Shown here one piece after another: positions 1 to 64,000 of a DNA stretch of 64,000 nucleotides. Each line of letters starts with the position of its first letter. Position 1 is the stretch's first letter. Both the position numbers and the translations under genes were made by a program. The stretch lies in NCBI RefSeq assembly GCF_900250115.1, contig NZ_LT984803.1, positions 2,197,583 through 2,261,582 on the forward strand, given 5' to 3'. The DNA comes from Cupriavidus taiwanensis (GTDB taxonomy: Bacteria; Pseudomonadota; Gammaproteobacteria; Burkholderiales; Burkholderiaceae). The notes beneath the pieces were generated by a model. That model saw nothing but the letters and a program-made list of their open reading frames with translations, did not search any database and was not told the origin of the DNA.

Positions 1-296
1 TTCCAGCCCCGGTCCGGCATCGACAGCGCCAGCAGGATGCCGAGCGGGATCTCCACCAGCAGCACCGCCAGCGAGAAGCCGAGCTGGCGCAGCAGCGCGT
101 CGTGCAGCTCGCCGTCGCGCAGCACGGTGCGGAACCATTCGGTGCCGACGAACACGCGCCGCTCGGGCGAGATGATGTCCTGGACCGAGTAGTTGACGAT
201 GGTCATCAGCGGCAGGATGGCGGAGAACGCCACGCACGCCACCACCGGCAGCACCAGCAGCCAGGCCTTCTGGTTAACGGGTTTCAGGGGCTTCAT
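1..296 (-). CDS. Glycerol ABC transporter permease (GlpP-like), partial
   Basis: This is the N-terminal part of an inner-membrane permease of a sugar/glycerol-type ABC importer, cut off by the window edge. The protein begins MKPLKPVNQKAWLLVLPVVA, has one clear membrane segment at about residues 12-35, and a second one starts near the cut end (LGFSLAVLLVEIPLGILLAL). Its ATG overlaps the stop of the upstream ATPase gene in an ATGA arrangement, so the two are translationally coupled. Position after two ATPase genes matches the rhizobial glpSTPQ glycerol-uptake order. Assignment to glycerol is inferred from the neighbouring glpR, glpK and glpD. Confidence 0.85.
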   Translation of the reverse strand, partial: MKPLKPVNQKAWLLVLPVVACVAFSAILPLMTIVNYSVQDIISPERRVFVGTEWFRTVLRDGELHDALLRQLGFSLAVLLVEIPLGILLALSMPDRGW

Positions 297-1399
297 GACA
301 CCAGCTCCTCGTTGACGTAGTAGCAGGTATGCCGGTTGAACACCGACAGCCACGCGGTGTCGCCCGCGCGCAGGCCGGTGGCCTCGGCGCCCAGCCGCGC
401 GCGCAGCGTGCCGGCCTGCGCGCCCGCTTCCTGCACCGCGCCGGTCAGCAGCCAGTAGGTGCCGATGTCCTGCGCGCGCTGCACCTGCACCGGCACCGCC
501 TGCGTGTCGCGCTCGGGCGCCAGTTGCAGGTATTCGGGGCGCACCCCGATGCGGAAGCTGCCGGCCTGCCGCAGCGCCGCTTCCACCGGCGGCGACAGCG
601 GCGGCAGATAGCGCCGCCCGGCCACGTCGATGGCGCCGTCGCGCCATTGCCCGGACAGGAAATTCATGCCCGGCGAGCCGATAAAGTGGCCGACGAAGGT
701 GTGCGCGGGCCGCTCGAACAGCGCATCGGCCGGCCCCACCTGCACCGCCTTGCCGCGCGACATCACCACCACCTGATCGGCGAAGGTCAGCGCCTCGGTC
801 TGGTCGTGGGTGACGTAGATCAGCGTCAGGCGGAATTCGTGGTGGATCTCCTTGAGCTTGCGCCGCAGCTGCCATTTCAGCTGCGGGTCGATCACCGTGA
901 GCGGCTCGTCGAACAGGATCGCCGACACGTCCTGCCGCACCAGCCCGCGCCCGAGCGAGATCTTCTGCTTGGCATCGGCGGCCAGGCCGCTGGCGCGGCG
1001 CCCGAGCGTCGCCGACAGGTCCAGCATCTCGGCGACGCGCCCGACCCGCTCGCGTACCTGCGCCTCCGGCACGCCGCGGTTGCGCAGCGGGAAGGCCAGG
1101 TTTTCGCCGACGGTCATGGTGTCGTAGATCACCGGGAACTGGAACACCTGGGCGATATTGCGCGCCTGCGGCGTGGCGCCGGTGACGTCGCGGCCGTCGA
1201 AGGCGATGGTGCCGTGCGACGGGCGCAGCAGCCCGGAAATGCAGTTCAGCAGCGTGGTCTTGCCGCAGCCGGAGGGGCCCAGCAGCGCATAGGCGCCGCC
1301 GTCCTCGAAGGTGAAGCGCAGCGGCAGCAGCGCGTAGTCCTCGTCGGTGCGCGGCTGCGGCACGTACGAGTGCGCCAGGTCCAGGTCGATGCGCGCCAT
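293..1399 (-). CDS. Glycerol ABC transporter ATPase (GlpT-like)
   Basis: A cytoplasmic ATPase subunit that should drive glycerol import together with the adjacent ATPase and permease. The start MARIDLDLAH lies one base after the upstream gene's stop. Walker A is GPSGCGKTT (residues 41-49) and Walker B is AILFDEP (about 160-166). Where other importers have LSGGQ, this protein reads SGLAADAKQKISLGRG (about 137-151), so the signature motif is not canonical. Such a degenerate signature fits an asymmetric heterodimer with the GlpS-like partner, which keeps LSGGQ. A C-terminal regulatory (TOBE-like) part follows residue 240. The family is well supported; the substrate is inferred from context. Confidence 0.85.
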   Translation of the reverse strand: MARIDLDLAHSYVPQPRTDEDYALLPLRFTFEDGGAYALLGPSGCGKTTLLNCISGLLRPSHGTIAFDGRDVTGATPQARNIAQVFQFPVIYDTMTVGENLAFPLRNRGVPEAQVRERVGRVAEMLDLSATLGRRASGLAADAKQKISLGRGLVRQDVSAILFDEPLTVIDPQLKWQLRRKLKEIHHEFRLTLIYVTHDQTEALTFADQVVVMSRGKAVQVGPADALFERPAHTFVGHFIGSPGMNFLSGQWRDGAIDVAGRRYLPPLSPPVEAALRQAGSFRIGVRPEYLQLAPERDTQAVPVQVQRAQDIGTYWLLTGAVQEAGAQAGTLRARLGAEATGLRAGDTAWLSVFNRHTCYYVNEELVS

Positions 1400-1400
1400 C

Positions 1401-2528
1401 TCAGCCTCCTGCCGCTGGCGTCGGCGCGCCGCCCGGCACCCCGGCCCCGAGCCCGCCGGGCCGGCGCGGCGCATGGATGCGGCGCCCGTCCGCGTCGAAC
1501 AGGTAGAGCTGCCCGGGCAGCAGGTGCAGCGTTACCGGCGCGCCCAGCTGCAGGTCGAGCACGCCCGCGAACTGCGCCACCAGGTTGCCGACCGCGGTAT
1601 CGGCGTGCACGAAGGTGTCCGAGCCCGACAACTCGGCCAGCGCCACGCGGCCCGGCACCGCGACCGCGCCGGCCTCGCCGGCCAGGCGCAGGGCCGAGGC
1701 GCGCACGCCCAGCGTTACCGGCCCGTCGTGCGCCGCCACGCCGGGCACCGGCACTTCGATCGCTCCCGGCAGCGCCACTTTGCCGCCCTCAAGCCTGCCC
1801 TCGACCAGGTTCATCGGCGGATCGTTGAAGGCGCGCGCCACGCGCAGCGAATCGGGATAGTGGAACACCTGCGGCGTCGGGCCGTACTGCAGCAGCTCGC
1901 CCGCATCGAGCACCGCGGTGTGCCCGCCGAGCAGCAGCGCCTCGCCGGGCTCGGTGGTGGCGTAGATCACGGTGGCGTCGCCGTGCGCGAACAACTGGGT
2001 CAGCTCTTCGCGCAGCTCCTCGCGCAGCTTGTAGTCCAGGTTGACCAGCGGCTCGTCGAGCAGCATCAGCGGGGCCTCCTTGGCCAGCGCGCGGGCCAGC
2101 GCCACGCGCTGTTGCTGGCCGCCGGAGAGCTCGGCCGGATAGCGCTCCAGCAGGTGGTCGATATGCAGCCGCGCCGCCAGCTCGCGCACGCGCGCGGCGA
2201 TCTCGCCGGCCGCCGCCCTGCGCCGCAGCCGCAGCGGCGAAGCGATGTTGTCGAAGACCCGGAGCGACGGGTAGTTGATGAACTGCTGGTAGACCATCGA
2301 CACATTGCGCTCGCGCACCGGCATGCCGGTGACGTCGTCGCCGTCGACCAGCACCCGGCCGGCGCTGGGCCGGTCCAGCCCCGCCATGACCCGCATCAGC
2401 GAAGTCTTGCCTGCCTGCGTCGCGCCCAGCAGGATGGTGACCGCGCCGGAAACCGGGGCCAGCGTCATCGGATAGAGACACGCCTGCGAACCTGCCTGCT
2501 GTGCGACGCCTTCCAAACGTAGCTGCAT
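1401..2528 (-). CDS. Glycerol ABC transporter ATPase (GlpS-like)
   Basis: This is the first gene of a minus-strand operon diverging from glpR, and it encodes the second ATPase of a glycerol-type ABC importer (375 residues). Walker A is the unusual GATQAGKTS (35-43), the signature is LSGGQQQR (134-141), Walker B is LMLLDEP (154-160), and a C-terminal TOBE-like region follows. GlpS and GlpT of Rhizobium are likewise two different ATPases made from adjacent genes. Transcription probably starts in the 157-base gap shared with glpR, where an operator-like inverted repeat lies. Glycerol specificity is inferred from neighbours and not from a residue in this protein. Confidence 0.85.
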   Translation of the reverse strand: MQLRLEGVAQQAGSQACLYPMTLAPVSGAVTILLGATQAGKTSLMRVMAGLDRPSAGRVLVDGDDVTGMPVRERNVSMVYQQFINYPSLRVFDNIASPLRLRRRAAAGEIAARVRELAARLHIDHLLERYPAELSGGQQQRVALARALAKEAPLMLLDEPLVNLDYKLREELREELTQLFAHGDATVIYATTEPGEALLLGGHTAVLDAGELLQYGPTPQVFHYPDSLRVARAFNDPPMNLVEGRLEGGKVALPGAIEVPVPGVAAHDGPVTLGVRASALRLAGEAGAVAVPGRVALAELSGSDTFVHADTAVGNLVAQFAGVLDLQLGAPVTLHLLPGQLYLFDADGRRIHAPRRPGGLGAGVPGGAPTPAAGG

Positions 2529-2603
2529 CCGGTCTCCATGTTCGATATGCTGCCGGCATCACCGCTTGCGTTCGATGCAGGCGCACCAATCTTGGCTTCA
2601 CGC

Positions 2604-2679
2604 TCGTTTTAGCAACAAAACGAACATAAAACAATAGTGCATCGCATCATTTTGTTTTCGTTTGTGTTTGAACTAGAAT
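2604..2679. promoter_or_regulatory. Divergent glp promoter/operator region
   Basis: The A+T-rich gap between the ABC operon and glpR holds a perfect 7-base inverted repeat, TCGTTTT-N6-AAAACGA (2604-2623), followed by AACAT, which resembles the right half of the Escherichia coli GlpR site. A second CGTTT-bearing stretch lies at 2659-2664. For glpR, TTGTTT (2652-2657) and TAGAAT (2674-2679), 16 bases apart, look like a promoter. Both operator copies sit where bound GlpR could repress both genes. Binding is inferred. Confidence 0.55.
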
Positions 2680-2685
2680 CCCCGC

Positions 2686-3456
2686 ATGACCCTCAATCCC
2701 CGCCAGACCGCCCTGCTCGAAGAAGTCCGCACCCAGGGCTTTGCCTCCATCGACGAACTTGCGCGCAAGTTCGGCGTCACGCTCCAGACGGTGCGCCGCG
2801 ATGTCAACATGCTGGCCGAGAACGGCATGCTGGCGCGCTTCCATGGCGGGGTGCGGGTGGAAGACTCCACCACCGAGAACATCGCCTACCGGCAGCGGCA
2901 GGTGCTCAATGCCGAGGGCAAGGCGCGCATCGCGCGCGCGGTGGCGGCGGCCGTGCCCGAGGGCTGCTCGCTGATCCTGAACATCGGCACCACGGTGGAA
3001 GAGATCGCGCGCGGGCTGGTGCACCATCGCGGCCTGCGCGTGATCACCAACAACCTGAACGTGGCCAATATCCTGGCCGACAACCCCGATTGCGAAGTCA
3101 TCGTCGCCGGCGGCGTGCTGCGTTCGCGCGACCGCGGCATCGTCGGCGAGGCCACGGTGGAGTTCATCCGCCAGTTCAAGGTCGATATCGGGCTGATCGG
3201 CATCTCCGGCATCGAGGCCGACGGCACGCTGCGCGACTATGACTTCCGCGAGGTCAAGGTGGCGCGGACCATCATCGAGCACGCACGCGAGGTCTGGCTG
3301 GCGGCTGACGCCAGCAAGTTCAATCGCCAGGCCATGGTCGAGCTGGCGCATGTGTCGCAGGTGGACCGGCTGTTTACCGACGCGCCGCTGGCAGCGCCGT
3401 TCGACCAGATCCTGGCCGACAGTGGGGTGAAGTGTGTGGTGGCGGAGCGGGAGTGA
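2686..3456 (+). CDS. glpR: DeoR-family transcriptional repressor, GlpR-like
   Basis: A 256-residue DNA-binding repressor of the DeoR family. An N-terminal winged helix-turn-helix (about residues 5-55; SIDELARKFGVTLQTVRRDV is the recognition region) precedes a sugar-phosphate-sensing domain with the NIGTTVEEIA and ITNNLNVANIL segments. Its length matches E. coli GlpR. It diverges from the glycerol ABC operon, and glpK and glpD lie downstream, so glycerol-3-phosphate is the likely inducer. The promoter -10 hexamer ends only 6 bases before the ATG and there is no Shine-Dalgarno sequence, so the mRNA may be leaderless. Confidence 0.88.
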   Translation: MTLNPRQTALLEEVRTQGFASIDELARKFGVTLQTVRRDVNMLAENGMLARFHGGVRVEDSTTENIAYRQRQVLNAEGKARIARAVAAAVPEGCSLILNIGTTVEEIARGLVHHRGLRVITNNLNVANILADNPDCEVIVAGGVLRSRDRGIVGEATVEFIRQFKVDIGLIGISGIEADGTLRDYDFREVKVARTIIEHAREVWLAADASKFNRQAMVELAHVSQVDRLFTDAPLAAPFDQILADSGVKCVVAERE

Positions 3457-3574
3457 GCGCGCCGGCGATGCGGCCGCTGCTTCTGCACTGGCGGGAGCGG
3501 GAGTGGTGTTGATGGCGGGTGGCGGGGCGGTGCCTGCCGCCGCGGCTGCGCGACCGGCCTGCCCTCTCCGCCGG

Positions 3575-3600
3575 CCCCTCGCCCGCGCGCGGGAGAGGGG
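3575..3600. repeat. CCCCTC...GAGGGG hairpin, dispersed repeat
   Basis: A G+C-rich hairpin with CCCCTC and GAGGGG arms around GCCCGCGCGCGGGA. The same CTCTCCC/GGGAGAG arms recur in two hairpins at 25580-25703. It lies between the convergent glpR and purU, so it may also end transcription, although it has no T tract. Confidence 0.55.
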
Positions 3601-3625
3601 AGCAAACCTTCGGGAAATCGAAGGC

Positions 3626-4492
3626 TTACTTGAAGACGACGGTCTTGTGGCCGTTCAGCAGGATGCGGTGTTCGGCATGCCACTTGACCGCGCGCGCCAG
3701 CGCCACGCATTCGACGTCGCGGCCGACGGCGGTGAGCTGATCGGGGTCCATGCTGTGGTCCACGCGCTCGATCTCCTGCTCGATGATCGGGCCTTCGTCC
3801 AGGTCGGCGGTGACGTAGTGCGCGGTGGCGCCGATCAGCTTCACGCCGCGGTCGTGCGCCTGGTAGTACGGCTTGGCGCCCTTGAAGCTGGGCAGGAACG
3901 AATGGTGGATATTGATCGCGCGGCCGGCCAGCTTGCGGCACAGGTCGTCGGACAGCACCTGCATGTAGCGCGCCAGCACCACCAGGTCGATCTTCTGCTC
4001 CTGCACCACGTCGAACACGCGCGCTTCCTGCGCGGCCTTCTGCTCCGCCGACGCGTTCATCAGCGGCAGATGGAAGAACGGCACGTCGTACGACGCCGCC
4101 AGCTGGTAGAAGTCGCGGTGGTTCGACACGATGGCCGCGATCTCCACCGGCAGCCCGCCCGCCTTGGCGCGGAACAGCAGGTCGTTCAGGCAATGGCCGA
4201 TCTTCGACACCATGATCATCACGCGCGGCTTCACCGTGGCATCGTTCAGCTCCCACTGCATGCCGAACTGCCCGCCCACCGGCGCGAACGCGGCCTTCAG
4301 CGTGGCGAGGTCGGGACCACCGGCGGCCGGGGTGAAATGCACGCGCATGAAGAAGCGGCCGGCGAACTCGTCCCCGTACTGGTCGGAATCGACGATATTG
4401 CAGCCGTGCTGGAACAGCAGGCCCGAGACAGCGTGGACGATGCCCGGCTGGTCAGGGCACGAGAGGGTCAGGATGAATCCGGTGTTGCTCAT
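3626..4492 (-). CDS. purU: Formyltetrahydrofolate deformylase
   Basis: Cytoplasmic enzyme that hydrolyses 10-formyltetrahydrofolate to formate and tetrahydrofolate, balancing one-carbon pools and giving formate for PurT. The 288-residue length is typical. An N-terminal ACT domain (about 5-85, beginning TGFILTLSCPDQPGIVHAVS) is followed by a formyltransferase-fold domain with INIHHSFLPSFKG and HYVTADLDEGPIIEQ, which carry the catalytic Asn, His and Asp of this fold. It stands alone between glpR and the NUDIX gene and does not look like part of the glycerol operon. Confidence 0.95.
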   Translation of the reverse strand: MSNTGFILTLSCPDQPGIVHAVSGLLFQHGCNIVDSDQYGDEFAGRFFMRVHFTPAAGGPDLATLKAAFAPVGGQFGMQWELNDATVKPRVMIMVSKIGHCLNDLLFRAKAGGLPVEIAAIVSNHRDFYQLAASYDVPFFHLPLMNASAEQKAAQEARVFDVVQEQKIDLVVLARYMQVLSDDLCRKLAGRAINIHHSFLPSFKGAKPYYQAHDRGVKLIGATAHYVTADLDEGPIIEQEIERVDHSMDPDQLTAVGRDVECVALARAVKWHAEHRILLNGHKTVVFK

Positions 4493-4582
4493 GGTGTGTG
4501 GTTCTGTCGGGGTGGCGCGGCGCAGGGCCGGGGAAGCCAGGGTGGCTCGGTCAGGACCGGCGACGCTGGATCACGCGGCGGC

Positions 4583-5515
4583 TCAGTCGCGATCGCCGGC
4601 ATCAAGCCAGCCCCGCCGTCCAAGGGCATCCAGCGTCACCAGTGTCGCATCGACCGTCATGGCGCCGGCCGACATGATAGCAAGCAATGGCGCCACCTCG
4701 ACGCGCCGGTGCTCGCTGACCTCGCCGTCCTGGTTGTGCGGCATGAAGTCCGGCGGCAGCAGCAGGTCGTAGACGTAGACCTGCTCCCACTGCACGCCTT
4801 CGGGCAGGTCGCGCAGCACCTCGATCATGCCGTGCGCCTGCACGCGCCGCGCCAGGCCCGGCGGGATGCCGGACTCTTCCTCGCACTCGCGCACCAGCGT
4901 CGCCAGCGGATCGCTGCCGTGGGGCATGCCGCCGGCCACCAGGTTGTCCCACATGCCGGGATCGACGGCCTTGGCCGGGCTGCGGCGCGAGATCCACAGG
5001 GCCGGCCGGTCGTCCACAGCGCCATCGACGATGCCGTTCATGTGCGAGGCAAAGGTCAGCAGGCCCAGGAAGCGCGCCGCGGCGCGCTCCACCACCGCGA
5101 CCGCGGGCGCGTCCAGCGCGGCGGTGACGGCGAACAGCTCGTCGCGCCAGCCGCGCACATGGCCGGCGTCGGCCAGCTGGCGGGCCAGCACCCGCAGCGC
5201 GGCACTGCGCGCGTCGAAATCGTCGCAGCCGGGCAGCAAGGCCACCGCCGCGGAGCCGTCGGCCAGCGGCCGCTCCGGGCCCAGCACGGCGCCGATGCCG
5301 CGCAGGATGCCGGCATGCGTGCGCGGCAGCCAGCCGACCTGCCGGCCGTCCGCCATCAGCCGCAGCCTGGTGGCGGCGTCGAAGCCGCTGCGCACCGCCA
5401 GCGAGGCGGCGATCCGCGCCGTGGCATCGGCCCCGAATCCGGCAGATCCGGCGCCGGGTCCGCCAGCGGAACCTGCGTCCGCATCGGCTGCCGTAAGGAA
5501 AGACACTTCGGCCAT
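4583..5515 (-). CDS. NUDIX hydrolase with N-terminal DUF4743 domain
   Basis: A roughly 310-residue protein with a NUDIX box near residues 190-212: [13 protein letters not shown] is followed by [11 protein letters not shown], matching GX5EX7REUXEEXGU in spacing and acidic residues. The N-terminal half resembles DUF4743, found with NUDIX domains in thiamine-pyrophosphokinase-like NUDIX proteins of plants and bacteria. Substrate is unknown; a nucleoside or thiamine diphosphate derivative is plausible. I chose the ATG at 5515; a GTG one codon upstream is also possible. It diverges from glpK, so its promoter lies in the same short gap. Confidence 0.8.
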
Positions 5516-5571
5516 CACTCATCCATGCACCGGCCGCGCCGGCGCGCCTTGTCATTGTCAGGATCGAACGC

Positions 5572-7140
5572 ATGAACCAGCCAGCCGCGCAGGCGCAGCG
5601 CCCTGCCACGTCCCAGCTTCCCACGGAGCCGCAATACGTGCTGGCGCTCGACCAGGGCACCAGCAGCTCGCGCGCCATCCTGTTCGACCATGCCGGCAAC
5701 GTGGTGCGCCTGGCACAGCGCGAGTTCCGCCAATATTACCCACATCCCGGCCATGTCGAGCACGATCCCTACGAGATCTGGCAGTCGCAGCTGGCGGTGG
5801 CGCACACGGTGCTGGCCGACGCCGGCATCGGCGCCTCGCAGGTGCGCGCCATCGGCATCACCAACCAGCGCGAGACCTCCGTGCTGTGGGACCGCAAGAC
5901 CGGCGAGCCGGTCGGCCGCGCGCTGGTCTGGCAGGACCGCCGCACCGCGCCGATGTGCGAGGCGCTGCAGGCCGCCGGCCACGGCGAGCTGTTCCGCGAC
6001 AAGACCGGCCTGGTCATCGACGCCTATTTTTCCGGCACCAAGCTGCGCTGGATGCTCGACAACACCGACGGCGCGCGGGCGCGCGCGCAGCGCGGCGAGC
6101 TTGCCTTCGGCACCGTCGACAGCTGGCTGATCTGGCAGCTGACCGATGGCGCGCGCCATGTCACCGACGTCTCCAACGCCTCGCGCACGATGCTGTTCAA
6201 CATCCACAGCTTCGAGTGGGACGACGCGCTGCTGGCGCTGCTCGACATCCCGCACGCGCTGCTGCCCGAGGTGGTGCCCTCCAGCGGCGAGGTCGCGCGC
6301 ACCTCGGCGCGGCTGTTCGGCATGCCGATCCCGATCGCCGGCATCGCCGGCGACCAGCAGGCCGCCACCTTCGGCCAGGCCTGCCTGGTGCCCGGCATGG
6401 CCAAGAACACCTACGGCACCGGCTGTTTCCTGCTGATGAATACCGGGGCGCAGCCGGTCACGTCGCGCAACCGGCTGCTGACCACCATCGGCTGGCAGTA
6501 CCGCGGCCAGACCCAGTATTGCCTGGAGGGCGGCGTGTTCATGGGCGGCGCCACCATCCAGTGGCTGCGCGATGGCCTCAAGATCATCCAGAGCGCGCCC
6601 GAGGCCGAGGCGCTGGCGCGCCAGTGCGACGACAGCGGCGGCGTGGTGCTGGTGCCGGCCTTTGCCGGGCTGGGCGCGCCGCACTGGGACGCCTTTGCGC
6701 GCGGCACGCTGGTCGGCATGACGCGCGGCACCGGCCGCCCGCAGATCGCACGGGCGGCGCTGGAATCGATCGCGCTGCAATGCGTGGACGTGCTCGAGGC
6801 CATGCAGAAGGACGCCGGCATCGCGCTGGCCGAGTTGCGCGTGGACGGCGGCGCCTCGCGCAGCGACCTGCTGATGCAGATGCAGGCCGACCTGCTCGGC
6901 ACCCCGGTGGTACGGCCGCGCGTGACCGAGACCACCGCGCTGGGCGCCGCCTACCTGGCGGGCCTGGCCACCGGCTACTGGAGCGACCCCGTGCAGATCG
7001 CGCAGCAATGGCAGGTGGAGCGGCGCTTCGAGCCCAACCTGTCGGCCGACGAGCGCGGCCACCGGCTCGCGCGCTGGCGCCGGGCGGTCGGGCGCGCGCG
7101 CGACTGGGCGCGCGAGGACGACGCCGGCGGCCACGGCTGA
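5572..7140 (+). CDS. glpK: Glycerol kinase
   Basis: Phosphorylates glycerol with ATP to sn-glycerol-3-phosphate in the cytoplasm, trapping imported glycerol. This FGGY-family protein has 522 residues, about 20 more than E. coli GlpK because of an Ala/Pro/Gln-rich N-terminus. DQGTSSSR (27-34) is the phosphate-binding loop; [20 protein letters not shown] and [12 protein letters not shown] form the central signature; [20 protein letters not shown] marks the C-terminal ATP-binding domain. glpD follows 76 bases later on the same strand, so the two are probably co-transcribed and controlled by GlpR. Confidence 0.97.
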
Positions 7141-7216
7141 GCGTCGGTCAGACCCGTCCAGCACCACCTCCGGACCACCCGAACATCTTAGCCAGCACCC
7201 ACCACACACCAGCGTC

Positions 7217-8821
7217 ATGCACAGCCTTCCCACCCCGATCCAGCCCCCCGGCCGCGCCGCCCTGCTCGCCACCCTGGAGCGCGAGCCGCGCTGGGACGTG
7301 ATCGTCATCGGCGGCGGCGCCACCGGCCTGGGCACCGCGGTCGATGCCGCCTCGCGCGGCTACCGCACGCTGCTGGTCGAAGCCGCCGACTTTGCCAAGG
7401 GCACCTCGAGCAAGGCCACCAAGCTGGTGCACGGCGGCGTGCGCTACCTGGCGCAGGGCAATATCAGCCTGGTGCGCGAGGCGCTGCACGAGCGCGGCCT
7501 GCTGACGCGCAACGCGCCACACCTGGTGTGGCCGCTGGGCTTCGTGGTACCGGCCTACCAGATGTTCGACCAGCCCTTCTACGGCATCGGCCTCAAGCTC
7601 TATGACATGCTGGCCGGCAGCCTCAACCTGTCCGGCAGCCGCTGGCTGAACCACCGCGAAGTGCTGGCCGCCGCGCCCAACCTGGCCGAACACGTCGGCG
7701 GGCGACCGCTGCGCGGCGGCAACCTTTACTTCGACGGCCAGTTCGACGATGCGCGGCTGGCGGTGGCGCTGATGCGGACGCTGTTCGATGTCGGCGGCAC
7801 CGCGCTCAACTACATGCGCGCGACCGGGCTGAGCCAGCAAGGCGGCGTGATCAGCGGCGTGACGGTACAGGACGTGCTCGGTGGCGCCACCTTCCGGCTG
7901 CGCGCCGACTGCGTGATCAACGCCACCGGCGTGTGGGTCGATGCCATCCGCCAGATGGAAGACGGGCATGCCCGCACCATGGTCGCGCCCAGCCAGGGCG
8001 TGCATCTGACGCTGCCGCGCAGCTTCCTGCCGGGCGACCGCGCCATCCTGATTCCCAAGACCGACGATGGCCGGGTGCTGTTCGTGGTGCCCTGGAACGG
8101 CCACACCATCGTCGGCACCACCGACACGCCGCGCCGCGACCTGCCGCTGGAGCCCGACGCCGGCGCCGACGATGTCGATTTCATCCTGGAAACGGCGTCG
8201 CGCTACCTGGCCAAGGACCCGACCCGCGCCGACGTCACCAGCGTCTGGGCCGGCCTGCGGCCGCTGGTGCGGGCCACCGGCGAAGCCTCCACCGCGTCGC
8301 TGTCTCGCGAGCATACGATCCTGGTGTCCAGGGCCGGGCTGATCACCGTCACCGGGGGCAAATGGACCACCTACCGCAAGATGGCCGAAGACGTGATCGA
8401 GACCGCGATCCAGCGCCAGATGGTGCGCGCGGCGCCCTGCGTCACCGCGGAGCTGCCGCTGCATGGCGCCGCCGGGCTGCCGGCCGACCTGCCGCCGCCG
8501 GATTCGGGTTCGCCGGACCGCTACTACGGCAACGAGCTGGGCCTGCTGCGCGCGCTGCCGGGACACGAGCGGATGCTCGCCGGGGTATCGGGCCTGACCG
8601 AGGCCCATGTGCGCTTTGCCGCCCGGCATGAGCTGGCGCGCCGGGTCGAGGACGTGCTGGCGCGCCGCAACCGCGCGCTGTTCCTGGACGCCCGCGCCGC
8701 CGTCGCGGCGGCACCGGCGGTGGCAGCGATCCTGGCCGAAGAGCTCGCCGAGGATGAAGCCTGGCAAGCCCATGAGGTGGAGAGCTTCCGCGCGCTCGCC
8801 GCCGGCTACATGCTCGGCTGA
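7217..8821 (+). CDS. glpD: Aerobic glycerol-3-phosphate dehydrogenase
   Basis: FAD-dependent peripheral inner-membrane enzyme oxidising sn-glycerol-3-phosphate to dihydroxyacetone phosphate and passing electrons to ubiquinone. The length of 534 residues is normal. The N-terminal dinucleotide-binding motif is VIGGGATGLGTAVDAASRG (30-48), followed by the family signature GTSSKATKLVHGGVRYL. A C-terminal domain with AARHELARRVEDVLARRNR matches the DAO_C extension. It follows glpK on the same strand, completing glycerol entry into lower glycolysis. Confidence 0.97.
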   Translation: MHSLPTPIQPPGRAALLATLEREPRWDVIVIGGGATGLGTAVDAASRGYRTLLVEAADFAKGTSSKATKLVHGGVRYLAQGNISLVREALHERGLLTRNAPHLVWPLGFVVPAYQMFDQPFYGIGLKLYDMLAGSLNLSGSRWLNHREVLAAAPNLAEHVGGRPLRGGNLYFDGQFDDARLAVALMRTLFDVGGTALNYMRATGLSQQGGVISGVTVQDVLGGATFRLRADCVINATGVWVDAIRQMEDGHARTMVAPSQGVHLTLPRSFLPGDRAILIPKTDDGRVLFVVPWNGHTIVGTTDTPRRDLPLEPDAGADDVDFILETASRYLAKDPTRADVTSVWAGLRPLVRATGEASTASLSREHTILVSRAGLITVTGGKWTTYRKMAEDVIETAIQRQMVRAAPCVTAELPLHGAAGLPADLPPPDSGSPDRYYGNELGLLRALPGHERMLAGVSGLTEAHVRFAARHELARRVEDVLARRNRALFLDARAAVAAAPAVAAILAEELAEDEAWQAHEVESFRALAAGYMLG

Positions 8822-8893
8822 TCGCCTGGCGCAGCGGCGCTGCCTCGATCCGGCCCCATCCACCCGAACCCCAGGTTTCTAACCGACCACGCC

Positions 8894-9271
8894 ATGTCCA
8901 GTCACTTGATCCTGTCGCGGACCCGCACCGTTGCCCTGCTGGCCTTCGTCTGCGCCAGCGCCGCCGCCCACGCCGCCCGCGCGCCGGGCATCGACGGCGT
9001 GCGCTTTGCCGAGGTGCGCACCCTGCGCTACCAGTGCGACGGCGGCAAGACGCTGACGGTGCGCTATTTCAACAGCCCGGACAACCAGGCCGCGGTGTTG
9101 CGCATCGAAGGCAAGCCGGTGCTGGCGGTCAGCACGGTGGCGGCGTCCGGCGCGCGCTATGTCGGCGGCCGCTACGAATGGTGGACCAAGGGAGAGTCAG
9201 GCACGCTGCGCGACCTGATGCAGGCGGAAGGCGCCGCGCCCATGCTGGCCAACTGCCACGCCGCGCCATAA
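8894..9271 (+). CDS. MliC-family lysozyme inhibitor-like protein
   Basis: A small exported protein of 125 residues. A signal peptide (about residues 1-27, ending AAAHAA) has no lipobox, so the product should be periplasmic, unlike lipoprotein MliC. The mature part has YQCDGGKTLTVRYFN, ASGARYVGGRYEWWTKGESG and a late Cys (ANCHAAP), the conserved pieces of the MliC/PliC fold that blocks c-type lysozymes. The two cysteines probably form the family disulfide. It follows glpD by 72 bases on the same strand but has no functional link to glycerol. Activity against lysozyme is inferred from the family. Confidence 0.8.
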   Translation: MSSHLILSRTRTVALLAFVCASAAAHAARAPGIDGVRFAEVRTLRYQCDGGKTLTVRYFNSPDNQAAVLRIEGKPVLAVSTVAASGARYVGGRYEWWTKGESGTLRDLMQAEGAAPMLANCHAAP

Positions 9272-9361
9272 CGGGCACAGCCGCGGCACGGCCGCGCCGC
9301 GCCACCTTTTGAAGCCGCGGCGTTCCGGGCGATAATGCGGGGATTGAATCAGGAGAACACC

Positions 9362-9742
9362 ATGGACGAGATTGAAGATCTGTCCGATCTGCCGATGCCC
9401 CGCTTTATCTGGGGCTTCGCCGTGATCGCGGGCAAGGGCGGCGAGATCATGCACGACGAATTCGAGTACCTGACCCACACCCGCAGCCCGCGCTTCACCT
9501 GCCGCGTGGTCGAGCTGGAGGACATGCCGGCCGAGAGCGAAGAAGATGCCATCGACGGCCGCATCGTGCACGATGACGACCCCGGCCGCATGTTCTACAT
9601 CACCGATGCCGGCATGGCGCTGGTCAATTTCCAGCTGTTCGACAAGATGCCGGACAAGCAGAAGTTCAAGCGCATCTGCGACGAAGCCATCGCCAACTGG
9701 ATGCTGCGCCGCGAGTTCCTCGACGACGAGGAAGAGGACTGA
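9362..9742 (+). CDS. Conserved hypothetical acidic protein
   Basis: An unrecognised 126-residue cytoplasmic protein, strongly acidic, ending in a run of Asp/Glu (FLDDEEED). It has no signal peptide or membrane segment. The ATG is chosen because CAGGAGAAC stands 6 bases upstream. Aromatic segments such as PRFIWGFAVIAGKGG suggest a folded domain, but I cannot name a family. It ends about 40 bases before a convergent small gene. Confidence 0.75.
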   Translation: MDEIEDLSDLPMPRFIWGFAVIAGKGGEIMHDEFEYLTHTRSPRFTCRVVELEDMPAESEEDAIDGRIVHDDDPGRMFYITDAGMALVNFQLFDKMPDKQKFKRICDEAIANWMLRREFLDDEEED

Positions 9743-9782
9743 CCCACCCGGGCCAGCGGCGCCCGCGCGCCCCGCGCGGCCG

Positions 9783-10067
9783 TCAGGCCTGGCCCGGATC
9801 CTGCGACAGCGCGCGCGGCAGGACTTCATTGAGCAGCCCGGTCATGCCGCCCGGGTGGTCGGCGGCCAGCGCCTGCAGGCGTTTTACCAGCGCGCCATCC
9901 AGTTTGCACGCGAACGGCACCAGGCCCTGCTCCTGGTCCAGCCGGCGCTGCTCGCGCCGGTCCGGGCGCGGCGCGGCGCCAGGAATGCCGCCCCGCCCCG
10001 CCGCGGCCTGCTTCAGGCTGTTGGCAATCTTCAGGCCCTTGTTTTTTTCCAGGTCCGTTTTCTTCAC
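9783..10067 (-). CDS. Small basic hypothetical protein
   Basis: A 94-residue protein starting with GTG. The N-terminal 45 residues are very basic and probably disordered; the rest (about 50-85) reads FACKLDGALVKRLQALAADH and GGMTGLLNEVLP, a helix pattern reminiscent of short DNA-binding or ribbon-helix-helix proteins. No family can be assigned. The Shine-Dalgarno sequence is weak, and a later start cannot be excluded. Confidence 0.6.
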   Translation of the reverse strand: MKKTDLEKNKGLKIANSLKQAAAGRGGIPGAAPRPDRREQRRLDQEQGLVPFACKLDGALVKRLQALAADHPGGMTGLLNEVLPRALSQDPGQA

Positions 10068-10179
10068 GGCAATATCCGAAAGTCTGTAGAGGGCGGTATT
10101 GTACGCACCCGCAGCCCCGGCCCGGCCGGCGCTGCGGTGGCGATGCCGGTTGCGGCTTTATGCGTCGCTTATTCGTCCC

Positions 10180-10404
10180 TTATTCGTCGCTGACTTCGAT
10201 CAGCTCGGCCGCCACCCGCTGGATTTCCGCATAGACCGCGATCGCGTCCATCGGGCCGGTGCAGCCCACTGCGGTGGCCTGGCTGGCATCGGCGCCAGGC
10301 GGCAGGAACACAAAAGCCATGCCCGGCTGCCAGCCGGGATGCTTGCGCAGGCTGTCGTTGAGGATGTCGAGATACTGCGCGCGCGTGAAGACGTGCCTTG
10401 CCAT
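10180..10404 (-). CDS. Small hypothetical protein
   Basis: A 74-residue protein with a strong ribosome site, GGAGG six bases before the ATG. It begins MARHVFTRAQYLDILNDSLR and ends in an acidic helix (AELIEVSDE). There is no signal peptide. Function is not recognised. The good ribosome site and codon use support a real gene. Confidence 0.65.
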   Translation of the reverse strand: MARHVFTRAQYLDILNDSLRKHPGWQPGMAFVFLPPGADASQATAVGCTGPMDAIAVYAEIQRVAAELIEVSDE

Positions 10405-10516
10405 CGCTACCTCCGGAATCCGCTGCCGATGCGCCGCGCGGGCGCGTTGTCATGGCGGGGATCGTAGCATGGCAGGGGCGCCCGGCGTCAGCGTGCCACG
10501 CCGGGCGGCGGGCTGG

Positions 10517-10924
10517 TCAGCACTCGCCCTTCTTGGCATGGCCGGGCGGGCAATGGTAGCCCTTGTCCTTGTGGCCCTTGTTCTTGTACCCGCCCTGGTC
10601 CCAGCGGCCGGGCACCAGCACCCAGCCGTCGCGCGACTGGATCCAGCGCGGCGACTCATAGACATAGCCAGGGCGCTCACGCTCCCAGCGGCCCTTCTTC
10701 CAGGCGTGCTTGCGGTGATGATCGTCCCAGTCCCAGTAACCCGGCATCCAGACGTAGCCGGCGCGCGGCGCGGGCACGACCTCGTAGATCGGGGCGGGCG
10801 GCGGCACGCCAATGGCGATGTTGACCGATACCTGGGCCATCGAGGGCGCAGCGAGGGCCAGGCCCGAACCGAGCAACGCGGCCAGCAACAGGGCCCTGGC
10901 CGGGCGGAACGCGTGATCCGTCAT
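10517..10924 (-). CDS. YXWGXW repeat-containing exported protein
   Basis: A 135-residue exported protein. The signal peptide covers about residues 1-30 (ALLLAALLGSGLALAAPSMA). Two copies of the aromatic YXWGXW-type repeat follow: YVWMPGYWDWDDH and GWVLVPGRWDQGG, with KKGRWERERPGY between. The C-terminus is Lys/Gly/His-rich with two Cys (YHCPPGHAKKGEC), which might bind metal. The ATG is preceded by AAAGGACT. The repeat family is common in Burkholderiales but its role is unknown. Confidence 0.8.
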   Translation of the reverse strand: MTDHAFRPARALLLAALLGSGLALAAPSMAQVSVNIAIGVPPPAPIYEVVPAPRAGYVWMPGYWDWDDHHRKHAWKKGRWERERPGYVYESPRWIQSRDGWVLVPGRWDQGGYKNKGHKDKGYHCPPGHAKKGEC

Positions 10925-11063
10925 GGGAGTCCTTTCTTGTGGAGGAACATGCCCATAGTCTAGTGTGCCGTGGCACGCCGGCAAGACAAGAATCGGATCT
11001 CGGCGGGCCCCGGATGCCGGCGCGCAACACGCCAGTGCAAGCCCCGCTTGCACTCACGCGTGG

Positions 11064-11267
11064 CTAGTGATCCTCGGCCATCGCCTTAAGCTGGGCTTCG
11101 CCGGCAACGCGCGCGGCATCGGCGGTGGTGAAGGTATCGTCCGACACGATCGCGCGCCTGACCTGCTGCGCGCTGAAATCCACCAGCGCGATGACCCACA
11201 CATAGCGCCCCGACTGGGGAGCCGTCTGCACGAACGCCTTCAGGTTGTGGCGCGATTCGGTTGCCAT
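11064..11267 (-). CDS. Small hypothetical protein
   Basis: A 67-residue protein. The start MATESRHNLK is chosen because GGAGATGG precedes it by 3-4 bases, although a longer frame with 18 more residues exists. The middle (YVWVIALVDFSAQQVRRAIV) looks like two beta strands and the end is an Ala-rich helix. No domain is recognised. A cytoplasmic location is likely. Confidence 0.6.
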   Translation of the reverse strand: MATESRHNLKAFVQTAPQSGRYVWVIALVDFSAQQVRRAIVSDDTFTTADAARVAGEAQLKAMAEDH

Positions 11268-11334
11268 GATCCATCTCCGGTTGAGACGTGCCGCAGCACA
11301 GGGGTCAGGCAACTCTAGCACAAGGCCGGCAAGC

Positions 11335-11754
11335 TCACCGGCCGGCGGCCTCGGTAGCGAAAGCGCGCAATTCGCGCACGCGCGCGGCGGTCATCTCCAG
11401 CACGCAGGCCGCCCCGGCCACGCGCGCCGCGCTGCCGCCGGCCGGATTGGCGACATAGGCGCAATGAGTTTGGCGGTACTCGAGCCAGGCCCGCTGCGCC
11501 ACCCGCAACTGCCCGGTGCGCGGCGCCTCCAGCCGCCGCAGCAGCGACTGGTAAGCGTTGTTCAACGCCATATCCTGGACCCGCGACTCCAGCGCGGCGC
11601 AGTTGAGCATGTCAGCGGTCGATACGGCCTTGCCCATGCAGCGCTCATAGTCGGCGCTCAAGCCGCCATTTTTTGGCCCCCCATTTTCCGCGGCGGCGGC
11701 GGGGATGACCGCCACGGCCAGGCCGACGACGGCAACACATGCGAGGACGCGCAT
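11335..11754 (-). CDS. LprI-type (DUF1311) exported protein
   Basis: A periplasmic protein of 139 residues with a signal peptide ending near AAAAENGG. The mature region has the LprI N-terminal pattern: YERCMGKAVSTADMLNCAA, then LNNAYQSLLRRLEAPRTGQL, AQRAWLEYRQTHCAYV and a last Cys in AGAACVLEMT. The four cysteines are the family's probable disulfides. Some members inhibit lysozyme. The window also has an MliC-like gene 2 kb away, but the two are on opposite strands and not one operon. Confidence 0.78.
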   Translation of the reverse strand: MRVLACVAVVGLAVAVIPAAAAENGGPKNGGLSADYERCMGKAVSTADMLNCAALESRVQDMALNNAYQSLLRRLEAPRTGQLRVAQRAWLEYRQTHCAYVANPAGGSAARVAGAACVLEMTAARVRELRAFATEAAGR

Positions 11755-11805
11755 AGCAGGTCTCCGTTTGCGTGGTTGTGACAAGACGAGCCGGCGCGGA
11801 TCCGC

Positions 11806-12267
11806 TCAGGCAAGCCAGCGGCCCAACGTCGCCACGGCGATATTGGCCAGCCCCAGCACGAGGTTGGTCCCTACCGCCTGCCGGATGCGGTTCAGGGCGG
11901 CGCCTGCGGCTGGCCAGTCCTGCGCATCCACGGCCCGGCCCAGCACGCGGTAGGGGCCGAACCACACGTAGCAGAAGATGCCGGCCATGACGACGCCGAT
12001 GCCCAGCATCAGGTGCCAGTTGCGTGGTGCGCCTGCCATGCCGGTTGCGGCCATCATCGCGCCACCGCTCAGCACGATCGCCACCACCGACGCCCACACC
12101 CACGGGAAGAACCGGGCAAACACGCCGCGCCACAGGCGCAGCCGCGGCGGCGGCTCGAGCAGGCTGCCAGCCACCGGCCGCAGGCACAGGTAGGCGAAGA
12201 ACATGCCGCCGACCCAGACGGCGACGCCGGTCAGGTGCAGCAAGCGGAGAAGCGGATCGGCAATCAT
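11806..12267 (-). CDS. CopD-family membrane protein
   Basis: An inner-membrane protein of 153 residues with four hydrophobic segments (about 7-27, 52-74, 84-103 and 131-149). It starts MIADPLLRLLHLTGVAVWVG; the His in the first helix and the WHLMLGIGVVMAGIFCYVW segment match the CopD/PcoD-like family, linked to copper uptake or tolerance. CopD in copper operons is longer and sits beside CopC; neither applies here, so the copper role is tentative. Confidence 0.7.
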   Translation of the reverse strand: MIADPLLRLLHLTGVAVWVGGMFFAYLCLRPVAGSLLEPPPRLRLWRGVFARFFPWVWASVVAIVLSGGAMMAATGMAGAPRNWHLMLGIGVVMAGIFCYVWFGPYRVLGRAVDAQDWPAAGAALNRIRQAVGTNLVLGLANIAVATLGRWLA

Positions 12268-12578
12268 GGCAGCAGGGCGCGAGTTTGGGACGAGTCGGGG
12301 CGATGGCCACATTCTAAGTGTTGTGTCCGCCACGGCGAAGCCCTGGCAGGACCCCACAGTTGGCCCGAGGACTTCAGAAAAGCAACACCGCGCCGATAAA
12401 CATTTTCGTAGCACGCCGCACGCGGAGCCGGTAGTCGCGGAATCCCGTTCGGGGCACCGGTTTTCGCCCGATCCACCGCAAGCCGGCCGCTTGACCGCCC
12501 GGAAACCAGCCCCAGACAATAACCCGCGGCCAGACCACAACACCGCGACCGGCCGCTCCGCCCCCTTCGTTCCAGACC
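12268..12578. other. Intergenic region, no gene seen
   Basis: This 311-base gap separates the divergent CopD-like and YfiR-like genes and must hold both promoters. I see no convincing coding frame, RNA gene or clear operator in it. Confidence 0.5.
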
Positions 12579-13181
12579 ATGGCGCCTGCTCCAGCCAGCC
12601 CCCCGCCGACCCCGACCGCCGCCCGCGCACGACCGCTGCTGCGCCGCGGCCTGAGAGCGCTGCTGCTGGGCGTAACGCTGGCGGTGCTGCCAGCCATGCT
12701 GCCACCGGCGGTCACCGCGCAGCCCGCGCCGCAGCGGGCCGACCTGGTGGCGCGGGTGGTCATCAGCCTGCTCGGGTACGCGCGCTGGCCGGTGGAGCGC
12801 GATCCCGTGCGGCTGTGCGTGGATCACGCCAGCCGCTATGCGCCCCGGCTGAAGGAAGGCGGTACGCTCGCCAATGGCCGCACCGTGCAGACCCGCCAGG
12901 TCGACGTGCTGGCCGACATGCTGCACCCGGCGTGCGATGCGCTGTACGTGGGCACCATGAACGAACCGCGCCGCAAGCGCCTGTCGGCCGAACTGACCGG
13001 CCGCCCGGTGCTGGTAATCGCCGAAGAAGACTTCGAGTGCGAGGTGGGCAGCATGTTCTGCCTCAACATCCGCGACAACCAGGTTTCGTTCCGCGTCAAC
13101 CTCGATACCCTCGCCCGCAGCGGCGTGCATATGCATCCCGGCGTGCTGCAGCTCGGCCGCCGCAAGGGAGCACCGTCATGA
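12579..13181 (+). CDS. YfiR-family (DUF4154) periplasmic protein
   Basis: A 200-residue exported protein, likely a periplasmic regulator of the diguanylate cyclase encoded directly downstream. The signal segment is about 20-47 after an unusually long Ala/Pro/Arg-rich start. The mature part has LVARVVISLLGYARWPV, the LCVDHASRY strand and DFECEVGSMFCLNIRDN, as in YfiR. In Pseudomonas, YfiR holds the cyclase YfiN inactive through its periplasmic domain. Its stop overlaps a following ATG (ATGA), showing coupling to the cyclase gene. Confidence 0.8.
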   Translation: MAPAPASPPPTPTAARARPLLRRGLRALLLGVTLAVLPAMLPPAVTAQPAPQRADLVARVVISLLGYARWPVERDPVRLCVDHASRYAPRLKEGGTLANGRTVQTRQVDVLADMLHPACDALYVGTMNEPRRKRLSAELTGRPVLVIAEEDFECEVGSMFCLNIRDNQVSFRVNLDTLARSGVHMHPGVLQLGRRKGAPS

Positions 13182-13267
13182 GCCAGCGTCAGCCGCTGCG
13201 CGGGCATGGCACGCGCCCCACCCTCTACAGCGTGCTGCGCCGCATCCACCTGGGGGCGTGGCGCTGA
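13178..13267 (+). other. Detached N-terminus of the diguanylate cyclase (apparent frameshift)
   Basis: A 29-codon frame whose ATG overlaps the yfiR-like stop. It reads MSQRQPLRGHGTRPTLYSVL then RRIHLGAWR before a stop. This is the expected cytoplasmic N-terminus of a YfiN-type cyclase, broken at a run of five G (13252-13256). Adding one G or removing two joins it in frame to the membrane segment that continues from 13258. Confidence 0.65.
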
Positions 13268-14445
13268 TCGCGGTATGCACGGCCGGCCTGGCGCTGACCG
13301 CGATCGGCGTGACCGCGCTGCGCGTCTATGCCGACCACAACGTGCGGCTGGTGGCGCGCTCGATCGCCTACACGCTGGAAGCGCCGGTGGTGTTCCGCGA
13401 CCAGGTGGCCACCGCGGAGACGCTGGCCGCGATCGCGGCCTCGGAAGACATTGCCCGCGCCACCGTCTATGACCGCGACCACCACGTGCTGGCGGTATGG
13501 CAGCGCTCCGGCCAGGCGCCGCTGACCGGCCTGCGCCACGCGCTGGTCGAATGGCTGGGCACCGATGCCGTCGAGCAGCCGATCCTGCACCAGGCTCAGC
13601 CAGTGGGCCTGCTGCGCGTCAGCGGCGATCCGCGCAACCTGCTGCACTTCCTGCTGCAGGGCGCGCTGGGGCTGCTGGCCTGCCTGCTGCTGACCGCGGT
13701 CGGCGCGCACTACCTGGCCAGCCGGCTGCTGGTGCAGATCATCGAGCCGCTGCGCAACCTGATGCGGGTGGCGCACGCGGTGCGTTCGCAGCGAGATTTC
13801 GCGCAGCGCACGCCGCCGGCCGGCATCGCCGAGCTCAATGCCCTGAGCGAGGACTTCAACGGCCTGCTCGACGAGCTGCAGACCTGGCAGAACCAGATGC
13901 AGCACGAAAACCGCTCGCTCGCCCACCGCGCCAACCACGATGCCCTGACCGGGCTGCTGAACCGCGCCGCCTTCGTCGAAGCGCTGGAGCACGCGGTGCG
14001 CCACGCCGCCGCCAACGACGAGTATGCCGCGGTGCTGTATCTGGACAGCGACGATTTCAAGCACGTCAACGACCGCCACGGCCATGCCGCCGGCGACGCG
14101 GTGCTGATCGCGGTGGCCCAGCGCATCCGCGCCAGCCTGCGCGGCCGCGACACCGTGGCGCGCATCGGCGGCGACGAATTCGCGGTGCTGGCCACCGCGC
14201 TGCGCGCGCCGGCCGATGCGATCCGGATCGCCGAGCACATCCTGCAAGCCATGGCCCGCCCCATCGACCTGCCCGACGGCAGCCCGGTGCAAGCCTCGCT
14301 CAGCATCGGGCTGGCGGTGTTTCCGGTCCACGCGCAAGGCAGCCAGGCCCTGCTGCACGCCGCCGACGCCGCCATGTACGGCGCCAAGCGGCGCTCCGGC
14401 GGCATCTGGCAAAGCGCCGAGCCGCGCCTCGACGTCACGCAGTGA
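13258..14445 (+). CDS. Diguanylate cyclase, YfiN-like (5' end probably frameshifted)
   Basis: A membrane-bound GGDEF protein making cyclic di-GMP. As read it starts at GTG 13258, in the middle of the expected first membrane segment (ALIAVCTAGLALTAIGV). A periplasmic domain of about 100 residues, a second membrane segment (LLHFLLQGALGLLACLLLT), a HAMP-like linker and a GGDEF domain follow. The catalytic motif is intact (RIGGDEFAVL). The real start is probably the ATG at 13178, two Gs too many or one too few separating it from this frame. Its partner should be the YfiR-like protein upstream. If the frameshift is genuine, membrane insertion of the first helix may be impaired. Confidence 0.85.
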   Translation: MALIAVCTAGLALTAIGVTALRVYADHNVRLVARSIAYTLEAPVVFRDQVATAETLAAIAASEDIARATVYDRDHHVLAVWQRSGQAPLTGLRHALVEWLGTDAVEQPILHQAQPVGLLRVSGDPRNLLHFLLQGALGLLACLLLTAVGAHYLASRLLVQIIEPLRNLMRVAHAVRSQRDFAQRTPPAGIAELNALSEDFNGLLDELQTWQNQMQHENRSLAHRANHDALTGLLNRAAFVEALEHAVRHAAANDEYAAVLYLDSDDFKHVNDRHGHAAGDAVLIAVAQRIRASLRGRDTVARIGGDEFAVLATALRAPADAIRIAEHILQAMARPIDLPDGSPVQASLSIGLAVFPVHAQGSQALLHAADAAMYGAKRRSGGIWQSAEPRLDVTQ

Positions 14446-14480
14446 GAACCATCGTCGTTTCGGTGGACTAGCGTGCCCGC

Positions 14481-14753
14481 TCAGTCGCCGAAGGGATTGG
14501 GCGTGCGGTTCTCCAGCGCCTCGTTCAGGTCGAACTCGTCGCGCACCTTGTCGACCACCGCGCGCACACTGGCGGCATAGCCGTGCAGATTGTCGAAGGC
14601 CATGTCCCAGTTGCGGCCGCGCGCGTCGCGCGCATGGGGCTGGGGTGCCGGCACCCGGATCCGGGCACCGTCTTCGCCGATTTCATCGATCTGCTGGATA
14701 CGCCGGCCGACCTCGTCCTGCAAGGCACGCCGGCCGCGCTCACGCTTGGCCAT
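14481..14753 (-). CDS. Small hypothetical protein
   Basis: A 90-residue cytoplasmic protein of unknown function. AGGAG stands 8 bases before the chosen ATG (MAKRERGRRALQDEVG). It is helical and charged, and ends NEALENRTPNPFGD. No family is recognised. It is convergent with the cyclase gene, from which it is separated by only about 35 bases. Confidence 0.65.
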   Translation of the reverse strand: MAKRERGRRALQDEVGRRIQQIDEIGEDGARIRVPAPQPHARDARGRNWDMAFDNLHGYAASVRAVVDKVRDEFDLNEALENRTPNPFGD

Positions 14754-14815
14754 GACTGGACTCCTGGCTGAATCCCAATGCATCCTAGCACGCGTCGACG
14801 CAGCCTTGCCGGCAC

Positions 14816-15673
14816 TTACAACGCCGCCTTGGCCGCCTGGTAAGCCGCGTACAGGCGCGCGAACACCGGCCCCGGCACGCCCCTGCCGATAGGGCGGCCA
14901 TCGATGCTGATCACCGGCAGCAACTCCTTGCTGGCCGACGACAGCAGCACCTCGTCGGCGGCAAATACCTCGTCCCTGCGGATCCGGCGCGACTCCAGTG
15001 CAATCCCCATGGCGTCACAGATCTCTTCCATGAAGCCGTAGCGGATGCCCTCCAGGATCAGGTTGTCCTTGGGCGGCGCCGCCACGCGGCCATCGCGCAC
15101 CACCCATACATTGGACGCCGACGCCTCGGTCAGCCAGCCATCGCGGAACTGGATCGCCTCGGTCACCCCCTGCTCCACCGCGTGCTGCGCCGCCAGCACG
15201 TTGCCGAGCAGCGAGGTCGACTTGATCTGGCAATTCAGCCAGCGCCGGTCCTCCATGGTCACGCACGCGACCCCCTGCTCGACCATCTGCGCCGACGGCA
15301 GCGCCATCGGGTTGGTCATGATCAGCACTGTCGGCACCACCTCCTGCGGGAACGCATGCGTGCGCCGGGCCACGCCACGGGTCACCTGGATATAGACCAG
15401 CTGATCCGACAGGCCATTGGCCTTGACCACCTCGTCAACCCGCTCCAGCCACTGCGCGGCGCTGTACGGGTCGGGAATGCCGATGCCCTCCAGGCTCCGG
15501 TGCAGGCGCGCGAGGTGCTGCGCGCCGCGGAACGGCTTGCCGTGGTAGTACGGGATCACCTCATAGATGCCGTCGCCGAAGATAAAGCCGCGGTCCAGCA
15601 CCGGGATGCGGGCCTCGGAAAGCGGAGTCAGGGTGCCGTTGAGGTGGACGATGGGTTCGGACATGGGATGCAT
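14816..15673 (-). CDS. Class IV aminotransferase, D-amino-acid type
   Basis: A pyridoxal-phosphate enzyme of fold type IV, 285 residues, most like D-alanine aminotransferase (Dat). The N-terminal signature is LDRGFIFGDGIYEVIPYY (27-44), the Schiff-base lysine is K151 in NCQIKSTSLLGNV, and TEASASNVWVV carries the conserved Glu. Class IV also holds branched-chain aminotransferase and aminodeoxychorismate lyase; the length and the start favour D-amino-acid transaminase. No recognisable Shine-Dalgarno sequence decides between ATG 15673 and ATG 15664. Confidence 0.85.
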   Translation of the reverse strand: MHPMSEPIVHLNGTLTPLSEARIPVLDRGFIFGDGIYEVIPYYHGKPFRGAQHLARLHRSLEGIGIPDPYSAAQWLERVDEVVKANGLSDQLVYIQVTRGVARRTHAFPQEVVPTVLIMTNPMALPSAQMVEQGVACVTMEDRRWLNCQIKSTSLLGNVLAAQHAVEQGVTEAIQFRDGWLTEASASNVWVVRDGRVAAPPKDNLILEGIRYGFMEEICDAMGIALESRRIRRDEVFAADEVLLSSASKELLPVISIDGRPIGRGVPGPVFARLYAAYQAAKAAL

Positions 15674-15770
15674 GGGGACAGTTCGAAAGAGATGCCCGAT
15701 TCTTTCACGGCTGCCCCGGCAAGGTCATGCAATCTACGCATGAATACGGCAGAGCGCCCGTCGCCTGCGC

Positions 15771-16262
15771 TCAGGCTGGCGCCAGCGCTTTAGACAGCAG
15801 CACCGTGGTAAAGCCGCTATCCCAGCTTTCATCGGGATAGAAATCGACCTCCGCATAACCCTGGCGCCGATAGAACGCGCGGCTCTGCTGGTTGAACGTG
15901 TCGGTCTCCAGCCTTGCCTCGCGATGCCCGGCACGGGTGATTTCGGCTTCCGCATGCGCCAGCAGCGCCCCGCCCAGTCCCATCCGCTCCCATGCCCGGC
16001 CGACATGCAGCGCCCAGATGAAGTTGTTTTCCCAGTCCACCATCGCGGCCGGCACACCGTCCACGCAGGCGACGCGGAATTCCTGCAAACGTGCTGCAAC
16101 GTAGCTGCGGGTCTTGCCTTGCTGCTCGAAGGCGGCTGCAGCTGCCGGAGTCAACTGCGGCTTCCACGTGCCCAGGTAGGTGTCGGTGAGGATGGCTTCC
16201 ACGGCTTGCGCGTCAGAGGGCAAGGCGGGGCGGATTTCGAAACGGGTGGTGAGTTTGGTCAT
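15771..16262 (-). CDS. GNAT-family N-acetyltransferase
   Basis: A 163-residue single-domain acetyltransferase. The acetyl-CoA site is ERMGLGGALLAHAEAEI (about 92-108), a variant of Q/RxxGxG/A, and YRRQGYAEVDFYP is the last conserved strand. Substrate is unknown. It is monocistronic and lies at the edge of a stretch of small orphan genes. Confidence 0.85.
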   Translation of the reverse strand: MTKLTTRFEIRPALPSDAQAVEAILTDTYLGTWKPQLTPAAAAAFEQQGKTRSYVAARLQEFRVACVDGVPAAMVDWENNFIWALHVGRAWERMGLGGALLAHAEAEITRAGHREARLETDTFNQQSRAFYRRQGYAEVDFYPDESWDSGFTTVLLSKALAPA

Positions 16263-16508
16263 GGCGCGAAAGCATAACCGCGACGGATATGAATCGTCAG
16301 CCCTTGCCAGACTCGCTCGAAACCGGCTTACCGCAGTTTTCCAGCATTAGTCGCTATGGCTTTTTGCACACAAAGCCAGATGCGTGAGCGCAATTCATTC
16401 GGGCGCGACCGTGTGACGTCAAGGGGCTGGGCAGCGGTTTCTTGTTCGGAGCATGCATACCAGTGCGCTCGGACAACTAGACTGGCATATGAAACTGAGG
16501 AGCCAATC

Positions 16509-16730
16509 ATGCCGCGCAAGCATGTGCATGTCGTATCCGCCGGGGACCGCTGGGCCGTTGTGGCCGACGGTGGGCACGGCCGCGAAACGTTCCTGACCCT
16601 TGAAGACGCTATCACCGACGGAGCCAAGAAGGCGCAGCAAAGGCACGTGGAACTATTGATCCACGGCCGCGACGGCCATATCCGCAAGCGCAGCTCGTTC
16701 GGCAGCGATCCACGCAACATCAAGGGGTAA
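16509..16730 (+). CDS. DUF2188-family small protein
   Basis: A 73-residue cytoplasmic protein. The start MPRKHVHVVSAGDRWAVV follows a strong GAGGAG site. The pattern HVVSAGDRWAVVADGG, a helix with AKKAQQRHVELLIHGRDGHI, then RSSFGSDPRN matches DUF2188, two strands and a helix of unknown function. The upstream gap is A+T-richer than the rest of the window. Confidence 0.8.
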   Translation: MPRKHVHVVSAGDRWAVVADGGHGRETFLTLEDAITDGAKKAQQRHVELLIHGRDGHIRKRSSFGSDPRNIKG

Positions 16731-16768
16731 CTTCACGCCGACGCGAGCGCTCCAGCCGCTGCGGCGGT

Positions 16769-17026
16769 TCAATCATCGGCTGGCAAGGTCGCTAGCCGTA
16801 TCTGGATCAGGTGACGGTGTTCACGCTCGACAGCGACGGAGTCGCGCAGCAGCGCTAGCAGGCGGACCGCCTGCGCAGTGTCGTGCCCGCTAGCGCGCAG
16901 GTCGCGCAGCAACGCGACCTGGCGACGGATACGCGCGCGGCCTGCGTCGAGATGTTCGTCGGCCATAGACAGCGCCTGCTGTTCGCGCTCGCGTTGCAGA
17001 ACGTTCCACTCCCTGTCCCTTGGCAT
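16769..17026 (-). CDS. Small helical hypothetical protein
   Basis: An 85-residue charged protein that is predicted to be helical throughout (NVLQREREQQALSMADEHLD, then QVALLRDLRASGH). AAGGTGAGG precedes the ATG. Many Arg and Glu residues suggest a coiled coil. No family is recognised. It converges on the DUF2188 gene. Confidence 0.6.
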   Translation of the reverse strand: MPRDREWNVLQREREQQALSMADEHLDAGRARIRRQVALLRDLRASGHDTAQAVRLLALLRDSVAVEREHRHLIQIRLATLPADD

Positions 17027-17178
17027 GCCTCACCTTCAACAAGACTTCTTCGACACGCTTCCATACTAGGTCGGTTTTTGAAGCGAAATTCCTGATAAGG
17101 ATGGGTCACTTGTCGCCTGACTTGACCGTCCGATAGTGAAATCCTGGGGCCATGATCTGTTGCTCGAAGGAGGAACAC

Positions 17179-17448
17179 ATGGGAGAGGATCAGGCGCCAT
17201 ATTCAAGCTTCACGATTGATAGCTCGCTGGAGCACTGGGCCAACATTCTCCAGTCAACCAGGGTCACCTTTAGCGCGCATCAAGCTGCTTTTGTCAGCGC
17301 ATGCCTGCTTGAGCGAATCGGACAATTTGGACCCACTCTAGCTCGGGAAAACGACAGGGTCGGCCAACGGAACCATGACGCCATCGCTGGCCGAGATTCG
17401 CCCGATGCAACGTGCAGACGTTGTCGCGCTCCCATTGAGGAACATTGA
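17179..17448 (+). CDS. Orphan hypothetical protein
   Basis: An 89-residue protein with a near-perfect Shine-Dalgarno sequence AAGGAGG seven bases before the ATG. It begins MGEDQAPYSSFTIDSSLEHW and ends with a pair of Cys (CRRCRAPIEEH). The local base composition is less G+C-rich than its neighbours, which may mean recent acquisition. No known domain. Confidence 0.55.
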   Translation: MGEDQAPYSSFTIDSSLEHWANILQSTRVTFSAHQAAFVSACLLERIGQFGPTLARENDRVGQRNHDAIAGRDSPDATCRRCRAPIEEH

Positions 17449-17569
17449 TGGCATCCAGCCGCCCTCTACGATTTTTCCAACATGGACAATGACATCCTGC
17501 CTGGACCAACAGAAACCGCAGGGACGACAGCCCGCCGAAAAAGCAAAAACAAGGGATTAAAAACAAAAA

Positions 17570-17589
17570 AGCCGTCCCATTGGACGGCT
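17570..17589 (-). terminator. Rho-independent terminator after tRNA-Ser
   Basis: On the minus strand an AGCCGTCC stem, AATG loop and GGACGGCT are followed by a run of T. It lies just downstream of tRNA-Ser. Confidence 0.85.
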
Positions 17590-17612
17590 TCGGATTGCTT
17601 TGGACGGTGTTC

Positions 17613-17703
17613 TGGCGGAGAGAGGGGGATTCGAACCCCCGATGGGCTATTAACCCATACACGCTTTCCAGGCGTGCGACTTAAACCACTCATCCATCTC
17701 TCC
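17613..17703 (-). tRNA. tRNA-Ser (GGA)
   Basis: The sequence folds as a class II tRNA. The acceptor GGAGAGA pairs with TCTCTCC, the anticodon loop CTGGAAA gives anticodon GGA, a long variable arm follows, the T loop is GTTCGAATC, and the 3' CCA is encoded. It is 91 bases long. Confidence 0.97.
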
Positions 17704-17765
17704 GGGAAGTCCGCGATTATAGCAGAGTTGCCCGTCGAATCCAGTACCTTGTCACCGCCCTAGCC

Positions 17766-19817
17766 CTACCCCTTGCGCAGGTAGGTCACCAGCCGGTCGA
17801 TCACCGGCGCGTTGCGCGGCGTCAGCAGGCTGACCACGATCGCCACCGCGAAGCCGGCGGGGACGCCGAAGGCGCCGGAGGCGATGGGGTCGACGCCGAA
17901 CCAGCGGTTGCCGAAGATGCCGGTCATGCGGGTGAAAAAGGGATAGTTGACGAAGATGTAGTACACCGCCACGCCCAGCCCGGCGACCATGCCGGCGACG
18001 GCGCCGGCGGCGGTGGTGCGGCGCCAGAAGATGCCGAGGATCAGGACCGGGAAGAAGCTGGAGGCCGCCAGCGAGAAGGCGGCGCCGACCAGGAAGAGGA
18101 TATTGCCGGGGCGCAGGGATGTGACGTAGGAGGCGAACAGCGCCACCGCCAGCAGCACGATCTTGGCGGTGGTGACGCGCCGCTGGTGGCTCGCCTGGCG
18201 GTCGACCATATGATAGAAGACGTCGTGCGAAAGCGCGTTGGCGATGGTCAGCAGCAGCCCGTCGGCGGTCGACAGCGCGGCCGCCAGCGCGCCGGCGGCG
18301 ATCAGCCCGGAGATGACGTAAGGCAGGCCGGCAATTTCCGGGGCGGCCAGCACGATCATGTCGGGCTGCAGCAGGATTTCGGCCCATTGCACGATGCCAT
18401 CGCCGTTGACATCGCGGATGCCGAACACCGGTGGATCGACCTTGCGCCATTGCACCACCCACTGCGGCAGTTCGGCATACGGGGTGCCGACCAGGTGCTC
18501 GAAGAACTCGTATTTGACCAGCGCCGCGAGCGTGGGTGCCGACACATAAAGCAAGGCGATGCAGAACACGGCCCAGGCCACGGAATTGCGCGTCTCCCGG
18601 ACCGAAGGCGTGGTGTAGAGCCGCGTCAGGATGTGCGGCAGGCTGGCGGTGCCTACCATCAGGCAGAACACCAGCAGCACGAAATTGAGCCGCTTGGTCT
18701 TGCGCTCCTGTTCGGATGCCGCGGGATAAGGTTCGGTGGACGACATCGAATGGCGGCTGCGGGCCAGCGCGTCTTCGCGTTGCTGGTGCCAGTGCTGTTG
18801 CGCGGCAGCGGCATCGCGCGGGAATTCGAGTCGTTCGCGCTCGAGCGCCTTGATCTCGCGCAGCGGCGCATTGCGGGTGCGCAGGTCCTGCAGGCGGGCA
18901 TCCAGCGCGTCGCGCTCCTGCGCGAAGGACTCGGGCAGCCGGGCGATGCGTTCCTGCAGCAGGATGGCCTGCTGCCGGTAGTAGTCGCGCACCGCCTGTT
19001 CGGCCGGCTCGCGCTCCAGCTGCCGTTCGCGCGCGTCCAGTTGCGTCAGCAACGTGCCGTAGCTCAGCTGCGGCAGCGGTTCCTGGTGATGTTTCCACGC
19101 GATCATCGACACGGTGACCAGGAACGCGACGATCATCATGATGTACTGCGCCACCTGCGTCCACGTGACCGCGCGCATGCCGCCCAGGAAGGAGCAGACC
19201 AGGATGCCGGCCAGCCCGAAAAAGATGCCGACGGCAAACTCGACGCCGATGAAGCGCGTCACCACCAGCCCCACGCCCTGGATCTGCGCCACCAGGTAGA
19301 CGAACGAGCAAAGCGAGGCGGCCAGCACCGCGATCGCACGCACCGGCAGGTTGCCGCCGGGCTTGCCATTGCCGTAGCGCGCGGCGAGGAAGTCGGGGAT
19401 GGTGTAGCCGCCGTACTTGCGCAGGTATGGCGCGAGCAGGAAGGCCACCAGGCAATAGCCGCCGGTCCACCCCATGACATAGGCCAGCCCTTCGTAGCCC
19501 GAGGAAAACAGGATGCCGGCCAGGCCGATGAACGATGCCGCGCTCATCCAGTCGGCGGCAATCGCCATGCCATTGAACATCGCCGGCACGCGCCGCGACG
19601 CGACGTAGTATTCGTTGAGGTCCGAGGTGCGGCAGATCAGCCCGATGCAGGCGTAGATCGCGATGGTGATGAACAGGAAGACGTAGCCCAGCCACAGCGC
19701 ATCGGCATTGGAGCGTTCCAGCAATCCCATCATCCCCACAAAGCCGAACAGCCCCAGCGTGAACAGGCCGTAGTAGAGCAGCAAGCGCCGGCGAAAGCGC
19801 GACTGGGCTTCGGGCAT
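17766..19817 (-). CDS. Sodium:solute symporter, acetate/VC_2705-type
   Basis: A large inner-membrane symporter of the SSS family (683 residues), here likely bringing in acetate or a related monocarboxylate beside acsA. The first helices and the motif IAADWMSAASFIGLAGILF are typical. A charged, Arg/Glu/Gln-rich stretch of about 110 residues (about 260-370; e.g. RQQAILLQERIARLPESFAQ) is inserted between membrane helices and looks like a coiled coil. Near residue 468 a perfect 12-position EF-hand loop occurs, DVNGDGIVQWAE. The long form matches the VC_2705 subfamily. Substrate is inferred from the neighbour. Confidence 0.85.
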   Translation of the reverse strand: MPEAQSRFRRRLLLYYGLFTLGLFGFVGMMGLLERSNADALWLGYVFLFITIAIYACIGLICRTSDLNEYYVASRRVPAMFNGMAIAADWMSAASFIGLAGILFSSGYEGLAYVMGWTGGYCLVAFLLAPYLRKYGGYTIPDFLAARYGNGKPGGNLPVRAIAVLAASLCSFVYLVAQIQGVGLVVTRFIGVEFAVGIFFGLAGILVCSFLGGMRAVTWTQVAQYIMMIVAFLVTVSMIAWKHHQEPLPQLSYGTLLTQLDARERQLEREPAEQAVRDYYRQQAILLQERIARLPESFAQERDALDARLQDLRTRNAPLREIKALERERLEFPRDAAAAQQHWHQQREDALARSRHSMSSTEPYPAASEQERKTKRLNFVLLVFCLMVGTASLPHILTRLYTTPSVRETRNSVAWAVFCIALLYVSAPTLAALVKYEFFEHLVGTPYAELPQWVVQWRKVDPPVFGIRDVNGDGIVQWAEILLQPDMIVLAAPEIAGLPYVISGLIAAGALAAALSTADGLLLTIANALSHDVFYHMVDRQASHQRRVTTAKIVLLAVALFASYVTSLRPGNILFLVGAAFSLAASSFFPVLILGIFWRRTTAAGAVAGMVAGLGVAVYYIFVNYPFFTRMTGIFGNRWFGVDPIASGAFGVPAGFAVAIVVSLLTPRNAPVIDRLVTYLRKG

Positions 19818-19925
19818 GACGGGACAGTCCGTGTCGGTGGGAAGCTATCGTAACAAACCCGCCGGCGCGCGGGTGCGCGGCGGCGGGTTCAGGTTTCGGC
19901 TCGGGCTTGCCGGATCCCCGGCGGA

Positions 19926-21908
<1,983 letters not shown>

Positions 21909-22007
21909 GGACTTGGTCTCCTGATTTTGGACTGGCTTTGGCTGCCACGTTACGCCCGACGGCTTACTTAAACCTGACGATAAATCCCTGCAGCCGGCAG
22001 GATCAGG

Positions 22008-22032
22008 CGCTGCAACGTGTTGCATTGCAGCG
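22008..22032. promoter_or_regulatory. Palindrome upstream of acsA
   Basis: A perfect inverted repeat TGCAACGTGTTGCA (22011-22024) lies inside a wider imperfect repeat with CGCTGCA and TGCAGCG arms. It is about 100 bases in front of acsA in the gap shared with the divergent EamA-type gene. It has the look of a dimeric regulator site; the regulator is not known to me. Confidence 0.5.
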
Positions 22033-22089
22033 GGAAGAACCGGGGGGCGCGCCGCGAAAGTGCAGCCTTCTCCATTAGGCTAGCACAGC

Positions 22090-22095
22090 TATAAT
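22090..22095 (+). promoter_or_regulatory. -10 promoter element for the EamA-type gene
   Basis: A consensus TATAAT stands about 120 bases before the chosen start codon. No good -35 element is seen at the usual distance. If this promoter is used the leader is about 115 bases long. Confidence 0.4.
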
Positions 22096-22217
22096 GCCGC
22101 GAGCCTGATACCTGAATGCGACGCCGGCCCTTGCCGCGCGGCGCCCACCGGCCAGCCGGACCCTTGCCCCGGGGCACCGTCGGCGTGTCGACCGGAACAT
22201 CCCAAGGCAAGTTACCC

Positions 22218-23177
22218 GTGCCCGCCAACGCTCCTGTCTTCGCTCCCGTCTACGTGCTGTGCCTGATCGCCTCGATGGCGCTGGTCGGCAGCAACGTCGG
22301 ACTCGGCAAGTCCATCATCGCCCATGTGCCGGTGCTGCTGTTCGCGCTGCTGCGCTTTGCCATCGCCGTCGCCTGCCTGGCACCGTGGTACCGGCCCGCG
22401 CGCATGCGCCGGGTCTCGCGCGGCGAATGGCTGAACCTGTCCCTGCAGGCGTTCTTCGGCACCTTCCTGTTTACGCTGCTGATGCTCAACGGCGTGCGCC
22501 TGACCAGCGCCATGGCGGCCGGCGTGATCACCAGCACCATCCCCGCCACCGTGGCCCTGCTGTCCTGGCTGCTGCTGCGCGAACGGCTGGCGCGGCGCAC
22601 GCTGGTGTCGGTGCTGCTGGCGGTGGCCGGCATCGCCGTGCTCAACATCGCGCGCGGCGATTCCCACGGCGCCGGAGCAGGCAACCAGGCCTGGCTGGGC
22701 AACCTGATGATCATGGGCGCGGTGGTGTGCGAATCGATCTACGTGATCCTGTCGCGCCGGCTGACGCAGACGCTGGCCGCGATCGAGATCTGCGCCTATA
22801 CGCATCTGATCGGCGGACTGCTGATGCTGCCACTGGGACTGGTGCCGCTGCTGAACCTCGACGCCGCCGCGGTGCCGGCCCAGATCTGGCTGATGGTGCT
22901 GTGGTATGCGCTGTCGGCCAGCGTGTTCTCGTTCTGGCTGTGGATGAAGGGCATCCGGCATGTGCCGGCGCAACTGGCGGGGGTCTTCACCTCGGTGCTG
23001 CCGGTGGCCGCGGCCACCTACGGCATCGTCTTCCTGGGCGAGCAGCCGGGCTGGCCGCATGGCGTGGCGCTGGCGTGCGTGCTGGCGGGGATCGTGCTGG
23101 CCAGCTGGCCGGGCCGGATGGCGCGCGGCGCGTGGCGCGGCAAGGCGGCGGGCAACGAACCGGGCGCGCGGGCCTGA
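22218..23177 (+). CDS. EamA/DMT-family transporter
   Basis: An inner-membrane transporter with ten hydrophobic segments in two EamA repeats; about 319 residues from this start. The first helix follows directly ([20 protein letters not shown]). The exporter's substrate is unknown; family members move amino acids, purines or other metabolites. I chose GTG 22218 because the 34 residues before it, from an ATG at 22116, are Arg/Pro/Gly-rich and unlike a membrane protein start. The ribosome site is weak for both. Confidence 0.8.
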
Positions 23178-23275
23178 GCGGCCCGGCGTGGCCGCGGTTA
23201 CCGCTGGTAACACAGCGTTGCCATGGTCGCTTGGTACAATCCCCGCCGATTTTCAACTCCGCCGACCGCCCCGCC

Positions 23276-23824
23276 ATGGCTTCCAACCCGATTCCCGAGC
23301 AGCAGCCCCAAACCCTGCGGCCGATCCCAAGCATCATCTTCGCGTCGCGCTGGCTGCAGCTGCCGCTGTACCTGGGCCTGATCGTGGCCCAGGGTGTCTA
23401 CGTCTACCATTTCCTGATCGAAGTCTGGCATCTGCTCGCCCACGTGACCGAGTTCGACGAGAACAAGATCATGCTGGTGGTGCTGGGGCTGATCGACGTG
23501 GTGATGATCTCCAACCTGCTGATCATGGTGATCGTCGGCGGCTACGAGACCTTCGTCTCGCGGCTTGGCATCGACAACCATCCCGACGAGCCGGAGTGGC
23601 TCGACCACGTCAATGCGGGCGTGCTGAAGGTCAAATTGTCGATGGCGCTGATCGGGATCTCGTCGATCCACCTGCTCAAGACCTTTATCGACGCCGAGCA
23701 GCGCACCACCCATACCATCATGTGGCAGGTGGCGATCCACCTGGCGTTCCTGCTGTCGGCAGTGGCGATGGCGTGGGTCGACCGCATGGTCACCCACCCT
23801 GCCGGCGGGCACGCCAGGCATTGA
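23276..23824 (+). CDS. UPF0114/TIGR00645 membrane protein (YqhA-like)
   Basis: An inner-membrane protein of 182 residues with three to four helices: about 28-48, 69-95, 120-140 and 150-168. Conserved pieces are [39 protein letters not shown] and [19 protein letters not shown], as in YqhA. Function is not known. It is followed by a clear terminator, so it is a single-gene unit. Confidence 0.85.
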
Positions 23825-23861
23825 TCGCGGCACGCAGGGCCGACCTGCTTGCTTCGTACCG

Positions 23862-23886
23862 ACCGCGGCCATGTGCCGCGGTTTTT
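23862..23886 (+). terminator. Rho-independent terminator after UPF0114 gene
   Basis: The stem ACCGCGGC and GCCGCGGT with a five-base loop is followed by TTTTT on the plus strand. Confidence 0.8.
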
Positions 23887-24023
23887 GCTTTTGGGCCGGC
23901 GCGGTCGCCGGCAGCGGCGTTTGCCGCACATTACCAGCTGTAGACGGCTGTATGCAGACGGGCGGAGCGCCGCCGCTCAGTGTATGATTTCAGGCTGTGT
24001 TTCACCGCTGCCCACCCCACAAA

Positions 24024-25547
24024 ATGACCGTCATCAAGCAAGAAGACCTCATCCAGAGCGTCGCCGACTCCCTGCAGTACATCAGCTACTACCACCCGAT
24101 GGACTACATCACCAGCCTGGGCCGCGCCTATGAGCTGGAGCAGAGCCCGGCGGCCAAGGACGCGATCGCGCAGATCCTGACCAACAGCCGCATGTGCGCG
24201 GAAGGCAAGCGCCCGATCTGCCAGGACACCGGCATCGTCACGGTCTTCGTCAAGGTTGGCATGGACGTGCGCTGGGACGGCGCCACCATGGGCCTGACCG
24301 ACATGATCAACGAGGGTGTGCGCCGCGGTTACACGCACCCGGACAACGTGCTGCGCGCCTCGATCGTCAGCCCGCCCGAAGGCGGCCGCAAGAACACCAA
24401 GGACAACACCCCGGCCGTGATCCACTACGAAGTGGTGCCGGGCAACACCGTCGACATCCAGGTCGCGGCCAAGGGCGGCGGCTCGGAGAACAAGTCCAAG
24501 TTCGTGATGCTGAACCCGTCGGACTCGATCGTCGACTGGGTGCTGAAGACCGTGCCGACCATGGGCGCCGGCTGGTGCCCGCCGGGCATGCTGGGCATCG
24601 GCATCGGCGGCACCGCCGAGAAGGCGATGGTGATGGCCAAGGAATCGCTGATGGAGTCCATCGACATCCAGGACATCATCGCGCGCGGCCCGAAGGACTG
24701 GGTCGAGGAGCTGCGCGTCGAGCTGTACGAGAAGGTTAACGCGCTCGGCATCGGCGCACAGGGCCTGGGCGGCCTGGCCACCGTGCTCGACGTCAAGATC
24801 ATGGCCTGCCCGACGCACGCCGCGTCCAAGCCGGTGGCGATGATCCCCAACTGCGCCGCCACCCGCCACGTGCACTTCACGCTGGACGGCAGCGGTCCGG
24901 CCAAGCTGGAAGCGCCGGACCTGTCGCAATGGCCGAAGGTCGAGTGGGCACCCAACACCGAGACCTCCAAGCGCGTCGACCTGGACACGCTGACGCCGGA
25001 AGAAGTCGCCTCGTGGAAGCCGGGCCAGACCCTGCTGCTCAACGGCAAGATGCTGACCGGCCGCGACGCCGCGCACAAGCGCATCGCCGACATGCTGGCC
25101 AAGGGCGAGAAGCTGCCGGTGGACTTCAAAAATCGCGTGATCTACTACGTCGGGCCGGTCGATCCGGTGCGCGACGAGGCGGTCGGCCCGGCCGGCCCCA
25201 CCACCGCCACGCGCATGGACAAGTTCACCGAGATGATGCTGGCCGAGACCGGCCTGATCTCGATGATCGGCAAGGCCGAGCGCGGCCCGGCGGCGATCGA
25301 GGCGATCAAGAAGCACAAGTCGGCCTACCTGATGGCCGTGGGCGGCGCCGCCTACCTTGTGGCCAAGGCGATCAAGGAAGCCAGGGTGGTCGGCTTCGAA
25401 GACCTGGGCATGGAAGCCATCTACGAGTTCGAGGTCAAGGACATGCCGGTGACGGTCGCCGTGGACAGCGAAGGCACCTCGGTGCACAAGACCGGCCCGG
25501 CGGAATGGCAGGCCAAGATCGGCAAGATTCCGGTCGCCGCGCTGTAA
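24024..25547 (+). CDS. Class I fumarate hydratase (iron-sulfur)
   Basis: Interconverts fumarate and L-malate in the TCA cycle. This 507-residue protein is the oxygen-sensitive 4Fe-4S type (FumA/FumB-like), with cysteines in RPICQDTGIVT, GAGWCPPGMLG and PNCAATRHVHF that can be the cluster ligands. The N-terminal alpha-domain and C-terminal beta-domain are fused in one chain, as in E. coli FumA. It stands alone: a terminator precedes it and a repeat follows. As an iron-using TCA enzyme it is a typical target of iron-sparing regulation, but no such site is seen here. Confidence 0.95.
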   Translation: MTVIKQEDLIQSVADSLQYISYYHPMDYITSLGRAYELEQSPAAKDAIAQILTNSRMCAEGKRPICQDTGIVTVFVKVGMDVRWDGATMGLTDMINEGVRRGYTHPDNVLRASIVSPPEGGRKNTKDNTPAVIHYEVVPGNTVDIQVAAKGGGSENKSKFVMLNPSDSIVDWVLKTVPTMGAGWCPPGMLGIGIGGTAEKAMVMAKESLMESIDIQDIIARGPKDWVEELRVELYEKVNALGIGAQGLGGLATVLDVKIMACPTHAASKPVAMIPNCAATRHVHFTLDGSGPAKLEAPDLSQWPKVEWAPNTETSKRVDLDTLTPEEVASWKPGQTLLLNGKMLTGRDAAHKRIADMLAKGEKLPVDFKNRVIYYVGPVDPVRDEAVGPAGPTTATRMDKFTEMMLAETGLISMIGKAERGPAAIEAIKKHKSAYLMAVGGAAYLVAKAIKEARVVGFEDLGMEAIYEFEVKDMPVTVAVDSEGTSVHKTGPAEWQAKIGKIPVAAL

Positions 25548-25579
25548 CCGACCGCATTCCCCGACCACAGGCAAGACTC

Positions 25580-25703
25580 CCCTCTCCCGCTTGCGGGAGA
25601 GGGTTGGGGGAGAGGGCAGGCGCGCGGCAAGCACCGTGACGCCTCACTTCGTGGGAACTCCCGCCCTCTCCCCCCTCCCCCTCTCCCATAAATGGGAGAG
25701 GGG
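25580..25703. repeat. Compound inverted repeat between fum and murI
   Basis: Two hairpins with CCCTCTCCC/GGGAGAGGG arms (25580-25603 and 25677-25703) flank two longer complementary G- and C-rich tracts (GGGGGAGAGGGC at 25606-25617 and GCCCTCTCCCCCC at 25663-25675). The three-part structure resembles a REP/BIME-type element. A related hairpin is at 3575-3600. Confidence 0.6.
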
Positions 25704-25729
25704 AGAAAACCATCCCTTCATCCCGCCCA

Positions 25730-26539
25730 GTGAACCCCGCACCCATCGGCGTCTTCGATTCCGGCCTTGGCGGCCTGTCAGTGCTGCGCGAGATCCGCGC
25801 GCTGCTGCCGCACGAGCCGCTGCTGTACCTTGCCGACTCGAAGTACGCGCCCTACGGCGAAAAGCCCGAACGTTTTGTCGAAGCGCGGACGCTGCAGGCC
25901 TGCGAGTGGATGATCGGCCAGGGCTGCAAGGCTCTGGTGATCGCCTGCAATACCGCCACGGGCCATGCCGTGGCGTTGCTGCGCGAGCGGCTGCCGGTGC
26001 CGATCATCGGCGTCGAGCCCGGCCTGAAGCCCGCCGCCGCGGCCAGCCGCAGCAAGGTGGTCGGCGTGCTGGCGACCGCCAATACGCTCAAGAGCGCGAA
26101 ATTCGCGCGGCTGCTGGCATCGCTGGACGGCGAAAGCCGCTTCCTGTGCCAGGCCGGGCTGGGGCTGGTGACGCTCATCGAGCAGGGCCAGACCGACGGG
26201 CCGGCCGTGCGCGAGCGCCTGCAGGCCTACCTCACGCCGATGCTGGAAGCCGGCGCCGATACCCTGGTGCTGGGCTGCACCCACTACCCCTTCCTGGAAG
26301 CTGCGATCCGCGCCGTCGCCGGCGATCGGCTGGCGCTGGTCGATACCGGCAGCGCGGTCGCGCGCCAGCTGGCGCGCAAGCTCGACGAGCATGCGCTGGC
26401 CGCGCCGCCCGCTGCCGCGGGGCATGACCGCTTTCTCTCCACCAGGGATGCCGCGCACCTGCGCGCGATGGTGGCCGCGCTGCTGCAGCTGCAAGCCGAT
26501 GCGCAGACCGTGGTGATCGAGCCGGCGCCGGCGTTCTGA
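25730..26539 (+). CDS. murI: Glutamate racemase
   Basis: Converts L-glutamate to D-glutamate for peptidoglycan. The length of 269 residues is typical. Both catalytic cysteines are present, in VIACNTATGHAV and LVLGCTHYPFLE, and the N-terminal IGVFDSGLGGLSVLREIR is the family signature. It starts with GTG, 27 bases after the hairpin repeat. Confidence 0.96.
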   Translation: MNPAPIGVFDSGLGGLSVLREIRALLPHEPLLYLADSKYAPYGEKPERFVEARTLQACEWMIGQGCKALVIACNTATGHAVALLRERLPVPIIGVEPGLKPAAAASRSKVVGVLATANTLKSAKFARLLASLDGESRFLCQAGLGLVTLIEQGQTDGPAVRERLQAYLTPMLEAGADTLVLGCTHYPFLEAAIRAVAGDRLALVDTGSAVARQLARKLDEHALAAPPAAAGHDRFLSTRDAAHLRAMVAALLQLQADAQTVVIEPAPAF

Positions 26540-26552
26540 CCGGCGCCTGCCA

Positions 26553-28853
26553 TCAGCGCAGGAAGCCCAGCGGGCGGTGCTCGCGCACCTCGGGCTTGAT
26601 CGCATGTTCCTGGCGCAGCTGCGCCAGGAATTCGTCGGGCGTCAGCGCCTCGCCCAGCAGCACGCACTGGCGCTTGACCGTGGCAAAGTCGCCGGGCGTC
26701 AGGCAATCCATCGCATCCAGGTCAGCGCGCATGGCGTCGGTGAGGCCGGCGGCGTTGCCGTCGAGCGCCTCGTCGACGAACATCGCCACGCGCTGCGCGG
26801 GCTTGAGCGCCAGGAAGCGGATCTTGAACGAGAAGCGGCGCAGCGCGGCCTCGTCGATGCGGTCGAACAGATTGGTGGTGCAGATGAAGATCCCGTTGAA
26901 GCGCTCCATGCCCTGCAGCATCTCGTTGACCTCGGAGATCTCATAGTTGCGCACCGCCTGCTGGCGGCTCTGCATGAAGCTGTCGGCCTCGTCCAGCAGC
27001 AGCACCGCGCCATCCTCTTCCGCGCGCGCGAACATCGCTGCGATCTGCTGCTCGGTCTCGCCCACGTACTTGCTCATCAGGTCCGAGGCGCGACGGATCA
27101 TCAGCGGCAGGTCCAGCTCGGCCGCGATATGCTCTGCCAGGGCGGTCTTGCCGGTACCGGGCGGGCCATAGAAGCACAGCGTGCCGCGCTGGCGCACGCG
27201 CAGCGCGTCGACGATCTTGACCACGTCGTAGCGGGTCTCGAGGTGCAGGTTCTCGAGCCGGTAGTGCGTCACCACCGGGCGCGCCTCGGCCTCGGGGCGC
27301 AGGCCCATGGCACGGTCGGCGTGTTCGAGCTGGCGCAGGATCAGCGCCTCCACCGGCTCTTCCACGTTCGGCCGCGCCAGCTCGACAAAGCGCGCCGCCG
27401 ATTGCACCTGCGCCGGCGTCAGGGTCTTGCGCGCGGCCAGGCCGGCGATAAAGGCATCGCTGACATCGAGCCCGCCCAGGTGCTTGCGGATGATGTTCTC
27501 GCGCACCAGCGGGGGCGGGATCTTCAGCTCGAGGTGGAACTGGAAGCGGCGCAGGTAGGCCGGGTCGATCTGCCGGATCGAATTGGAAATCCAGATCACC
27601 GGCACGGGATTCTGCTCCAGCGTCTGGTTGACCCAGGCCTTGCCGTTGACCGACGCGCGCGTGTCCTCCTGGCCGAACAGGCTCATCAGCTCGCGCGCGC
27701 TGCCCGGGAACACGTCTTCGACCTCATCGAACAGCAGCGCGGTATGGGCCCGTCCGCGCAGGAAAGCCTGTGACACCTGCAGCGAGCGGTAGCGGTCCTT
27801 GCCCGACAGGCTGTTGCCGTCGCGATCCAGGCAATCGACCTCATACAGCTCGCAACCGGCTTCGCGCGCCAGCAGCCGCGCGAATTCGGTCTTGCCGGTG
27901 CCGGGCGGGCCGTAGATCAGCACGTTGACGCCGCTGGCGTGCTGGCGCGTGGCATTGGCCAGCATCGCGCGCAGGTAGCGCGCGTCGGTCTCCACATGCG
28001 GATAGTCGGCGGTGGTCAGCGTGGGCGGCGCGGCCGGACGGGTGAAGACCGCCATCATCTCGGCCTCGTTGGCGTAGTTGCCGAGCAGCACGTGCAGCAG
28101 CCGGTCCGACAGCCGCATCAGGTCGCCCAGGTCGGTCACGCTGTTTTCGGGCAGCGGCTGCTCGATCAGGTTCAGCGTCTCCAGCCGCGAGCCGGGCCGC
28201 AGCGACGCCGCCACGTCGGCCGCGCCGGCGCCGGTCAGGCCGGCCAGGATCTGGAACGCCTCCTGGCTGTGCGCCACCTTGCAGTCGACCATCACCGCGC
28301 GCAGGTCGCGCTTGTACTTGGCCAGCGCGGCATACAGCAGCAGCTTGCGCTCGTGGTCGGGCAGGTCCAGCACGTGGCTGAGCATGTCGATATTGCGCAC
28401 CAGCAGCACGCGCTCGCCCTCGAGCCGTTGGGCGATTGCCGCGGCCGACGCGTCGAACACGGCGAACATGTCCTTGGCGTGGTGCTTGACGTATTCGTCG
28501 AGGTAATAGAACAGCGCGCTTTCGTCGAAGGCGCTGTTCCACTGGCCGTGGCGGTCGAGGAATTCTTCCGGGGTCAGGCGCGCGGCGCCCTTCCAGGCGG
28601 GCATGTCGGCGCAGCGCGCGGCCAGGAAGCGCTGCACGCGCAGCACCACGCCGTAGGGCCACACCATCTCCTGGGCGCTGACGGTCAGGACATCGTTGAT
28701 ATTGCTGCGCAGGTTGAAGCGCGGTCCCAGCGCGCAGACCACGCGCAAGGCAAACTGCGCGCACATCCAGTCCAGCGCAGAGCTGGACGATGCGCCCGTC
28801 ATGGAGCGCAGCAGCGTCGATCGGTCATCTTCAGCAAAACGTGTGAAGTCCAT
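26553..28853 (-). CDS. Tandem AAA-domain ATPase of unknown role
   Basis: A 766-residue cytoplasmic protein with two AAA modules. The N-terminal part to about residue 290 is a helical region with no recognised domain. The first module has GPPGTGKTEFAR (about 314-325) and Walker B TALLFDEVED; the second has GPPGTGKTALAEH (about 562-574), Walker B AVLLLDEADS and the FICTTNLFDRID sensor-1 region. Two modules in one chain recall Cdc48/p97-type or Rubisco-activase-like proteins, but the N-terminal region is not a p97 N-domain. The start MDFTRFAED follows GGGGAC. Convergent with murI, it stands alone, so no partner protein is evident. Confidence 0.8.
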   Translation of the reverse strand: MDFTRFAEDDRSTLLRSMTGASSSSALDWMCAQFALRVVCALGPRFNLRSNINDVLTVSAQEMVWPYGVVLRVQRFLAARCADMPAWKGAARLTPEEFLDRHGQWNSAFDESALFYYLDEYVKHHAKDMFAVFDASAAAIAQRLEGERVLLVRNIDMLSHVLDLPDHERKLLLYAALAKYKRDLRAVMVDCKVAHSQEAFQILAGLTGAGAADVAASLRPGSRLETLNLIEQPLPENSVTDLGDLMRLSDRLLHVLLGNYANEAEMMAVFTRPAAPPTLTTADYPHVETDARYLRAMLANATRQHASGVNVLIYGPPGTGKTEFARLLAREAGCELYEVDCLDRDGNSLSGKDRYRSLQVSQAFLRGRAHTALLFDEVEDVFPGSARELMSLFGQEDTRASVNGKAWVNQTLEQNPVPVIWISNSIRQIDPAYLRRFQFHLELKIPPPLVRENIIRKHLGGLDVSDAFIAGLAARKTLTPAQVQSAARFVELARPNVEEPVEALILRQLEHADRAMGLRPEAEARPVVTHYRLENLHLETRYDVVKIVDALRVRQRGTLCFYGPPGTGKTALAEHIAAELDLPLMIRRASDLMSKYVGETEQQIAAMFARAEEDGAVLLLDEADSFMQSRQQAVRNYEISEVNEMLQGMERFNGIFICTTNLFDRIDEAALRRFSFKIRFLALKPAQRVAMFVDEALDGNAAGLTDAMRADLDAMDCLTPGDFATVKRQCVLLGEALTPDEFLAQLRQEHAIKPEVREHRPLGFLR

Positions 28854-29228
28854 GAACGGGTCCCCGAGCGCGCGATGCGCAATGGCGGGCCGCGACAGGC
28901 GCACCGCCACGTCTGCAGTGTCTTTCTATGCTAGCGCGCTTTACCGCCCCGCGGGCGCGCCCGTGCGCGGCCGGCGCCGGCCATGGTGGCCTGGGGCACC
29001 GAAGCGCGGCGCGGTGCGGTGGCGTGCCAGCGCGCATTGACTCAACCGTATTGCCCCCCTTTCTCCCGATTTGCCGCCGGGACTTGCCGGTATAACGCGC
29101 GCCGGCGGAAAATTCCAGTTGCGACGCACAAATCACAACAAATAAGAATCATTATCGTTTATACTCAGCAGCTGACACGCTGCCCCAGAGTGGCGCTCCC
29201 CGGCAACCCAGTTGAAGGAGCGTTTATC
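28854..29228. other. Intergenic region with Fur box before the tonB block
   Basis: Apart from the Fur-box-like site near 29138 and the leader of the 21-residue gene, I see no gene in these 375 bases. Confidence 0.5.
29138..29156 (+). promoter_or_regulatory. Fur box for the tonB block
   Basis: The sequence ACAAATAAGAATCATTATC matches the 19-base Fur consensus GATAATGATAATCATTATC well, especially in its right half AATCATTATC. It lies about 70 bases before the small membrane-peptide gene and 190 before tonB, as expected for iron-repressed uptake genes. Confidence 0.7.
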
Positions 29229-29294
29229 ATGGAATTGCTGCTTAGCCTGCTGGTCGGTTGCGGCATCTCGCTGATCCTGTTCTCCCGCAAGTGA
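29229..29294 (+). CDS. 21-residue membrane peptide, probable tonB-block leader gene
   Basis: A tiny frame with GAAGGAG placed 9 bases before its ATG. The 21-residue product is one hydrophobic helix (MELLLSLLVGCGISLIL followed by FSRK). It lies after a Fur box and 52 bases before tonB. The strong ribosome site and a well-formed membrane helix with a basic end suggest real translation, but at this length it could also be a leader peptide. No family is recognised. Confidence 0.5.
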   Translation: MELLLSLLVGCGISLILFSRK

Positions 29295-29345
29295 CGGCGC
29301 ACGGCCGCCGCAGTGTCGCCGCCGGCAGACTTTTGTTGTTGACAC

Positions 29346-30002
29346 ATGTTCGACCAACGCTTCCTAAAGATTACGCTCGCCGTCCTGCTGTTCCACGCCG
29401 GCCTGCTTTACCTGATCCAGAGCGGCCTGGCCCGCAAGCTCACCGAGGCCGTGATCGCGCCGGAAATCATCGCGCGCATCATTCCGCTCGAGCCGCCCAA
29501 GCAGGAGGCCCCGCCCGAACCGCCCAAGCCGAAGCCCAAGCAGGAAACCCCGCCCAAGCAGGTCAAGGTGACCACGCCCAAGCCGACCCCGCCGCAGCCC
29601 AAGCCGGCGCCGCAGCCGGTCGCCGACCTGCCGCCGACGCCTTCGGCGCCTGAAGCGCCGCCCGCACCGCCGGCGCCTCCGGCACCGCCCGAACCCGCCC
29701 CGGCACCGGTGTCGGCCGCGCCGCGTGCCGTCGGCATCGGCGAAATCCAGTGCACGCCGCCGCAACCGAAGTATCCTTCCCAGTCGCGCCGCATGGGCGA
29801 GACCGGCAAGACCGTGGTGCGGCTGACCACCGATGAAAGCGGCAAGGTCGTGAAGACTTCCGTGGTGTCGTCGAGCGGCTCGTCGCGGCTCGACCAGGCC
29901 GCGGTGGAAGCCGTGCAGGCCATGCGCTGCAAGCCTTATCTGGACAATGGCCGCGCCGTCGCCGTCACCGCGCAGCAGCCGATCGGCTTCGAACTGAACT
30001 GA
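29346..30002 (+). CDS. tonB: TonB energy-transducing protein
   Basis: Couples the inner-membrane proton gradient, through ExbB-ExbD, to outer-membrane siderophore and heme receptors. A single N-terminal membrane anchor (ITLAVLLFHAGLLYLI) is followed by a long Pro/Lys/Glu spacer (about 45-125, many KP and EP units) that spans the periplasm. The C-terminal TonB domain has YPSQSRRMGETGKTVVRL and GSSRLDQAAVEAVQ. Length is 218 residues. exbB and exbD follow closely; Fur should repress the block. Confidence 0.93.
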   Translation: MFDQRFLKITLAVLLFHAGLLYLIQSGLARKLTEAVIAPEIIARIIPLEPPKQEAPPEPPKPKPKQETPPKQVKVTTPKPTPPQPKPAPQPVADLPPTPSAPEAPPAPPAPPAPPEPAPAPVSAAPRAVGIGEIQCTPPQPKYPSQSRRMGETGKTVVRLTTDESGKVVKTSVVSSSGSSRLDQAAVEAVQAMRCKPYLDNGRAVAVTAQQPIGFELN

Positions 30003-30065
30003 CCGCCCCCGATTTCCGATCTCTGATCAGACCTAAACCAAGCGAACTCACCAGGAAACCAACAC

Positions 30066-30794
30066 ATGCAGGACCTCGGACTCACCCACCTCTGGTCGCA
30101 AGGCGACTTCGTCATGCGTGCGACCGCCATCATTCTGCTGATCATGTCGCTCGCCTCATGGATCGTGATCCTGACCAAGGCGTGGGATCTGGTGCGCCTG
30201 AAGAAGATGGCGCAAGGCGCGGAAAAGCGCTTCTGGCACTCGGACGATTTCGACCACGCGCTGGAAACCCTGGGCGCCGGCGACGCCAACCCGTTCCGCA
30301 CGCTCGCCATCGCCGGCAAGGAAGCCGCCCAGCACCACCGCGCCAGCCAGCCGCAGTTGCACGACGTGATGGATATCTCCGACTGGCTGACGCGCTCGCT
30401 GAAGAGCTCCATCGATGAATCGGTGGCGCGCATGCAGTCGGGCCTGGCCGTGCTGGCCTCGGTGGGCTCGACCGCGCCGTTCGTCGGCCTGTTCGGTACC
30501 GTGTGGGGCATCTACCACGCGCTGATCGGCATCGGCGCCTCGGGCGTGCCGACCATCGACAAGGTTGCCGGCCCGGTGGGCGAGGCGCTGATCATGACGG
30601 CCTTCGGCCTGGCCGTGGCCATCCCGGCCGTGCTGGGCTATAACGCCCTCACCCGCGGCAACAAGTCGGTGATCTCGAAGCTCAACCGCTTTGCCCACGA
30701 CCTGCACGCCTACTTCGTCACCGGCGCGCGCGTGCGACCCACCGGCGCCCGCGCCGAGGACGGCACCGTGCGCCTGGCCACGGCACAGCGCTAA
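30066..30794 (+). CDS. exbB: ExbB proton channel protein
   Basis: A 242-residue inner-membrane protein of the MotA/TolQ/ExbB family, forming the proton channel that energises TonB. Three membrane segments are seen (about 17-37, 140-160 and 175-195); the last two carry STAPFVGLFGTVWGIYHAL and GEALIMTAFGLAVAIPAVLG. exbD follows 21 bases after its stop, forming one transcription unit with tonB. Confidence 0.93.
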   Translation: MQDLGLTHLWSQGDFVMRATAIILLIMSLASWIVILTKAWDLVRLKKMAQGAEKRFWHSDDFDHALETLGAGDANPFRTLAIAGKEAAQHHRASQPQLHDVMDISDWLTRSLKSSIDESVARMQSGLAVLASVGSTAPFVGLFGTVWGIYHALIGIGASGVPTIDKVAGPVGEALIMTAFGLAVAIPAVLGYNALTRGNKSVISKLNRFAHDLHAYFVTGARVRPTGARAEDGTVRLATAQR

Positions 30795-30815
30795 ACCGCT
30801 AGCAAGGAAGTCATC

Positions 30816-31229
<414 letters not shown>

Positions 31230-31256
31230 GCCGGCGCCTGCGCGCGCCTTCGAACG

Positions 31257-31286
31257 ACAAAAGGGCACCTTCGGGTGCCCTTTTGT
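31257..31286 (+). terminator. Rho-independent terminator after exbD
   Basis: The stem ACAAAAGGGCACC and GGTGCCCTTTTGT with a TTCG tetraloop and a T run ends the tonB-exbB-exbD transcript. It also forms the reverse orientation. Confidence 0.9.
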
Positions 31287-31371
31287 CATTGTGCCGCCAG
31301 CTTGGGCATACGTACCCTCTCTCGCGCCAGCAGCGCCGTAGTCGTTGCCTGTACCTTAGCGAGAGGCTATT

Positions 31372-31393
31372 GTAATGATAACAATTCTCATTT
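31372..31393 (+). promoter_or_regulatory. Fur box for hemP
   Basis: GTAATGATAACAATTCTCATTT matches Fur-box halves (AATGATAA and the TTCTCATT right half), located about 90 bases before hemP. It indicates iron-repressed transcription of hemP and of any RNA made behind it. Confidence 0.75.
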
Positions 31394-31481
31394 AATATCA
31401 TTCCATTGACTGCGCCAGGCGCGGCATGGCCGCCCCGGATTGCACTCCCCTTACTCCCCTATCGCAGAACGGAGCCAGATG

Positions 31482-31811
31482 ATGAGCACACTTTCCCTGC
31501 CGCTGTCGCAACCCCGTGAGGTCACCCGCCGCCGCCTGTCGCTGCGTCGCGTCGACGTGGCCGCGCAGCCGCGCCGGGATGCCGGCGCGAAGGCCGCCCC
31601 GTCGGCAATCGCCTCGGTCAAGTCCGCCGTGGCCGCCCTGCCCGCGCGCCTCGAAGCGCTGGTGCGCGACAGCCTGGGCTCGGCGCCTGCCGGCGAGCCG
31701 GTGGCGCTGGACGCGATCATGCGCGGTGCCAACACGCTGCCGATCCTGCACAACGGCGAGGTCTACACGCTGCGCGTGACCCGCTACGGCAAGCTGATCC
31801 TGACCAAATGA
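31482..31811 (+). CDS. hemP: Hemin uptake protein HemP (extended N-terminus)
   Basis: A 109-residue cytoplasmic protein; in Burkholderia HemP activates heme-uptake gene expression. The HemP domain occupies the C-terminal 50 residues (ANTLPILHNGEVYTLRVTRY, then GKLILTK), and the first 60 are an Arg/Ala-rich extension beyond the usual short form. ATG 31482 is chosen over 31479 for its spacing to GGAG (31471). A Fur box lies upstream and a terminator about 210 bases downstream. Confidence 0.88.
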   Translation: MSTLSLPLSQPREVTRRRLSLRRVDVAAQPRRDAGAKAAPSAIASVKSAVAALPARLEALVRDSLGSAPAGEPVALDAIMRGANTLPILHNGEVYTLRVTRYGKLILTK

Positions 31812-31849
31812 CGCGGCCCCGCGCCGATTGCGCAGGCCGGCAGCCAGCG

Positions 31850-32046
31850 GGAAGCTATTCGAATTCCGCGCCAGGCGCGGACGCCACGAACGTGGCAGCA
31901 AAGACTTTTGTGGGGACCACCTCGGAACGAGGTGTTGGGCAGTAGCCATGTATGCGTGCCGCGGGCGGGAGTCAGACCCCACGCCAGGCCGGCCGTACCC
32001 AGCCATGCCCTCTTTTATGCCGCCCCGCAGGCCTGGCCTGCGGGGC
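31850..32046 (+). ncRNA. Candidate structured RNA in the hemP 3' region
   Basis: This non-coding stretch, ended by a strong terminator, folds into regular hairpins: CCGCG-CCAGG-CGCGG (31866-31880), GCCAC-GAAC-GTGGC (31883-31896) and CACCTC-GGAAC-GAGGTG (31918-31934). It has no plausible reading frame. Being behind the Fur-controlled hemP, it may be an iron-responsive small RNA made from, or processed out of, the hemP transcript. Burkholderia cenocepacia has an iron-starvation sRNA (BrrF) in a Fur-linked context; relation to it is a hypothesis only. Confidence 0.45.
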
Positions 32047-32050
32047 TTTT
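32022..32050 (+). terminator. Rho-independent terminator behind hemP region
   Basis: GCCCCGCAGGC and GCCTGCGGGGC with a short CTG loop, followed by TTTTT. It ends the hemP transcript and the candidate RNA. Confidence 0.9.
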
Positions 32051-32083
32051 TCATGCACCGGCGCCAGCGCCAGCGCGATCGCC

Positions 32084-32491
32084 TTACAGGCCCAGCGCGG
32101 CGATGCCGGCACGCGCGACCTGCGCGTCCTCGGTCGACTTCACGCCCGACACGCCGACGGCGCCAACCACCTGCTCGTTGCAGACGATGGGCACGCCGCC
32201 CTCCAGCATGCCCTGCAGCACGGGCGCCGTCATGAACGAGTAGCGGCCGTTGTTGATCATGTCTTCATAGACCTTCGACTCACGGCGGCCCAGCGCCGAG
32301 GTACGGGCCTTCTCGCCGGCGATATAGGCCGAGATCGGCGCGGCGCCGTCCAGGCGTTGCATGGCCAGCAAATGGCCGCCATCGTCGACCACGACGATCG
32401 ACACGGCCCAGTGATGGTTCTTTGCCTCGGTTTCCGCTGCGGCCATGATCTTCTTCACATCGTCTGCCGTCAGAACCGTCTTTTGCTGCAT
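32084..32491 (-). CDS. GlcG/HbpS-family protein
   Basis: A 135-residue cytoplasmic protein of the GlcG/HbpS fold. Conserved pieces are WAVSIVVVDDGGHLLAMQRL, KARTSALGR and GGVPIVCNEQVVGAVGVSG. HbpS of Streptomyces binds heme, and GlcG homologues lie in glycolate operons; here the place next to hemP hints at heme, but residues cannot prove it. The start MQQKTVLTAD follows AGGAGAG. Confidence 0.85.
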   Translation of the reverse strand: MQQKTVLTADDVKKIMAAAETEAKNHHWAVSIVVVDDGGHLLAMQRLDGAAPISAYIAGEKARTSALGRRESKVYEDMINNGRYSFMTAPVLQGMLEGGVPIVCNEQVVGAVGVSGVKSTEDAQVARAGIAALGL

Positions 32492-32600
32492 GCCACTCTC
32501 CTGGTCATTGATTTGGATAGAGGCCGAAGTATAGCGCCGCACCTGCGCCACCGTCATGGCAGGCGGGCTGCCGAGTCCTGCCCACTGGGCTCACCACGGC

Positions 32601-32622
32601 AAAACGGCCCGCGAGCGGGCCA
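32601..32622 (-). terminator. Rho-independent terminator after the repeat-protein gene
   Basis: On the minus strand GGCCCGCTCGCGGGCC is followed by GTTTT, about 30 bases after the stop of the tandem-repeat gene. Confidence 0.75.
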
Positions 32623-32651
32623 TTGGTCATGCGACGGCTGCGGCGGTGCGA

Positions 32652-32909
32652 TCAGGCGCCGTCGGTGAACGCGTCGGGCTTGCCCACCCGGGCGCCGTCG
32701 GTATACGGGTCGGTCTTGCCGACACGCGCGCCGTCGGTGAACGGATCCGGCTTGCCGACCTTGGCGCCATCGGTGTACGGGTCGACCGCTCCGATCCTGG
32801 CGCCGTCGAGATACGGGTCGACCTTGCCGACGGCGGCGAACGAGGCGGTGGACACAGTGCCCAGGACGGCCAGCGCGGCGGCGGCAATCACGGCTTGTTT
32901 GATCTTCAT
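32652..32909 (-). CDS. Exported 12-residue tandem-repeat protein
   Basis: An 85-residue protein with a signal peptide of about 25 residues (ending STASFA). The rest is five near-identical 12-residue units of the form VGKxDPYTDGAR, in DNA five 36-base repeats. Asp at positions 5 and 9 of each unit and the fixed Gly suggest a solenoid or metal-binding surface. No family is recognised; the repeats make expansion or contraction likely among strains. It has its own terminator and is monocistronic. Confidence 0.75.
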   Translation of the reverse strand: MKIKQAVIAAAALAVLGTVSTASFAAVGKVDPYLDGARIGAVDPYTDGAKVGKPDPFTDGARVGKTDPYTDGARVGKPDAFTDGA

Positions 32910-33113
32910 GAGATTCCCCTTGCTTCTTGGTTGGTCACGGCATCGCACGCCAGATGAACCAGCGTCATCGCGATGTCACACAAGCAGTTTAGGGAAAACC
33001 CTTATCCGGGTGCAGGTGATGCTTTGAGCAGTCTGTTCAAATATTTTGACCTCGATCAAATTGCGCCACGCAGCCCGGAACCAGCCTGGCGCTGTTATGT
33101 CCCTCGCAGCGCC

Positions 33114-33144
33114 AAAACGAAGGGGCCCGCAATGGGGCCCCTTC
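33114..33144 (-). terminator. Rho-independent terminator after the His/Tyr-rich gene
   Basis: On the minus strand GAAGGGGCCCC-ATTGC-GGGCCCCTTC is followed by GTTTT just after the Gly/Tyr/His-rich gene. Confidence 0.85.
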
Positions 33145-33170
33145 AACGGAAAGCTGTATCGAGGACGCGC

Positions 33171-33521
33171 TCAGTCGCGCCATTTGCCGTGGCCGTGGCC
33201 ATGTCCATGGCCACGGTGATAGCCCGGGGGGCCGTAGTAGCCGCGATGGCCGCCGTAATACCGCGGCGGGCCGTAATAGCCGGGACCATAGTAAACCGGG
33301 CGCGGGCGAACCACCACCGCCGGCGGGCCGTAGTACACCGGAGCCGGCGCCACTACGACCGGCGGCGGGCCATAGTAGGCCGGAGCGGGCGGATAATACG
33401 CCGGCGCACCGATCACCACGCCCGGAACGCCGACGGAGACACCGACACTCACATGGGCCATGGCTGCGCCAGACGCCAACCCGGCGGCAATACCGAATGC
33501 TGCAAGCCACCAACGTTTCAT
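33171..33521 (-). CDS. Exported Gly/Tyr/Pro-rich protein with His-rich tail
   Basis: A 116-residue exported protein of low complexity. The signal peptide is about residues 1-22 (ending GAAMAH). Short PxYYGPP-type repeats (APAYYGPP, PVYYGPP, RGYYGPPG) fill the middle, and the end alternates Gly and His (HRGHGHGHGHGKWRD), suggesting metal binding. Such proteins are annotated in Burkholderiales as PXPV- or YXPPX-repeat proteins; the role is unknown. A near-perfect inverted repeat lies 75 bases upstream of its start. Confidence 0.7.
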   Translation of the reverse strand: MKRWWLAAFGIAAGLASGAAMAHVSVGVSVGVPGVVIGAPAYYPPAPAYYGPPPVVVAPAPVYYGPPAVVVRPRPVYYGPGYYGPPRYYGGHRGYYGPPGYHRGHGHGHGHGKWRD

Positions 33522-33595
33522 ATCCGCCTCTCAAAGTGGGATGTCTCGTAACCCATATTGTAGGGGTTCGGAATTTTCCAGGTGCAACGGCGCAC

Positions 33596-33626
33596 ACGAC
33601 ATTGTTACCAGCCGTAACAGTGTCGT
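33596..33626. promoter_or_regulatory. Inverted repeat upstream of the Gly/Tyr/His-rich gene
   Basis: ACGACATTGTTAC and GTAACAGTGTCGT are a 13-base inverted repeat with one mismatch, separated by CAGCC. It lies about 75 bases before the divergent minus-strand gene and has no T tract, so it is more like an operator than a terminator. No regulator is identified. Confidence 0.5.
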
Positions 33627-33760
33627 CACTTTTCGCTTGAGACGGGCCTGAGGGTGTCGGCGCGCGCCCTCCCCTTCCGTCTCAGTAGCAGCTTGCATCC
33701 GGGATGCGGAGCCACCACAATATCGGGCTTGCCGCGCGCTGCAGCAACCTTGCCTGGTAT

Positions 33761-33776
33761 GTTCCCGGCCGGGAAC
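33761..33776. promoter_or_regulatory. 16-base palindrome before tRNA-Leu
   Basis: GTTCCCGGCCGGGAAC is a perfect palindrome ending 13 bases before the 5' end of tRNA-Leu. It overlaps the expected promoter region (a TATGTT stands at 33758), so it could be a regulatory or structural element. No function is known to me. Confidence 0.45.
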
Positions 33777-33789
33777 AGGCAGCGCTCGC

Positions 33790-34098
33790 GCCCGAGTGGT
33801 GAAATCGGTAGACACAAGGGACTTGAACAATTTGAGCCTTCGGGGGGAAACGCCCGAAGTGACGCCCGTCAAATTCGGCGAACGCCCTGGATGCATGGCA
33901 TCCGAGCCAACGCCGAGCCAAGCCCATCCGCATGGTTGGGAAGGTGTAGAGAGCAGACGGCGGGCACCTACGGCCGCGAGGCTATGGTGAAGGCGTGCTC
34001 CAGCCCACGAACAGCGTCCGCGCTGGCGGCGAAAGCCGAAGCGGGAAGAAAATCCCTCGCCGCAAGGCGTGCCGGTTCGATTCCGGCCTCGGGCACCA
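33790..34098 (+). tRNA. tRNA-Leu (UAA) interrupted by a group I intron
   Basis: The 5' exon (33790-33824) and the 3' exon (34049-34098) join to an 85-base class II tRNA with acceptor GCCCGAG/CTCGGGC, discriminator A and encoded CCA. The joined anticodon stem is AGGGA/TCCCT and the loop CTTAAAA, so the anticodon is UAA. The intron splits the loop after U34, i.e. inside the anticodon. The long variable arm (CTCGCCGCAAGGCGT) and T loop (GTTCGATTC) are in the 3' exon. No promoter is clear. Confidence 0.93.
33825..34048 (+). other. Group I self-splicing intron (IC3-like) in tRNA-Leu(UAA)
   Basis: A 224-base intron. It starts after a U and ends in G, as group I introns do. The conserved P7 pairs as GAGCA (33951-33955) with TGCTC (33996-34000); P4 as TTCGGCG (33874-33880) with CGCCGAG (33911-33917); P5 as GGATGC-ATG-GCATCC; P6 as a CCCA/TGGG hairpin; P8 as CACC/GGTG (33965-33989) capped by a GCGA loop; P9 as CGCT/AGCG with an inner GGC-GAAA-GCC. 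Unpaired stretches such as CAAATTCGGCGAA and GAAGGTGTAGAGA agree with the Azoarcus tRNA-Ile intron. It has no reading frame for a homing endonuclease. Boundaries are inferred from the tRNA cloverleaf. Confidence 0.92.
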
Positions 34099-34177
34099 AT
34101 CCGCACTTGCCACCCTTTGCATGGCGGCGACACGGGCCGCTGGTCACTGCTGGCGGCGGCCAGAATTACGGCAATAC

Positions 34178-34207
34178 AAAAAGGGGGCCATCGCCCCCCT
34201 TTTTTTG
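34178..34207. terminator. Bidirectional terminator between tRNA-Leu and YeiH-like gene
   Basis: GGGGG and CCCCC with a CCATCG loop are flanked by A5 and a T7 run, so it can work in both directions for the convergent tRNA and transporter gene. Confidence 0.88.
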
Positions 34208-34228
34208 CCTGGCTCCGGACCGCGCCGG

Positions 34229-35323
34229 TCACGCCATCACATAGCACATCAGCGCCCCCACCCCCATCAGGAACACAAACAGCACCCCGGCCAATGCCAG
34301 CGGCTTGCGGCCGGCGCGCACCAGGTCGCCGATGCGGGTGTGCAGGCCGATCGCCAGCATCGCGCAGGCCAGCAGCCAGTTGTCGAACGCAATCAGCGGC
34401 GCCTTCCAGTCAGCGGGCACGGCACCCGCCGAGTTGACCGCCATCACCGCGACAAAGCCCACCGCGAACCACGGCACCGACTTCATGATGCCGCGCAGGC
34501 GGCCAGCACCGGCGCCGGACTGGGCTTGCTGCGAGCCGCCCTGCGGCCACAGCGCCATCACCAGCAGCAGCGGGCCCAGGGCCAGCACGCGCACCATCTT
34601 GGCCACCACGGCGGCGTCGGCGGTCGGCTCGCTGATCATCTTGCCGGCCGCGATCACTTGGGCCACCTCGTGCAGCGTCGCGCCGGTGAAGATGCCGAAC
34701 ATGCGCTCGCTCACGGCCCAGTGCCAGTGGCCGGTGGCCAGTTCGTACAGGTAGGGATAGAGCAGCATGCCGACGGTACCGAACAGCACCACCGTCGCCA
34801 CCGCCACGGCGGTCTGCTTGTCGTCGGTGCGCACCACCGACGACACCGCGATGGCCGCGGCCGCGCCGCAGATGGCACTGCCGGAGCTGACCAGGATCGC
34901 CTCGCGGCGGCTCAGGCCGAACCAGGCCGTGCCCACCCAGGTGCCAAACAGCAGCGTGGCGGCCAGCATGGTCAGGGGCACCGCGATACCCGGCAGGCCC
35001 AGCGCCACGATCGAGGCGAAGGTTAGGCGCAGGCCGTACAGCGCCACGCCCAGCCGCAGCAGGTGGTGTCGCGCCACCTGCATGCCGGGGGCCAGCGGCG
35101 CCAGCCAGTGACGCGGCAGCGTATTGGCCGCGACCATGCCGGCGCACATGGCCAGCGTCAGCGCGCTGAGACCATAGCGCGATACCGCCGGGTGCTCGGC
35201 CAGCGCAATCGCCAGCCACGCGATGCCGCCCAGCGGGAGCAGCGTGAGCAAGCGCTGCGACCAGGGCGGCGGCAAGGCCGGCGCGGCGGTTGGAGTGGTG
35301 CGGGGGCTTGAGACGGAAGACAT
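34229..35323 (-). CDS. YeiH-family putative sulfate exporter
   Basis: A 364-residue inner-membrane protein with ten to eleven helices, UPF0324/YeiH family. The characteristic GSAICGAAAAIAVSSVVRTD stands at about residues 149-168, and GIFTGATLHEVAQVIAAG follows. Family members are described as possible sulfate exporters, though the substrate is not proven. It diverges from a LysR-type gene with a shared promoter, as E. coli yeiH does from yeiE. Confidence 0.85.
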   Translation of the reverse strand: MSSVSSPRTTPTAAPALPPPWSQRLLTLLPLGGIAWLAIALAEHPAVSRYGLSALTLAMCAGMVAANTLPRHWLAPLAPGMQVARHHLLRLGVALYGLRLTFASIVALGLPGIAVPLTMLAATLLFGTWVGTAWFGLSRREAILVSSGSAICGAAAAIAVSSVVRTDDKQTAVAVATVVLFGTVGMLLYPYLYELATGHWHWAVSERMFGIFTGATLHEVAQVIAAGKMISEPTADAAVVAKMVRVLALGPLLLVMALWPQGGSQQAQSGAGAGRLRGIMKSVPWFAVGFVAVMAVNSAGAVPADWKAPLIAFDNWLLACAMLAIGLHTRIGDLVRAGRKPLALAGVLFVFLMGVGALMCYVMA

Positions 35324-35375
35324 GGCAGGCTCGGGTTGTGGGCTCTAGTGGCTCAAGCGTAATGGCCCCCATCTA

Positions 35376-35390
35376 ACCCGTAAAACGGGT
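35376..35390. promoter_or_regulatory. Inverted repeat in the YeiH/LysR shared promoter
   Basis: ACCCG-TAAAA-CGGGT lies 53 bases before the YeiH-like start and 32 before the LysR gene. LysR regulators usually bind such imperfect palindromes (T-N11-A) in divergent promoters, so it is a candidate autoregulatory site. Confidence 0.4.
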
Positions 35391-35421
35391 AATATCGTTA
35401 TGCGTTATTGATATTTTCGAT

Positions 35422-36363
35422 ATGGACCTTCACTCCAACCCGCCAGCCGCGCCGCGGCCGGAGCAGCGCCCGCTGCGACTGACGCTGCGCCAGTTGTCCG
35501 TCTTTGTGGCGGTGGCCCAGCATGGCAGCACCATGGCGGCGGCGCAGGCGCTGGCGATGTCGCAGTCCGCGGTCAGCGCGTCGCTGGCGGAGCTGGAGCG
35601 CGCGCTGGACAGCCCGCTGTTCGACCGCATCGCGCGCCGCCTCAGCATCAATGAGACCGGTCGACAATTTTTTCCGCGCGCGCTGTCGCTGCTGGACCAG
35701 GCGCAGGAACTGGAGCGTTTTGCCGGCCAGGCCGGGGTCCAGCTGCGCATCGCCGCCAGCAATACCATCGGCAGCTACATGCTGCCGCCGCTGCTGGCCG
35801 GCTTCCGCCATTCGCGCAGCGGCCCGTGCACGCTGGACCTGCGCATCGGCAATACCCGCGAGGTGCTGCAGTCGCTGCTTCAGTTCGAGGCCGACATCGG
35901 CCTAGTCGAAGGCGCCAGCCACGAACGCGACCTGCGCAGCGTACGCTGGTGCGACGACGAGATGGTGGTGATCGTCGGTCCCTCCCATCCGCTGGCTGCG
36001 GCCCCCCAAGACCTGGTGGCACTGCGCGATGCCGAGTGGATCGTGCGCGAGCCCGGCTCGGGCACGCGCGAGGTGATCGAGGAGCGGCTGGTGCCGCTGC
36101 TGGGCGAACTGCGCTTTGCGCTGGAACTGGGCAACGCCGAGGCCATCAAGCGGGCGGTGATGAGCGGCTTCGGCGTCAGCTGCCTGTCCCTGCATGTGGT
36201 GCGCGACGAACTGGAGCGCGGCACGCTGGTGGCGATCCGCGACGGCCTGCCGCGCATCGTGCGGCCCCTGCAACTGGTGGTGCACCAGGACAAGTTCCCG
36301 ACCCAGGGGCTGCTGGCGTTCACTGAATACCTGCGCACCATGGCGCCGCGCATCGGCGCCTGA
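35422..36363 (+). CDS. LysR-family transcriptional regulator, YeiE-like
   Basis: A 313-residue regulator with an N-terminal winged helix-turn-helix (about 22-80; QHGSTMAAAQALAMSQSAVS is the recognition region) and a periplasmic-binding-like effector domain from about 105. It diverges from the YeiH-like gene 98 bases away, which is the common layout for LysR proteins controlling their neighbour. In E. coli YeiE is the matching regulator. Effector is unknown, possibly a sulfur compound. Confidence 0.87.
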   Translation: MDLHSNPPAAPRPEQRPLRLTLRQLSVFVAVAQHGSTMAAAQALAMSQSAVSASLAELERALDSPLFDRIARRLSINETGRQFFPRALSLLDQAQELERFAGQAGVQLRIAASNTIGSYMLPPLLAGFRHSRSGPCTLDLRIGNTREVLQSLLQFEADIGLVEGASHERDLRSVRWCDDEMVVIVGPSHPLAAAPQDLVALRDAEWIVREPGSGTREVIEERLVPLLGELRFALELGNAEAIKRAVMSGFGVSCLSLHVVRDELERGTLVAIRDGLPRIVRPLQLVVHQDKFPTQGLLAFTEYLRTMAPRIGA

Positions 36364-36373
36364 AGCAAGCCGG

Positions 36374-37606
36374 TCAGGCCGGTTGGGGATCCGCGCCGCG
36401 GCTGCGGCGCGCCGTGTACAGGTCGAGCATGTGGAACAGCACGGGATTGAGCATGATCGACAGCAGCGCGCCGGCCAGGATCAGTGCCTGGCCGCGCTCG
36501 GGCAGGATCTTCAGATAGACGCCCAGGCTGGCGAGGATGAACGAGAACTCGCCGATCTGCGCCAGGCTGACGGCAATGGTCATGCCGGTCTGCCCCGAAT
36601 GCCCGAAGGCGCGCACGATGCCCAGCGCCGCCAGCGACTTGCCGACCACGATGATAAACACCGTGGCCAGCACGCCCCAGGGGTCGTTCACCAGCACCAT
36701 CGGGTCGAACAGCATGCCCACGGAGACGAAGAACAGCACGGCAAAGGCGTCGCGCAGCGGCAGCGATTCCTCGGCCGCGCGATGGCTGAATTCGGATTCG
36801 GCCAGCACCATGCCCGCGAAGAATGCGCCCAGCGCGAACGACACGCCGAACAGCGCATAGGCGCCATAGGCCACGCCCAGCGCCGTTGCCAGAACGCCCA
36901 GCCGGAACATCTCGCGGTTGCCGGTCCAGACGATGCGCTCGAGCATCCACGGGATAAAGCGGCGACCGATCACCAGCATCACCGCAACGAACGCCGCGAC
37001 CTTGCCCAGCGTGGCGAAAATCGCCAGCACCACCTCGCCCGTGCCCGGGCCGGCATCGCCGGCAGCCGCGCCCGTGCCGGCGAGCAGGCCCGCCAGCGCC
37101 GGCAGCAGCACCAGCGCCAACACCATCGCCAGGTCTTCGACGATGAGCCAGCCGACGGCGATGCGTCCCTGCGGCGATTCCACCAGGTTGCGCTCCTGCA
37201 AGGCCTTGAGCAGCACCACGGTGCTGGCCACCGACAGCGCCAGCCCGTACACCAGTCCCTGCCCCCACGACCAGCCGAAGCCCCACGCCACCAGCATGCC
37301 CATCAGCGTGGCGATGCCGATCTGCACCACCGCGCCCGGAATGGCGATGCGCTTGACCGCCATCAGGTCCTTGATCGAGAAATGCAGGCCCACGCCGAAC
37401 ATCAGCAGGATCACGCCCAACTCGGCCAGTTCGGGCGCCAGCGCCTGGTCGGCGGTGTAGCCGGGGGTATGCGGCCCCACCACGATGCCCGCGCAGAGGT
37501 AGCCGATCAACGGCGGCAGGCGCAGCCGGCTGGCGACCGCGCCAAGGATAAAGGCCAGGACGATACCGCCGACGATGGTGCTGATAAGCGGGGTGGCGTG
37601 ATGCAT
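36374..37606 (-). CDS. Kef-type cation:proton antiporter without C-terminal RCK domain
   Basis: A 410-residue inner-membrane protein of the CPA2 family. Motifs are PPLIGYLCAGIVVGPHTPGY (about 30-49), LLMFGVGLHFSIKDL and SLAQIGEFSFILASLG. It stops after the last membrane helix; the RCK/TrkA-N nucleotide-binding domain of YbaL and KefB/C (which makes those proteins longer) is missing. It may be a naturally short K+/H+ or Na+/H+ antiporter. It is monocistronic, its stop only 10 bases from the end of the LysR gene. Confidence 0.85.
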   Translation of the reverse strand: MHHATPLISTIVGGIVLAFILGAVASRLRLPPLIGYLCAGIVVGPHTPGYTADQALAPELAELGVILLMFGVGLHFSIKDLMAVKRIAIPGAVVQIGIATLMGMLVAWGFGWSWGQGLVYGLALSVASTVVLLKALQERNLVESPQGRIAVGWLIVEDLAMVLALVLLPALAGLLAGTGAAAGDAGPGTGEVVLAIFATLGKVAAFVAVMLVIGRRFIPWMLERIVWTGNREMFRLGVLATALGVAYGAYALFGVSFALGAFFAGMVLAESEFSHRAAEESLPLRDAFAVLFFVSVGMLFDPMVLVNDPWGVLATVFIIVVGKSLAALGIVRAFGHSGQTGMTIAVSLAQIGEFSFILASLGVYLKILPERGQALILAGALLSIMLNPVLFHMLDLYTARRSRGADPQPA

Positions 37607-37956
37607 GCGTGCGGGATTCCTCGTGTCAGGGGCTGAACGGCTAACCCGCTCCCTTGCCCTGGCAAGTGGCACAGCGCATCCCGCGCGCACCAGCGGTCAG
37701 CGCGGGACAGTCGCCGCAACCATCGGCAGCAGCATCGGAACGGGGAAGAAACGGGAAATGCCGCAGCGGCCCCGGACACGCTGGCGGCGCGTCACGGATC
37801 GGGGATGGCGATTGACATGCTGCCCCGCGAGCCAAGCCGCGGAGCCCCCCGAAAAGCGTACGACAGGAGTAATGTAACATGCCCGCCACGTCCGGGCGGT
37901 TGCAAGCGGTCCGGGAAAACAAAAACGGCGCCAAAAGGCGCCGTTCTGCTTGCAAC
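37607..37956. other. Intergenic region before tRNA-Cys, no gene seen
   Basis: These 350 bases hold the promoter of the Kef-type gene and a terminator (37922-37945) behind tRNA-Cys. A 90-codon frame on the plus strand at 37605-37877 has no ribosome site or recognisable domain and is not called. Confidence 0.45.
37922..37945 (-). terminator. Rho-independent terminator after tRNA-Cys
   Basis: On the minus strand AACGGCGCC-TTTT-GGCGCCGTT is followed by a T run, just downstream of tRNA-Cys. Confidence 0.85.
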
Positions 37957-38030
37957 TGGAGGCGGAGGTCGGAATCGAACCGGCGTACACGGCTTTGCAG
38001 GCCGCTGCATAACCACTCTGCCACCCCGCC
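37957..38030 (-). tRNA. tRNA-Cys (GCA)
   Basis: A standard cloverleaf of 74 bases. Acceptor GGCGGGG pairs with CCTCCGCC, the anticodon loop CTGCAAA gives GCA, and U then CCA is encoded at the 3' end. Confidence 0.97.
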
Positions 38031-38121
38031 AGGTGACGTGCTGCTGGATTGTATCCGCAATCAGCCGAGGCTGCCGCAGCGCTTCGACGCGGCATGCCGC
38101 TGTGCGGCGATTCAACCCAAA

Positions 38122-38145
38122 CAAAAAGGGAAGCGTTGCTTCCCT
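38122..38145 (-). terminator. Rho-independent terminator after tRNA-Gly
   Basis: On the minus strand AGGGAAGC-AAC-GCTTCCCT is followed by TTTTT, directly downstream of the first tRNA-Gly copy. Confidence 0.85.
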
Positions 38146-38153
38146 CTGGGGAT

Positions 38154-38229
38154 TGGAGCGGGAGACGAGTCTCGAACTCGCGACCTCAACCTTGGCAAGG
38201 TTGCGCTCTACCAACTGAGCTACTCCCGC
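38154..38229 (-). tRNA. tRNA-Gly (GCC), copy 1
   Basis: A cloverleaf of 76 bases with acceptor GCGGGAG/CTCCCGC, anticodon loop TTGCCAA giving GCC, and encoded CCA. It is identical to the copy at 38290-38365. Confidence 0.97.
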
Positions 38230-38289
38230 ATACAACTTTGACTGCCAGCCCCGCATCGCGATGACCGCGACGCCGGACCTGATTTGACC

Positions 38290-38365
38290 TGGAGCGGGAG
38301 ACGAGTCTCGAACTCGCGACCTCAACCTTGGCAAGGTTGCGCTCTACCAACTGAGCTACTCCCGC
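38290..38365 (-). tRNA. tRNA-Gly (GCC), copy 2
   Basis: It has the same sequence as copy 1, 60 bases upstream in the direction of transcription. The two probably share a promoter and make a tandem tRNA operon with the tRNA-Cys gene. Confidence 0.97.
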
Positions 38366-38536
38366 AGGGCACTACTGAAATCCGATGAAGGTGTTTTATG
38401 CTGCAACACGCCGATATCTCACAACATCTTGCGCCAAACCCACCTTATCTCGCTGCTTTCGTTTGCGTCGTCAGCAACGAGAATGAGATTATGCAAAGAA
38501 CCGCCCTCCCCGTCAACCACTTTTTCGAATTTCTTT

Positions 38537-39136
38537 TCATTTCGGCGCGCCTGCGCGCGCCACCACGTTGCTGCGTTCGCGGATCTGCGGCCACGCCAGC
38601 TTCATGTAGTAGATCATCGACCACAGCGTCAGCACCGCCGCCACGTAGATCATCCAGGTGCCGAGCCGGTGGGCATCGAAGCCGAACAGGCGGTCGCCGA
38701 ACAGCAGCAGCGGAATCGCAACCATCTGCACGGTGGTCTTGAGCTTGCCGAGGAAATTCACCGCGACACTCTTGGAGGCGCCGATCTGCGCCATCCACTC
38801 GCGCAGCGCCGAAATCGTGATTTCGCGCCCGATGATGACCAGCGCGATCAGGTCGGTGACCCGGTCCAGCGCCAGCAGCGACAGCAGTGCCGCGGTCACC
38901 ATCAGCTTGTCGGCGACCGGGTCCAGGAACGCGCCGAACGACGAAGTCTGGTTCCACCGCCGCGCGAGGAAGCCGTCCAGCCAGTCGGTCACCGCGGCGA
39001 TGATGAAGAACGCCGCCGCAGTCAGGTTCTTGGTGTGCATCGGCAGCCAAGCGTCGGGCAGGTAGAAGACGCCTACCACCAGTGGAATCATGGCGACGCG
39101 AAGCCAGGTCAGCAGGATCGGGATATTGAAGGGCAT
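38537..39136 (-). CDS. pgsA: CDP-diacylglycerol--glycerol-3-phosphate 3-phosphatidyltransferase
   Basis: Makes phosphatidylglycerol phosphate from CDP-diacylglycerol and glycerol-3-phosphate in the inner membrane. At 199 residues it has the usual length and four to five helices. The CDP-alcohol phosphatidyltransferase motif D-G-x2-A-R-x8-G-x3-D-x3-D is seen as LDGFLARRWNQTSS then FGAFLDPVADK. The start MPFNIPILL is chosen over longer frames. Its place downstream of uvrC is common in bacteria. Confidence 0.95.
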   Translation of the reverse strand: MPFNIPILLTWLRVAMIPLVVGVFYLPDAWLPMHTKNLTAAAFFIIAAVTDWLDGFLARRWNQTSSFGAFLDPVADKLMVTAALLSLLALDRVTDLIALVIIGREITISALREWMAQIGASKSVAVNFLGKLKTTVQMVAIPLLLFGDRLFGFDAHRLGTWMIYVAAVLTLWSMIYYMKLAWPQIRERSNVVARAGAPK

Positions 39137-39261
39137 GGAACTCGGACGGCGGGGGACGGTAACCAATCCTGCGATTGTCGCCGATTTCGGGGCCAATCGA
39201 GCATTTCCGGCGACCAGCGTGCCGGCCGCCGCCGGCCGCCGCCGGTCGCGGCGGACGCGGG

Positions 39262-41427
39262 TCAGTGCAACTGCCGGTAGATTTCCTCGGCAAGCCCGCG
39301 CGAAATGCCCTCGACGCTCGCCAGTTCGTCGATGCTCGCGGCCATCACGCCGCGCAGGCCGCCGAAGCGGGTCAACAGCTTCTGGCGCCGGCGCGCGCCG
39401 ATGCCCTCGATCTCTTCCAGCCGCGAGGTGTTGCGTGTCTTGGCGCGGCGCGCGCGCATGCCGGTGATGGCGAAGCGGTGCGCCTCGTCACGGATCTGCG
39501 CCACCAGCATCAGCGCGGCACTGCCCTGGCCCAGTTCCAGCGCCGGGCGGCCATCGGCGAACACCAGCGTTTCCAGGCCGACCTTCCGGCCCTCCCCCTT
39601 GGCGACGCCGACCAGCAGGCCGATATCCAGCCCCAGCTCCTCGAACACCTGCCGCGCCACCTCGACCTGGCCCTTGCCGCCATCGATCAGCACGATCTGC
39701 GGCACCAGGGCCGCGGCCTCGCTGCCTTCGATGCCGCCGTCTTCCTGGATCTGCTCGACCAGCTTCTGGTAGCGCCGCGTCAGCACCTGCCGCATCGCCG
39801 CATAGTCATCACCCGGGATGATGTCCTGGATGTTATAGCGGCGGTATTCGCTGTTCTGCATGTCGTGGTGGTGGTACACCACGCACGACGCCTGCGTGGC
39901 CTCGCCGGCGGTATGGCTGATGTCGAAGCACTCGACACGCAGCAGCGCCAGGTCTTCCAGGTCCAGCCCGATGGTTTCCGCCAGCGCGCGCGTGCGCGCT
40001 TCCTGGCTGCCCTGCTCGGCCAGGCGGCGCGACAGCGCCAGCGCCGCGCCCTGCTGCGCCATCTCCAGCCAGATCTTGCGCTGGCCCTGCGGCTGGCGCA
40101 CCAGCGTGACCTTGCGTCCGGCATGCAGCGCCAGCGCCTCGAGCACCGCGCCATCGTCCGGCACATGGCTGACCACGACGATGGGCGGCGCCGGCTGCTC
40201 CAGGTAGTGCTGCACCATGAACGCCGACAGCACGCGCGTGGCGATGCGGTCGACGGTCAGCGGCAGCGCCGCGTCCGCGCCGGCGGCCCCGTCGCTGCCA
40301 TCCTCGGCACGCTCGTCGGCGTCCTCGACGATCATCGCCGCCTCGTCCGCATGCGCCGGGAAGTAGGCCTTGTCGCCCAGGTGGCGCCCGCCGCGCACCA
40401 TCGCCAGGTTGACGCAGGCGCGGCCACCTTCGACCGCCACGGCCAGCACGTCGATGTCGCGCGCCTGGCCGCCCACCTCTTCCACCGCCTGGCGCTTGAG
40501 CACGGTCGACAGCGCCGCGATCTGGTCGCGCACCGCCGCTGCCTGCTCGAATTCAAGGCGCTCGGCGTGCTGCTCCATCTTGCCCTGGAGGCCTTCCAGC
40601 ACCTCGCTCTGGCGGCCTTGCAGGAAGCGCGCCGCGTTGGCGACATCGCGCGCGTAATCGTCTTCGCTGATGGCGTTGACGCAAGGCCCGGTGCAGCGGT
40701 GGATCTGGTGCAGCAGGCACGGTCGCGTGCGGTTGTTGAAGACAGTGTCCTCACAGGTGCGCAGCTGGAACACCTTCTGCAGGATCTGCATGCTCTCGCG
40801 CACCGCGTAGGCGCTCGGGAACGGGCCGAAGTACTGGTGCTTGCGGTCGGTGGCACCGCGGTAGTACGCCATGCGCGGAAAGCGGTGCCCGGTCAGCTTC
40901 AGGAACGGGTACGACTTGTCGTCGCGGAACAGGATGTTGTAGCGCGGCGCCAGCGCCTTGATCAGGTTGTTCTCGAGCAGCAGCGCCTCGGCCTCGGTGC
41001 GCACCACCGTGGTCTCGATGCGCGCGATGCGCGACACCATCATCGCAATGCGCGGCGACAGCTGGGTCTTGTTGAAGTAGCTCGCCACCCGCTTCTTCAG
41101 GTCGCGCGCCTTGCCCACGTACAGCACGTTGCCGTTCGCGTCGAAATAGCGGTAGACGCCCGGCAGGCCGGGCAGGCGCGAGATGACCGGGCGGGCATCG
41201 AAGGGCTCGGCCGGAGCCTCGGCTGGAGTGCCGGCCGGCGCTTCAGCCGGCGCTTCAGCCGGCGCTTCAGCCGGCGTTTCGGCTGGCGCTTCAGCCGGCG
41301 TTTCGGCTGGCGTTTCAGCTGGCGTTGCAGCTGCCATTTCGGCTGGCGCAGCGGAAGGCATCTCGGCGTGCGTCGCGGCCGGTACCTCGCCGGCGGGCTT
41401 CTTGGAATCGGGTTGCTGGTCTGACAT
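39262..41427 (-). CDS. uvrC: Excinuclease ABC subunit C
   Basis: Nuclease subunit of nucleotide excision repair that cuts on both sides of a lesion bound by UvrAB. It has 721 residues, about 110 more than usual. The extra is mostly an N-terminal Ala/Pro/Glu-rich stretch to about residue 76. Then come the GIY-YIG domain ([20 protein letters not shown]), a UVR motif ([16 protein letters not shown]), the RNase H-like C-nuclease core ([16 protein letters not shown]) and helix-hairpin-helix repeats at the end ([18 protein letters not shown]). All core domains look intact; pgsA follows on the same strand. Confidence 0.96.
41217..41345 (-). repeat. 12-base tandem repeat inside uvrC 5' end
   Basis: Repeats of the unit gccggcgcttca encode Ala-Glu-Ala-Pro and Ala-Glu-Thr-Pro units at about residues 28-70 of UvrC. 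They are degenerate but in frame. Length of the array probably differs between strains. Confidence 0.7.
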
Positions 41428-41532
41428 TTGGGGACGGTGACCGCGGCGGGCCGAGTGCGCGTCAGCGTCGCGCGGCCTCTAAAATCGCAAGTTTAGAGCA
41501 ATTCAACCGGGCGCCCCGCCAACACATCTCTC

Positions 41533-42696
41533 ATGCCTATCCGTTCCTGGGACATCTTCTGCACCGTGATCGACAACTTCGGCGACATCGGCGTCTGCTG
41601 GCGGCTGGCGCGCCAGCTGGCGCAGGAGCACGGACACGCGGTGCGGCTGTGGGTCGATGACCTGGCCAGCTTCGCCCGGCTGGCGCCGGAGCTGGACAGC
41701 GCGGCCGCGGTCCAGCACCTCGCCGGCGTGGAAATCCGCCCGTGGCATCCGTCTGCCGCGGCCGGCGAAGCCGACGGCACCGCCGGCGCCATGCCGCACG
41801 ATGCCGTCATCGAAGCCTTCGCCTGCCACCTGCCGCCGGCGTTCCTCGACCGCATGGCGGCGCGCGCGCCCAAACCCGCGTGGATCAACCTGGAGTACCT
41901 GAGCGCCGAAGCGTGGGTGCGCGAGCATCATGCGATGCCGTCGCCCCACCCGCGCCTGCCGCTGGTCAAGCACTTCTTCTTTCCCGGCTTCGAGCCTGGC
42001 ACGGGCGGCCTGCTGCGCGAGTCGATGCTGGGCGCGCAGCGCGCCTCCTTCCTCGACGGCGCGGCGGCGCAGGCGTCACTGTGGCACCGGCTGGGCGTGA
42101 CGCCGCTGACCGACGCCCTGCGCGTGAGCCTGTTCGCCTACCGCAACCCCGCGCTGCCGGCGCTGCTGGAGCAATGGCGCGACGGCGCCGAGGCGGTCCA
42201 TTGCCTGGCGCCCGCCGGCCTGGCGGCCAGCCAGGTGGCGGAGTGGCTCGGCGCACCGCTGGAGCCGGGCCGGCCGCTCGCACGGGGCAGCCTGTGCGTG
42301 CAGGCCATTCCGTTCGTGCGCCAGGAACACTATGACGAATTGCTGTGGGCCTGCGACCTCAATTTCGTGCGCGGCGAGGATTCGTTCGTGCGCGCGCAGT
42401 GGGCGGCGCGGCCGCTGGTCTGGCACATCTACCCGCAGGACGACGAAGCTCACCGGGTCAAGCTCGATGCCTGGCTGGAACGCTTCGCGCAGAGCGGCGT
42501 GGCGCCGGAAGCGGCCGCCGCGCTGGCCGATTTCTGGCACGCCTGGAACGGCTACGGCAACGCCCCCGACTGGCCGCGCCTGCGGGCGCAGTTGCCGGCA
42601 CTTGCGGCGATGGCGCCGCGCTGGGAGCGGCGCTTGCAGCATCCCGGCGACCTCGCCGCCAACCTGGTGGCGTTTTGCGAAAATCAGGTAAAATAA
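41533..42696 (+). CDS. earP: EF-P arginine rhamnosyltransferase
   Basis: A 387-residue glycosyltransferase that adds rhamnose from dTDP-rhamnose to Arg32 of elongation factor P. The N-terminus, IFCTVIDNFGDIGVCWRLAR, and the C-terminal RGEDSFVRAQWAARPLVWHI with YPQDDEAH are typical of EarP. It is followed by efp 205 bases later on the same strand. The partner has Arg at position 32, which confirms the pairing from sequence. Confidence 0.95.
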   Translation: MPIRSWDIFCTVIDNFGDIGVCWRLARQLAQEHGHAVRLWVDDLASFARLAPELDSAAAVQHLAGVEIRPWHPSAAAGEADGTAGAMPHDAVIEAFACHLPPAFLDRMAARAPKPAWINLEYLSAEAWVREHHAMPSPHPRLPLVKHFFFPGFEPGTGGLLRESMLGAQRASFLDGAAAQASLWHRLGVTPLTDALRVSLFAYRNPALPALLEQWRDGAEAVHCLAPAGLAASQVAEWLGAPLEPGRPLARGSLCVQAIPFVRQEHYDELLWACDLNFVRGEDSFVRAQWAARPLVWHIYPQDDEAHRVKLDAWLERFAQSGVAPEAAAALADFWHAWNGYGNAPDWPRLRAQLPALAAMAPRWERRLQHPGDLAANLVAFCENQVK

Positions 42697-42901
42697 CGGG
42701 TTGATCCAAATGGCGACCGGGCCGGAGAACCAGGGTCTTGCCGGGCGTGGGCCACCACGCGATGGCAATGGCCTAAAGCAAGCTGGGCACGGGGTCGCGA
42801 GCGCGTGGATCCCGGCTCTCGCGGGCTTACCGCGGGCACGCCGGCAGCGCGCCTTCGCCATTCCAAATTCCTAGACTTTATTTTTCAGGAAATCAGTTCA
42901 G

Positions 42902-43462
42902 ATGAAAATCGCACAGGAACTCCGCGTCGGTAACGTGTTCATGATCGGCGGCGATCCGATGGTCGTGCAGAAGGCCGAGTACAACAAGTCGGGCCGCAAC
43001 GCCGCTGTGGTCAAGATGAAGTACAAGAACCTGCTGACGGAAGCACCGGGCGAGTCAGTGTTCAAGGCCGACGACAAGTTCGAAGTGGTGGTGCTCGAGC
43101 GCCGCGAATGCACCTACTCGTACTTCGCTGACCCGATGTACGTGTTCATGGACGCCGACTACAACCAGTACGAAGTCGAGAAGGACAGCATGGGTGACTC
43201 GCTGAACTACCTCGAGGACGGCATGAACGTTGAAGTCGTGTTCTACAACGACAAGGCCATCTCGGTCGAAATGCCGACCACGCTGGTCCGCGAGATCGTC
43301 TACACCGAGCCGGCCGTCAAGGGCGACACCTCGTCGGGCAAGGTGCTCAAGGGCGCCAAGATCAACACCGGCTTCGAGCTGCAGGTGCCGCTGTTCTGCA
43401 ACATCGGCGACAAGATCGAAATCGACACCCGCACCGGCGAATACCGCAGCCGCGCCAACTAA
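42902..43462 (+). CDS. efp: Elongation factor P
   Basis: Ribosome-binding factor that prevents stalling at polyproline stretches. The 186-residue length is usual, with KOW-like N-terminal and two OB-type domains. Residue 32 is Arg in the loop [12 protein letters not shown], the site modified by EarP, rather than Lys as in E. coli. The C-terminal signature [16 protein letters not shown] is normal. It has its own terminator downstream; a polyproline-rich TonB and UvrC in this window are the kind of proteins that would depend on it. Confidence 0.97.
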
Positions 43463-43499
43463 GGCGCTGGCTTGCCCCGCGGCAGCGGGGCGATCAACA

Positions 43500-43531
43500 A
43501 GAAATGGCAGCCTTGGCTGCCATTTCTGTTT
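43500..43531 (+). terminator. Rho-independent terminator after efp
   Basis: AGAAATGGCAGCC and GGCTGCCATTTCT with a TT loop, then TGTTTT on the plus strand. It could stop transcription from both sides, as nagZ converges here. Confidence 0.88.
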
Positions 43532-43548
43532 TGCAGACCCGGTGTCGT

Positions 43549-44598
43549 TCAGGCGATCAGGTCGTGTTCCTTCAGCGTGCGCAGCGCGGCGCGGTACTCG
43601 CCCTCCTGCTGCAGCTTGTTCCAGTCCTGCGGCTTGCGGCGCGCGAACAGCTTGCGGATGCGGCGCTGCGAGGCCTTGTCGATGCCCACATCGAGTTCGT
43701 CCAGCAACTGGTCGGCGCGGTCAGGATGGTTGCAGATCAGCACCATGTCGCAGCCCGCGCCAAGCGCGGCGCGCGCGGCCTCGGTGACGGTGCCGGCGAC
43801 GCTGGCGCCTTCCATGCTCAGGTCGTCGCTGAAGATCACGCCCTCGAAGCCCAGCTGCGCGCGCAGCACGTCCTGCAGCCAGTAGCGCGAGAAGCCGGCG
43901 GGGCTGGGATCGACCTTGGGGTAGATCACGTGCGCCGGCATCACCGACGACAGCGACAGGCCCAGCCATTCATACGGGCGCGCGTCCTGTCCCAGGATCT
44001 GGTCCGGCGTGCGCTCGTCGACCGGGATCGCCACGTGCGAATCCGCCTCGACGTAGCCGTGGCCGGGAAAGTGCTTGCCGCAGTTGCTCATGCCGGCCAG
44101 CAGCAGGCCGTGGTTCAGGTGGCCCGCCAGCATCGACACCACGCGCGGGTCGGGGTGGAAGGCGCGGTCGCCGATCACGGCGCTGCGGCCGTAGTCGAGG
44201 TCCAGCACCGGGGTGAAGCTCAGGTCGATATCGCAGGCGCGCAGCTCCGCCGCCAGCACGTAGCCGCAGGCGACCGCCGCCTTGGTCGCGGCCAGCACGT
44301 CGCGTTCCCACAGTTGGCCCAGGCGGTGCATCGCCGGCAGGTGGGTAAAGCCGTCGGTCTTGCAGCGCTGCACGCGCCCGCCTTCATGGTCGATGCAGAT
44401 CAGCACGTCGTCGCGCACCGCGCGGATCGCGCGCGTCAGCGCCAGGAGCTGCGCGCGCGACTCGAAATTGCGCGCGAACAGGATCACGCCGCCGGTGAGC
44501 GGATGCGCGATGCGGCGCGCGTCTTCCGCGTCGAGCTGCTTGCCGACGACATCGAGGACCACCGGGCCCGGCCGCTTGCCGGAGTTCTTCTTGGACAT
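43549..44598 (-). CDS. nagZ: Beta-N-acetylhexosaminidase
   Basis: A cytoplasmic family 3 glycosidase that removes N-acetylglucosamine from anhydromuropeptides in peptidoglycan recycling. The 349-residue length is usual. Signatures are IDHEGGRVQRCKTDGFTHLP (about 69-88), the catalytic His in KHFPGHGYVEADSHVAIP and the nucleophile Asp in GVIFSDDLSMEGA. It lies last in the long minus-strand block after acpS. Confidence 0.96.
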   Translation of the reverse strand: MSKKNSGKRPGPVVLDVVGKQLDAEDARRIAHPLTGGVILFARNFESRAQLLALTRAIRAVRDDVLICIDHEGGRVQRCKTDGFTHLPAMHRLGQLWERDVLAATKAAVACGYVLAAELRACDIDLSFTPVLDLDYGRSAVIGDRAFHPDPRVVSMLAGHLNHGLLLAGMSNCGKHFPGHGYVEADSHVAIPVDERTPDQILGQDARPYEWLGLSLSSVMPAHVIYPKVDPSPAGFSRYWLQDVLRAQLGFEGVIFSDDLSMEGASVAGTVTEAARAALGAGCDMVLICNHPDRADQLLDELDVGIDKASQRRIRKLFARRKPQDWNKLQQEGEYRAALRTLKEHDLIA

Positions 44599-44612
44599 TT
44601 AAGGGGTTGGAT

Positions 44613-45035
44613 TCACAAGGCTGTAGGTTGAGACGTTGCCGCGCCGCTGCGCTCGGCAATGGCGAAGGCGACTGCGTAATCATGTTCGTCACTGACACTG
44701 ACCCGCACGACCAGCCCGCGTTCCGCCAGCCACGCAGCCAGTTCGCCATGGCACACCGCGGTGGGCTCGCCGGACGGCAGGTTCATCAGTTCCATCGCGC
44801 GCCACGTCATCGGCCAGCGCATGCCCAGGCCGATCGCCTTGGAGAACGCCTCCTTGGCGGCGAAGCGCGTCGCCAGAAACGCCAGGCCACGCTTTTCCGA
44901 ACGCGCCTTGCGGGCATGGTACTTGGCCAGTTCGTCGGGGCCCAGCACCTTTTCGGCGAAACGGCCGTTGGTGCGCGTCATCACGCCCTGCACGCGGGCG
45001 ATCTGGATGATGTCGGTGCCGATGCCGAAAATCAC
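44613..45035 (-). CDS. acpS: Holo-[acyl-carrier-protein] synthase
   Basis: Transfers 4'-phosphopantetheine from CoA to Ser of AcpP. It has 140 residues, with the Mg-binding Asp in [13 protein letters not shown] and Glu in [15 protein letters not shown]. The gene overlaps pdxJ by four bases (ATGA), showing translational coupling. It acts on the acpP gene product encoded 13 kb away in the same orientation. Confidence 0.95.
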
Positions 45036-45814
45036 GCCGGGGTGCTCGCGACAGGATACTGCGTGCCCAGGCGCGCGGCCACCATGATCGCCTTCATCTC
45101 GCGCACCGCGTTCTCCCAGCCTGCGAAGACCGCGTGCGCGACGATGGCGTGGCCGATGTTCAGCTCCTTGATGCCCGGCAGCGCGGCAATCGGCTGCACG
45201 TTGGTGTAGTGCAGGCCGTGGCCGGCGTTGACCACGAGTCCGTGTCTCTGGCCGGCATCCGCACCATCAGCGATGCGGCGGAACTCGATCGCCTGCTCGT
45301 CAGGCGTATGCGCGTCGGCATAGCGGCCGGTATGCAGCTCGACCACGGGCGCGCCGCAAGCCGCGGCCGCGGCAATCTGGTCGGCGTCCGGATCGATGAA
45401 CAGCGACACGCGGATGCCCGCACCGGCCAGCTGCGCGCATGCGGCCCTGACCTGCTCGAAGCGGCCGGCCACGTCCAGCCCGCCTTCGGTGGTCACCTCT
45501 TCGCGGCGCTCCGGCACCAGGCACACGTCCTGCGGGCGGATCTCGCAGGCGATGTCGAGCATCTCCTGCGTGATCGCGCATTCCAGGTTCATGCGCGTGG
45601 CCAGTTGCGAGCGCAGCGCGCGCACGTCGGCATCGCGGATATGGCGGCGGTCTTCGCGCAGGTGCAGCGTGATCAGGTCGGCGCCGGCCTGCTCCGCCAG
45701 CAGCGCGGCGCGAATGGGATCTGGGTACACCGTGCCGCGCGCGTTGCGCAGCGTGGCCACGTGGTCGATGTTGACGCCAAGGTCGATGACGCCCGGATTT
45801 GCGTGGAAGATCAT
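45032..45814 (-). CDS. pdxJ: Pyridoxine 5'-phosphate synthase
   Basis: Last step of de novo vitamin B6 synthesis: condenses deoxyxylulose-5-phosphate and 3-amino-2-oxopropyl phosphate. The start [20 protein letters not shown] carries the N-terminal signature of PdxJ; the catalytic region [17 protein letters not shown] and [11 protein letters not shown] follow. Length is 260 residues. It lies between recO and acpS, an order found in many gamma- and beta-proteobacteria. Confidence 0.96.
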
Positions 45815-45849
45815 GCGAGCAGGTGCAGGAGTAAGTCGGTTATTGTCGG

Positions 45850-46737
45850 TCACAGATACTGCAGGTCGATCAGTATCTGGCGGGTCTTCAGCGGCGCGCC
45901 TTGCAGATAATAATGCAGCAAGAAACGCATCAGCGTGCGGCTTTGCGCGGCGGTCTGTGCGCGGCTGTAGTCGTCCTGCGCCATGTCCAGCAGGGTCTGG
46001 CCCGACACCACCGGCCACGTCGACGGATCGCTCGCCTGGGCCCGGCGCACGCCGCGCTCGGGCTGGTAGACATAGTCGAGTCCCGGCAGCACCCGTTCGC
46101 CGGTGCTCAGGCACTGGTCGAACGCCACCGCGAAACCGGTTTCCTGCAGCAGCACGCGCTCGAAGCTGCGCAGCACCAGGCCGGCCGGCTCGCCATGCGC
46201 CAGCCGCGTCAGCGTCGACAGGTAATGTCGGAACAGCACCGGATGCGCGTCCTCGCGCGGGCAGAAGCGCATCAGCAGTTCGTTCAGGTAGAACGCCGAC
46301 AACAGCGCATCGCCGGCCAGCGGCGGCATGCCGCCCACCCACTCGGCCTTGGTCAGGGTCTTGACCTCGCCGCGGCCGCTCCATGACACCGAGACCGGAT
46401 GGAAGTGCTGCAGCACCGCGCGCAGCGCCGAATGCGGCCGCTTGGCGCCCTTGGCCACCATCGAGATGCGGCCGTAGTCGCGCGTGAACACGTCCAGGAT
46501 CAGGCTGGTCTCGCGGTAGGGCCAGGCGTGCAGCACGAAGCCGGGCTGCTCGGCCACGCGCGACTCGGGCCGCGCCGGCACGATGCGCATGGCACGATCC
46601 ATCATCGCGCGCGCGGCGGCGTCGGCCATGCCGGGCAGCGCGCCGCTGTCGAGCAGTTCGGCGGCCTCGTCGACCACGGGGTCGGCGCGCCGGGCCTTGG
46701 GTGCCGGCGCGCGCGCGATGTCAGCGGTCTTGCTCAC
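45850..46737 (-). CDS. recO: DNA repair protein RecO
   Basis: Mediator that loads RecA on gapped DNA with RecR. It has 295 residues, about 50 more than E. coli RecO because of an Ala-rich N-terminus before [20 protein letters not shown], where the OB fold begins. The C-terminal helical domain follows ([20 protein letters not shown]). It lies between era and pdxJ, as in E. coli. Confidence 0.93.
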
Positions 46738-46791
46738 GGGGCGCTCGCTGGGGGCTCGCTGTCGGATTGGGTGTGGGGATCGTTGCCCGGC

Positions 46792-47727
46792 TCACTCGTA
46801 GCCGTATGCGCGCAGGCCGGCTTCGTTGTCGGCCCAGCCGCTCTTCACCTTGATCCACATTTCCAGGTAGACCTTGCCGTCGAACAGCTTTTCCATGTCC
46901 AGGCGCGCCTCGGTCGAGATCTGCTTGAGCTTGCTGCCCTTGTTACCGATGATCATGGCCTTGTGCGCATCGCGCTCGACCAGGATGGTGGCGAAGACGC
47001 GGCGCAGGCGGCCTTCGGTCTCGAACTTGTCGATGATCACGGTGCTGGTGTACGGCAGCTCGTCGCCGGTCCAGCGGAACACCTTCTCGCGGATGATTTC
47101 CGAAGCCAGGAAGCGCTCGCTGCGGTCGGTCATGGCGTCGGCGTCGTACATCGGCTCGCCTTCCGGCAGGTAAGGCCGGATGATGTCGAACAGCCGCGCG
47201 ATATGGTCGCGGGTCTTGGCCGACATCGGCACCACTTCGCGGAACGGGAACAGCTGCCCCATCTTTTCCAGGAAGGGCATCATCACTTCCGAGCGATTCT
47301 CGCCGATACGGTCGAGCTTGTTGGCCACCAGCAGCACCGGCGTGTTCTTCGGCAACAGCGACAGCACCTTCTCGTCGTCGGCGCCGTAGTAGCCGGCCTC
47401 GACCACGAACAGCACCAGGTCCACCGACGACAGCGTCGAGGTGACGGCGCGGTTCAGCGAACGGTTCAGCGCACTGGCGTGGCGGGTCTGGAAGCCCGGC
47501 GTGTCGACGAACACATACTGCGCATCATCGGTGGTCTGGATGCCGACGATGCGATGCCGCGTGGTCTGCGCCTTGCGCGAGGTGATGCTGATCTTCTGTC
47601 CGACCAGCGCGTTCATCAGCGTGGACTTGCCCACGTTGGGGCGGCCGACGATGGCCACGGTGCCGCAGCGGAACGCCGCGGCCGGGGTATCCGCCGCGTC
47701 TTGCTGCGGATGGGTAGATTCGGTCAT
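46792..47727 (-). CDS. era: GTPase Era
   Basis: Essential GTPase that helps mature 16S rRNA and 30S assembly. GTPase motifs G1 GRPNVGKST (about 30-38), G2 TTRHR, G3 DTPGF and G4 NKLD are present; a C-terminal KH domain follows ([13 protein letters not shown]). The start overlaps the end of rnc by four bases. Length 311 residues. Confidence 0.97.
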
Positions 47728-48494
47728 TCCTTCAACCTGAGAGACAGCTGCGGGTCCTGCGGCTGGGGTTGCTTGCGGGTCTTGCCGGTACGCTCGGCGC
47801 GGCTGCGCTTGAGCAGCTGCGGCACCAGCTTCTGGACTTCATCGAGCGCCAGCTTGGCGGCGGCCTGCTCGGCGGCGCGCCGCGACGCGCCGGTGCCGAA
47901 CACCCGGACTTCCAGTTTAGGCACGGTGCACTCGACTTCAAACTGCTGGCTGTGCGCGGCACCGTGTGTGGCTATTACGTTATATTGCGGCAGGGCGATC
48001 TTGTGGCCCTGCAGGTATTCCTGCAGCAGGGTCTTGGCGTCCTTGCCCAGCGTGCGCGGATCGACCTGCTCCAGGATCGGGATATAGAGCTTGCGGATCA
48101 GCGCCCGCGCGGCATCGAAGCCGGCGTCGAGGAACACCGCGCCGACGATGGCTTCGAGCGCATCGGCCAGGATCGACGGGCGGCGGAAGCCGCCGCTCTT
48201 CAGTTCGCCCTCGCCCAGGCGCAAGGTCTCGGACAATTGCAGCATCTGGGCAATTTCATAGAGCGCCTGCTGCTTGACCAGGTTGGCCCGCACCCGCGAC
48301 AGGTCGCCCTCGTCGAGCTTGCCGAACATGCCATAGAGCATGTCGGCCACGGCGCAGTTGAGCACCGAGTCGCCGAGGAATTCGAGGCGTTCGTTGTGCT
48401 GGGCGCTGTGGCTGCGGTGCGTCAGCGCCTGTTGCAGCAATTCGGGCTTGCTGAATCGGTAGCCGAGTCGTTGCTGCAAGGCGTCGAGGTTCAT
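47724..48494 (-). CDS. rnc: Ribonuclease III
   Basis: Cuts double-stranded RNA in rRNA and mRNA processing. The 256-residue protein has the endonuclease signature [19 protein letters not shown] (about 36-54) and a C-terminal double-strand RNA-binding domain, extended by a basic tail. Translationally coupled to era. Confidence 0.97.
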
Positions 48495-48495
48495 A

Positions 48496-48891
48496 TCAGT
48501 GCTGCGTTCCTGAATAGGTAATCAACAGGCTCAGGGGTCCGTAGACAGGCACCTCGGTGCGGTACGAGAAATCGACCGACCGGATGGTGCCGTTATCGTC
48601 TTCCCGGATCAGCAGGTCTTCGCCCTTGACCGCGGTAATCCGGTCGATGGCGGCCTGCTTTTCGAAGAATTCGACCACTTCACGCTTGTTGGCGGCACGC
48701 TGCTTGGCATAGCCAGCGGCGCGCTTGACCGAAAAATATTCCACCAGGCTCGGGATCGCACGGAGCGCGGGCAAGGCCACGCCGACCACGAACACCACGA
48801 TCACCAGCAGCGTCCACACGGAAAATCCGCCGGCACCGCCCCGGCGCCCTGCCGGATGGTTTGCTGCCCCCACCTTCCCAAATCGACCCAT
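48496..48891 (-). CDS. DUF4845 inner-membrane protein
   Basis: A 131-residue protein with one N-terminal membrane helix ([20 protein letters not shown]) and a small extracytoplasmic domain. DUF4845 genes are found between lepB and rnc in beta- and gamma-proteobacteria, and this one sits exactly there. Function is unknown; it may assist LepB or the translocon. Confidence 0.85.
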
Positions 48892-48937
48892 CGCGCCTGC
48901 CCTCGTTTTGTTGAGTGTTCTTGCGCCGCGGAGATGC

Positions 48938-49837
48938 TCATTTAAACGATCCCACGCGTCCGAAATTGCCCAGGTTCATCCAGATCACGAACGCCTTGCC
49001 GACGATGTTCTGGTCCGGCACGAATCCCCAGTAACGGGAATCGAGGCTGTTGTCGCGGTTGTCACCCATGACGAAATAGTGACCTGCAGGTACCTTGCAA
49101 GTCACACCTTGTTGATTGTAGGTGCAGTTGTCCCGGTACGGAAAATCCGGATCCGCGCCGGCCACAAAAGCCGGCCGGTCGGCGTCGTTCAGGATGCCAT
49201 GATCGACACCATCCGGGAGCTTTTCGCGGAAATGCCGCGAGTAGGCCAGGCGCTCCTCGTCGAGGAAGTCCGGCAGCGCGGTGTACTCGGCCGGCTTGCC
49301 GTTGATGGTCAAGCGCTTGTTGGCGTACCGCACCACATCGCCGGGCACGCCGATGACGCGCTTGATGTAGTCGAGCGACGGGTCCTTCGGGTAGCGGAAC
49401 ACCATCACGTCGCCTCGCTGCGGCTCGCCCATGTCCATGATCTTCTTGTTCACCACCGGCAGGCGGATGCCGTACTCGTACTTGTTGACGAGGATGAAGT
49501 CGCCGATCAGCAAGGTCGGGATCATCGAGCCGGACGGGATCTTGAACGGCTCGACCACGAACGAGCGCAGCACGAACACCGCCAGGATCACCGGGAAGAA
49601 ACTGGCCGAATACTCCAGCCACCACGGTTGGCGCAGTTTTTCCTCGGCCAGGCGCTTGCGCGTGGCGTCGGCATCGGCCGTGCCGAAGCTGCCCTGCAGG
49701 CGGCCCTGCTGCGAATCGAACTCGGCCAGCGCGAGCCGCGCCGAAGAGCGGCGTTGCCGCTCGAACACGAGCTTGTCGGCCACCCACGCCACGCCCGTGA
49801 TCACCACCAGCACAAAAAGGATCAGTGCAAAATTCAT
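48938..49837 (-). CDS. lepB: Signal peptidase I
   Basis: Inner-membrane serine-lysine protease that removes signal peptides from exported proteins. The 299-residue length and two N-terminal helices (about 2-22 and 80-100) are usual. The catalytic Ser is in IPSGSMIPTLLIGDFILVNK and the Lys in KDPSLDYIKRVIGVPGD, with the GDNRDNSLDSRYWG box near the C-terminus. It follows lepA in the block. Confidence 0.96.
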   Translation of the reverse strand: MNFALILFVLVVITGVAWVADKLVFERQRRSSARLALAEFDSQQGRLQGSFGTADADATRKRLAEEKLRQPWWLEYSASFFPVILAVFVLRSFVVEPFKIPSGSMIPTLLIGDFILVNKYEYGIRLPVVNKKIMDMGEPQRGDVMVFRYPKDPSLDYIKRVIGVPGDVVRYANKRLTINGKPAEYTALPDFLDEERLAYSRHFREKLPDGVDHGILNDADRPAFVAGADPDFPYRDNCTYNQQGVTCKVPAGHYFVMGDNRDNSLDSRYWGFVPDQNIVGKAFVIWMNLGNFGRVGSFK

Positions 49838-49935
49838 GACGGCTTCTGGTTCTTGGAAATCCTGGTACAGCCTGTTCTGTCACCACGCCGGCAAGGCTGC
49901 CGGGCGTGGCCCTGCCACTGCCCTGCCCGCGGCAA

Positions 49936-51729
<1,794 letters not shown>

Positions 51730-51925
51730 CTAGTGTTCAGGGAAGCGCCGGCTGAAAGCCCGGGCGGCAACAAGCAGTAAAGCGGCCCGTCGCCGCGCGC
51801 CGCAAGGCGGGCGCGGGCGTACCGCGGGTTCGGGGGTGCAATTTTTGCGCCAATCCGCAATTTTACCGGATTTTCAACGACTTCCGGGTCGTCATATGGT
51901 GGCGTGGCGCGCAGGCCGGCGGCGC

Positions 51926-52219
51926 TCAGCGGGCGGTGCGCGCCGCGCCATGTGCGGCAAGCCATACCCTCGTCCCCGCTTCATCAAGAAAATAGTGGCA
52001 AAGGGGCGCGGCCCCGGCCGGCAAGCCCGCCGGCGTGCCGGGCATCAGCACCGGGACCAGTTCGCCAAAGCGCGCCTCCAGCGCGGCATCGGCGTCGACA
52101 TCGACTTCATGCAGGGTGAAAGAAAAATCGCGCCGGAGCGGCTCCAGCGCGACTTTCATGTCTTCGCAAAGGTGGCAGTACGCCCGGCCGTACAGCGTCA
52201 GCGCGGGCGTGGCGGCCAT
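51926..52219 (-). CDS. Glutaredoxin-family protein (DUF836)
   Basis: A 97-residue thiol-redox protein with thioredoxin fold. The redox motif is CHLC in LTLYGRAYCHLCEDMKVALE (about 8-27), at the usual place for DUF836. Such genes are often beside lepA and mucD in Burkholderiaceae. Its partner is unknown. Confidence 0.85.
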   Translation of the reverse strand: MAATPALTLYGRAYCHLCEDMKVALEPLRRDFSFTLHEVDVDADAALEARFGELVPVLMPGTPAGLPAGAAPLCHYFLDEAGTRVWLAAHGAARTAR

Positions 52220-52225
52220 GGCGGA

Positions 52226-53713
52226 TCAGCGCGCCGAGACGGCGCCCGGTCGCAGCGTCAGCACCTGGGTGGCATCGCCGCGCCGGACGAACACCGCGGC
52301 GATCCGGCTCTTGTCCAGGCCTCGCACCAGCTCGTTGAACTGGCGCGCGTTGGTCACGTCGGTGTCGCCCAGGCGCAGGATGATGTCGCCCGGACGAATG
52401 CCGGCACGCAACGCCGGGCCGTCGGCCACTTCGACCTCGACGCCGGACTTGAGCTTGAGCTCTTTCAGGCGCGCCTCGGGCAGGTCGCTGACCACCAGGC
52501 CCAGCGCATTGGGCTTGCCGGCCTGCGGCGCGCTGTCGTCCTTCGGCGTCGCGCCGCTGCGGGCGCGGGCCTTGCCGTCCGGCTCCAGCTCGGTGACGGT
52601 GATGCTGACCTCGCGGGTCGAGCCCTTGCGCCATAGCTGCAGCGGCACACGCGTGCCGGGCTTGGTCTCGCCGACCATGCGCGGCAGGTCCGAGGCGCGC
52701 TCGATGTCGCGGCCGTTGAACTTCAGGATGATGTCGCCCGCCTCGATGCCGGCCTTTTCGGCAGGACCACCCGGCTCGACGCTGCCGACCAGCGCACCGC
52801 GCGCACGGCCCAGGCCCAGTGAATCGGCGACTTCCTTGGTGACATCGCCGATCGCCACGGCAATGCGGCCGCGCGTCACGCGCCCGGAGGACTTGAGCTG
52901 CTCCGACACGCGCATGGCCTCGTCGATCGGGATCGCGAACGAGATCCCCATGTAGCCGCCGCTGCGGCTGTAGATCTGCGAGTTGATGCCGATCACTTCG
53001 CCGCGCAGGTTGATCAGAGGCCCGCCGGAGTTGCCCGGGTTGACCGCGACGTCGGTCTGGATGAACGGCAGGTAGTCGCCGGTATCGCGGCCCTTGGCCG
53101 AGACGATGCCGGCGGTCACGCTGTTGTCCAGCCCGAACGGCGAGCCGATCGCCAGCACCCACTCACCGGCGCGGACCTTGTTGGAATCACCCAGCGGCAG
53201 GCGCGGCAGCCCGCTGGCCTCGACCTTGAGCAGCGCCACGTCGGTGCGCTTGTCGGAGCCGATCAGCTTGGCCTTGAATTCGCGCTTGTCCGGCAGCGTC
53301 ACGTAGATGGCCTCGGCGTCGGCGACCACGTGCGCGTTGGTCATCACATAGCCGTCCTGGCTGATGATGAAGCCCGAACCCACGCCGCGGCTCTGCTCTT
53401 CCTGCTGCGGCGGCTGACCGCGGCGCGGCGGGGTGCCGGGCGCCGGGGCGCCGGGCATCGGCACGCCGAAGAAGCGGCGGAAGAACTCGGCCATCTCGTC
53501 GTCGCCGCCCGGCCCGCCGCGCTGGCGCACCAGTTCGGTGGTGCGGATATTGACCACGGCGGGGCTGGCCTTCTCCACCAGGTCAGTGAAGTCGGGCAGG
53601 TTGTAATTGGAGGCAGCGGCCTGGGCGTGGCTGACTTCGGCAACGGTCGGGCCGAGCAGCATCATGGCAGCCATGACCACGGCCCGCGCCAGGGCTGGAG
53701 ATCTGAACATCAT
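52226..53713 (-). CDS. mucD: DegQ/MucD-type periplasmic serine endoprotease
   Basis: A Do-family (HtrA) protease that degrades misfolded envelope proteins and restrains the sigma-E response. It has 495 residues. The signal peptide ends about SHAQA. The catalytic triad is His in NAHVVADA, Asp in KRTDVALLKV and Ser in NPGNSGGPLIN; two PDZ domains follow. ATG 53713 is chosen over a TTG two codons upstream for its spacing to GGGAG. It sits after rseA and mucB, as in Pseudomonas. Confidence 0.95.
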   Translation of the reverse strand: MMFRSPALARAVVMAAMMLLGPTVAEVSHAQAAASNYNLPDFTDLVEKASPAVVNIRTTELVRQRGGPGGDDEMAEFFRRFFGVPMPGAPAPGTPPRRGQPPQQEEQSRGVGSGFIISQDGYVMTNAHVVADAEAIYVTLPDKREFKAKLIGSDKRTDVALLKVEASGLPRLPLGDSNKVRAGEWVLAIGSPFGLDNSVTAGIVSAKGRDTGDYLPFIQTDVAVNPGNSGGPLINLRGEVIGINSQIYSRSGGYMGISFAIPIDEAMRVSEQLKSSGRVTRGRIAVAIGDVTKEVADSLGLGRARGALVGSVEPGGPAEKAGIEAGDIILKFNGRDIERASDLPRMVGETKPGTRVPLQLWRKGSTREVSITVTELEPDGKARARSGATPKDDSAPQAGKPNALGLVVSDLPEARLKELKLKSGVEVEVADGPALRAGIRPGDIILRLGDTDVTNARQFNELVRGLDKSRIAAVFVRRGDATQVLTLRPGAVSAR

Positions 53714-53843
53714 CGACAACTCCCGGGATTCAGCGAAAAGAAGAAAAACCGACTGGACGTGATCCCGTGGCGGGGACCCCCTGCGCAGGTTTCATGGAGC
53801 CAGCCCCGGACGAAATCCGGGCGCCGGCTGCACCGGCTCACGC

Positions 53844-54932
53844 TCAGTGTACCGTCTTGGGCGGACGGTATTCTACGGCCGTCGCAAACTGGCGCACGGT
53901 GCTCGCCGGCACCTCGCCCACCACGGTGATCCAGAAATCGGCAACCCGGCGCACCACAACCTGGGTCGCGCCGAGCGCGGCCACGCCTTCGCGGCGCACA
54001 CGTTGCTCGGAAACCGGCTCAATGAAGACCGACAGGCCGGTCAGCCCGTCGCTGTAGACGACCTGCAGCACTTCGAACACCTGCCCGCGGGCATTGCCCG
54101 GGGGAGGCGCGCGCAGCTCGCCGAGCGGGCGGCGAACTTCGCGGATCTTCTGAAAGCCCTTGAGCGGCACCGCGATCGACCAGCCCTCGTCGGCGATGTT
54201 GGTGGGCTGGTAGGTCACCTCATAGTGGTTCCAGTTGCTGGAATTCTTGATCGCGCCAAGGATGCGCTGCTTCTCGGACGGCACGCCGATCTGCACCTGG
54301 GAGAACGCCACCTGCTCCAGCACCTTGCCGCCGTCGCCGATGGTCTGCGCGCGCATCAGCAGGCCGGAGTTCTTCTCCGCCCACAGGCGTACCGCGTAGC
54401 GCGCGGCATCATGCGGCTCCAGCGCAAAGACCTCGCACTCCATGCCGGCCACGCGCTCGGCGGACATCTTGCGCATGTCGTACAGGTCCAGCACATCGTT
54501 CTTGTTGGTGGCTAGCAGCGCCGGGAAGCGGTCCTTGGCTTCCTGCTTCTCCACCACCACCAGCTTGGCTTCGGGAATCAGGCTGTGCACCACGTCGTTC
54601 TGCCGCAGCACTTCGCGCGGCTTGCCGTCGAGGGTTTCCAGCCGCTCGTATTCGTTGTGGACGAGATCGCTGTAATGCTGGATCCGCGAGGCGTGCATGA
54701 CGCTGCCGCGCTGATAGATCAGCGTGCCGACATAGTTCTCGCGCTGGGCGGCTTTGTGGATCTTGTTGAGCCAGACAGTGGCGTCGCGTCGGTTCAGCGT
54801 ATTGTCCGCGGGCTGAGCGGTGGCCGCTGCAGCGCTCAGACACAAGGCCAGAAAAAAGGACCTACGCAGGGCCCTAATTCTCTGCGCGCCCGCTACATGG
54901 GCGGACGAACCTCCTTTATGCATGTCCGGCAT
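53844..54932 (-). CDS. mucB: RseB/MucB sigma-E regulatory protein
   Basis: A periplasmic protein that binds the anti-sigma factor RseA and protects it from cleavage. The 362-residue protein has an N-terminal signal region (about 26-40), and the MucB/RseB domain with NYVGTLIYQRGSVMHAS. The ATG overlaps the rseA stop by one base (TAATG), so the two are coupled. C-terminal domain has the typical GLSVFIEPVSEQ region. Confidence 0.92.
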   Translation of the reverse strand: MPDMHKGGSSAHVAGAQRIRALRRSFFLALCLSAAAATAQPADNTLNRRDATVWLNKIHKAAQRENYVGTLIYQRGSVMHASRIQHYSDLVHNEYERLETLDGKPREVLRQNDVVHSLIPEAKLVVVEKQEAKDRFPALLATNKNDVLDLYDMRKMSAERVAGMECEVFALEPHDAARYAVRLWAEKNSGLLMRAQTIGDGGKVLEQVAFSQVQIGVPSEKQRILGAIKNSSNWNHYEVTYQPTNIADEGWSIAVPLKGFQKIREVRRPLGELRAPPPGNARGQVFEVLQVVYSDGLTGLSVFIEPVSEQRVRREGVAALGATQVVVRRVADFWITVVGEVPASTVRQFATAVEYRPPKTVH

Positions 54933-55561
54933 TATTCCTGCGTATTTTCCTGAGTGAAGTTTGCACCGTTGGCAACCGTGCGCATGGTCGGCACGAAAGC
55001 ATCCGTTGCCACTGAAGTGCGATGCGCACGCAGGTATTCGTCCAGGCGCGGGTCGCGGATCATCTGCGGCGCGTCCGCGGCCACCGTGACGATGCCGGCG
55101 GCCTGGCCGGCGGCCGGCTGCTCGGCCCGGGCTACCACGGCGTCAGGCGCTCCGACCGTGGCCGGGCCGCGCATCTGCGGCACCACCACCCAGCTGACCG
55201 CGGCCACGGCCGCGGCGATCGCGGTGCCCGGCATCACGCGGCGCACCCACGACGGCCTGACCAGCAGGCGATGGCGGGCGCTGGCCTGCGCCACCGCCGG
55301 CACCAGCACGTGCGGCTCGGCTTCCAGGCGCGCGGAGAAACGCGAGAGGAAATCGGCGGTTGAGCCCGCCTGCGTCAGGTCTTCGGAACGCAGCGAGTCA
55401 CCGATCAACTGGTAGGTGGTCCAGTCGGAAATGCCGGCCTGGCTTTTCGCGAGATCCAGCACGGCATCGACTTCGTGCGGCGCCAGTTCGCCATCCATCA
55501 ATACGGAGATCTGCTCCGCTGCTTCCACTACATGAACCGACTGCTTATGAGCCTGACCCAT
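54932..55561 (-). CDS. rseA: Anti-sigma-E factor RseA/MucA
   Basis: A 209-residue inner-membrane protein that holds RpoE inactive. The N-terminal cytoplasmic RseA_N domain (QISVLMDGELAPHEVDAVLD at about 17-36) binds sigma; one membrane segment (GTAIAAAVAAVSWVVVPQ, about 112-130) and a periplasmic tail follow. The start MGQAHKQSVHVVEA was chosen for its spacing to a G-rich site. It lies between rpoE and mucB. Confidence 0.92.
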   Translation of the reverse strand: MGQAHKQSVHVVEAAEQISVLMDGELAPHEVDAVLDLAKSQAGISDWTTYQLIGDSLRSEDLTQAGSTADFLSRFSARLEAEPHVLVPAVAQASARHRLLVRPSWVRRVMPGTAIAAAVAAVSWVVVPQMRGPATVGAPDAVVARAEQPAAGQAAGIVTVAADAPQMIRDPRLDEYLRAHRTSVATDAFVPTMRTVANGANFTQENTQE

Positions 55562-55681
55562 TTCCCACCCCAAGACATTCCATTGAACACCGATAATCCC
55601 GTTACTGCTGTCGCTTATCGATGCAGGAATAGGCTGCAACGCTGGCCGCACGACATTCTTCTCTACCACCTGGACCGCCAC

Positions 55682-56281
55682 TCACCACCGCTTGCCCTCT
55701 GCCGTTCCCAGCAGCGGACGCAACTTCTCGGCAATCGCCTCACGCGCGCGGAAGATCCGCGAGCGCACCGTGCCGATCGGGCATCCCATCGCTTCGGCGA
55801 TTTCCTCATAGCTGAGGCCCTCGATCTCGCGCAGCGTGATGGCGGTCCGCAATTCTTCCGGAAGTGCTTCCATGGCGCGGTTCACCGTCTCGGCGACTTG
55901 CCGCGTGTGAAGCATCGACTCCGGCGTATTGATATCCCTTAGTTGCTCACCGTCCGCAAAAGTTTCAGCCTCTTCCGCATCGATGTCACTGGACGCTTCC
56001 GGGCGCCGGCCCTGGGTGGCCAGGTAGTTCTTGGCGGTGTTGACGGCGATCCGGTACAGCCACGTGTAGAAGGCCGACTCCCCGCGGAACTGGGGCAAGG
56101 CGCGATATGCCTTGATGAAGGCATCCTGCGCCACATCCTCGACTTCGGCGGGATCCCTGACCAGGCGCGAAATCAGGCGAATGATCTTCCGATGGTATTT
56201 GGTCACCAGAAGTTCAAAGGCCCGCTTGTCGCCCTGCTGGACGCGTTCAACTAGGAGCTGATCGGCTTCGCGTTCGCTCAC
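55682..56281 (-). CDS. rpoE: RNA polymerase sigma-E factor
   Basis: Extracytoplasmic-function sigma factor of 199 residues, controlling the envelope-stress response. Region 2 shows AFELLVTKYHRKIIRLISRL and AQDAFIKAYRALPQFRGES; region 4 has LREIEGLSYEEIAEAMGCPI, then GTVRSRIFRAREAI. It heads the operon with rseA, mucB and mucD. An auto-regulated promoter would be upstream but is not resolved. Confidence 0.96.
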   Translation of the reverse strand: MSEREADQLLVERVQQGDKRAFELLVTKYHRKIIRLISRLVRDPAEVEDVAQDAFIKAYRALPQFRGESAFYTWLYRIAVNTAKNYLATQGRRPEASSDIDAEEAETFADGEQLRDINTPESMLHTRQVAETVNRAMEALPEELRTAITLREIEGLSYEEIAEAMGCPIGTVRSRIFRAREAIAEKLRPLLGTAEGKRW

Positions 56282-56337
56282 GTATGGCTCACCTGCAGTG
56301 TATCTCTTGGTTCGGTCGTCACGACAAACGTTGTATT

Positions 56338-56934
56338 TTACCTACGATTCTCAGCCCGCCCGGTGAAGCAACGCGCATCCTGTGACCGCAAGCTAACAAA
56401 ATCGTTCCCTATGCTGGTATCAGGTTGCACCCGAAGTGCAACTCGCGCGGACCGTTGCAGCCATCGCGCCAGTTCGGCACCGGCTGCCTGCCAGGGGAGA
56501 AGAATGACGCCGGGCATCGCACGGCCAGCGGGAGCAAGGCACACCACCGTGGCGCCTCCGATCTGCCAGCACTGCTGCACGATAGCCTCGAGCCGCGCAC
56601 CACCTGGCGCTTCCAGCCAGATACGCGGGGGTCCGTCGGCGTCGGCGTCCTGCACGGCCGTACAGGTCCAGCGCAGGCCCCGCCACCATGCCGGCCATGC
56701 CCGGAGTGTCGCCCCGGCGGCCAGCGCGAGGCCAATGCCCGCGGCGAGGTGCCACCACAGGAATCCGGCCTGGCTGCCCGCGATGGCGTCGGCCAGCGTC
56801 CGCGCCAGCAGCGCGAGCGCCAGCAATTCGCCGGCACAAAACACGAACAGGGCCCACCCCAGAGGGCGGACCCTGCCATGGCGCAGCCCGATGAGGGCCC
56901 GCCTCAACCACGGATCAGGCGCGGCGGAAAACAA
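56338..56934 (-). CDS. Hypothetical inner-membrane protein
   Basis: A 198-residue protein with two membrane segments (about 26-48 and 58-77) and a soluble C-terminal part. It would start at a TTG inside the end of fabF (20-base overlap), so the start is uncertain. The length and placement between fabF and rpoE recall YgfX-like proteins, but I cannot assign it. Confidence 0.55.
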
Positions 56935-58147
56935 GCGTGCCGTTGGTGCCGCCGAAACCGAAGTTGTTCTTCACCGCTACGTCGATCTTCATCTCGCGCG
57001 CCGTGTTGGCTACGTAGTCCAGGTCGCACTCGGGATCCTGGTTGTCGAGGTTGATCGTCGGCGGCGAGACCTGGTGGTGCAGCGCCAGCACGGTGAAGAC
57101 CGATTCCAGGCCACCGGCGCCGCCCAGCAGGTGGCCGGTCATCGACTTGGTCGAGTTCACCACCATCTTGTACGCCTGGTCGCCAAATGCGGCCTTGATC
57201 GCATCGGACTCGTTCTTGTCGCCCAGCGGCGTGGAGGTGCCGTGCGCGTTCAGGTAGTGCACCTGGTCAGTATTGATGCCGGCATCCTTGAGCGCATTGA
57301 CCATGCAGCGGCGCGGGCCGTCCATGTTCGGTGCGGTCATGTGGTAGGCGTCGCCGCTCATGCCGAAGCCGATCAGCTCGGCATAGATGCGGGCACCGCG
57401 CGCCTTGGCCGACTCGTACTCTTCCAGCATCATCACGCCGGAGCCCTCGCCCAGCACGAAGCCGTCGCGGTCCTTGTCCCACGGGCGCGAGGCCGCTGCG
57501 GGATCATCGTTGCGCGTCGACAGAGCGCGCGCCGCCGCGAAGCCACCGATGCCCAGCGGCGACACGGTCGATTCGGCGCCGCCCGCCAGCATGGCGTCGG
57601 CATCGCCGGCCTGGATCAGGCGGGCAGCCAGGCCAATGCTGTGCAGGCCGGTGGTGCACGCCGTCACGGCCGCAAGGTTCGGGCCCTTGATGCCGTGGAT
57701 GATCGACAGGTGGCCGGCGATCATGTTGATGATCGAGCCAGGCACGAAGAACGGCGAAATCCGGCGGGGACCACGCTCGCTCAGCACAGCATGGGTGTCC
57801 TCGATCATCGGCAGGCCGCCGATGCCCGAGCCGACCAGCACGCCGATGCGCTCGGCATTGGCCTCGGTCACTTCGAGGCCGCTGTCCTTGAGCGCTTGCG
57901 TCCCGGCCGCGATGCCGTAATGGATAAACGTATCCATGTTGCGGGCTTCCTTGGCCGGGATGTAGTCCTCGGCATTGAAACCCTTGACCTCGCCGGCGAA
58001 GTGCACGGACAGCGCGGAGTGATCGAATTTGGTGATGGTGGCGATGCCGGACTTGCCGGCTACCAGGTTGGCCCAGCCTTCGGCAACCGTGTTTCCGACC
58101 GGAGACACAAGGCCAAGCCCAGTGACGACGACGCGACGACGGCTCAC
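56915..58147 (-). CDS. fabF: Beta-ketoacyl-ACP synthase II
   Basis: Elongates acyl-ACP with malonyl-ACP. 410 residues. The catalytic Cys is in [13 protein letters not shown], with His in [11 protein letters not shown] and in [13 protein letters not shown]. It is the last gene of the fatty-acid cluster behind acpP, 191 bases away. Confidence 0.97.
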
Positions 58148-58338
58148 TATGTTTTCCTACGGGTGCGTGAAACGGGAACGGAACGCGGAGTTAGCCGCCG
58201 CCGGGCCCAGCGGGCCGCGCGGCGAAGCTCATTCCATTCTGCTTCTTCGAACAGACGAAAGCCACAGAAAACAGCAAGGCGCAGCCGCAACGGCCCGCCC
58301 ACCTGCCTTCTGTGGCTCGGAATGCAGAGACGACGGGC

Positions 58339-58578
58339 TTAGGCCTTGACGTGCGCGGTGGCGTAGTCGATAGCCTGTTGCACGGTCGTGATCTTTTCGG
58401 CTTCCTCATCAGGAATTTCCATGCCGAATTCATCTTCCAACGCCATCACGAGTTCAACCGTGTCCAGCGAGTCCGCACCGAGATCGTTCACGAACGAAGA
58501 TTCGTTCTTGATGTCTGCCTCGGCCACGCCAAGCTGTTCTGCCACGATTTTCTTGACGCGTTGTTCGATATTGTCCAT
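58339..58578 (-). CDS. acpP: Acyl carrier protein
   Basis: Carries growing acyl chains on a phosphopantetheine arm attached by AcpS. The 79-residue protein has the modified Ser in [20 protein letters not shown] and is acidic. It sits between fabG and fabF, the standard place. Confidence 0.98.
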
Positions 58579-58747
58579 GTAACCCTCCAGGGAAGTTCGA
58601 CAAAAAGTGGGCGCATTTTAGCAGGTTTGGCACAACAGAAATGCTGCCTGCCAAGCTTTGCAAGAATCGCGCCCGATTGGCTCGGAAAACTACGACTTCC
58701 GGCAGCTTCTTCCGGCTTCTTGGCCGAAAAATCACGCCGGACAACCA

Positions 58748-59497
58748 TTAATTCATGTACATCCCGCCGTTCACATGCAGGGTGGTGCCGGTGATGTAGG
58801 CGGCTTGCGGACCGGCCAGGAAAGCGACCGCATTGGCGATATCCTCGGGCTGCCCCAGGCGGCCCAGCGGGATCTGCGTCTTGAGCGAAGCATGCTGCTC
58901 TTCCGACAGCGCCTTGGTCATGTCGGTATCGATAAATCCCGGCGCGACACAGTTGACGGTCACGTTGCGGCTGCCGATCTCGGCGGCCAGCGAGCGGGTC
59001 ATGCCGGCCACGCCTGCCTTGGCCGCGGAGTAGTTCATCTGGCCGGGATTGCCGACCGAGCCCACCACCGAGGTGATGTTGATGATGCGGCCCTGGCGCG
59101 CCTTCATCATGGGGCGCAGTACCGCGCGCGACAGGCGGAACACCGAAGTCAGGTTGGTCTGGATCACCGCCAGCCAGTCCTCGTCCTTCATGCGCATCGC
59201 CAGCTGGTCCTGCGTGATGCCGGCATTGTTGACCAGCACGCCGATGCCGCCATGGCTCTTGACGATCTCGTCGATGAGCGCGTCGCAGGCAGCGGCGTCG
59301 TTGACGTTGAGCACGGCACCCCTGCCCTTCAGGCCTTCGGCGCCGAGGTAGTCGGTGATGCCGGCCGCGCCGGCTTCGCTGGTGGCGGTGCCGATCACGG
59401 TGGCGCCCTGCCGGGCCAGTTCCAGCGCGATGGCGCGGCCGATGCCACGCGAGGCGCCGGTGACCAGCGCAACCTGGTTGTCGAGAAGTTTGGTCAT
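58748..59497 (-). CDS. fabG: 3-oxoacyl-ACP reductase
   Basis: NADPH-dependent SDR enzyme reducing beta-ketoacyl-ACP. The 249-residue protein has TGASRGIGRAIALELARQGA (nucleotide motif) and the catalytic YSAAKAGVAG Tyr-Lys pair. Gene order fabD-fabG-acpP-fabF is typical of proteobacteria. Confidence 0.98.
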   Translation of the reverse strand: MTKLLDNQVALVTGASRGIGRAIALELARQGATVIGTATSEAGAAGITDYLGAEGLKGRGAVLNVNDAAACDALIDEIVKSHGGIGVLVNNAGITQDQLAMRMKDEDWLAVIQTNLTSVFRLSRAVLRPMMKARQGRIINITSVVGSVGNPGQMNYSAAKAGVAGMTRSLAAEIGSRNVTVNCVAPGFIDTDMTKALSEEQHASLKTQIPLGRLGQPEDIANAVAFLAGPQAAYITGTTLHVNGGMYMN

Positions 59498-59513
59498 GCG
59501 GTTGTCCTGTTGC

Positions 59514-60443
59514 TTACTTGAGCAAAGCCAGCGTGTCCTGCAGCGAGGCCGGATCGAAGATCGCGCCGCCGCTCAGGTTGCCGTCGATGCGCTTGGTCAT
59601 GCCGGCCAGCACCTTGCCCGGACCGCATTCGATCACGTGGGTGATGCCCTCGGCGGCCATCTTCTGCACGCACTCGACCCACCTCACCGGCGCGGCGGCC
59701 TGGCGCACCAGCGCATCCTTGATCGACTCCGGATCGTTGACGATGGCGACGTCGACGTTGTTCACCAGCGGAATCGACGGCGCCGCAAAAGCCAGGGCGG
59801 CCATGCGCTCGCGCAGGCGGTCGGAAGCCGGCTTGAGCAGCGACGAGTGAAACGGCGCCGACACCGGCAGCGGCAGCGCGCGCTTGGCGCCCTTGGCCTT
59901 GGCGATCTCGCAGGCCTTTTCGACCGCGCCCTTGTGGCCGGCGATCACTACCTGCGACGGGGCATTGAAGTTGACGGCCTCGACCACACCCGCGGCCGAC
60001 GCTTCAGCGCATGCGTCGCGCACGTCGTCATCCGACAGGCCCAGGATCGCGGCCATGCCGCCCTCGCCCACCGGCACGGCTTCCTGCATGGCCTGCGCGC
60101 GGAAACGCACCAGCGGCACGGCGTCGGCAAACGGGATCACGCCGGCGGCCACCAGCGCGGAATACTCGCCCAGGCTATGGCCGGCCACCAGCGCCGGCGC
60201 CGGGCCACCGGCATCGAGCCAGGCACGGTAGATCGCCACGGCGGCGGTCAGCATCACCGGCTGCGTATTGGTGGTCAGGTTCAGCTCTTCGGCAGGGCCT
60301 TCGGCGATCAGGCGACCGAGATCCTGGCCGAGCGCGGCCGAGGCTTCGGCCACGGTGGCGCGCACCACGGCGTTGTCGGCGAAGGCATTGAGCATGCCGA
60401 CCGACTGTGAACCCTGGCCGGGAAATACGAAAGCGAATTTCAT
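59514..60443 (-). CDS. fabD: Malonyl-CoA--ACP transacylase
   Basis: Moves malonyl groups from CoA to ACP. The 309-residue protein has the active-site Ser in AGHSLGEYSALVAAG (about 88-102) and QGSQSVGM at the start. It lies between fabH and fabG, separated from fabG by 16 bases. Confidence 0.97.
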   Translation of the reverse strand: MKFAFVFPGQGSQSVGMLNAFADNAVVRATVAEASAALGQDLGRLIAEGPAEELNLTTNTQPVMLTAAVAIYRAWLDAGGPAPALVAGHSLGEYSALVAAGVIPFADAVPLVRFRAQAMQEAVPVGEGGMAAILGLSDDDVRDACAEASAAGVVEAVNFNAPSQVVIAGHKGAVEKACEIAKAKGAKRALPLPVSAPFHSSLLKPASDRLRERMAALAFAAPSIPLVNNVDVAIVNDPESIKDALVRQAAAPVRWVECVQKMAAEGITHVIECGPGKVLAGMTKRIDGNLSGGAIFDPASLQDTLALLK

Positions 60444-60527
60444 CGGATGGAAACCCTAACAAGAAATCGGGGGGCCGGCGCCGCGGCAGGTCGTGCCTGC
60501 GCGGCACGCCGGGGCACCGGCCGCTTA

Positions 60528-61508
60528 TCACATGCGCAGCAGCACCGCGCCCCAGGTGAAGCCGCCGCCCACGCCTTCCATCAGCACGGTGTGGCCCGGG
60601 CGGATGCGGCCGTCGCGCACGGCGACGTCGAGCGCCAGCGGGATCGAGGCGGCCGAGGTGTTGCCGTGCTCGTGCACGGTGGCGACCATGCGCTCGGCCG
60701 GCAGGCCCAGCTTCTTCGCCGTGCCCTGCATGATGCGGATATTGGCCTGGTGCGGAATCAGCCAGTCGACCTGATCGGGCGATACGCTGGCGCTTTCCAT
60801 GGCTTCGCGCGCCACCTTGTCCAGCACGTTCACGGCGAGCTTGAACACCGCCTGGCCGTCCATGTGCAGGAAGGGATTGCCAGTGATGTTCCCGCCGGCG
60901 ACGTTGCCCGGCACGCACAGGATGTCGACTTGGCTGCCGTCCGAGTGCATGGCGCTGGACAGGATGCCCGGCTCGTCGGACGCCGACAGCACCACCGCCC
61001 CGGCGCCGTCGCCGAACAGCACGCAGGTGGTGCGGTCGTTGAAGTCGAGGATGCGCGAGAACACTTCGGTGCCGATCACCAGCACATTGCGGTGCGAGCC
61101 GCTGCGGATGAACTTGTCGGCGGTGGCCAGCGCGTACACGAAGCCCGAGCACACCGCCTGCAGGTCGAAGGCCGGGCAATGGTTGGTGATGCCGAGCTTT
61201 TCCTGCACGATGCAGGCGGTGCTGGGGAACACGAAGTCCGGCGTCGAGGTGGCGACGATGATCAGGTCGATGTCCTGGCGGTCGATGCCGGCGGCCGCGA
61301 TGGCCTGCTCGGCGGCCTTGACCGCCAGCGTGCTGCTGGTCACATCGGGCTCGGCCCAGTGGCGCGCCGAGATGCCGCTGCGCGAGACGATCCACTCGTC
61401 GCTGGTCTCGATGCCCTTCTCGGCAAGCTGCGCGGCCAGCTCGTGGTTGGTCACGCGCCGCGGAGGCAGATAGCTCCCGGTACCGATGATTTTTGCGTAC
61501 TTGGTCAT
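60528..61508 (-). CDS. fabH: Beta-ketoacyl-ACP synthase III
   Basis: Starts fatty-acid synthesis by condensing acetyl-CoA with malonyl-ACP. The start [19 protein letters not shown] follows the family. Catalytic residues are Cys in [16 protein letters not shown], His in PHQANIRIM and Asn in [12 protein letters not shown]. 326 residues. It lies between plsX and fabD. Confidence 0.97.
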
Positions 61509-61560
61509 GTATTGTCGGATCGTATGGCCCGCCGGCACTCTCGACCGGCGCGCGTGGCGC

Positions 61561-62640
61561 TCAGGCGACGTGGGTGCTGGGATGCGCGCCAGGCGGCGCT
61601 GTCTCCGGGGCGGGCTGGGCACCGCCTGCGGCGCTGGATTTATCGGCAAAGGCCCGGGTGATGCGGGCGATCACGCCATTCTTGGCGGCATCATACCCGC
61701 GTTTGATGGCCCACTCAAAGGAATGGGCATCGGCCGAGCCGTGGCTCTTGATCACCAGCCCGCGCAGGCCCAGCAGCGACGCGCCGTTGTAGCGCGCCGG
61801 GTCGAGCCGCTTGGCCAGGCGCGACAGCACCGGCATGGCGACCGCGGCCAGCAGCTTGGTAAACCACGAGCGGGTGAATTCTTCCTTGATCATGCTGCCG
61901 ATCATCTTGGCCAGGCCCTCGGTGCTCTTGAGCGCCACATTGCCGACGAAGCCGTCGCAGACCACGATGTCGGTGGTGCCCTTGAAGATGTCGTTGCCTT
62001 CCACGTTGCCGTAGAAATTCAGCTCCGAGGCGCGCAGCAGCTCGCCGGCACGCTTGACCACCTCGTTGCCCTTGATGACCTCCTCGCCGATGTTCAGCAG
62101 GCCCACCGTGGGGTGTTCCTTGTGATCGACGACGGCCACCATGGCCTCGGCCATGCGCGCAAACTGCAGCAGGTGCTCCGGCTCGCAGTCGGCGTTGGCG
62201 CCTAGGTCCAGCACCGTGGTGCCCCAGCCCTGTTGGTTGGGAATGGTGGTGGCGATGGCGGGCCGCTCGATGCCTTCGAGCGTCTTCAGCACGTAGCGCG
62301 ATACCGCCATCAGCGCGCCGGTGTTGCCAGCGGAGATGCAGGCGCCGGCCAGGCCTTGCTTGACCTGGGTGACGGCGACGCGCATCGAGGAGTCGCGCTT
62401 CTTACGCAGTGCCACCTCGACCGGGTCATCCATGGTGATGACCTCGGTGGCCTCGACGATGCTGACGCGCGGATGGTCCAGCGCGTGCAGCTTCTTCAGC
62501 TGCACCCGGATGGCGTCGGGCAAGCCGACCAGCACCATCTCGGCATCGTCGTGGCGGGAAAGAAAACTGATCGCCGCGGGCACCGTCACGGACACGCCGT
62601 GATCGCCGCCCATGCAGTCGATAGCGATTTTGATCGTCAT
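61561..62640 (-). CDS. plsX: Phosphate acyltransferase
   Basis: Makes acyl-phosphate from acyl-ACP, feeding PlsY for phospholipid synthesis. 359 residues; the start [15 protein letters not shown] contains the family signature, with [15 protein letters not shown] and [14 protein letters not shown] later. It sits between rpmF and fabH, and links ACP to the membrane lipid pathway together with pgsA. Confidence 0.96.
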
Positions 62641-62703
62641 TGTTCCTGGTACGGATAGCGCGGCGGCGCACGCCACGCCCGGCGGGAATCCCGAGCGCCC
62701 AAC

Positions 62704-62734
62704 AAAAAAGCGGCAACGATCTTGCCGCTTTTTT
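62704..62734. terminator. Rho-independent terminator between rpmF and plsX
   Basis: AAAAAAGCGGCAA and TTGCCGCTTTTTT with a short loop, symmetric so it could work on either strand. It lies 72 bases downstream of rpmF and 64 before plsX, so it may separate L32 expression from the lipid genes, or act as a partial terminator. Confidence 0.8.
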
Positions 62735-62805
62735 GTGTCTGACCGATTATTGTCCGACCCACAGGCATGCGCGAGCGAGACGCAACGTCACGCCTAGCGA
62801 AGCTA

Positions 62806-62985
62806 TCAGTCGTTCTTGGTCTTGATGACCTTGCGGCCACGGTAGTAGCCGTTCGGGCTCACGTGGTGGCGCAGGTGGGTTTCGCCGGTGGTCGGCTCGA
62901 CTGCCAGCGGCGCGGCCGACAGGTGGTCGTGCGAACGGTGCATGCCGCGCTTGGACGGCGACTTCTTGTTCTGTTGAACAGCCAT
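62806..62985 (-). CDS. rpmF: 50S ribosomal protein L32
   Basis: A 59-residue basic protein. It begins [20 protein letters not shown] and ends [11 protein letters not shown], matching L32. It follows yceD and precedes plsX, as in many proteobacteria. AAGGAG (62994-62999) lies 8 bases before the ATG. Confidence 0.97.
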
Positions 62986-63104
62986 GATGACTCCTTCGAG
63001 AATTTTGCAATATTAACACACGCATCCCGCCCAAGGCGTAGCCGGGGCCCGGCCGGATGCTTCAGATTCACCTGCAAGACCCTGCAGGCCGCGCGCTGGC
63101 GGCT

Positions 63105-63695
63105 TCAGTGCCGGGTCTTCAGGCCGGCCAGCGCCGCGAAGGGCGAAGGCCGCTTTTCTTCCTCAGGCTCAGCTTCAGGCTGGGCCTCGCCGTCCGTTCC
63201 GGTCACGAGGCTTTCGTGCACGGTCGGGCAGACGTCATGCTCGGGCGCCACCGGCAACGCCAGCAGCACTTCATCTTCTATCAGTTCCAGCAGCGAGAAC
63301 CGCTTCGAGCCGGCGATCACGTCGACTTCGTCATCGTCCATCGGCGCGGCATCGGCCGCTTCCTCGCTTTCCACCACCTCGAAACGCGTCGCCGTGTCGA
63401 TCGGCTGGGCATAGGGCACCAGGCAGCGCTGGCAATCCAGCCACATCCGGCCCCGCACCGTCACGTCGAGGAACAGCCGCTGCGCCACCGGGGCGCCGGG
63501 CTCGGCCGCCTCTTCGCGCACGAAGCCGGTAGCCGTATAGGCGAAGTTCTCATCGGGTGCCGAGGCTGGCGCTTGCGCGGCGGTCTCGGCTAAGATGCGC
63601 GGCAAATCCCGCACCGCCACGTCGCCGGCCAGGCTTTCACCCTTTCGGCACATGGCGAAGAGGTCAAGCGCGCGCAGGTCGATCGGCTGGGTCAT
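63105..63695 (-). CDS. yceD: YceD/DUF177 protein
   Basis: A 196-residue protein. Conserved Cys pair in LDCQRCLVPY and the acidic end EAQPEAEPEEEKRPSP match YceD; in other bacteria YceD is linked to 23S rRNA accumulation. It is immediately before rpmF with 119 bases between, the usual arrangement. Confidence 0.9.
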   Translation of the reverse strand: MTQPIDLRALDLFAMCRKGESLAGDVAVRDLPRILAETAAQAPASAPDENFAYTATGFVREEAAEPGAPVAQRLFLDVTVRGRMWLDCQRCLVPYAQPIDTATRFEVVESEEAADAAPMDDDEVDVIAGSKRFSLLELIEDEVLLALPVAPEHDVCPTVHESLVTGTDGEAQPEAEPEEEKRPSPFAALAGLKTRH

Positions 63696-63898
63696 GTGCG
63701 TGGCTCCTGTCGCAAATCAATGACGGATTCGCTACATTCCTCACCCGACGGGTTGCGTGGACTACCGGCCGCGCACATTGGCGGCACTGCGCCCGGGTGC
63801 GGATGCGGCTAAACGCGCGATTATACAGTGTAAACCTTCCTGAGGTCAAAGGCCTTGCTCCGGAAGCCACACGGCTTCCTGCCCCGATTCTATTACTC

Positions 63899-64000
63899 AT
63901 GTCTCCAGACTCCCGCCCCCCGCTGATCCTCGGCTCCGGCTCGCCCTACCGCCGCGAACTGCTCGAGCGGCTGCGCATTCCGTTCCAAGTCGCGGTGCCG
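63899..64000 (+). CDS. Maf-family nucleotide pyrophosphatase, partial
   Basis: Only the first 34 codons are in the window. The start MSPDSRPPLILGSGSPYRRE and the following LLERLRIPFQVAVP match the Maf/YhdE N-terminus, in which the GSxSPxR motif is a substrate site. It diverges from yceD and shares a promoter region of about 200 bases. Confidence 0.85.
   Translation, partial: MSPDSRPPLILGSGSPYRRELLERLRIPFQVAVP

Follow-up and report, generated by a model that had tools for sequence, protein, structure and literature searches.

A split tRNA-Leu(UAA) gene of Cupriavidus taiwanensis as a probable domesticated cargo of tRNA-breaking integrative elements

The window analyzed here, a 64,000-nt stretch of Cupriavidus taiwanensis DNA, carries a tRNA-Leu(UAA) gene that is split by a 224-nt group I intron. 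In most other Cupriavidus genomes a continuous tRNA-Leu(UAA) gene was found instead, and the split-gene genomes form one clade and several separate branches. In relatives, the same locus harbors an integrative element, which is flanked by the two halves of the host tRNA gene and encodes an integrase as well as a complete, split tRNA of the same isoacceptor. On the basis of these sequence comparisons, we regard it as probable that the window gene is a domesticated, element-borne replacement tRNA and that its intron, inserted within the attachment core, served as a shield.

The split gene and its intron

In intron mode, ARAGORN reported a tRNA-Leu(taa) at 33790–34098 with the 224-nt intron at 33825–34048 and the junctions GACTT/intron/AAAAT. 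The junction lies after U34, where an initial annotation made from the letters alone had put it. As foreseen there, removal of the 224 bases restores a class II tRNA-Leu: the joined exons form an 85-mer with the complete class II tRNA-Leu(UAA) fold, a long variable arm, and an encoded CCA. Without the intron mode, no tRNA was called by ARAGORN at 33790–34098, in line with the expectation that a default tRNA finder misses the gene. The features of the locus are listed below.

33691–33738, + strand: upstream end of the region common to continuous-gene genomes, presumed tRNA promoter region; homology ends at 33738 (flank comparison, e.g., L063, L061, L054)
33739–34177, + strand: stretch swapped in comparison with the continuous-gene genome G045, 439 nt in the window and 131 nt in G045 (collinearity comparison)
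33790–33824, + strand: 5′ exon of tRNA-Leu(UAA), ending at U34 (ARAGORN intron mode)
33820–33836, + strand: P1, exon GACUU/intron GAA with UUUGAG, U34-G wobble (by eye)
33825–34048, + strand: group I intron, 224 nt, final base G (ARAGORN, cmscan, covariation)
33838–33859, + strand: P2 hairpin, loop with GAAA (by eye)
33864–33870, + strand: P3 5′ strand, with the 3′ strand at 33959–33965 (hand-drawn alignment)
33875–33916, + strand: P4-P5 domain, P4 33875–33880 with 33911–33916, P5 33887–33894 with 33898–33906 (hand-drawn alignment)
33917–33945, + strand: P6 (hand-drawn alignment)
33951–33955, + strand: P7 5′ strand GAGCA, guanosine site, with the 3′ strand TGCTC at 33996–34000 (two-sided changes in 3/5 pairs)
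33966–33988, + strand: P8 with GNRA loop (hand-drawn alignment)
34005–34048, + strand: P9 region with GGC-GAAA-GCC hairpin (by eye)
34049–34098, + strand: 3′ exon, from A35 to the encoded CCA (ARAGORN intron mode)
34179–34206, + strand: terminator-like stem and T run; related sequence in some continuous-gene genomes (read from sequence)
34229–35323, − strand: YeiH-type protein (PF03601) adjoining the tRNA locus, used as tree marker (profile match); YeiH is the name that we presume for this PF03601 protein

The search with Infernal proposed in the initial annotation (cmscan, E up to 1) gave a single match in 33300–34600, which was RF00028 over the full model length (36.5 bits, E 2.2e-7; below the Rfam gathering score of 50). 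The P7 pairing of GAGCA with TGCTC and the final intron base G were read as they had been described, and a U-G wobble (U34-G) was present at the 5′ splice site. When P3–P8 and P7 were drawn by hand on 14 related introns, one of them located in a tRNA-Arg(CCU), 13 pairs had changed on both sides, including three of the five P7 pairs. In this core, 98.3% of the cells were paired, a value reached by none of 500 shuffles and compared with 27%–41% in slid registers; since the structure was partly derived from the same 14 introns, these figures are biased in its favor. P4, P5, P8, and P9, all named in the initial annotation, were recovered as well, P4-P5 and P8 in the hand-drawn alignment and P9 as a hairpin seen by eye. 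With 224 nt, the intron is too small to hold a homing endonuclease. By analogy with group I introns of other tRNA genes, it should splice itself out using guanosine.

The genome (7.0 Mb, three contigs) contained one RF00028 match and 66 tRNA matches. Among the 15 of these 66 that were read (the 13 as long as a class II tRNA and two weak matches), the leucine anticodons were CAG (three times), TAG, CAA, and GAG, and TAA did not occur. A pattern covering uninterrupted genes for either UAA or CAA retrieved only the CAA gene. The split gene is thus apparently the sole UUA-reading tRNA gene, as had been suspected, and because no other UAA-Leu gene was found, a loss of splicing would be expected to abolish UUA decoding. 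It is highly improbable that the split gene is a dead pseudogene and UUA is read by another tRNA; the RF00028 score under the gathering threshold and the reading of 15 out of 66 tRNA matches would leave room for such a view, but the exons are complete, the core pairs are conserved with compensatory changes, and the same state was found in nine genomes. The interpretation given in the initial annotation is supported; the origin of the gene was not visible from the material it was based on. Two 88-nt tRNA-like genes with a CAT anticodon and a long variable arm were also seen in this genome (G000:C1:2491138–2491222 and G000:C3:473648–473732; L042, L043).

Locus swap and tRNA-breaking elements in Cupriavidus

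The comparison across Cupriavidus, likewise proposed at the outset, covered 60 genomes. The split gene was detected by BLAST in full length in 12 of them, and a pattern search retrieved a continuous tRNA-Leu(UAA) gene in 46, of which 45 shared one exon type clearly unlike that of the split gene and one (G047) had another type. None of the 12 split-gene genomes has a continuous tRNA-Leu(UAA) gene. Neither form was found in G012, which is 54% complete, and G029 possesses a gene resembling that of G047 that a single base kept from matching the pattern. The notion, drawn from BLAST, that most Cupriavidus genomes are simply without the gene was dropped when the pattern search revealed a continuous gene whose exons are different. 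One 1.5-Mb replicon (G030:C4; L078, L088) holds both a split tRNA-Leu that is truncated and a spare tRNA-Leu(UAA) of the continuous form.

Flanks were compared for 30 of the 47 places retrieved by the continuous-gene pattern search, and all 30 loci had at least one flank in common with the window. In the case of G045, the sequence is collinear with window positions 24931–45285 and differs only at 33739–34177. In a tree of the neighboring YeiH-type gene (42 rows/genomes), nine clean split-gene genomes, including that of the window, formed one clade (95/89), beside which the continuous-gene genome G045 was placed. The split-gene genomes G020, G021, and G006 were located apart from this clade, which suggests more than one arrival of the split gene. 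The difference in the exons alone was dropped as an argument for an invading split gene, as the arm GGTAGACACAAGGGACTTAAAATCCCTCG is frequent in continuous genes of Burkholderiales among the matches listed; the polarity was therefore settled by the tree.

In G021, the continuous gene is broken into nt 1–43 (L265:8613–8655) and nt 33–87 (L341:17741–17795), which are separated by 61.8 kb on one contig. From left to right, the native nt 1–43 are followed after approximately 160 nt by a complete split tRNA-Leu(UAA), genes of the IS481, UvrD, and OLD types, TrbI, and genes of the VirB8/TrbF and TrbL types; the right end comprises a tyrosine integrase (PF00589) and the native nt 33–87, behind which the yeiH-type gene is located. 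The same two element ends are present in G020 on two contigs, and the integrases of both genomes scored over the PF00589 cut-off. The crossover core common to both halves is CTTAAAATC, which corresponds to the anticodon loop and two further bases. The split genes of G020 and G021 are 89% and 92% identical to that of the window, respectively. In G006, a decayed 5′ half is followed by the split gene. A host tRNA gene of the same isoacceptor that is cut at a short core and not rebuilt was seen in G020, in G021, and in the named genomes described below. G029 and G047 show another arrangement, in which the 3′ half of this same broken gene lies beside a continuous tRNA-Leu(UAA) with the core CTTAAAATT.

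Within the nine-genome clade of the window, no tRNA halves and no element were found around the gene; what remains of the locus is the split gene between the conserved upstream region and the terminator-like stem. The route taken in this clade is for that reason one that we infer from its relatives. It might be argued that an ordinary, old tRNA-Leu group I intron was inherited or homed here and that the exons differ owing to homologous gene replacement, elements being uninvolved. The absence of an element from the window clade would agree with this, as would the wide distribution of this kind of intron, which includes cyanobacteria and Bacteroidales; the title of Rudi et al. (2002), as cited in PMC3984707, refers to recombination that involves the entire tRNA-Leu locus. 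We nevertheless consider this explanation improbable, since element, halves, and cargo occur at this very locus in G020 and G021 with split genes closely similar to that of the window, since a decayed half precedes the split gene of G006, and since the tree places a genome with the continuous gene next to the clade of the window.

According to the preferred reading, that of a domesticated replacement tRNA, an integrative element would recombine into the anticodon loop of a continuous host tRNA gene of one isoacceptor, with CTTAAAATC as the core in the case of Leu(UAA). The essential host gene would be cut in half by the element and not rebuilt, and a complete replacement tRNA gene of the same isoacceptor would be carried just inside the left end of the element. 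This replacement gene would be interrupted by the intron exactly within the core, while its spliced RNA would be normal; with the intron inside the core, the replacement DNA would offer no attachment site. In the lineage of the window, the element and the broken halves would later have been deleted, which would have left the replacement behind the old tRNA promoter of the host, from which it would be expressed as the sole UUA-reading tRNA.

Split genes of a further isoacceptor were observed in this survey. A split tRNA-Leu(CAA) with a C before the 5′ splice site is present in G021 (L077:2001–2321) and at L097, L310, L313–L314, L316–L320, and L322–L325; by our own reading, its P1 pair at the splice site is C-G and not the usual U-G. 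The pattern search retrieved neither a continuous UAA nor a continuous CAA gene in G021. In G016 (L017, contig C40), an orphan tRNA-Leu(CAA) 3′ half and a second match are separated by about 15.5 kb, an arrangement that ordinary tRNA-rebuilding islands would be expected to produce.

Orphan tRNA halves beyond the genus

A pattern search in named genomes yielded at least 120 stretches with a split tRNA-Leu and an intron core from alpha-, beta-, and gammaproteobacteria, cyanobacteria, Bacteroidales, and others. ARAGORN reported a split tRNA in 116 of the 120 named loci among the matches listed, some of them misplaced or misnamed. At 20 of these 116 loci, an orphan tRNA-Leu 5′ half was present upstream on the same strand, with a spacing between half and split gene of 111–198 bp in 14 cases and 1437–1498 bp in six. 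Such a half was found in none of 120 reversed loci and, with flanks of 1.5 kb, in none of 60 loci of continuous genes (Fisher p 2e-4, which is only a guide, because the named sample is not random and its sequences are related). Among these controls, a 3′ half is present at L049 in G047, a locus of the other element type. At 95 of the 116 named split loci among the matches listed, no orphan 5′ half was found, with 1.5 kb upstream in view for 88 of the 116 only; at one of the other 21, the half points the opposite way. Four loci (L170, L206, L207, L262) were left out of the count of halves, since their split tRNA went undetected by ARAGORN and was itself what the half search had hit. L147, where the half has the opposite orientation, and L166, where a 3′ half lies on the other strand, were not counted as support; L174 was counted, although its half does not reach the loop and its cargo is called Phe by ARAGORN. 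L142 and the names Ser and Phe given by ARAGORN among the named loci are unsure. In the smaller samples, the 5′ half was detected at 2 of 13 split loci of the genus, 3 of 21 of the family, and 1 of 36 of the order. As halves occur at few split loci, many split genes may be old and now unconnected with elements. The cases with a 5′ half span alpha-, beta-, and gammaproteobacteria for Leu(UAA); those for Leu(CAA) and Ile(CAU) are from Burkholderiales.

In all six loci with the 1.4-kb gap, the gap is filled by an open reading frame of one recombinase-like family, and two further named loci have such a frame without a half. The two frames that were read encode 434 and 449 amino acids; PF00589 was below the cut-off in one (L177), and the other (L181) gave only a weak match to an integrase N-terminus. 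Profile HMMs seeded from Caulobacterales recognized open reading frames in eight of the 120 named loci among the matches listed, and in none of 29 order, 21 family, and 60 continuous-gene loci. With HMMs seeded from the integrases of G020 and G021, no relative was found in the named loci, which span 8 kb each and may end short of the integrase.

The 3′-half pattern was present in 8 of the 20 flagged genomes. One match was an intact tRNA, and seven were 3′ halves by their context. For five of the seven, the contig is equally long as that of the split gene and the strand is the same, and the distance between the halves ranges from about 14 to 66 kb; these are Lysobacter concretionis, Pseudomonas jinjuensis, and metagenome-assembled genomes (MAGs) of Devosia, Rhodanobacter, and an alphaproteobacterium. 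Both halves were available in nine sets, Cupriavidus included; when the halves of seven sets were joined at the core, a tRNA-Leu(taa) was obtained in all seven. The acceptor stem of the joined halves paired at seven of seven positions in six sets and at six of seven in one, and mismatched joins gave seven of seven in 9 of 42 cases. In the Devosia MAG (L192, minus strand, near 7561–7595), the left-end 5′ half continues into a T-arm and CCA and is not accepted as a tRNA by ARAGORN; this element may supply a 3′ end and perhaps form a partly rebuilt gene. At L347, the 3′ half holds 14 more tRNA bases before the core.

The match of isoacceptors extends to other tRNAs. For split tRNA-Leu(CAA), 12 loci of the family were read; upstream halves were found at three of them, and all three halves are themselves CAA (CTCAAAA). 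A further 36 split loci, mostly not Leu, included four split tRNA-Ile(CAU) genes with an upstream Ile(CAU) half, two of these four genes being named Ile by our own reading and not by that of ARAGORN. A pattern open to split as well as continuous cargo matched 2 of 399 Burkholderiales genomes, and the cargo was split in both. A split Arg(CCU) gene with an Arg half in the opposite orientation is present in G050. The query R1, the E-values of which are rough, matched 119 of 249 Burkholderiaceae genomes irrespective of the tRNA; the 21 loci that were read are Leu(UAA) in nine cases and Leu(CAA) in 12.

Other observations in Burkholderiales concern group I introns in tRNA-Ser(UGA), tRNA-Thr(UGU), and possibly tRNA-Pro(CGG) (L114, L119, L120, L134, L105). 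A second class of tRNA-Ile(CAU) introns was noted between U33 and C34 (L116, L124, L131, L135, L136, L138). Two wider scans were discarded: the single hit on viral contigs was an unrelated array of intact tRNA genes, and that of a class-wide pattern in 369 genomes was a tandem of intact Cys and Leu tRNA genes.

The intron as a possible attachment-site shield

In all nine sets with both halves, the spliced cargo contains the 9-nt core of the host. Cargo and target agree over the entire 18-nt anticodon arm in three of the nine, so that in these three the intron alone tells the cargo from the target. Six cases of continuous cargo were available for comparison, with the attP cores of the phages assigned by position near the integrase: the core is altered in four (Cheetobro, BrutonGaster, Mollymur, and G029/G047), and OneUp and Cain retain the 9-nt core, the one difference being at the base after it. 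As these two phages keep the core without an intron, an intron is not required and would be one of several ways to the same end. Rumpelstiltskin, Samty, and Smoothie stand outside the six, because their att core could not be assigned; no intron was found in them, and the tRNA-Tyr of Samty lies about 6 kb away. Taken from the sequence comparison, the intron probably shields the replacement tRNA from the same mobile DNA that carries it.

It could be proposed instead that replacement takes place without shielding, the intron being a neutral passenger that was already in a tRNA gene picked up by elements. Continuous cargo works in published phages (PMC10865867) and occurs in G029 and G047, OneUp and Cain retain the 9-nt core intron-free, and such introns are common, as seen from the R1 matches in nearly half of the Burkholderiaceae genomes. 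These points leave the proposal some weight, yet we hold it to be rather unlikely: in at least two element layouts, with the integrase at the right end or a recombinase-like gene between half and cargo, and for three isoacceptors, the cargo is split in or beside the target core, and the exact core is kept by the spliced cargo throughout and lost by most of the continuous cargo.

Intron-containing cargo was also encountered in a phage. Gordonia phage Daredevil (NC_048021.1), for which Gordonia terrae was the isolation host, has an unannotated tRNA-Lys(TTT) at L361:3840–4151, which adjoins the integrase and contains a 238-nt group I intron at U34/U35. The intron was matched by R1 (E 3.6e-19), and no RF00028 match was obtained at E 0.01. 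The attP-like core of Daredevil, GGACTTTTAATCCGC, is identical to its spliced cargo, and the unusual T loop of its tRNA-Lys also occurs in the tRNA-Lys of Cheetobro. In PMC10865867, Daredevil is described as integrating at tRNA-Lys-TTT without rebuilding, having no tRNA of its own, and forming clear plaques. The clear plaques, which look as if lysogeny were unsupported, speak against full function of this tRNA.

Split tRNA-Leu(UAA) genes occur on plasmids as well. Of 72,556 PLSDB plasmid records, 1285 matched, many of them from Escherichia, Klebsiella, and Salmonella. An Acinetobacter plasmid (CP094253.1, L359:2995–3292) carries the split gene near aminoglycoside resistance genes and IS26, and on a Bradyrhizobium plasmid it lies about 750 bp from trbI. 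In a 595-kb uncultured phage (LR756511.1, L362:1368–2154), the tRNA-Leu(UAA) gene is split by a 700-nt intron, in which a 194-codon open stretch shows HNH-like motifs by eye. In BrutonGaster, a gene annotated as tRNA splicing ligase is located near the integration cassette (L365:5895–6260).

Group I introns are found also in the tRNA-Ile of Azoarcus and in tRNA-Arg, and Vepritskiy and co-workers reportedly described a tRNA-Leu(UAA) intron in a gammaproteobacterium in 2002. We know of no accepted functional answer for self-splicing introns in bacterial tRNA anticodon loops. The known bacterial tRNA group I introns (RF00028), which probably belong to subgroup IC3, are like that of the window in the P3–P8 core, the insertion in the anticodon loop, the small size, and the terminal G; the difference is that the introns described here are linked to integrative elements by which that same tRNA gene is destroyed. 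Introns in Ile2 tRNAs of Acidovorax and Burkholderia are mentioned in the tRNAscan-SE 2.0 paper, and those in cyanobacteria, alpha-, and betaproteobacteria in a review. Outside cyanobacteria, tRNA-Leu(UAA) introns are not new as such.

One of the two closest parallels among the papers listed is the tRNA-dependent lysogeny of Guerrero-Bustamante and Hatfull (2024; PMC10865867), which has in common with the present elements a tyrosine integrase, a tRNA core of about 10 bp, the lack of rebuilding, and a carried tRNA of the same isoacceptor. In those actinophages, the replacement tRNA is needed for viable integration. That system comprises actinophages with continuous tRNAs, whereas the elements here are mostly conjugative-type proteobacterial elements whose cargo is split in the core; in the text of the article, the word "intron" occurs once, within the reference list. 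For archaea, Randau and Soll (2008), as cited in PMC3293823, proposed that tRNA introns block attachment sites. This proposal and the Caldiarchaeum model (PMC3293823) share with ours an intron that protects a tRNA attachment site and is brought by a mobile element. Archaeal tRNA introns are removed by an endonuclease; here, the introns are bacterial ribozymes, and both tRNA halves are known for several elements. According to PMC3293823 (2012), there had been no direct evidence until then of a link between introns and attachment, and one case was added. The islands collected by Islander (PMC4383910) also show a crossover in the anticodon loop, a displaced tRNA fragment, and a tyrosine integrase; unlike the elements described here, they normally carry a 3′ fragment that makes the target whole again. 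A fragment of this target-restoring kind, 50 nt from the 3′ part of a Leu tRNA, adjoins the integrase of Acidovorax phage AP1. A literature search that included little of the subscription literature returned, among the matches listed, no title or abstract in which group I introns of bacterial tRNAs are connected to attachment sites or to tRNAs carried by elements.

Since target halves, element, integrase, and split cargo occur together in several genomes, and the split cargo of Daredevil lies beside its integrase, the shield idea is directly testable. We suggest tentatively, and at lower confidence than for the window gene itself, that many of the group I introns in the anticodon loops of proteobacterial tRNAs and of some phage tRNAs may be attachment-site shields or descendants of these, and that domesticated cargo may have spread split sole-copy tRNAs. 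For annotation, the findings mean that tRNA gene prediction and reports of tRNA-less elements can miss split genes, and for the bacteria concerned that the copy brought by an element can take the place of an essential tRNA gene.
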